From: an uncultured Opitutia bacterium | GTDB taxonomy: Bacteria; Verrucomicrobiota; Verrucomicrobiia; Opitutales; Opitutaceae | Length of the DNA stretch: 32,466 nucleotides | Reading direction: 5' to 3' | Assembly (NCBI GenBank): GCA_903869955.1 | Contig: CAIQBC010000141.1 | Location: 1-32,466 of the forward strand | Position numbers and translations under genes: made by a program | The notes under the pieces: model-generated | Databases searched by the model: none | The model's input: the letters and a program-made list of their open reading frames with translations, nothing else | Told to the model about the DNA's origin: nothing | Shown here: positions 1-32,466 of the stretch, one piece after another | Layout of the letters: every line of letters begins with the position of its first letter | Numbering within the stretch: the stretch's first letter is position 1

Positions 1-1349
1 CCGTCGTGCTGCGCGACCCGGCAGGGAAGGTGCCGCTCCGCATCCTCGAGCAAAGCTACCGCGCCGACGTCATCTCGACCGGCCTCATGCTCCAGCTCAA
101 TGAGGGCAAGACCATCACCTTCCTCGTGCGCGACAAGGACGCGAAGGAATTTCCCCTTCAGGGGAAAATCATCCGCAGCGGCTACAACCCGGCAGGTGGC
201 AGTGCGCCTGGCACACCTATCCTCGCTTCAGATGGACCCGAAAGTGGCAAAGTGGTGGCCTATCTCGCCGACCGGGGCGCGAACCTTGGCACTCCGATCA
301 TCGAGGTGGACGGCAAGCTCCGCTTCTCGTTGCCGGGCGAGCCGATTTTTCCCGCGCTCGCCGACGATAGCATCCTCCGGCCCACGCTCACCTGGCAGCT
401 TGCCGCCGACGCGCCTGCGAAGCTCGACGCCGAGCTGAGCTACATCACAGGCGGCTTTACTTGGCAAGCCGCCTACAATCTTGTCGCGCCGGAAAAGGGA
501 AACACACTGGACATTACTGGTTGGGTGACGATCCAGAATAATTCTGGCGCACGTTTCGAAAACGCCACCGTCAAGCTTATGGCTGGTGATGTGAACAAAA
601 TCAGGGAAGAATACGCCTCCGATCAAGTTTCCGTTGCCACCACGGCAGCCGCACAATCTGTGGCCGCTCCACCCATGGTTACGGAAAAATCCTTTGATGA
701 GTTTCATCTTTATTCGCTCGCCCACCCAGTAACGTTGCGCGACCGTGAGACCAAGCAAGTCGAGTTCATCCGTGCGACTGGCGTGAAGTCCGAAACATTT
801 TACGTCTATGACGGCGCGGCAGTCAGCAATTTCCAAGGAATGCGGGCCGAATTTCTCCGCAATCCCGACTATGGCACCCGATCCAACACCAAGGTGTCAG
901 CAATGCGCGAGTTCAAGAACACGAAAGAAAATGGCCTCGGCCTGCCACTGCCCAAAGGACGGGTGCGTTTCTACCGGCAAGACGATGCCGACCATCGTAT
1001 TGAGTTCACTGGGGAGAACAACCTCGACCACACGCCCGAAGGCGAGACGGTGCGCTTTTACACCGGCGACGTGTTTGATCTCGTCGGTGGGCGGACACGG
1101 GTTGATTTCCAACTCGACAACCGGGGCAACTCGGCGACGGAGAAATTCGAGATCAAGGTCCGCAACCGCAAGAAGGAGCCGGTGGAAATCCGCGTCGTCG
1201 AGCACCTCTACCGCTGGACGAATTGGACGATCACCGAGAAGAGCGACGAGTTCACCAAGACCGACGCGCAGACGGTCGAGTTCCGCGTGAAGCTCGCGCC
1301 CGACGAGGAGAAGCCCGTCACCTACACGGTACGCTACACTTGGAATTGA
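1..1349 (+). CDS. DUF4139 domain-containing protein, 5'-truncated by the window edge
   Basis: ORF open from the window edge; the listed start at 6 is a GTG and probably internal. Motifs such as LSYITGGFTWQAAYNLVAPEKGNTLDITGWVTIQNNSG..F.NA.VKLMAGDVN are typical of DUF4139. Confidence 0.85.
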   Translation, partial: VVLRDPAGKVPLRILEQSYRADVISTGLMLQLNEGKTITFLVRDKDAKEFPLQGKIIRSGYNPAGGSAPGTPILASDGPESGKVVAYLADRGANLGTPIIEVDGKLRFSLPGEPIFPALADDSILRPTLTWQLAADAPAKLDAELSYITGGFTWQAAYNLVAPEKGNTLDITGWVTIQNNSGARFENATVKLMAGDVNKIREEYASDQVSVATTAAAQSVAAPPMVTEKSFDEFHLYSLAHPVTLRDRETKQVEFIRATGVKSETFYVYDGAAVSNFQGMRAEFLRNPDYGTRSNTKVSAMREFKNTKENGLGLPLPKGRVRFYRQDDADHRIEFTGENNLDHTPEGETVRFYTGDVFDLVGGRTRVDFQLDNRGNSATEKFEIKVRNRKKEPVEIRVVEHLYRWTNWTITEKSDEFTKTDAQTVEFRVKLAPDEEKPVTYTVRYTWN

Positions 1350-1549
1350 ACGGGTGGGGCCTTGGGAGAAGTGGGCCGACCGGTCAGGCCTTGGAGGCTT
1401 TCCGAATGGCGTCTGCCATTGTCGGGGCGCAGTCATGCTGCGCCCGTTTGGAATCGCGGCCCGATTTGGCCGGAGGTGTGACCCTGAAAGAGTCTATTGC
1501 AGCACGGGTGAAAAAACGGAAAAAAGGCGATTTCTCAGAGGTGAAAACT

Positions 1550-1623
1550 TGGCTGCCCGACATGGATTCGAACCATGACTAGGCGAGTCAAAGTCGCCTG
1601 TGCTACCATTACACCATCAGGCA
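1550..1623 (-). tRNA. tRNA-Gln (anticodon UUG)
   Basis: Reverse complement TGCCTGATGGTGTAATGGTAGCACAGGCGACTTTGACTCGCCTAGTCATGGTTCGAATCCATGTCGGGCAGCCA folds as a cloverleaf: acceptor TGCCTGA/TCGGGCA, anticodon stem GGCGA-CTTTGAC-TCGCC with anticodon TTG, T-loop GGTTCGAATCC, encoded CCA. Confidence 0.95.
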
Positions 1624-1669
1624 AAGGAGCGGGCAGCGTGAGGTGCTTTAGGCGCGCGTCAAGACAGCA

Positions 1670-1783
1670 TGAGAATTGGTAGGCTCAGTCTGTAGGGGCG
1701 GCTCTCCGAGCCGTCTGTGGTCGCCTCGGAGAGGCGCCCCTACCTCCTGACGTACCACTGCCTGAGAATCCGTAGCCTACCAC
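1670..1783. repeat. Nested palindromic (REP/REPIN-like) intergenic element
   Basis: Arms GTAGGGGCGGCTCTCCGAGCCG (1692-1713) and CGCCTCGGAGAGGCGCCCCTAC (1722-1743) are inverted repeats with two mismatches. They are flanked by a perfect 9-nt inverted repeat TGGTAGGCT (1678-1686)/AGCCTACCA (1774-1782). Confidence 0.75.
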
Positions 1784-1821
1784 AAATGCGCCGAGGCCTC
1801 ACGCGAGGTGCAAACTTCCGT

Positions 1822-2145
1822 TCAAATCCGCGCGAGCAGTTTTTCCTTGAGCGTGGCTTTCGGCATCAGGCCGACAATGGTTTCCACGAGCTGGCCGTTC
1901 TTGAAGAGCAGCATCGTGGGGATGGCGCGCACGCCATATTCGGCGGAGACGGCGTCGTTGTCGTCCACGTTGAGCTTGGTGATCTGCACCTTGCCGGTCA
2001 GCTCGGTGGCAAGTTCCTCAAGGATCGGAGCGATCGCCTTGCAGGGGCCGCACCACGGCGCCCAGAAGTCCACGAGCGTGAGCGTGGCCGAGGCGATGGC
2101 GGTCTTGAAGGAGGTGGCGTCGAGGTTGGTGATGTTGGCGGACAT
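1822..2145 (-). CDS. trxA: Thioredoxin
   Basis: WAPWCGPCK active site, NVDDN, YGVRAIPTMLLFKNGQ motifs. Start reassigned to MSANITNL at 2145 rather than the longest ORF. Confidence 0.95.
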   Translation of the reverse strand: MSANITNLDATSFKTAIASATLTLVDFWAPWCGPCKAIAPILEELATELTGKVQITKLNVDDNDAVSAEYGVRAIPTMLLFKNGQLVETIVGLMPKATLKEKLLARI

Positions 2146-2216
2146 GGTGGAAAACTGAACGGTGAGGGAGGAAAGGTGAAAGTCAAAAGGGCGTGGTTGC
2201 TGGCGGGAAGGCAAAT

Positions 2217-2522
2217 TCACCTTGGCGCGGACGCCTGCAGGATCTCGGCGAGCTCCTTCGGCTCGACGCTTTCGAGGCGTTTGTGACGGCGCTTCAGCTC
2301 CTCGAAGGTCTTTACGACCGTCTCGGTCATGCGCCCGTGGGTCTCCTCCGAGCCGCCGACGAGCACGAACTGCTCGCCCGTCGTGAGACGCTTGTGGCCG
2401 TCGTCATGGTCGAGGGCGAGGCCGAGGAGGCCGGCGCGAACCTTGGCCGCCTTGGGCGGGTTAATTTTTGCCTTGGTGGCCGCGGGCACGGGCCGCGTGG
2501 GCTTGGTGGGTTTTTTGCTCAC
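2217..2522 (-). CDS. Small hypothetical protein (101 aa), translationally coupled to scpA
   Basis: GTG start at 2522 overlaps the scpA stop (GTGA overlap, 2519-2522); Lys-rich N-terminus followed by a charged helical C-terminus. Confidence 0.7.
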   Translation of the reverse strand: MSKKPTKPTRPVPAATKAKINPPKAAKVRAGLLGLALDHDDGHKRLTTGEQFVLVGGSEETHGRMTETVVKTFEELKRRHKRLESVEPKELAEILQASAPR

Positions 2523-3304
2523 GCGGTCAACGTGCCGGCTTCGGCGGGCGTTTCAAGCGGGTTTTCTTCGGGGGGCGGTTCCTCACGCGCCGAGCACTCG
2601 ATGTCGGAGAACGCCTCGTTTTGCCGCACGCGCAGCCGGCCGAGGCGCGTGAGCTCCAGCACGGCCAGGAAAGTTGCCACGAGCACGCGCAGGCTCACGG
2701 GCCCGGTGAACAGGGCGGAGAACACAAACGTGGGCCGCGTGCGCGTGAGCGCGAGGAGCTCCTCCATCTTGTCGGCCACGGTCACCTGCTCGTCCTCGAT
2801 CTCACCGACGACGAGCTTTTCCGCGAGGCGGCGCAGCACGAGGTTGAACGTGGCCCAGAGGTCGAGCCGGCCGACGGGTTTGAGCGCCCGGTCGGCGGAG
2901 AGCACGGAGACGTGGCGGGCGAGCATGTCGCGCTGCGCGACGGCCAGCTCGTTGAGCTTGGCGGCGGCCTCCTTGAATTTTTTGTATTGGAGGAGCTGGT
3001 TGACGAGCTCCCAGCGCGGGTCGAACCCCTCGTCGTCTCCGTCGGGGTCCACGGCGGCCTCGCCCCGGGGGAGGAGCATCCGACTTTTGATCTCCATCAG
3101 CGACGCGGCCATGACAAAGAAATCGCCCGCGACCTCCAGGTCGAGCTGCTGCATCGAGCGGAGGACGGCGATGTATTGCCGGGTGACGGACTCGATGGGG
3201 ATGTCGTAGATATCGAGCTCGTTTTTTCGGATGAGAAAAAGGAGAAGGTCAAGCGGGCCTTCAAAGACGGGCAGCTTGATGCGGTGGTCGGTGTCGGAAA
3301 CCAT
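2519..3304 (-). CDS. scpA: Segregation and condensation protein A
   Basis: IKLPVFEGPLDLLLFLIRKNELDIYDIPIESVTRQYI plus FFVMAASLMEIKSRMLLPR are classic ScpA kleisin motifs. Start taken as MVSDTDH at 3304. Confidence 0.93.
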   Translation of the reverse strand: MVSDTDHRIKLPVFEGPLDLLLFLIRKNELDIYDIPIESVTRQYIAVLRSMQQLDLEVAGDFFVMAASLMEIKSRMLLPRGEAAVDPDGDDEGFDPRWELVNQLLQYKKFKEAAAKLNELAVAQRDMLARHVSVLSADRALKPVGRLDLWATFNLVLRRLAEKLVVGEIEDEQVTVADKMEELLALTRTRPTFVFSALFTGPVSLRVLVATFLAVLELTRLGRLRVRQNEAFSDIECSAREEPPPEENPLETPAEAGTLTA

Positions 3305-3427
3305 GCGGCGAGGCTGGCGGGCCGCCGCGGGCGAGGCAAATGACAAATGGCGGCGTTACGGACCTTGCGCCTTTCGTCAGACAAAACTCGCGACTTTGCA
3401 CGCGTCCTGCTTAATGGGGCGAACCGC

Positions 3428-4933
3428 ATGTCCACCGCCACCGATATTCCCGCGCCCGCCTCCGCCGCCGCCCGGCCTGCGCCCGTGCCCGAGGGCTTCT
3501 TCAAGCCCTACGACACGGACGGTTTTTTCGACGAGGTGCTCACGGCCAAGGGACGGGTCTGGCCGCACTACGCGCGCTTCCTGGAAAAATTCGCCGGGCT
3601 CAACAAGGCCGAGTTCGACGCCAAGCGCCGCGCCGTGGACCTCGCGTTTCTGCGGCAGGGCATCACGTTCAACGTCTATGGCGACTCGCAGGGTGCCGAG
3701 CGCATTTTCCCCTTCGACCTCATGCCGCGCATCATCCCGGCGCGTGAGTGGGAGCACCTCGAGGCCGGCCTCATCCAGCGCATCACCGCGCTCAACCTTT
3801 TCCTCCACGACATCTACCACGACCAGCACATCCTCAACGATGGCACCATCCCGGCGGAATACGTTTTCTCGGCGAAGCATTTCCGGCGCGAGTTCGTGAA
3901 CTTCAATGTCCCGCGCGACATCTACATCCATATCTGCGGCACCGACCTCATCCGCGATGACAAGGGCAACTACCTCGTCCTCGAGGACAACGGCCGCTGC
4001 CCTTCCGGCGTAAGCTACGTCCTCGAAAACCGCCGCGCCATCAAGCGCACGTTCCCGGAGAGCTTTGAGGAGTGCGGGGTCCGCCCGGTCGAGCACTACC
4101 CGGCCGAGCTGCTGAAGGTACTCAAGCACGTCGCCGCGTCCGGCGTGGCCGACCCGACCGTCGCGCTCCTCACCCCCGGCGCCTACAACTCCGCCTATTT
4201 CGAGCACACCTACCTCGCCCGCCAGATGGGCATCGAGATTGTCGAGGGCCGCGACCTGCTGGTGCGCGACCAGCGGGTCTGGATGCGCACGACCAAGGGA
4301 CTGCGCCCCGTCCATGTCATCTACCGGCGCATTGACGACGATTTTCTCGACCCGACCGTCTTCCGCAAGGACTCCGCGCTCGGCGTGCCCGGCCTCATCA
4401 ACGCCCTGCGGGCCGGGCATGTCTCGCTCGCCAACTCCATCGGCACCGGCGTCGCCGATGACAAGGTCATGTATTGTTTCGTGCCGCGCATGATCAAATA
4501 CTACCTCGACCAGGATCCCATCCTCCCGAACGTCCCCACCTATCTCGCCAACGAGGAGGCCGACCGGAAGCATATCCTCGCCAACCTCGACAAGCTCGTC
4601 GTGAAATCGGCCAACGAGGCCGGCGGCTACGGCATGCTGATGGGCCCGTCTTCCACCAAGGCCGAGCGCGAGGAGTTTGGCCGCAAGGTCGAGGCCGACC
4701 CGCGCAATTACATCGCGCAGCCGGTCGTTTCGCTCTCGCGCCATCCGACGTATTATGAGGGCGGTTTCGCCGGCCGGCACATTGATCTGCGGCCCTTCGT
4801 GCTCTACGGCGAAAAGCCGGTCATCATCCCCGGCGGCCTTACGCGCGTCGCGCTGCGCCCCGGCTCGCTGGTCGTCAATTCCTCCCAGGGCGGCGGCAGC
4901 AAGGACACCTGGGTGCTCTACGGCAACGAATAG
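3428..4933 (+). CDS. Circularly permuted type 2 ATP-grasp protein
   Basis: Motifs [80 protein letters not shown]. Start MSTATD at 3428. Confidence 0.9.
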
Positions 4934-4934
4934 A

Positions 4935-5117
4935 ACCCATGTCGCGCACCCCGGCGGCCGGGCCAACGAGACGTTCCCGGTCAACTCCTACGAGGCCGAA
5001 AGCCGCCGGCTCGCGCGCTTCACGACGCACGGCCACACGCCCGGCACGTTGAACGTCCCACCGCCAGAGAAACCCACTCCCGAGCAACCTTTCACACTCG
5101 ACCTGCGGGCGGTGTGA
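4935..5117 (+). pseudogene. C-terminal remnant of a DUF2126/transglutaminase-family protein
   Basis: Reading frame [60 protein letters not shown]-stop matches the remembered C-terminus of large DUF2126/transglutaminase proteins (..[32 protein letters not shown]...TLDLRR). No body of that gene lies upstream. Confidence 0.7.
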
Positions 5118-5219
5118 TTATTCCGAAATGGAGCCGCGACGTCCTCGTCACGATTGTGTCGCCAAACCATTCTTCTTCGCTTTCTTACGTGTTCTCGGAC
5201 ATCTAAGAAGTAATTGTTT

Positions 5220-5567
5220 CTACTTGGGTGAGATCATTACACAAAAATCTGCCGAAGATTTTCGGCTATCTTCCTTCTTTAGCAGCTTGAGCGCGGCTTG
5301 AGCAAGGTAAGGCCCTTCATGTATTGTCATCTGATGCCTCTTATTGGTGCCGGAAAAAGACATTGGCGAAAAACCTGAGAAAATTAGTCTAATGGCAATC
5401 CTGCCATCGCCTGTTGACTTCTCACATCGAATTGCCCACTCGGTATTTTCGGAAACGACGGGGTGGCTTTGTGGGAGTCCCCAGCGAAGCGATTTGCCAT
5501 CAAACTCTGTTTTTGAAAATGGAATTTTAACAAACCAATTGGGTGTTTCGGTGAGATAGGTAATCAT
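5220..5567 (-). CDS. Hypothetical protein (115 aa), no recognised family
   Basis: Uninterrupted ORF MITYLTETPNWFVKIPFSKTEFDGKSLRWGLPQSHPVVSENTEWAIRCEKSTGDGRIAIRLIF... in a locally AT-richer segment. Confidence 0.5.
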   Translation of the reverse strand: MITYLTETPNWFVKIPFSKTEFDGKSLRWGLPQSHPVVSENTEWAIRCEKSTGDGRIAIRLIFSGFSPMSFSGTNKRHQMTIHEGPYLAQAALKLLKKEDSRKSSADFCVMISPK

Positions 5568-5660
5568 AGTGAGATGGTGAAGTGCCCAACGCGCAACCTT
5601 CGCCGCGAATGCATCAGCGCAAGCTAATAATTAGGGAACTATGAAGAGAGCCAGAAGAGT

Positions 5661-7553
5661 TCAGGCTTTAATTATTGTTGTCGCTGTCAGACTGTCATCA
5701 GCAGTCGAAAACTCTCCCTGCCCGAATTGCAGCGAGCTGAGCCGACGATAGAGGCCGTCCGGTTTGGCCGACAGCTCGGTGTGATTGCCCAGCTCCACCA
5801 CCCGGCCGGCCTCCAGCACGGCGATGCGGTCGGCCGTGCGGATCGTAGCGAGCCGGTGCGCGACGATGAACGTGGTGCGGCCCGCCATCAGGCGCTCCAG
5901 CGCGACCTGCACGAGCCGCTCGCTCTCGCTGTCGAGCGAGCTGGTCGCCTCATCGAGGATGAGGATGGCGGGGTCCTTGAGGATCGCGCGGGCGATGGCG
6001 ATGCGCTGCCGCTGGCCGCCGGAGAGCTGGATGCCCCGGTCGCCGACCAGCGTGGCGTAGCCGTCGGGGAAGCTGGAGATGAACTCGTCCGCGTTGGCGA
6101 GACGGGCGGCCTCGCGGATGGCGGCGTCGTCCGCGCCGGGCCGGCCATAGACGATGTTCTCCGCGATCGTGCCGCCGAAGAGCAGCACGTCCTGCGGCAC
6201 AATCGCCATCTGACCACGCAGCCAGTGCAGCGGATAGTCACGGGCGTCACGCCCGTCGAGCAGCAGCCGGCCGCTGTCAGGTGCGTAAAAACGCAGCAGC
6301 AGGGCAGTGAGCGTGGATTTGCCCGCGCCGCTCGGGCCGACGAGGGCGATGCGTTCGCCGGCACGTGCGGTGAGCGTGATATCGTGCAGCACGGCAACAT
6401 CGGGCCGCGAGGGATAGCGGAAACTCACCGCCGCAAACGCCACCTCGCCACGCAAGCGGGCGGGTGGCGGCCCGGCCGTCGTGTCCGGCGCTCCGACCGC
6501 GATTTCGGTCGGCTCGCGCAGGAGCTCGCGCACCCGCTGGGTCGCGCCGACCGTTTTCTGTAGCTGGCTGAACAATTCCGCCGCCTGCCCCATCGCACCG
6601 GCAACGAAAGTGGTGTAGAGCACAAAACGGGTGAGCTGCCCCGGGCTGATGCCGCCGCTCTGGAGCAGCCCGGCACCGAACCACAGCACGATCACGATGC
6701 CGCCGAAGAGCGCGACGATGAAGAACGCCACGAACACCGCCCGCCAGCGGGCGGCGCTGAGCGCGGCGGCGAGCACCCGGGCGTTGGCGCGTTCATAACG
6801 GCCGAGCTCAAACGACTCGTTGGCAAAGGCCTTCACGCTGGCGATGGCCTGCAAGGTTTCCTCCACGATGGTGTTGGTTGCGGCCAACTGGTCCTGGGTC
6901 TCGCGGGCGAAACCCCGCAGCCGCCGCCCGAAAAACACCGCCGCCGCGATGAGCAGCGGCAGGGTGCCCAGCATCACCGCTGTGAGCCGGCCCGAGGTGA
7001 GCGCGATCATCGTGATGCCGCCGAGCAGGAAGACGGTCTGCCGGCAGATCTGCGGGAGGGCATCAATCAGCGCGCCCTCGATCTGGGCCACGTCGGTCGA
7101 GATGCGGCTGGTGAGCTCGCCGACCCTCCGCTGCGCGAAAAACGCCATCGGCAACGAGATGAGCCGGCCGTAGCAGTCCCGGCGCAAGTCGGCCAGCGCG
7201 CTCTGGCCGACGCGGTTGAAGGACAGGGCGCTGTTGAACGATGCGAGCGCCTGCATTGTGACCGACGCCGCGAGCAGGAGCGCGACCTGATTGAGGCTGA
7301 GGGTGCCGAGCAACGGCACGGTGGCGAGGCCAGGATTCAGCGCGGAATCAATGAGCGTGCCCGCGAGGAGCGGAAATGCCAGCCCGAGGGTGGCGCTGAT
7401 GAACAGGGTGGTGAGCCCGGATAAAAACCGCGCCCGGTAAGGGCGGACATAGCGCGCGAGCGCAAAGGTCTGGCGCAGGTTTTCGCGGTTGAGCGCCGCC
7501 TTGGGGAGGCGGTCCTGGGCCATGTCGGCTTGGGCTGGTGTGGAACGTGCCAT
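5661..7553 (-). CDS. ABC transporter, fused permease/ATPase (MsbA-like exporter)
   Basis: N-terminal TM region; Walker A ALVGPSGAGKSTL, signature LSGGQRQRIAIARAIL, Walker B AILILDEATSSLDSESE, H-loop VAHRLATI. Start MARSTPAQ at 7553. Confidence 0.93.
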   Translation of the reverse strand: MARSTPAQADMAQDRLPKAALNRENLRQTFALARYVRPYRARFLSGLTTLFISATLGLAFPLLAGTLIDSALNPGLATVPLLGTLSLNQVALLLAASVTMQALASFNSALSFNRVGQSALADLRRDCYGRLISLPMAFFAQRRVGELTSRISTDVAQIEGALIDALPQICRQTVFLLGGITMIALTSGRLTAVMLGTLPLLIAAAVFFGRRLRGFARETQDQLAATNTIVEETLQAIASVKAFANESFELGRYERANARVLAAALSAARWRAVFVAFFIVALFGGIVIVLWFGAGLLQSGGISPGQLTRFVLYTTFVAGAMGQAAELFSQLQKTVGATQRVRELLREPTEIAVGAPDTTAGPPPARLRGEVAFAAVSFRYPSRPDVAVLHDITLTARAGERIALVGPSGAGKSTLTALLLRFYAPDSGRLLLDGRDARDYPLHWLRGQMAIVPQDVLLFGGTIAENIVYGRPGADDAAIREAARLANADEFISSFPDGYATLVGDRGIQLSGGQRQRIAIARAILKDPAILILDEATSSLDSESERLVQVALERLMAGRTTFIVAHRLATIRTADRIAVLEAGRVVELGNHTELSAKPDGLYRRLSSLQFGQGEFSTADDSLTATTIIKA

Positions 7554-7647
7554 GGGCGTGAAGTTGCAGGGCTCGCAAGGAAAAGGCGAGGGCCGCAAAC
7601 GCATCGCGGCGAGCCTTCCCTGGCAGGCGCAACCATCCGCTTACATT

Positions 7648-8847
7648 TTAGCCGGTGACACAAGGGGCAGCCTGACGGCGGAAGGCGGCAACGAAGAAAG
7701 CGTCGGTGTCGTGGCGGGCGGGAAGGATGGTGAGCGTTGGGCCGGGGCCGGGAAAACCGAAACGCTCGTGCAACGGGGCGGGCACAAAGGCGGGTTCGGT
7801 GGCGAGGAAGGCGTCAGCAACGGCCTCGTTTTCCATCCGGCTGAGCGAGCACGTTGCGTAGACCAGCAGGCCGCTAGGACGGACGAACGGGGCGTGATGG
7901 CGCAGGATTTCCAACTGGCGGGTGGCATGCGCGGGGATGTCGGCGGGCGTGGTGCTCCATTTCAAGTGTGGTGCGCGCCGCCAGGTGCCGGTGCCGCTGC
8001 ACGGAGCGTCCACCAGCACGCCGTCATAACCGTCGGCGGCGGGGTGGGGGACCACGCGGATGCCGGGGAGCTGGGCGCGCGCGGCGCGGAGCTTCAATTC
8101 GTCGAGCGCGGCGGGGCGCGGGTCGGTGGCATCAACGTGGCCGGCGGGGCCGAGGAGGCGGGCGAGCTGGAGCGTCTTGCCGCCAGCACCCGCGCAGGCA
8201 TCGAGCCAGCGGCCGCCGGGCGCAATTCCGACGCTGGCGAGCACGAGCTGCGAGCCGAGGTCTTGGACCTCGAAAAGGCCGGAGCGAAACGCGTCGGTCT
8301 TGGTCACGTCGGCCTCGGCGTCGAGGCGGAGCGCGCCGGGCAGCCCGGGCGGCTGCGTCCATGGCCAGCCGTGCGCGGCGAACTCGGTGAAGATTTTTTC
8401 GGGGGTATCGGTTTGCATGCGCAGCCAGAGCGGGGCGCGGCGGTTGAGCGCAGCGAGCTCCTCCGGCGCGAACGCCGCCGGGCAGTGTTCCCGCACCCAT
8501 GCGGGCAGCATCGCCGCCGGGTCCAAGGCCGGTGGCTCGCCAGTGGCGAAGGCGGCGCGAAAGGCGCGCGTATCCTTGGTGTCGGCGGCAAGCCACGCGA
8601 TGATACGGACGGCCTCGTCGGGCGCGGGACTGAGCGGCGGCTCGATCTCCGGCAGGTGGCGCAACGCGGTGAAAACGAGTGCGCGGTAAAGGCGACGGTC
8701 ACGCGCGCCAAAGGCAGGGTTGGCGGCGAGGAGGCGCTGGAGGCGAGCCGGGAGGTTGCGGTCGGCGCGCCAGTGCGGGCGCAGCGCGGCAAGCAGGCGC
8801 AGGAGGTGTTGCGACTGGTTGGCGGCGATGCGGTCGGGCAGGGGCAT
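7648..8847 (-). CDS. RsmB/NOP family RNA m5C methyltransferase
   Basis: WLDACAGAGGKTLQLA SAM motif, VLVDAPCSGTGTWRR and LVYATCSLSRMENE catalytic Cys motifs; NusB-like N-terminus. Start MPLPDRIAANQ at 8847. Confidence 0.92.
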   Translation of the reverse strand: MPLPDRIAANQSQHLLRLLAALRPHWRADRNLPARLQRLLAANPAFGARDRRLYRALVFTALRHLPEIEPPLSPAPDEAVRIIAWLAADTKDTRAFRAAFATGEPPALDPAAMLPAWVREHCPAAFAPEELAALNRRAPLWLRMQTDTPEKIFTEFAAHGWPWTQPPGLPGALRLDAEADVTKTDAFRSGLFEVQDLGSQLVLASVGIAPGGRWLDACAGAGGKTLQLARLLGPAGHVDATDPRPAALDELKLRAARAQLPGIRVVPHPAADGYDGVLVDAPCSGTGTWRRAPHLKWSTTPADIPAHATRQLEILRHHAPFVRPSGLLVYATCSLSRMENEAVADAFLATEPAFVPAPLHERFGFPGPGPTLTILPARHDTDAFFVAAFRRQAAPCVTG

Positions 8848-8909
8848 GGGTTGGTTGAATCTGAAAGCTGTAAAGGGTGAACCGCGAAGGGTCGCGCATA
8901 AATGCGAAT

Positions 8910-9060
8910 TCGGATTCAGTCCGAGTGAGCCCACGGAGGGGCTCCGATTTCAGCGGAACAGAAAGCAGCGGCCCGGCGCCGGGCCTTCGCGGTGGAAAAA
9001 TCTGCCTTTGCGGGCCTCGCCAGCTTTTCCTCCAAGTTTCGCGGATGCGCGACGCGCATC
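8910..9060. repeat. Cluster of four short perfect inverted repeats in the lptD-rsmB spacer
   Basis: TCGGA-TTCAG-TCCGA (8910-8924), GAGCCC-ACGGAG-GGGCTC (8927-8944), GGCCCGGCGCCGGGCC (8970-8985), GATGCGC-GAC-GCGCATC (9044-9060). Confidence 0.7.
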
Positions 9061-11170
9061 ACCACCGGCGCATTTCCACCTCGACGTTGAAGCCGAAGGA
9101 GCTTTCGCGGCGCGGTCCCTCATAGAGCACGATGAGGTAGCGGATGAGCCAGAGGTTGGCGAGGTTCTGGCTCAGGCCATAGTCCTGCTCCACGAAGCGC
9201 GAGAGGCGCGCGTCGTAATGGAGGCGGGTGAGCAGCGCGCGGGTCTCGTCGAGGCGGTAGCTGCCGTCGAGCACGTATTCCTGCAACTGGTGCTGGAGGT
9301 AGTGTGAGCCGAGGCGCGCCGACCAGGCGTCGCCGTCGTGGAGGGTGACGCCAGAGTTGAGCTCGCGCAGCGCGCCATTGCGCGGATCAACGCGGCTGAA
9401 AGTGTCGAGCCGCAGCCACGACGCAGGCATGACGGCAAACTCAGTTTGCACGGCGGAGAACGGATGCTGGCCCGCGGCGCGGCTCAGGCGCCAGTCCACG
9501 GCAAAGTTGAGCGAGGCGAGGTCGCGCGAGCCGTAATGGGGGTCGCGCGTCTGGAGCGTGTTGTTGACGCCGAGGCGCAAGGTGTTCGTCGCGGTGAGCT
9601 GGTCAATGTTGCGCGTGTCGGCAAACCCGAGGGGCTGGAGGTAGGTGGAAAACGCATTGCGATCAATGGCCGGGATGAAGGCGGCGCCGCTCGCGGCGGC
9701 GGGAATGTAGCGGTAGGAGAGCGTCGGCGTGACGAGGTGACGGAGGCCGTTGATGCCCTGGCGCTCGTTGGTGTAGTCGTAGGTGGCGCTGGCGTGGAGC
9801 TCGGCGTCGGCGCCGAGCTCGCCGAGCACCCGCGTGTAGGTGGAGCGGCCGCCGATGGCGTCGGCGTAGTGGGTGATGCGCGCGCCGGCGACGGGCCGGA
9901 CAGAAAGCCACTCGCGCGGGGTGAACGGCCGCGTGAGCTCGTAGTAGCTGTCCAGCCGCCGGCTCGTCACCGTCGGGCCGGAGCCGGAAGGCACGGCCGC
10001 CTCCTGCAACATGGCCGCGCTGGCGGCAAAACTTTCGTAGAGGCCCAGCCCGACCGCCGTCGGCAACTGGTCGTAGCGCAGCTCGGGCAGGCGCTGCTGC
10101 ATGGGGAAAAATGAGTTCGGCTGAGCGCGGACGAAGATCGAGGCGACGCTGTTGTCCTCGGTGAGGTCGGCCTCGATAAACGTGTCGGGCACCTGCACCG
10201 GGTAAAATTGTTCCGGGCGAAAATCGCGGATCACCTCGGAGTCCGACCAGCGGGTGAACTGACCGAAGAGCGTGAAATTTTCGCCGATCTGCTCGTGGTG
10301 CCGCCACTCGATGAAGCCGCGGTCGGGCGCGATGGGCCGCGCGAGGATGTCGGTCTTGCGGTCGCCGTAGTCGTGGATGAAGCCGGTGCGCAGCGTGTCC
10401 GTGAGCGTGAAGTCGGGCCGGTCAACCTTGATGGCGGCTGCCGGGCCGAGCAGCACGCCGCGCCGCGAATAAAACCCGAGGTCGCCGCCCAGCCCAAAGC
10501 CGGGCTCGACGGGCACAAGCAGGCCCGCGTCGAGAAACGCACCGAGCGACCCGCGGTAGCCGGCCCGCAAGGACAGGTCATGGAACAGCGGGTCGTTGAC
10601 TGAAAGGGTGTGAAACGGCACCGGGAAAAGGCCGAGCCCGCCGAGGCCGAGGCGGGGCAGCTCGGCGTGGATGGTCTGGTTTTGCACCGAGAGGGTGAGC
10701 GTGCTGGCGCGGAGCGTCGGCACCCAGGGCCCCGGCTCGGTGTAACTGAGCTGCGCGTCCTTGACAGTGATTTTCTCCGGCTCCCCTTCCAGTGAGGCGC
10801 CCGAGACGTTGAGCGACTGCAACGTGAAACGCGGGCCGGCGACCGAGTAGGCGCGCGTGAGGGGATGGTAGGTGACCTTGTCGGCCAGCAACCGCAGCGC
10901 ACCCCTGGTGAGCACGACGTTGCCGCTCGCCACGGCGACGCCGGTGCCAGGGGTGGCCCCCGAGGCGTAGCGGATTTCATCGGCCAGCAGCAGGATCTCA
11001 CCGTGAGACAGACGGGCCTGCTGGGTGGCGTCGCCGTAATAGACCGTCCCGGCATCGTTGACCACCTGCCGGGCAGCGGTCACCTGCAGATCTGACGAAG
11101 GCAGCTCCGCCGCGCGCAGCGCGGAGGCGGCGAGAAATAAGGACAGGAGGAGCGGGAGTAAGCGGCGCAC
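9059..11170 (-). CDS. lptD: LPS-assembly protein LptD / OstA-like outer-membrane protein
   Basis: Signal peptide VRRLLPLLLSLFLAASALRA; N-terminal OstA-like VVNDAGTVYYGDATQQARLSHGEILLLADEIRYASG..GTGVAVASGNVVLTRG; long beta-barrel C-terminus. GTG start at 11170; the longer ORF would overlap glgB. Confidence 0.8.
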   Translation of the reverse strand: MRRLLPLLLSLFLAASALRAAELPSSDLQVTAARQVVNDAGTVYYGDATQQARLSHGEILLLADEIRYASGATPGTGVAVASGNVVLTRGALRLLADKVTYHPLTRAYSVAGPRFTLQSLNVSGASLEGEPEKITVKDAQLSYTEPGPWVPTLRASTLTLSVQNQTIHAELPRLGLGGLGLFPVPFHTLSVNDPLFHDLSLRAGYRGSLGAFLDAGLLVPVEPGFGLGGDLGFYSRRGVLLGPAAAIKVDRPDFTLTDTLRTGFIHDYGDRKTDILARPIAPDRGFIEWRHHEQIGENFTLFGQFTRWSDSEVIRDFRPEQFYPVQVPDTFIEADLTEDNSVASIFVRAQPNSFFPMQQRLPELRYDQLPTAVGLGLYESFAASAAMLQEAAVPSGSGPTVTSRRLDSYYELTRPFTPREWLSVRPVAGARITHYADAIGGRSTYTRVLGELGADAELHASATYDYTNERQGINGLRHLVTPTLSYRYIPAAASGAAFIPAIDRNAFSTYLQPLGFADTRNIDQLTATNTLRLGVNNTLQTRDPHYGSRDLASLNFAVDWRLSRAAGQHPFSAVQTEFAVMPASWLRLDTFSRVDPRNGALRELNSGVTLHDGDAWSARLGSHYLQHQLQEYVLDGSYRLDETRALLTRLHYDARLSRFVEQDYGLSQNLANLWLIRYLIVLYEGPRRESSFGFNVEVEMRRW

Positions 11171-11272
11171 GTTGCCCGGCAGCAAAGGTGGCGCATTCGT
11201 CGCAGGCAAGCCCCGGATTGGACGCGTGCAAAAGGCTGGCGGCGCGCGCGGGCCGTACCCAGTGTCGGGCAC

Positions 11273-13486
11273 GTGATCCTCTCCCCTGACGAACTGGGCT
11301 CCTTCCTCCTCGCGAGAAATGCCACGCCGCACGACTTGCTCGGGATGCACCCCGCAAAGTCGGGCCGCATCGGCGGGCTCGTGGTGCGCGCCCTGGTACG
11401 GGACGCCGCCGCCTGTGCGGTGGTCGAGCTGGGCAGGACGGAAAAAATTTACCCGATGGAGCGGCTGGCGGCGGATGGTTTTTTCGAGGTGTTTCTCCCG
11501 CGCCGGAGAAAATTTTTTGCCTACCGGCTGCGCGTCACGCGGCACTCGGGCGAGGTGTGCGAGCGGGAGGATCCGTATTCTTTTCTGCCGACGCTCGGCG
11601 CGCAGGACCTCTACCTGTTCAACGAGGGCAACGAGCACCGCATCTACGAAAAGCTCGGCGCGCACCTGCGCACGGTCGGCGGGGTGACGGGGGTGGCGTT
11701 TGCCGTCTGGGCGCCGGGCGCGGCGCGGGTGTCAGTCGTGGGCAACTTCAACGGCTGGGACGGGCGCTACCATCCGATGCGGACGCTAGGTGCGTCGGGC
11801 GTGTGGGAGCTGTTCATCCCCCGCCTGGGCGAGGGCGAGTTTTACAAGTTTGAACTCCGCGATGGAGGCGGCCGCCTGCTCATCAAGACCGACCCTTACG
11901 GCACGCGTTTCGAGCCGCCGCCGGGCAACGCGGCCATCGTGTGCGACCCGGGCCGACACTCCTGGAACGACGCCGCGTGGATCGCCCGCCGCCGCGCCTC
12001 GGCCGGCACGCCCGACCGGCCGCTCTCGGTCTATGAGGTCCATCTCTCCTCGTGGCGGCGCAAGCTCGAGGACGCAGGGTGCCCGCTCAGCTACCGTGAG
12101 CTCGCACCGATGCTCGCCGATTATACCACCGACATGGGCTTCACCCATGTTGAGCTGATGCCGGTCGCCGAGCATCCGTTCGACGGCTCGTGGGGCTATC
12201 AGGTCACCGGTTTTTTTGCGCCCAGCCACCGCTTCGGCTTGCCGGAGGATTTTTGCTGGTTTGTGGACCACCTGCACCAGCGCGGCGTCGGCGTAATCCT
12301 CGACTGGGTGCCGGGGCATTTCCCACGCGACAGCTTCGCGCTGGCCGAATTCGATGGCACGCACCTCTACGAGCACGCCGACCCGCGCCAGGGCGAGCAT
12401 CAGGACTGGGGCACATTGATTTTCAACTATGGCCGCAACGAGGTCCGCGGTTTCCTCGTCGCCAACGCCCTGGCGTGGCTCGACCGCTACCACCTCGACG
12501 GCCTGCGCGTGGACGCCGTCGCCTCGATGCTCTACCTCGACTACTCGCGCAAGGAGGGCGAATGGATCCCCAACCAGCATGGCGGGCGCGAGAACCTTGA
12601 GGCCATCGCGTTTCTGCGCGAGACGAACCGGCTCGTTCACGACTACCATCCGGGGGTGCTGATGATCGCCGAGGAGTCCACGGCGTTTCCCGGCCTCACC
12701 CGGCCCGTCGCCGACGGTGGCCTCGGCTTCGACCTCAACTGGAACATGGGCTGGATGCACGACACGCTGCGATATTTTACCAAGGAGCCCGTCCACCGCC
12801 GCTGGCACCACAACGACCTCACCTTTGGCGCGCTCTACCAGTTCACGGAAAATTTCATCAGCGTCTTCTCCCACGACGAGGTCGTCCACGGAAAGAAATC
12901 GCTCCTCTACAAGATGGGTGCATGGCACATCCCGGAAAAGGCCGCCAATCTCCGCGCGCTTTACGCGCACCTCTGGGCCTGGCCGGGCAAAAAGCTTCTC
13001 TTCATGGGCGGCGAGTTCGGCCAGTCGCATGAGTGGAACCACGACCGCTCGCTCGACTGGCATCTGTGCTCGTATCGCGACCATGAGGGCATCCGCCTGC
13101 TCGTGCGCGACCTCAACCGCCTTTACGTCTCCGAGCCTGTGCTGAGCTACCACGACCTCGACCCGCGCGGTTTCCGCTGGATCAACTGCACCGACGCCAC
13201 TCACAGCACGCTTTCCTACCTGCGGCTGGATGAGCACGAACGCGTGTTTTTCGCCGTCGTGGGCAACTATACGCCGGTCATCCGCCATGCCCATCGTGTC
13301 GGGGTGCCGCGAGGTGGTTTCTGGAAGGAAATGATCAACACCAACAGCCAGTATTACGGTGGGAGCGGCCTCGGCAACGACGGTGGCAAGCACACGGAGC
13401 CCATCGCCGCCGACGGCCTCGGCCAGAGCCTTGTCCTCACGCTCCCGCCGCTCAGCACCAGCATTTTCAAGTGGACGGCGGAATGA
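11273..13486 (+). CDS. glgB: 1,4-alpha-glucan branching enzyme (GH13)
   Basis: FAVWAPGAARVSVVGNFNGWDGR (CBM48), HVELMPVAEHPFDGSWGYQVTGFFAPSHRFG, DGLRVDAVASMLYLDYSRKEGEW, MIAEESTAFPGLTRP, NFISVFSHDEVVHGKKSL. Confidence 0.97.
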   Translation: MILSPDELGSFLLARNATPHDLLGMHPAKSGRIGGLVVRALVRDAAACAVVELGRTEKIYPMERLAADGFFEVFLPRRRKFFAYRLRVTRHSGEVCEREDPYSFLPTLGAQDLYLFNEGNEHRIYEKLGAHLRTVGGVTGVAFAVWAPGAARVSVVGNFNGWDGRYHPMRTLGASGVWELFIPRLGEGEFYKFELRDGGGRLLIKTDPYGTRFEPPPGNAAIVCDPGRHSWNDAAWIARRRASAGTPDRPLSVYEVHLSSWRRKLEDAGCPLSYRELAPMLADYTTDMGFTHVELMPVAEHPFDGSWGYQVTGFFAPSHRFGLPEDFCWFVDHLHQRGVGVILDWVPGHFPRDSFALAEFDGTHLYEHADPRQGEHQDWGTLIFNYGRNEVRGFLVANALAWLDRYHLDGLRVDAVASMLYLDYSRKEGEWIPNQHGGRENLEAIAFLRETNRLVHDYHPGVLMIAEESTAFPGLTRPVADGGLGFDLNWNMGWMHDTLRYFTKEPVHRRWHHNDLTFGALYQFTENFISVFSHDEVVHGKKSLLYKMGAWHIPEKAANLRALYAHLWAWPGKKLLFMGGEFGQSHEWNHDRSLDWHLCSYRDHEGIRLLVRDLNRLYVSEPVLSYHDLDPRGFRWINCTDATHSTLSYLRLDEHERVFFAVVGNYTPVIRHAHRVGVPRGGFWKEMINTNSQYYGGSGLGNDGGKHTEPIAADGLGQSLVLTLPPLSTSIFKWTAE

Positions 13487-13504
13487 AATGTCATTCAGCA
13501 AAAT

Positions 13505-14797
13505 ATGCGCGCCTGCCTCCAAATTTTGTTTTTGTTCGCAGCTTTAACGGTCGGTTTCTCGGCACCGGAAAAAATTGAGATTCCCACCGCGGGTTGGGTA
13601 CCCATCTACTTTTCGAGGAATAACGGTATTGACGAACTAACCGAAAAGGCCGGACTGAAACCTCTGCGCGAGATGGATGTTCCAGCAGGTTCGCTGGAGG
13701 TGCGTTTTTGGTATGGATTCAGTTTCGGCTCACGCGCTGGCATACTGCTCCGTCGTGATGGAACTAATTGGAAGGGCCGTTACATTGCGAAATATTATGA
13801 TTCGTTCAAAACAACGGATCTAAGTCTGGGAACCAACTGGCAGGATTCGTGGGCCAAGCTCGAATCTCTCGGCATCCTCACCCTTCCAGACTCCTCCACG
13901 TTGCCCGATGAAGATCTGGTGGTGCTCGATGGAATTTCTTATGTCGTGGAGATAAACGACGGGCATCACTATCGCACCTACCACTATTCGAATCCAAGCG
14001 AACCAAAGTGGCCGGAGGCCAAGCAAATTAACGAGATAAGGAACCTGCTCGGACTACTCGAAAAAGAAAATCCCCACGCACGCGATGGGTTGTTTCCAGC
14101 CCCTCCTCGCCCCAATAACTTCATTTTCACGAACGCTTTCGCAACACGTTACATATATCGCGGGATCAAACAGAGCGGCGCGGCATGGCAATCTGGTTTC
14201 ACGTGGCAAGACGATTCGAGGGCCCTTTTTGACCGTGGTTGGACGATGGGTACATGGTTAAATTTGCCGCAGCGAACTGCCACGCAAAAGGAGTTGATTG
14301 GATGGATAAAATATTCGCTCCCAGTCGGATCGGGGATCGTGGCAGACTTCGACACACGGCTTCGTGCCTTTCCCCCTGCCTCAGGCAACGAAACCCGCTA
14401 CACTGACGAATTATCGGCCCGCTTACGCGCCCCGTTTTTTGCGATCACGCCCATTCTGTCGGTAAGCATGGAGGCGATGCTGGGCTGGGACATTCGCCTG
14501 CAAACTTTTTCTTTTGAGTCGCGAATTGCCCCAACAATAGATTATCACCCGCTTCGGATAACGCCGGCCCTGACCATGGGATGGAGCGATGGCCGCAACC
14601 TTAATCCTGACGCGATCGGGACGCGTTTCCATGATGCCTATGGCTACGGTAGCGTCAGCTTGGAAGCCAGTTGGGACTTTAGTGCACACATGTCGCTCCG
14701 GTTCAGCGGCGAGTGGAGCAAAACATGCAACGCTGATCCAGTTCGTGGCCCGGCGGCAGACTCTAGTTTCTCTGGAGCGCTAAGTTTTTCATGGTGA
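13505..14797 (+). CDS. Putative exported two-domain protein with C-terminal outer-membrane beta-barrel (Gcw_chp/TIGR02001-like)
   Basis: Signal peptide MRACLQILFLFAALTVGFSA; barrel hallmark FTNAFATRYIYRGIKQSGAAWQSGFTW and a terminal ...GALSFSW aromatic C-terminus; N-terminal region unassigned. Confidence 0.6.
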   Translation: MRACLQILFLFAALTVGFSAPEKIEIPTAGWVPIYFSRNNGIDELTEKAGLKPLREMDVPAGSLEVRFWYGFSFGSRAGILLRRDGTNWKGRYIAKYYDSFKTTDLSLGTNWQDSWAKLESLGILTLPDSSTLPDEDLVVLDGISYVVEINDGHHYRTYHYSNPSEPKWPEAKQINEIRNLLGLLEKENPHARDGLFPAPPRPNNFIFTNAFATRYIYRGIKQSGAAWQSGFTWQDDSRALFDRGWTMGTWLNLPQRTATQKELIGWIKYSLPVGSGIVADFDTRLRAFPPASGNETRYTDELSARLRAPFFAITPILSVSMEAMLGWDIRLQTFSFESRIAPTIDYHPLRITPALTMGWSDGRNLNPDAIGTRFHDAYGYGSVSLEASWDFSAHMSLRFSGEWSKTCNADPVRGPAADSSFSGALSFSW

Positions 14798-14984
14798 GCC
14801 GCCACAAGGCTGGTATTGTTACCGGCGGTTTCGCCGTTCAATTTCGAGCACGAGCTTAGTCTGGTTCAGGAAATGAACGAAACGCCGGTTGCATTTCAAA
14901 AAGGCTCGTGGGCCAAAGAATCGAAGCTTTGCATTCTCCTTTCCCTGCACCTTTGTTTCTTCGCGTCTTTTGCGCTTAAAAATT

Positions 14985-16556
14985 ATGTCCACAGGCATTG
15001 TCCATCTGGTCGGCGCCGGTCCCGGCGAACCCGGCCTCGTCACCCTTCGCGCCCGCGAACTCATCGCCTCGGCAGAGGTGCTCATCTACGACCAGCTCGT
15101 CCATCCCGAGCTGGTAAAATGGTGCCGGGCCGGGTGCGAGGTGATCTACGCCGGCAAAACGGCCGGCTGCCACACCGTGCCGCAGGAGGAGATCGAGGCG
15201 TTGCTCGTGAAGCATGCGCGGGCCGGCAAACGCGTCGTGCGGCTCAAGGGCGGTGATCCCCTGGTCTTCGGCCGTGGTGGCGAGGAGGCGCGCGCGCTGG
15301 CCTTGTCCGGCGTCGCGTTTGAGATCGTACCCGGCGTCACCGCCGCGCTCGCCGCCGGGGCCTATGCGGGCATTCCGCTCACCCAGCGCCACACCAGCTC
15401 GGCGCTCGTTTTTATCACCGGTCACGAGGATCCCACGAAACCCGGCCCCACGGTGGAGTGGCGCAGCTACGGCGCGCTGAAGCAGGCCACGCTCGCCATC
15501 TACATGGGCATGGGCCGCCTGCGCCACATCCTTGCCGAGCTCATGGCCGGCGGGCTCGCGCCCAAAACCCCCGCCGCCGTTGTGCAGTGGGCCTCGCTCG
15601 GCCGCCAGCGCAGCGTGGCCGGCACCGCCGCCACGCTCGCCGATCTGGCGGAAAAGGCCGGTCTCGCCGCACCCGCGATCATCTTCGTCGGCGACGTGGT
15701 GAAAAACCACGAGGCGATTGACTGGTTCGAGCGCCTGCCGCTCTTCGGCCGCCGCGTCGCCATCACGCGCACACGCGACCAGAACAGCGAGCTGCGGGAC
15801 AAATTGGAGGCGCTCGGCGCCGAGGTGCTGGAGCTGCCGCTCATTCGCGTGACCAAGGACGTGAGCAAGGACGGGCTCGTCGAGATTCTCGCCGAGCTGG
15901 GCCAATACGACTGGATCGTGTTCACCAGCGCCAACGGCGTGCGGTTTTTCTTCGAGGAGTTTTTCAAAGGCTTCGGGGATGTGCGCGCGCTCGGCGGGCT
16001 GCGCTTCGCCTGTGTGGGCGCGGCCACGGCCCGTGAGATCGAAAAGCATCATCTAAAGGTTGAGTGTCAGCCCGCGACCGCCACCGGCGAGTCGCTGGCC
16101 GACGCGCTCATCGCCACCGGCAGCCTCGACCATGCGAAAGTCATCGTCGTCTGCGGCAATCTCAACCGCGACGCCCTCGTGAAAAAGCTCGAGGCCGGCC
16201 GCGCCATTGTGGACCGCCTGCCGCTCTACCGCACCGAGCGGACCGACCTCGCCAGCGATCCGATCGCCGACGACTTTCGCTCGCGCGGGGCCGATGCGAT
16301 CCTGTTTGCCAGCTCGTCGGCGGTGCAGTCCTTCACCGAGCAGGCCAAGTCACTCCAGCTCGCCAAGGACGCCAAACGCCCGCTCGCCGGCAGCATCGGC
16401 CCGCAGACGAGCGAGACGATGAAACAGCTCGGGTTGCCGGTCGATTTCACAGCGAAGCAACCGAGCCTCGACGCGCTGGTGGCGGCGTTGGTCAAAACCC
16501 TCTCCGCCCGTCCAAACGCCGGGATGCCGGAAGCCAAAACCGTGCGTGGCAAATAA
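14985..16556 (+). CDS. cobA-hemD: Fused uroporphyrinogen-III C-methyltransferase / uroporphyrinogen-III synthase
   Basis: VHLVGAGPGEPGLVTLRARELIASAEVLIYDQLV, VRLKGGDPLVFGRGGEEA, PGVTAALAAGAYAGIPLTQR (SUMT); then GRRVAITRTRDQNSELRDKLEALGAEVLELPLIR, DWIVFTSANGVRFFFE (HemD). Start at 14985. Confidence 0.95.
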   Translation: MSTGIVHLVGAGPGEPGLVTLRARELIASAEVLIYDQLVHPELVKWCRAGCEVIYAGKTAGCHTVPQEEIEALLVKHARAGKRVVRLKGGDPLVFGRGGEEARALALSGVAFEIVPGVTAALAAGAYAGIPLTQRHTSSALVFITGHEDPTKPGPTVEWRSYGALKQATLAIYMGMGRLRHILAELMAGGLAPKTPAAVVQWASLGRQRSVAGTAATLADLAEKAGLAAPAIIFVGDVVKNHEAIDWFERLPLFGRRVAITRTRDQNSELRDKLEALGAEVLELPLIRVTKDVSKDGLVEILAELGQYDWIVFTSANGVRFFFEEFFKGFGDVRALGGLRFACVGAATAREIEKHHLKVECQPATATGESLADALIATGSLDHAKVIVVCGNLNRDALVKKLEAGRAIVDRLPLYRTERTDLASDPIADDFRSRGADAILFASSSAVQSFTEQAKSLQLAKDAKRPLAGSIGPQTSETMKQLGLPVDFTAKQPSLDALVAALVKTLSARPNAGMPEAKTVRGK

Positions 16557-16616
16557 AAGTTGCCCGCCGCACCGACGCGGTGCTTCGTTGTCCGTTTCCC
16601 TCGCGCCTTCCCTCCC

Positions 16617-18407
16617 ATGCACCGCTCCCATCACTGTGCCCAGCTTACTTCTGCCAACCTCGGCGCGTCCGTGTCGCTCGCCGGCTGGGTGGACACCATC
16701 CGCGACCAGGGCGGCATCATCTTCGTGGACCTGCGCGACCGCGAGGGCGTCACGCAGATCAAGCTCGAGCCGCATGACAACGCCACGCTCGGCGAGCAGC
16801 TCAAGCACCTGAAGACCGAGTCGGTCATCGGGATCACCGGCAAGGTCACCCGCCGGCCCGCCGGCACGGAAAACAAGTCGCTCCCCACCGGGGAGGTTGA
16901 GATCGAGGCGACGTCCCTGGAGATCCATAACCTGTCCGACACGCCCCCGTTCCCCCTCGACGACGCCGGCGGCGACAAGGTCAACGAGGACCTGCGCCTC
17001 ACCTACCGCTACCTTGACCTGCGCCGGCCGAAGATGCGGAAAAACCTCCTCACGCGCCACCGCGCCTCGAAGTCCATCCGCGACTATTTCGATGCCTCGG
17101 GCTTCATCGAGGTCGAGACGCCCGCGCTGTTCAAAAGTACGCCGGAGGGCGCGCGCGAATATCTCGTGCCGTCGCGCATCCATCCGGGGCAATTCTACGC
17201 ACTTTCGCAGTCGCCGCAGCAGTTCAAGCAGATCCTCATGGTGGCGGGGGTGGAGAAATATTTTCAGATCGCGCGCTGTTTCCGCGACGAGGATTTGCGT
17301 TCCGACCGGCAGATGGAGTTCACGCAGGTGGATGTCGAGGCGTCGTTCGTCACGCGCGAGGACATCTACGCGCTGTTCGAGGGGATGCTAAAGAAGCTCT
17401 GGAAGGACGTGCTCGGCACGGACATCGCGACGCCGTTCCTCCGGCTGCCGTTTGCCGACGCGATGAACCGTTTTGGCGTGGACAAGCCCGACCTGCGCTT
17501 CGGGCTGGAACTCGTGGATTTCACAGAATTGTTCAAGACTTCGGGCTTCAAGGTTTTCGCGTCTGCCGCAACCGGCGGCGGTGCGGTCAAGGCTTTCAAC
17601 GCAAAGGGCCTCGCCGATCTGACCCAGGGTGAGCTGAAGAGCCTCGAAGAGATCGCAAAATCCCTCGGCGCAAAGGGCCTCGCGTTCATCAAGGTCGAGG
17701 GCGGCGAATGGAAGTCGCCCATCGTGAAGTTTTTCTCCGAAGGGGAGAAGGCCGCGCTCACCACCCAGCTCGGCATCGCCGAGGGCGACATGGTGTTTTT
17801 TGCCGCCGCGCCCTGGGAAAAGGCCTGCGCGATCCTGGGCCGCATCCGGCTGGAGGCGGCGGCGCTGCTCCAGAAACGCGGCAAGCTCGCCATCCGCCAC
17901 GACGACTGGAAGTTTCTGTGGGTCGTGGATTTCCCCCTGATGAGCCACGACGAGGCGGAGAACCGCTACGTCGCCACGCATCATCCCTTCACCGCGCCCG
18001 TGGCGGAGGATGCGGCCTTCCTCGACACCGATCCGAAGAAGGTGCGCGGGCAGCACTACGACGTCGTGCTCAATGGCATGGAGCTGGGTGGCGGCAGCAT
18101 CCGCATCCACCAGCCGGCGTTGCAGAAAAAGGTTTTCGAGGAGGTGCTGAAGATTCCGGCCGACGTGGTGGAAAGCCGCTTCGGCTACCTGCTCAAGGCA
18201 TTCACCTATGGTGCGCCACCGCATGGCGGCATCGCGTTCGGCCTCGACCGGATGTGCGCGCTGCTCTGCGGCACCACGAGCATCCGCGACGTGATTGCAT
18301 TTCCCAAGACGCAAAAGGGCCAGGACCTCATGGCCCAGAGCCCCACGCCCGTCACCGCGCGACAGCTCAAGGAGCTGCACATCGCGACGGTGATGCCGGC
18401 GGAATAA
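16617..18407 (+). CDS. aspS: Aspartyl-tRNA synthetase (bacterial type)
   Basis: MHRSHHCAQLTSANLGASVSLAGWVDTIRDQGGIIFVDLRDREG; FIEVETPALFKSTPEGAREYLVPSR; FYALSQSPQQFKQILMVAG; RCFRDEDLRSDRQMEFTQVDVE; GAPPHGGIAFGLDR. Confidence 0.97.
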   Translation: MHRSHHCAQLTSANLGASVSLAGWVDTIRDQGGIIFVDLRDREGVTQIKLEPHDNATLGEQLKHLKTESVIGITGKVTRRPAGTENKSLPTGEVEIEATSLEIHNLSDTPPFPLDDAGGDKVNEDLRLTYRYLDLRRPKMRKNLLTRHRASKSIRDYFDASGFIEVETPALFKSTPEGAREYLVPSRIHPGQFYALSQSPQQFKQILMVAGVEKYFQIARCFRDEDLRSDRQMEFTQVDVEASFVTREDIYALFEGMLKKLWKDVLGTDIATPFLRLPFADAMNRFGVDKPDLRFGLELVDFTELFKTSGFKVFASAATGGGAVKAFNAKGLADLTQGELKSLEEIAKSLGAKGLAFIKVEGGEWKSPIVKFFSEGEKAALTTQLGIAEGDMVFFAAAPWEKACAILGRIRLEAAALLQKRGKLAIRHDDWKFLWVVDFPLMSHDEAENRYVATHHPFTAPVAEDAAFLDTDPKKVRGQHYDVVLNGMELGGGSIRIHQPALQKKVFEEVLKIPADVVESRFGYLLKAFTYGAPPHGGIAFGLDRMCALLCGTTSIRDVIAFPKTQKGQDLMAQSPTPVTARQLKELHIATVMPAE

Positions 18408-18509
18408 GAGCGGCATCCATTGCCTTTCTGGGTTTCGCGTGGACGCGCCGGCTGGAAAATCCCCGGCAAATAAAACGCAGGCCGCAAATCCCGGCCGCCC
18501 GGCAACGGG

Positions 18510-19607
18510 TCACCACGACCAGCTGTCCTCGTCGGACTGGTAATAATCGAGACCGGGGCCGAGCTTTTCCAGCAACGGGTCGGTCAGGCGGCTGAGCTCG
18601 GCCCGCAGCGCGGGTGCGAGCGGGGTGCGCGCCGCGCGGACGTTGGCCTCAAGCTGCGCCCGGTTGCGCGCACCGACGAGCGTGCAGGTGACGGCAGGGT
18701 TGCCGATGGCCCACGCGAGCGCGAGCTCGCCAAGCGGCCGGCCGGCCTGCTCGGCCGCAGCGCACAGCGCGTGGAGCGCGGCGAGGGTTTCCGTCTCGCA
18801 GCCGGGGCCGCCGTGCCGCGCACCGGGCCGGTCGCCGCGAAAATGGCGGGTGCGGACGCGGATGGGCGGCAGTTCGTCAAAGCCGGCGAACTTCCCGGAG
18901 AGCAGCCCCTGCGCGAGTGAAAAATAGCCCAGCACGCCCAGCCCGTGCTGCGCGCAGGCGGGCAGCGCCTCACGTTCAATCGCGCGCGCGAGGAGGTTGT
19001 AGGGCAGCTCGTTCAATGCGAGCGGCACGCCCACGGCGCACGCCTCCGCCAGCTGCGCGACGCCGAAATTGCTCACGCCGAGGTGGCGGATTTTCCCCTC
19101 ACGTCGCAGCCCGTCGAGCGCGTGCAGCGCCTCGCCGATCAGCGGCGGGCGGGCGAGCCGCTGCGGGTCGTCGGTGTAGTGCCGCAGCGAGCTGGCATTG
19201 AGCGGCCAGTGCAGCAGGTAGAGGTCAAGGCGGTCGGTCTGGAGGCGCGCAAGGCTGGCCTCGCAGTGGCGGCGCACCTCGCCGGGGTAGCAGTGGTCGG
19301 GCTGGATTTTCGTGCCGATGATGGCGGCGTCGCGCCGGCCGTGCAGCGCCACCCCGAGCGCCCGCTCGCTGGCGCCGCCGTTGTAGGTTTCCGCCGTGTC
19401 GAAAAAATTCACGCCAAGGTCGAGCGCATGGGCCACCACCTCGTTTACGTCGCGCTGGCTTTGCCCGCCCCAGTAGGTGCCGCCACCAAAGGAAAAACAA
19501 CCAACTCCGAGCACGGGCAGCGTCAGCGCGGCCGCGCCGCAGGCCCGTGTGGGGAAGGCGGCCGGCGGCCGGGATGGCGGGGGAGGGGAGGAGGTTGGCT
19601 GTGGCAT
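18510..19607 (-). CDS. Aldo/keto reductase
   Basis: LGVNFFDTAETYNGGASERALG, DLYLLHWPLN, IRHLGVSNFGVAQLAEA, AIGNPAVTCTLVGARNRAQLEANV. Lies a few nt after the UxaA-family stop on the same strand. Confidence 0.9.
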   Translation of the reverse strand: MPQPTSSPPPPSRPPAAFPTRACGAAALTLPVLGVGCFSFGGGTYWGGQSQRDVNEVVAHALDLGVNFFDTAETYNGGASERALGVALHGRRDAAIIGTKIQPDHCYPGEVRRHCEASLARLQTDRLDLYLLHWPLNASSLRHYTDDPQRLARPPLIGEALHALDGLRREGKIRHLGVSNFGVAQLAEACAVGVPLALNELPYNLLARAIEREALPACAQHGLGVLGYFSLAQGLLSGKFAGFDELPPIRVRTRHFRGDRPGARHGGPGCETETLAALHALCAAAEQAGRPLGELALAWAIGNPAVTCTLVGARNRAQLEANVRAARTPLAPALRAELSRLTDPLLEKLGPGLDYYQSDEDSWSW

Positions 19608-19612
19608 CACGA

Positions 19613-22333
19613 TCAGGTGGACACGCCAAGCAGGCCGCGGGAAAGCTGAAAGTCCACGAAGCCGCCGGCGTTCGCGACCGGAAGCAAGTCGCCTTGTGCC
19701 ACCGCGCCCAGCAGGCGGAGCAGCGCGGACTCGTTCGCGTCCGCGTCAGGGGTGAGCAGGAGATCAACATCCGCCACCGACGCGGCCGGCAGCACGTCCG
19801 GCTCGGCCGCCTGCACGAGCGGCAGCAGGGGATGGCCCTGCCGGGGCGTATCGCCGACCAGGCCCAGAAACAGGTGCGCGCCGCAGGCGCCGAGGCCCGT
19901 GAGGTTTTCCACCCAGTGGTCGGAGTCGGTCGCCACGACATGCAGGCCGGGAGCGGTGAACGGCTGGCCGTAGGCGAGGGTCGCGCGGGGCGGTGTCGCG
20001 CCGAGCAGCGCCGTGCGAAACGCCGCGACGGCGAGCAACGGATCGCTCTCGGGCAAAAGCACGGAGCCGCCCGCAGCGAGCAGGGTGCGGGCCACGCGTG
20101 CCAACGCCACCACCCCGGCGGGGCCGACGGGTGACGCGCTTAGGAGCGCGACCGTGAGGGCGCCGAGCCCCGTGTCACGACGCGGGGCCGCACGCAGGCC
20201 GGTGCGGGCGAACCACGACTCGACTTGGGCGAGCACCTTGGCGATGCCCCCGTCGAGCTGCACGCTCGCCCAGCCGAAACGCTCCAGCGGCAGACCGGCG
20301 GCCTCAAACTGGCGGCGCATCGCGTCGTTGGGGATTTTTTCGCAGCCATGTTCCAGCAGCAGCGCGGCGGCGACATTTGGGTGCGTGGCGTAGCCACGGT
20401 AGGTGCGTTGGAGCAGCGCATACATGGACTCGCCACCAAACCCGCAGCCCTCGGTATGGGTGAGCGCCACGAAACGGTCGAGGCCGAGCGCGGCGGCGAG
20501 ACCCTTTTCGTTCATCCGCTCGCTGGCGAGGCGCGCGATCTGCGCGGAGCACATGCTGGTTGGCAGCACCAGGCCGACGCGCTCGGTGGCGTGGCGGTTT
20601 TCGTTTTTGAACAGGTGGAGCGCAACCTTCGGGCACGCTTCTTTCCGGGGAAAATCCGCCCGAAGGTCGGGTTCCACCCGCAGCGGCACGCCGTCGGGCG
20701 CGGCGCGATTCCGGATTTCCACGAGGCGCGAGCCATCGGTCTGCCGCCAGTCGCGCCAGAGCGAGGCCTGCGAATGGCCCGCGTGCTCGCCGCGCGTTTT
20801 CTGGCCGGAGGCGGTGGCGATGAGCAGCTCAAACGACTCGGCGGCGAGCGTCTCCATCGGCTCGCCGTCCAGATAGCGGCCGGCATTGATGTCCATCTCA
20901 TGCACGAGGAGCTGGTGCCGGCGCGTCGTCGTTGTCACCTTGAGCGTTGGCACGAACGGAAAGTTCGTGATGGAGCCGTTGCCGGTGACGAAGAGAAACA
21001 GGTTGCAACCCGCGCCGACCTGCCCGGCGATGCCCTCGAGGTCGTTGCCGGGGCTGTTCATGAAATAAAAACCGGGCGCGCCGAGCGGATCGGCGTAGTC
21101 AATGACGTGGTCCACGCGGGTACGCGGATCCTTTTTGTGGACGGCGCCAAGCGACTTGAGCGCGATGTTGTACAGGCCGCGAAATTTGTTGCCGGCGGAG
21201 GGATTGGCCTCGGGCGTGACGCCGTGCCAGGCCAGCCGCGTGCGAAACCGGTCAATCGCGCCGAGCAGCGCGCGGGCGGTGCCGGCATCGCGCACGTTCC
21301 TGATCAGGTAGGACTCTGCGCCGGCCAGCTCGTCGGTCTCGCCCAGCACCCCGATGCCGCCGTGGCGCACGACCTCGTGGACGACTGCGCCGGCGAGCGG
21401 ATTGCCCGAGACGCCCGAGAACGCGTCGGAACCGCCGCATTGCAATGCGACCCGCAGGGCGCTGAGCGGCGCGGCGGTGCGGGTCTGGGCCGCGACGCCC
21501 GGCAGCCAGCGGCGCACAATCGCCTCGCCCTCGGCGAGCGCGGCCGCGAGGCCGGCGCGGATGCTCAGAAAGTGGTGCGGAACGTCGGCGAGCGGATCGC
21601 CCCGTGCCGTCATGAAGTCGCGCAGGCGGGCGTTGGTGATCGGCTCAACCCCATAATCCACGGCGAGCACCGCCCCGACATTCGGATGCACCATGAAGCC
21701 GGCGAGCGCGCGCAGCACCTCAGCGGCGTTGTTGGGCTCGCGAGGACCGCCGCCCTCGGTGTGGGCGACGGCCACGATGCCGTCGAGCGTTGGAAACACC
21801 CGGGCGAGCGCTTGCAGCCGCGCGGCCAGCTGCCGCGCGAAACTCGCCGTGCGCGACGTGGTGCCGAGGATGACGATGGTGTTGCGCGTGCCGGTGCCAC
21901 GTTTTCCCGGCCGCCGGTAGCCCGCGAACGTGCGTGGCTGGGCCACCAGCGCGACTAGTGGCGAGGGGGTGAAGGCCGCCTCGTTGAACACAAACGGAAC
22001 GAGGTGGTCGGCGAAATTGGGTTTGCCCGGCAATGCGAAGCCGACCCGCCGACCGGCCAGTGACTCCAGCATGGACTGGTTGCAGAGGTAGTCGCCCGGC
22101 GCAATGGGTGTGAGGGCGTGGCCGAACGGCAGCCCCCACGAAAGCAGCGGCCCGCCGGGCGCGATGGGTTGCACGGCGAAGCGATGGCCCTCGAGAATCG
22201 TGTGTGCGAGTACGCAACGAGCGCCGTTGAGCTCAATGCCGGTGCCCGCAGCGAGCTGGCGGATGGCGATGGCCACGTTGTCGCCGGGCGCGGGCAGACG
22301 GCCGGTGGTTTGGAGCGTAAGGAGTGGGGACAT
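19613..22333 (-). CDS. UxaA-family hexarate/altronate dehydratase-like protein with internal tandem duplication (about 906 aa)
   Basis: Copy 1 C-subdomain LQCGGSDAFSGVSGNPLAGAVV...GETDELAGAE, NKFRGLYNIALKSLGAVHK, VHEMDINAGRYLDG; copy 2 N-subdomain TSMCSAQIARLA, LTHTEGCGF, HPNVAAALLLEHGCEKIPND. Start MSPLLTLQ at 22333. Confidence 0.85.
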   Translation of the reverse strand: MSPLLTLQTTGRLPAPGDNVAIAIRQLAAGTGIELNGARCVLAHTILEGHRFAVQPIAPGGPLLSWGLPFGHALTPIAPGDYLCNQSMLESLAGRRVGFALPGKPNFADHLVPFVFNEAAFTPSPLVALVAQPRTFAGYRRPGKRGTGTRNTIVILGTTSRTASFARQLAARLQALARVFPTLDGIVAVAHTEGGGPREPNNAAEVLRALAGFMVHPNVGAVLAVDYGVEPITNARLRDFMTARGDPLADVPHHFLSIRAGLAAALAEGEAIVRRWLPGVAAQTRTAAPLSALRVALQCGGSDAFSGVSGNPLAGAVVHEVVRHGGIGVLGETDELAGAESYLIRNVRDAGTARALLGAIDRFRTRLAWHGVTPEANPSAGNKFRGLYNIALKSLGAVHKKDPRTRVDHVIDYADPLGAPGFYFMNSPGNDLEGIAGQVGAGCNLFLFVTGNGSITNFPFVPTLKVTTTTRRHQLLVHEMDINAGRYLDGEPMETLAAESFELLIATASGQKTRGEHAGHSQASLWRDWRQTDGSRLVEIRNRAAPDGVPLRVEPDLRADFPRKEACPKVALHLFKNENRHATERVGLVLPTSMCSAQIARLASERMNEKGLAAALGLDRFVALTHTEGCGFGGESMYALLQRTYRGYATHPNVAAALLLEHGCEKIPNDAMRRQFEAAGLPLERFGWASVQLDGGIAKVLAQVESWFARTGLRAAPRRDTGLGALTVALLSASPVGPAGVVALARVARTLLAAGGSVLLPESDPLLAVAAFRTALLGATPPRATLAYGQPFTAPGLHVVATDSDHWVENLTGLGACGAHLFLGLVGDTPRQGHPLLPLVQAAEPDVLPAASVADVDLLLTPDADANESALLRLLGAVAQGDLLPVANAGGFVDFQLSRGLLGVST

Positions 22334-22601
22334 CGGCGCGGAGCATGGCGGCGAGGCAGCGGGAGTCATGGGAAAACTTTGGCATCGGCCTGGCCCTGTG
22401 GAGCAATGGAGGGATGCATTTGGTCGGGACACCACCTCCTGGCGTCTGGTGATGGCTCAGAAAGCCGTCCCTGCCTTGGGATTCGGATTCAATATGCGTC
22501 CCTCCGGGGCAATATTCTTTCTCGCCATTTATTAACTTTTAGCTTCACTGCTCTCCGGCCGCGCCCTGGGCCCGGCCCTCCCGTTTTACGCCCTGCTCGC
22601 C

Positions 22602-25133
22602 ATGCACCCTCGCCTTCCTTTCCGCCTTGTTGTCCTGCTGGTTTTTCTCGCCATCGCGCGCTCCTTGCCCGCGCAGGTGCCCCAGCTCATCAACTATCAG
22701 GGCCGCGTGGTCGTCGGCACGGCCAACTTCAACGGCACCGGCCAGTTCAAATTTGCCCTCGTCAACGCGGATGGCTCCGCGACCTACTGGAGCAACGACG
22801 GCACTTCCAACGCCGGCTCAGAGCCCACCGCCCCTGTCGCCCTCACCGTGGCCAACGGTCTCTACTCCGTCCTGCTCGGTGATGCCACGCTGGCCAGCAT
22901 GACCGTTGTTCCTGCCACCGTCTTCATCCATCCCGAAGTGTATCTGCGGGTCTGGTTCGACGACGGCACCCACGGGTCGCAGCAGCTCGCACCCGACCAG
23001 CGGATCGCCGCGGTCGGCTACGCGATCATGGCCGGCAACGTGCCCGATGGCTCCATCACCGCCGCCAAGCTCGCCCGCGGTGCGGTCACGGCGACCAGCA
23101 TCGCCGTCGGCTCGATCACCAGCGCGCAACTGGCCACCGGCGCGGCGGCGGCAAACCTCAACCAGGGTGGCGATGCCATCGTCCAAAATTACCCGCAATT
23201 TCAGACCACGACGAACAGCCCCGCTCTGGCCCAGGGTGGCGGCACGGTTGTCCTCGGTACGCAAGGGCTGGCGGGCAACCTCTTTGGCGGATTCACGGGC
23301 AGCTATTCTCTGGGCGGATTGCAGGTGAACACCCCGGCGTATTTCTCCGGTGGCACCACCGGCCCGCTCGACGTGCCGTCGCAATATTGGACGAAAATGT
23401 ACAAGCTCGGCACCACCTCCAATTCGCAGCTGAATTGGGTGAAATTTGGCGACAGCGTGGCGGACAAAATCACCGGGTCGCTGCTGAGCGACGCGCAGAG
23501 GGCCTATGGAAATGCGGGTGCGGGTGGCATGGAGGTGACGCCGTCGCTGACCGGCACGGCGGTGGCCGTGACCGGCGACTACATTTACTACCCGACCGGC
23601 AGCTACGAGAAGACCGTGGCCGTGGGGGACACCATCACCTACCCGGCCAACATCCTCGTGATGGCGGACAAGGTGAGCATCCCCTACGTCATGGAGCCGG
23701 GGGGCGGGACCTTCAAGGTGCAAACGGCGACGGCGAGCGCTCCCGCCTTCACGTTCTCCCCATGGGCCGACGAGGTGACGGGGATCAATGCCTCCGCCCT
23801 GGCGATTGACCTTGGCTTTGTGACCATCACGCGCAGCGCCCCCGTGGCCCTCAAGGTGCGCGTGGTTTCCACCTCGGGCGGGGCCAACAGAATTTTGCGG
23901 CCGTCGTTCCGGGTGACGACCTCGAACGGGTTCTTTCTCTACGGGCTAAATCTGGGCGGCATTGCGCTGGTGGACATGAACACCACCAACGCGAACATCC
24001 GCACGAAGCTCTGGGCGGACATCGCGCCGGATGTCATCACGGTGGAATTCCGCGACAACGGCACTCATTTTTACGACGATCTTGAGACCTTGGCCGCGAA
24101 CCTCGGGCCGACCGCGCCATTCGTGTTCCTAGGGGTGCCTCCCGGAATGGTTTCGAGCAGCGGCAGCTACATGCTGAACGCGAATCCGACGGTTTCGACC
24201 ATCGTCGAGAACGCGCAGTTGGCGGCCTTTGCCCACAATCACAACTATCAGTTTTGGGATGATGCGACGGCCTTCACGGCGACCGAGGGAACGGTGCAGG
24301 ATTTCGTGCGGTTGGGCTGGCAGGGCGACGGGACCCACGTGGACGCGATGGCGGACACGTCCTCGGCCAACCGGCTGGCCGCCGACCTGCATCTGTTTGA
24401 CAACGTGTATGGGGTCAGCCCGCGCGATTTCGCGGCGGTGGATGGCAGCCTCTCCGACGCGCTCACGGTCAACTCAATGAACGGCAAGGATGGGGCACCA
24501 AGCAATTCCCTGTGGTTTGGCGTGCGACTGGGCGAACATCACGATCAGAACTATTCTGCGGGTGCGCAATATGGCTACCTCGATTTCCGGCAGGCGTTGC
24601 GGTTCGACAATGAGGACGGCAAGCAGATTTTCACCTTGAACTCGGACGGTACGGCGCAGTTTGGCGCCAACGGTTATTCCATCGGGTTTGCCGCCCCGCT
24701 GGTGGGGAGTGGGCCGTCCAAGGGCATGTTCTTTGATGGCATCAATGCAGGGTTTGGCATTTGGAACGGCAACAGCGAGGTCGGCAACGGGCTCAAGATC
24801 GTGCGTGGAAGCGGCGCGGACAGCACCATCCAATCGAATTCCAATGGCGTGAACCTCGACGGCAGCATCAATTTGATTCTGGGAAAAACGACGGGCGGGA
24901 CTTTCACGGTGCTGAATGCGACGACCACGAGCTTGCGGGCGTTCACGCCGGTCCGGCTGCCGGGCTATACGGTGGCGACGTTGCCCAGCGCGGCGGCCGC
25001 CGGAGATGGTGCGACGGCCTTCGTGACTGACGCCACGGTTTCGCTTTCCGGTGGCATCGGCACCGCTCCCGTGGGTGGCGGGACGAACAAGGTGCCGGTG
25101 TTTTCTGACGGCACGGGGTGGATCATCTATTAA
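22602..25133 (+). CDS. Secreted/surface fibre-like protein with central SGNH-like hydrolase region and phage-type C-terminal module
   Basis: Signal peptide MHPRLPFRLVVLLVFLAIARSLPAQ; PQLINYQGRVVVGTANFNGTGQFKFALVNADG; VKFGDSVADK (SGNH block I-like); GDGTHVDAMADTSS (block V DxxH-like); C-term YTVATLPSAAAAGDGATAFVTDA...VGGGTNKVPVFSDGTGWIIY. Confidence 0.7.
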   Translation: MHPRLPFRLVVLLVFLAIARSLPAQVPQLINYQGRVVVGTANFNGTGQFKFALVNADGSATYWSNDGTSNAGSEPTAPVALTVANGLYSVLLGDATLASMTVVPATVFIHPEVYLRVWFDDGTHGSQQLAPDQRIAAVGYAIMAGNVPDGSITAAKLARGAVTATSIAVGSITSAQLATGAAAANLNQGGDAIVQNYPQFQTTTNSPALAQGGGTVVLGTQGLAGNLFGGFTGSYSLGGLQVNTPAYFSGGTTGPLDVPSQYWTKMYKLGTTSNSQLNWVKFGDSVADKITGSLLSDAQRAYGNAGAGGMEVTPSLTGTAVAVTGDYIYYPTGSYEKTVAVGDTITYPANILVMADKVSIPYVMEPGGGTFKVQTATASAPAFTFSPWADEVTGINASALAIDLGFVTITRSAPVALKVRVVSTSGGANRILRPSFRVTTSNGFFLYGLNLGGIALVDMNTTNANIRTKLWADIAPDVITVEFRDNGTHFYDDLETLAANLGPTAPFVFLGVPPGMVSSSGSYMLNANPTVSTIVENAQLAAFAHNHNYQFWDDATAFTATEGTVQDFVRLGWQGDGTHVDAMADTSSANRLAADLHLFDNVYGVSPRDFAAVDGSLSDALTVNSMNGKDGAPSNSLWFGVRLGEHHDQNYSAGAQYGYLDFRQALRFDNEDGKQIFTLNSDGTAQFGANGYSIGFAAPLVGSGPSKGMFFDGINAGFGIWNGNSEVGNGLKIVRGSGADSTIQSNSNGVNLDGSINLILGKTTGGTFTVLNATTTSLRAFTPVRLPGYTVATLPSAAAAGDGATAFVTDATVSLSGGIGTAPVGGGTNKVPVFSDGTGWIIY

Positions 25134-25187
25134 CCCACGGCAAATTTTTGCTGGATGGCGGCGTAACTTTTGGCCGCAAAACTTCTC

Positions 25188-26099
25188 ATGAAGCCCCACG
25201 TCTTATCCCTCGCTCTGCTGGCCGCTGTTACCGGCCTCGTGCCCCTGTGCGCGCAAACGCGCACGAGCGCCAGCTACAGCCTCACCACGGAGACGGTTGA
25301 CGCCGGCGGCACCGGCCTGGGCAGCGCCAATTACCACGTTGCGGCCACGGTGGGGGGGATTGTGGGCCTTGCCACGGTGGGGGCCAGCCAGGCCCTCACC
25401 ACCAAGAGCGGCTACACCGGCCAGCTTTACGATTTTACCGCGCTTCAACTGGGGGCGGCGGCGGCCACGCTCAGCGAGTCTGGCACGCTTCAGCTCACGG
25501 CTGCGCTGCTGGCGGATGACCACACCACTTTTTCCCTGGCTTCCCCGGCGGTCGCTTGGAGCGTCATTTCCGGGCCACTGGTTTCCATCTCCTTGGGTGG
25601 CGTGGCGACTGCCGGCGCGGTTTACGAAAATACCGGCGCGGCGGTGGGCGGCACGGCGGGCGGTTTCAGCGCCACACTCTCGCTCACGGTGCTCAATGTC
25701 ACCGACGACGATTTTGGCCTCTACGCCGGCGACGGTCTGCCCGACGCATGGCAGGTGCAATTTTTCGGGCTGAACAATCCGCTCGCCGCCCCGACCGCCG
25801 AGCCGCTCCATGACGGGCAGAGCAATCTCCTCAAGTTTCTGACCGGCTATGCGCCGGACAACCCCGGCTCCCGCTTTGTGACGACCGGCACGGCGGTGGG
25901 GGGAGGCAATTTCTCGCTCCAGCTCTCCCGGGTCCAGCCGGGCACCCGCTACCTTTTCCAGCGCAGCACCGACCTGCAAAACTGGACGACCGTGCAAACC
26001 TTGGAACCGGTTGCCATCGTGCAACCCTTCACGCAGTTGCTTCCCGCTCCCGGCAATGCCAGTTTCTTTCGCGTGCTGATCGAGCCGGCCACGCCGTGA
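25188..26099 (+). CDS. Secreted protein with Verrucomicrobiota-style DGLPDAWQ...FFG and RSTDLQNW...FFRV modules
   Basis: Signal peptide [85 protein letters not shown]...[10 protein letters not shown]. Confidence 0.7.
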
Positions 26100-26263
26100 C
26101 GAGGCCGTCGGCGGTTCGGGTTGGCCGTGCGACGGCTTGGCGGGGGCGCGGTGGCAAAACGGCCGATGCGTTCCGCGATGAAAAGTCCGCTCCTTCCCTG
26201 TGCCCGCGCTTGACTTGCTCCCGCAGGGCCGCATGGATGCCCCGGCCCGCGCACCTTTTCTCC

Positions 26264-27175
26264 ATGACCCCATCGGAATTGAAACAAACTCTCTCGGCCG
26301 GCCTGCTATCGTTTCCCGTCACCGACTTCGACGCGGCGGGCGATTTCCGCCCCGACACCTATGCCCGCCGGCTCGAATGGCTCATGCCCTACGGCGCGAG
26401 CGCGCTCTTCGCCGCCGGCGGCACGGGGGAATTTTTTTCCCTCACCGCGCCGGACTACGGCGCGGTGATTCGCACGGCGGTCAGCACCTGCCGGGGCCGC
26501 GTGCCCATCATTGCGGGCACTGGCGGGCCGACGCGGCAGGCGATCGCGTTTGCGCAGGAGGCGGAGAAAATCGGGGCGCAGGGCGTGCTGCTGCTGCCAC
26601 ATTACCTGACCGAAGCCTCGCAGGAAGGTCTGGCGGCGCATGTCGAGGCGGTGTGCCGGGCGGTAAAATGTGGCGTCATCCTCTACAACCGCGGGGTCTG
26701 CCGCCTGACTGCCGCCACGCTCGTCCCGCTCGCGGAGCGCTGCCCGAACCTCGTCGGTTTCAAGGATGGCCTCGGCGAGATCGAGCTGATGGTGTCCATC
26801 CGCCGCCAACTCGGCGACCGCTTCGCCTATCTCGGCGGCCTGCCGACGGCGGAAGTCTATGCGGCGGCTTACAAGGCGCTCGGCGTGCCGGTCTATTCGT
26901 CGGCGGTGTTCAATTTCATCCCGAAGACGGCGATGGACTTTTACCGCGCGCTGGCGACCGACGACCACGCCACGATGAACAGGCTGCTCGACCGATTTTT
27001 CCTGCCCTACCTTGAGATCCGCAACCGCCGCGCGGGCTACGCGGTGAGCATCGTCAAGGCCGGCGTCAGGCTTGCCGGTTATGACGCCGGCCCGGTGCGT
27101 CCACCGCTGGTTGACCTCACCGCCGAGGAGACCGTGCGCCTAGCGGAGCTCGTTCGTGCACTCGGCCCGCAATAA
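26264..27175 (+). CDS. kdgD: 5-dehydro-4-deoxyglucarate dehydratase (DapA/DHDPS superfamily)
   Basis: [105 protein letters not shown]. Start at 26264. Confidence 0.93.
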
Positions 27176-27295
27176 CCCCGTGACGTTCCTGATGCATTGG
27201 CTGGCGACACCGCCGATGGGAGCGGTCGGTGCTCATCCCGTCCGGGTGCCGCTTGCCGGGTGAAAGCGTTCCGCCCGCCCGCAGAATTTTCCGCC

Positions 27296-28642
27296 ATGCA
27301 TCTGCTCGTCCCCGATTCCGACACTCCCACTGTCACCGCGATGCGGGTCATCCCCGTGGCCGGGCGCGACTCGATGCTCCTTAATCTCAGCGGGGCGCAC
27401 GGCCCATTTTTCACCCGCAATGTCGTGCTGCTCACGGACAACGCCGGCCGCACCGGCGCGGGCGAGACGCCCGGCGGCGAACGTATCCGGCAGACGTTGG
27501 AGGACGCGCGCTCCTTCGTCGTCGGCCGGCCCGTTGGCATGGTTAACGCGATCCTCGACCAGGTGCGCGAGCAATTTGGCGATCGCGACGCCGGCGGACG
27601 CGGCGTGCAAACCTTCGATTTGCGCACGACCATCCACGCCATGACCGCGCTGGAGGCCGCGATGCTCGACCTGCTTGGCCAGCACCGGAGCGTGCCGGTG
27701 GCCGATTTGCTCGGCACCGGGCGGCAACGCGACACGGTCGAGGTGCTCGGTTATTTGTTTTACATCGGCGACCGCCGGAAAACCAGTCTGCCCTACGAAG
27801 CCCCGCCCGCATCTGCTGACGGCTGGCTGCGCCTACGGCATGAGGAGGCGCTGGCCACGCCGGCCGTTGTGCGGCTGGCCGAGGCGGCGCATGCGCGGTA
27901 TGGGTTCAACGATTTTAAACTCAAAGGAGGGGTGCGTTCCGGCGCGGAGGAGATGGAGGCCGTCACGGCGCTGGCGGCGCGTTTTCCCGGCGCGCGCATT
28001 ACGCTGGACCCCAATGGCGCCTGGTCGCTCGCCGAGGCCGTGCGCCTCTGCCGCGGCCAGCAGCGCGTGCTCGCCTACGCGGAGGATCCATGTGGCGCGG
28101 AGCACGGCCGCTCGGGCCGCGAGATTATGGCGGAGTTTCGCCGCGCCACCGGCCTGCCGACGGCGACGAACATGGTCGCGACCGACTGGCCGCAGCTCGA
28201 GGACGCGCTGCGGCTGGAAGCGGTGGACATCCCCCTCGCCGACCCGCATTTCTGGACCATGCAAGGCTCGGTGCGCGTCGCCCAGCGCTGTGTCGAGCAC
28301 GGGCTGACGTGGGGCTCGCATTCCAACAACCATTTTGACATCTCGCTGGCCATGTTCACCCACGTCGCCGCCGCCGCGCCGGGCCGGGTGACGGCGATTG
28401 ACACGCACTGGATCTGGCAGGACGGCCAGCGGCTGACGAAGGAGCCGCTCGTCATTGCGGGCGGTCGCCTGCGCGTGCCCGACCGGCCCGGGCTCGGCTT
28501 GGAGGTTGATGATGCGCAGCTGGAGCAGGCGCATGAGCTTTACCGTCGGCACGGTCTTGGTGCGCGCGACGACGCGGCGGCGATGCAGTTTCTGGTTCCT
28601 GGGTGGGAATTTGATCCCAAGCGGCCGTGTCTCGTGCGGTGA
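27296..28642 (+). CDS. gudD: Glucarate dehydratase (enolase superfamily)
   Basis: [153 protein letters not shown]. Confidence 0.96.
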
Positions 28643-28828
28643 ACGAGCCGTGCATCGCCGGATCGCCTGCGGTCGCCGGCTCTGCCTCAATACCCGGGGC
28701 TCCGCGTGCGGACGTTTTGGCGTTTGGCGGGCCTGATGCCTGATGCCCGATGCCTGTGGGTGGCACGGTGCTTGCGCGGCGACCCGCGACGGTATTTCAT
28801 CAGGCACGTTTTTTCTGCCGTCCCCTTC

Positions 28829-29848
28829 ATGCGCGCCTACTTCCTCCGCCGCCTGCTGCTCATCCCGCCCACGTTGCTGGGGGTCACGGTGCTGGTGTTT
28901 TGCATCACCCGGTTCGCCCCCGGCGGGCCGGTCGAGCAGGCGATCATGCGGGCGCAGGCGGGCGAAACCGGCGCCGGCGGCACGTCGCGCGGGCCCAACC
29001 GCGGGGCGCTTTCCACCGCGCAGATCGAGCAGCTCAAGGCCTACTACGGTTTCGACCAGCCGGTCCACGTCGCCTATTTTCACTGGCTCGGCCGGGTGTT
29101 GCGCGGCGATCTCGGCAGCTCGTTCACCTACAGTGAACCCGTCTGGCAGGTCATCGCCCGGTGCCTGCCGGTCACGCTGGCCTATGGCGTGATCAGCCTC
29201 GTGCTGGTCTATCTCATCAGCCTCCCGCTCGGCATCCTCAAGGCCGTGAAGCACCGCACGCTGTTGGATATGATCTCTTCCGTGGTGGTTTTTGTCGGCT
29301 ATGCCATCCCCGGCTACGCGCTCGGCGCGCTGCTGCTGGTGTTCCTCGCGGCGCGGCTCCGCTGGTTCCCCATGGGCGGTTTTGTGGGCGATAACTGGGA
29401 TGACCTCAACGGGTGGGGCCAGATCAAGGATTTTTGCTGGCACGCCGTGCTGCCGCTCACCTGCTACACGCTGGGCGGCTTCGCTTTCGTGACGCTGCTC
29501 ACCAAGAACCAGCTCTTGGACAACCTTGCCGCCGATTACGTCCGCACCGCTGTCGCCAAGGGGGTGACTTTCCGCCGCGCGGTCTTCGCGCACGCCTTCC
29601 GCAACTCGCTCATCCCGCTCGCGACCGACTTCGGCCAGACGCTCGGCGCGCTCGTCGTTGGCTCGATCCTGCTTGAACCGCTTTTCGACATCAACGGGAT
29701 GGGGCTGCTCTTTTATCACTCAATCCAGAGCCGCGACTCCATGGTGGTCATGGGTGTGCTGCTCGTGGAGGCGCTGATGTTGCTCACGAGCAATATCGTC
29801 GGCGACGTGCTCGTGGCGCTCGCCGACCCGCGGGTGCGTTTCAAATAA
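28829..29848 (+). CDS. yejB: ABC transporter permease, YejB-type (peptide/oligo importer family)
   Basis: MRAYFLRRLLLIPPTLLGVTVLVFCITRFAPGGPVEQAI; YGFDQPVHVAYFHWLGRVLRGDLGSSFTYSEPV; EPLFDINGMGLLFYHSIQSRDSMVVMG. Confidence 0.88.
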   Translation: MRAYFLRRLLLIPPTLLGVTVLVFCITRFAPGGPVEQAIMRAQAGETGAGGTSRGPNRGALSTAQIEQLKAYYGFDQPVHVAYFHWLGRVLRGDLGSSFTYSEPVWQVIARCLPVTLAYGVISLVLVYLISLPLGILKAVKHRTLLDMISSVVVFVGYAIPGYALGALLLVFLAARLRWFPMGGFVGDNWDDLNGWGQIKDFCWHAVLPLTCYTLGGFAFVTLLTKNQLLDNLAADYVRTAVAKGVTFRRAVFAHAFRNSLIPLATDFGQTLGALVVGSILLEPLFDINGMGLLFYHSIQSRDSMVVMGVLLVEALMLLTSNIVGDVLVALADPRVRFK

Positions 29849-29864
29849 ACTGCGGCCATCCCCT

Positions 29865-30920
29865 GTGCGTCTCTCCCCCCAAACCCGCCGCCAGTTTCAG
29901 CGCTTCCGCTCCCACCGGCGCGGCTGGTGGTCGTTTCTCATCCTCGGGGTGCTGGCCGTCGCCGCGCTGTTCGCCGAGCTGCTCGTGAGCAACCGCGCGC
30001 TCGTCGTGCGCTACGAGGGCAAGTTGTTTTTCCCCAGCTATGGTGCGATCCACACGGGTCGCGAGTTTGGCTTCGACTACGAATACGAGGTCAGCTACCG
30101 CGACCTGCGCGCGCGGCTCGCCACCGAGGGCAAAGGCGGCTGGGTGCTCATGCCACCGGTGCCCTACGGCCCGAATGAAAACACCTACATCGGCCAGACC
30201 TTCGCCCCGCGCGCACCCGACGCGACCACCCGCCACCTCCTTGGCACTGACCAGCTCAACCGCGATATCCTGGCGCGCCTGCTCTATGGGCTGCGCAATT
30301 CGCTGATTTTTTCCACGGGCTTTGTCCTGCTTACCTACTTGCTGGGGGTTTCGATCGGTTGCGCGATGGGCTGGTTCGCCGGCTGGTTCGACTTGGTCGC
30401 ACAGCGTTTCATCGAGATCTGGTCGCTGCTGCCGTTCCTGCTGGTCGTGATCATCGTCCGCTCTGCGCTGCCGCCGGGGGTGCAGTTCAACCTTGGCATC
30501 CTGCTCGGCGTGGTGGTGGTGTTTTCCTGGGTCGGCCTCACCTACTACATGCGCACCGCGACCTACCGCGAAAAGGCCCGGGAATACGTGGCCGCCGCCG
30601 AAGTGCTGGGGGCCAGCCCGGGCCGGATTATTTTTCGCCATATCCTGCCCAACACCGTCGCCACGCTCGTCACCTTCCTCCCGTTTTACGCCGCGGCCTC
30701 GATCTCCAGCCTCACCGCGCTCGACTATATCGGTTTCGGCCTGCCGCCGCCCATGCCGAGCTGGGGCGAGCTGCTCCGGACCGGCACCTCCAACCTCGAC
30801 GCGCCATGGATTGTCGCCTCGGCCTTTGGCGCGCTCAGCCTCGTGCTGGTGCTCATCACCTTTGTGGGCGAGGCGCTGCGCGAAGCCTTTGACCCGAAAA
30901 AATTCGCCCTCTACCAATGA
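29865..30920 (+). CDS. yejE: ABC transporter permease, YejE-type
   Basis: RFRSHRRGWWSFLIL.., HLLGTDQLNRDILARLLYGLRNSLIF, EAAEVLGAS-like EYVAAAEVLGASPGRIIFRHILPNT, LDYIGFGLPPPMPSWGELL. GTG start. Confidence 0.88.
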   Translation: MRLSPQTRRQFQRFRSHRRGWWSFLILGVLAVAALFAELLVSNRALVVRYEGKLFFPSYGAIHTGREFGFDYEYEVSYRDLRARLATEGKGGWVLMPPVPYGPNENTYIGQTFAPRAPDATTRHLLGTDQLNRDILARLLYGLRNSLIFSTGFVLLTYLLGVSIGCAMGWFAGWFDLVAQRFIEIWSLLPFLLVVIIVRSALPPGVQFNLGILLGVVVVFSWVGLTYYMRTATYREKAREYVAAAEVLGASPGRIIFRHILPNTVATLVTFLPFYAAASISSLTALDYIGFGLPPPMPSWGELLRTGTSNLDAPWIVASAFGALSLVLVLITFVGEALREAFDPKKFALYQ

Positions 30921-30956
30921 CCCCTCATGGTTGAGCCAAACCCCGTCATTCCCCTT

Positions 30957-32466
30957 ATGAAGAAACGTCACGCCCTTCTCCCTGTCTTGGCCGCCGCCGC
31001 GGCGCTGCTCGCGGCCCCCGGCCCCGTCTTCGCCGCCACGCCGGCCGCCGCCCCGTTTCCCGGCATGGAGGCCGACCTCAACCGCACGCTCAAGGAACAG
31101 GCGGACTTTTACGCGTTCAAAACTCCCGCCGATTTTACGAAGGATACCGGCGGCCTGACTTGGCAGGACGGTTCCGACTTGCCGGAGTTCGGCGATCCCG
31201 CCGCGAAAAAAGGCGGCACGCTCCGCGGGTGGATCTCGGATTTTCCCAGCACGTTTCGCACGGTCGGCCCCGACGCCAACGACAGCTTCCGCGGCTACCT
31301 GCTCGACAACGTCGAGCTGGAGCTGCTCCGGCCGCATCCCAACGTGCCCGGCCGTTTTTTCCCCGAACTCGCGAAGGACTGGGCCGTGGACCGGGCGCAC
31401 AAGACCGTCTTTTTCCGGCTCGACCCTGCGGCGCGCTGGTCCGACGGCACGCCGCTGACCACCGAGGACGTGGTCTTCACCTTTTACATGCTGCGGAGCC
31501 CGCTGCTCAACGACCCGTGGTCCAATGATTTTTTTCCGAAGACCTACGAGCGCCTGACCATTTACGACGCGCGCACATTCGCCATCACGCTCCGTGAGCT
31601 GAAGCCGGACATCGAGAGCCGGGCCGGCGAGATCAGCTTCTATCCGAAACATTTCTTCAAGGAGTTCGGCCCCGGTTGGGAGGAAAAATACAACTGGCGC
31701 GTCACGCCGACCAACGGCGCCTACCTCCTCCACGACGAGGACGTGAAAAAGCAGGTCTCGGTCACCCTCACCCGCAAGGCCGACTGGTGGGCGAAGGACA
31801 AGCGGTTCCAGCGTTACCGCTTCAACCCCGACAAGATCCGCCTCACCGTCATCCGCGAGCCCGACAAGGCGTTCGAGGCCTTCCTGCGCGGCGACCTCGA
31901 CCTCTCGCCCATGGGCATGCTTGGCCAGCCCAAATACTGGTACGACAAGCTGGCCGACACGCAGCGTGACGTCGCCGCCGGCTACATCGTCAAGACGACG
32001 TTTTACGACAATATCCCCTGTCCCGACCTCGGCCTGTGGATCAACGAGTCCAAGCCCCTCCTCAGCAACCGCGACCTCCGGGAGGGCCTGCACTACGCCA
32101 CCAACATGGAACTCATCTGCCGCCAGTTTTATCGCGGCGACGCGGTCGTGCAGCAGACGCGCTCCGACGGCTACGGCTGGCGGGTGAATCCCACCATTTC
32201 CGCCCGCCCGTTCGACCCCGTGAAGGCCCGCGAATTTTTCGCCAAGGCGGGTTTCATCAAGCAGGGGCCTGATGGCGTCCTGATCAACGCGCAGGGCCAG
32301 CGCCTCTCATTTACCATCACCGCCTACCTGCAAAGCCTGCAGGACCGGCTCACCATCCTGAAGGAGGAGGCGCTCAAAGCCGGCCTCGAATACAACCTTG
32401 AGATTCTCGACTCGACGACGGGTTTCAAAAAGATGCTGCAGAAGCAGCACGACATCGCCATCGCCG
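30957..32466 (+). CDS. yejA: Extracellular solute-binding protein, YejA-type (3'-truncated by window end)
   Basis: Not in the supplied ORF track because it has no in-window stop. ATG 30957 gives MKKRHALLPVLAAAAALLAAPGPVFA...PEFGDPAAKKGGTLRGWISDFPSTFRTVGPDANDSFRGYLLDNVELELL...LNPSALA-type PRADGRWSDGTPLTTEDVVFTF-like region (AARWSDGTPLTTEDVVFTFYML). Confidence 0.88.
   Translation, partial: MKKRHALLPVLAAAAALLAAPGPVFAATPAAAPFPGMEADLNRTLKEQADFYAFKTPADFTKDTGGLTWQDGSDLPEFGDPAAKKGGTLRGWISDFPSTFRTVGPDANDSFRGYLLDNVELELLRPHPNVPGRFFPELAKDWAVDRAHKTVFFRLDPAARWSDGTPLTTEDVVFTFYMLRSPLLNDPWSNDFFPKTYERLTIYDARTFAITLRELKPDIESRAGEISFYPKHFFKEFGPGWEEKYNWRVTPTNGAYLLHDEDVKKQVSVTLTRKADWWAKDKRFQRYRFNPDKIRLTVIREPDKAFEAFLRGDLDLSPMGMLGQPKYWYDKLADTQRDVAAGYIVKTTFYDNIPCPDLGLWINESKPLLSNRDLREGLHYATNMELICRQFYRGDAVVQQTRSDGYGWRVNPTISARPFDPVKAREFFAKAGFIKQGPDGVLINAQGQRLSFTITAYLQSLQDRLTILKEEALKAGLEYNLEILDSTTGFKKMLQKQHDIAIA

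Follow-up and report, generated by a model that had tools for sequence, protein, structure and literature searches.

UxaA altronate dehydratase and the D-arabinonate dehydratase C785_RS13685 belong to the same superfamily as the protein described here, and four conserved cysteines have been proposed as their iron ligands (PMC6336799). The four residues, Cys134, Cys173, Cys208 and Cys276, are conserved in the UxaA/GarD superfamily except in sulfolactate sulfo-lyase; a rubredoxin-like ferric site with the four cysteines as ligands was proposed, and Cys-to-Ser variants were tested (Watanabe et al. 2019, PMC6336799). The proposal was based on cysteine conservation and EPR, and the nature of the iron site was left open (PMC6336799). 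Both UxaA and C785_RS13685 are single modules with the cysteines in one polypeptide, and GarD, the E. coli galactarate dehydratase (PDB: 6u7l; TIGR03248), is likewise one module with four cysteines in one chain. In SuyAB, the sulfolactate sulfo-lyase reported as the exception to four-cysteine conservation, and in the heteromeric L-fuconate dehydratase, the domains reside on more than one polypeptide (PMC6336799). We found no description of complementary N–C halves for either of these two enzymes.

We analyzed a 32,466-nucleotide stretch of DNA from an uncultured Opitutia bacterium (contig CAIQBC010000141.1), referred to below as the window, which encodes a fused protein of this superfamily. 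The fused protein shares with GarD the domain order SAF, GD_AH_second and GD_AH_C, the fold over its first copy, the QCGGSDAFSG motif and the pathway context. Unlike GarD, UxaA and C785_RS13685, it consists of two modules, and its cysteines are split 3+1 between them. Fused dimers in which one of two sites is kept are known in other folds, for example, double-hotdog hydratase 2, which follows the same fusion principle but is unrelated to the fused dehydratase in fold and chemistry. Within the UxaA/GarD family, no description of a fused or split arrangement was found in open-licence papers.

Domain organization and tandem duplication of the fused dehydratase

By its domains and fold, the fused dehydratase is a member of the UxaA/GarD superfamily. 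Two starts are available to its reading frame (Table 1); residue numbers given here refer to the 940-residue frame, from which 34 is subtracted to obtain the numbering of the 906-residue protein, and fused homologs start at approximately residues 38–41 of the longer frame. The domain order is SAF, N1, C1, linker, N2, C2, where N and C denote the GD_AH_second and GD_AH_C domains of the respective copies. In Pfam searches, the protein scored 156 bits for GD_AH_second (PF04295; cut-off 27.3), with two stretches matched, and 266 bits for GD_AH_C (PF20629; cut-off 26.8), with a single stretch matched because C2 has decayed and is shorter by about 60 residues. The SAF domain was absent from the listed Pfam matches at E 1e-3 and was recognized by phmmer (Table 1).

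In a profile-profile comparison (hhalign, with profiles of fused homologs), copies 1 and 2 aligned over 328 columns with 26% identity (E = 3e-39). When the domains were compared individually, N1 matched N2 (E 4e-23) and C1 matched C2 (E 4e-16), and the crossed pairs N1–C1 and N1–C2 gave no match. A UxaA-type tandem duplication had been proposed in the initial, sequence-only reading of the window from the same order of elements occurring twice. The profile alignment bears this out; every motif quoted in that reading is present in the order stated, and the UxaA motifs it used for comparison are right. An origin of copy 2 from another family is ruled out by the same alignment, which places the second half in the family of the first.

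Table 1 Features of the window, and of the Alicyclobacillus tolerans loci L144 and L146.
Feature	Position	Strand	Remarks
Uroporphyrinogen-III methyltransferase + uroporphyrinogen-III synthase (HemD) frame	14889-16553	+	both domains in one frame
Aldo/keto reductase	18510..19610	-	directly downstream of fused gene
Fused dehydratase CDS	19613..22333	-	ATG start at 22333; 906 aa
Alternative start of fused dehydratase	GTG at 22435	-	extended frame of 940 aa
SAF-like N-terminal domain, residues 52-117	22085..22282	-	phmmer match to UxaA SAF fragment 3k3s and GarD 6u7l
N1 (GD_AH_second of copy 1), residues 172-312	21500..21922	-	without three Cys and Gln, with G-x-R-N
GTRN motif, residues 182-185	21881..21892	-	in copy 1 only
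C1 (GD_AH_C of copy 1), residues 324-563	20747..21466	-	intact catalytic motifs
C333 codon (QCGGSD; C1)	21437..21439	-	Cys in 120/120 homologs
N2 (GD_AH_second of copy 2), residues ~618-752	20180..20584	-	with three Cys and Gln, without G-x-R-N
C629 codon (PTSMCSAQ; N2)	20549..20551	-	Cys in 120/120 homologs
C664 codon (HTEGCG; N2)	20444..20446	-	Cys in 120/120 homologs
C698 codon (HGCEK; N2)	20342..20344	-	Cys in 120/120 homologs
Q726 codon (N2)	20258..20260	-	Gln in 120/120 homologs; copy-1 counterpart S/T/R
C2 (GD_AH_C of copy 2, decayed and shortened), residues 753-940	19616..20179	-	motifs lost; hhalign C1-C2 E 4e-16
Secreted-looking ORF	22602-25133	+	no Pfam match
Secreted-looking ORF	25170-26099	+	no Pfam match
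KdgD, 5-dehydro-4-deoxyglucarate dehydratase	26096..27175	+	TIGR03249 425 bits, cut-off 374
Glucarate dehydratase-like (GudD-like) protein	27197..28642	+	TIGR03247 810 bits, just under cut-off 829
ABC transporter permease, peptide type	28706..29848	+	
A. tolerans A	L144:3761-4948	-	396 aa; N-domain Cys replaced, TECGGSDACSG intact
A. tolerans B	L144:2344-3339	-	332 aa; three N-domain Cys and Gln, decayed C domain
A. tolerans second pair, larger	L146:1645-2799	-	385 aa
A. tolerans second pair, smaller	L146:492-1376	-	295 aa

Complementary loss of conserved residues in the two copies

The two copies lack complementary sets of residues. N2 has three cysteines and a glutamine that are gone from N1, and C1 has the QCGGSD/NPS-GN/PGND/TGNGS set that is gone from C2. 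Each of the residues C333, C629, C664, C698 and Q726 is invariant in 120/120 distinct fused homologs, which span 36–83% identity, and the four sites corresponding to the cysteines in the opposite copy are never occupied by cysteine (195, R/H/L; 229, G/S/D/A; 263, V/T/N/I; 766, S/T/A). Residue 291, the copy-1 counterpart of Q726, is never glutamine (S/T/R). The most distant fused homolog, at about 36% identity (L016), has the identical split. The distribution seen in the window's protein, with N-domain cysteines in copy 2 only and CGGSD in copy 1 only, is fixed in the entire set, and 0/120 homologs have both halves intact. Copy 1 also retains G-x-R-N, a family motif located at the beginning of the N domain that copy 2 has lost and that was absent from the list made in the sequence-only reading.

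A scan of reference genomes yielded at least 80 fused homologs, and further ones came from searches by genome group. The hosts comprise Opitutae, other Verrucomicrobia, Paenibacillus, Alicyclobacillus, Anaerolineae, Caldilineaceae, Thermomicrobiales, Poribacteria, Latescibacteria and Rubrobacter, among others; within the Paenibacillus piri group, 39 of the 106 searched genomes carry the fused gene. With 120 homologs, an oddity of a single genome or assembly is ruled out.

We aligned 147 N–C units, including 29 fused proteins. All four cysteines are within one chain in 74 of the non-fused relatives. In the 29 aligned fused proteins, copy 1 has the C-domain cysteine only and copy 2 has the three N-domain cysteines only; neither N–C module of the fused protein holds the complete four-cysteine set, which occurs once per whole chain. 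We considered the positions at which 93% or more of the 74 intact relatives agree. Of these, copy 2 alone has kept six in the N domain (C, C, P, C, E, Q) and none in the C domain, compared with two in the N domain and 30 in the C domain for copy 1 alone (Fisher p 1e-5). By number and spacing, the cysteines described in PMC6336799 appear to correspond to the three of the N domain and the one in QCGGSD, so that the proposed iron-ligand set would be split 3+1 over copies 2 and 1. The four cysteines probably bind iron. A coevolution analysis with a reduced alphabet had little power, with only 72 effective sequences against 900 columns, and even pairs within domains were not enriched; therefore, no inter-domain coevolution signal was used.

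Predicted structure and a probable composite active site

The AlphaFold2 model, obtained for 903 residues with 57 fused homologs, had a pLDDT of 92 and a pTM of 0.93. Its best PDB match is GarD (6u7l; E 2.5e-31, TM 0.81–0.83 by GarD length) and, because this match extends over ~530 columns, SAF and copy 1 adopt the GarD arrangement. The segment comprising C1, the linker and N2 was also predicted alone (window positions 20180–21469), with a pLDDT of 86.5 and a pTM of 0.85. We read the latter value as direct docking of C1 on N2, on an estimate, made without a control, that unconnected domains of such sizes would score clearly lower. There is no sign in either prediction that the halves are far apart, and C333 and the N2 cysteines would be expected to meet in space.

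We consider it likely that the protein is a UxaA/GarD-type dehydratase in the form of a covalent pseudo-dimer, SAF-N1-C1-N2-C2, with one composite site and a hexarate substrate; the pseudo-dimer is real and widespread, and very probably has a single composite active site. Two subunit copies of a probably iron-dependent sugar-acid dehydratase would have been joined end to end. In the surviving site, the three cysteines and the glutamine of N2 would meet the QCGGSD/NPS-GN/PGND/TGNGS residues of C1, whereas the mirror site formed by N1 and C2 would have decayed, with N1 and C2 serving mainly as scaffold and N1 still supplying the G-T-R-N motif. Because the partition follows the domains, as judged from conservation, the site is expected to consist of C1 and the Cys3-Gln set of N2, to which N1 may add GTRN. 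A covalently fused pseudo-dimer with partitioned catalytic residues is what the sequence-only reading had envisaged, and the results support it: the halves are modeled together, the complementary losses are conserved among homologs, and the second half belongs to the same family as the first.

The partition of residues is silent on which N2 meets which C1. The composite site could instead be shared by two polypeptides, with N2 from one fused chain and C1 from another, which would make the protein an obligate larger oligomer rather than a self-sufficient pseudo-dimer. We regard this as unlikely, given the prediction of a single compact unit for the whole chain (pTM 0.93) and the confident docking of C1 on N2 within a single segment (pTM 0.85).

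Split counterparts in Alicyclobacillales

Alicyclobacillus tolerans (G292) has two neighboring UxaA-type genes, A and B, at locus L144 (Table 1). Together with 15 genomes from a search of the order, the A/B pair is present in 16 Alicyclobacillales genomes. The three N-domain cysteines are missing from every one of the 16 A proteins, which have CGGSD, and all 16 B proteins have the three cysteines and the glutamine and lack the C-domain cysteine, with one B ending at a contig end. In the loci read, an ORF of ~110 amino acids for an SAF domain lies between A and B; therefore, the five domains of the fused protein are here on three chains, an operon arrangement like that of SuyAB and the heteromeric L-fuconate dehydratase in having domains on more than one polypeptide. 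At L144, B alone keeps five N-domain and no C-domain positions, and A alone keeps no N-domain and 33 C-domain positions (p 2e-6). Because separate neighboring genes carry the identical partition, complementation between protomers is supported.

In the tree, A groups with an intact protein (L151; support 99/97). A clade of A and fused copy 1 is disfavored (AU p 0.008, 0.0495 and 0.038, two of these being near 0.05), and with it a single loss common to split A and copy 1 of the fused protein. For B and fused copy 2, which are both on long branches, a shared origin was not rejected (p 0.4 and p 0.69); one tree joins them at 96/98, a grouping to which the long-branch warning applies. These comparisons support a separate origin of the split and fused forms on the A side only.

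Ordinary UxaA/GarD homodimers would, as we infer, build their site between subunits. We lean slightly toward a broader scenario in which the UxaA/GarD iron site is generally intersubunit, with one protomer giving three cysteines and its partner the fourth, and the homodimer has been made asymmetric, with one site, more than once, either as a fused chain or as separate A and B proteins alongside a free SAF subunit.

Alicyclobacillus tolerans has a second divergent UxaA-type pair at L146 (Table 1). The larger protein has QCGGSD and lacks the N-domain cysteines, and the smaller has at most the first cysteine; possibly, this pair has decayed as well and has a different chemistry.

In seven UxaA relatives (L140, L147, L148, L152, L184, L190 and L191), the C-domain cysteine is intact and the N-domain cysteines are absent, and no B-type partner was noticed near any of them. 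Several such relatives have arginine at the second cysteine site (HAYGR, HPYGR, HHLGR). Because these relatives and sulfolactate sulfo-lyase lack the cysteines, a C domain without them is possible in the family. The existence of such relatives, whose C domain is intact, and of a sulfo-lyase without the four-cysteine set would fit a fused protein in which copy 1 is a complete enzyme no longer needing cysteines, while copy 2 has a separate role in metal binding, structure or regulation. However, C333, the three copy-2 cysteines and Q726 are all invariant (120/120), the 3+1 split recurs in the A/B pairs, and the model has C1 docked on N2, which makes this reading very improbable relative to a composite site.

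Genomic context and probable substrate

The fused gene of the window has an aldo/keto reductase gene directly downstream and genes for KdgD, a GudD-like protein and an ABC transporter permease on the other side (Table 1). An aldo/keto reductase gene also follows the fused gene in five Paenibacillus loci and one Trueperaceae MAG. In eight loci, the window included, KdgD or a relative from the DHDPS family is encoded close to the fused gene, and KdgD adjoins the fused gene in several Opitutae. GarR-type reductase genes form a cluster with members from five loci (annotated in L050), and a D-galactonate/GudP-type MFS transporter is encoded near the fused gene in several loci. No other GD_AH_C protein was found in the window's genome, which is 89% complete. 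Because the context comprises KdgD, GudD, GarR and hexarate-type transporters, the fused protein would be a hexarate dehydratase, most likely acting on galactarate and feeding the neighboring KdgD.

The architecture proposed above is also compatible with another hexarate or sugar acid as substrate, which may differ by lineage. Outside Opitutae, the neighbors vary (SDR, Gfo/Idh/MocA, sulfatase, aldo/keto reductase), and the fused protein scores weakly against the GarD equivalog TIGR03248, at 192 bits versus a cut-off of 730.85. We give this possibility considerable weight, somewhat short of even; against it, KdgD and the GudD-like protein in the window, KdgD in Opitutae and GarR in five loci belong to the glucarate/galactarate pathways.

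In the window, two secreted-looking ORFs separate the dehydratase gene from that of KdgD (Table 1). They look like an insertion or rearrangement because KdgD is directly beside the dehydratase in a locus of the same genus (L002). In Poribacteria (L067–L072, L092, L095, L099 and L100), the upstream flanks of the fused gene contain a conserved block unlike the gar/gud context elsewhere, with a methyltransferase, a trypsin/PDZ protease, a PLD-like protein, a phytanoyl-CoA dioxygenase and an FGE-sulfatase/BNR protein. Elsewhere in the window, uroporphyrinogen-III methyltransferase and synthase domains are encoded in one frame (Table 1).

Implications for the UxaA/GarD family

Judging from open-licence papers, dimer fusion with loss of one site appears to be new within the UxaA/GarD family, the principle being already known in other folds. 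The fused dehydratase clearly illustrates how a shared active site can decay asymmetrically once subunits are fused, and it has a counterpart in split form. With the four cysteines distributed over two non-equivalent half-enzymes, the geometry and stoichiometry of the iron site can be tested directly, with a single site expected in each fused chain and the halves expected to complement each other. Annotation of long 'UxaA family' proteins, which occur in many phyla, is affected by the arrangement as well.
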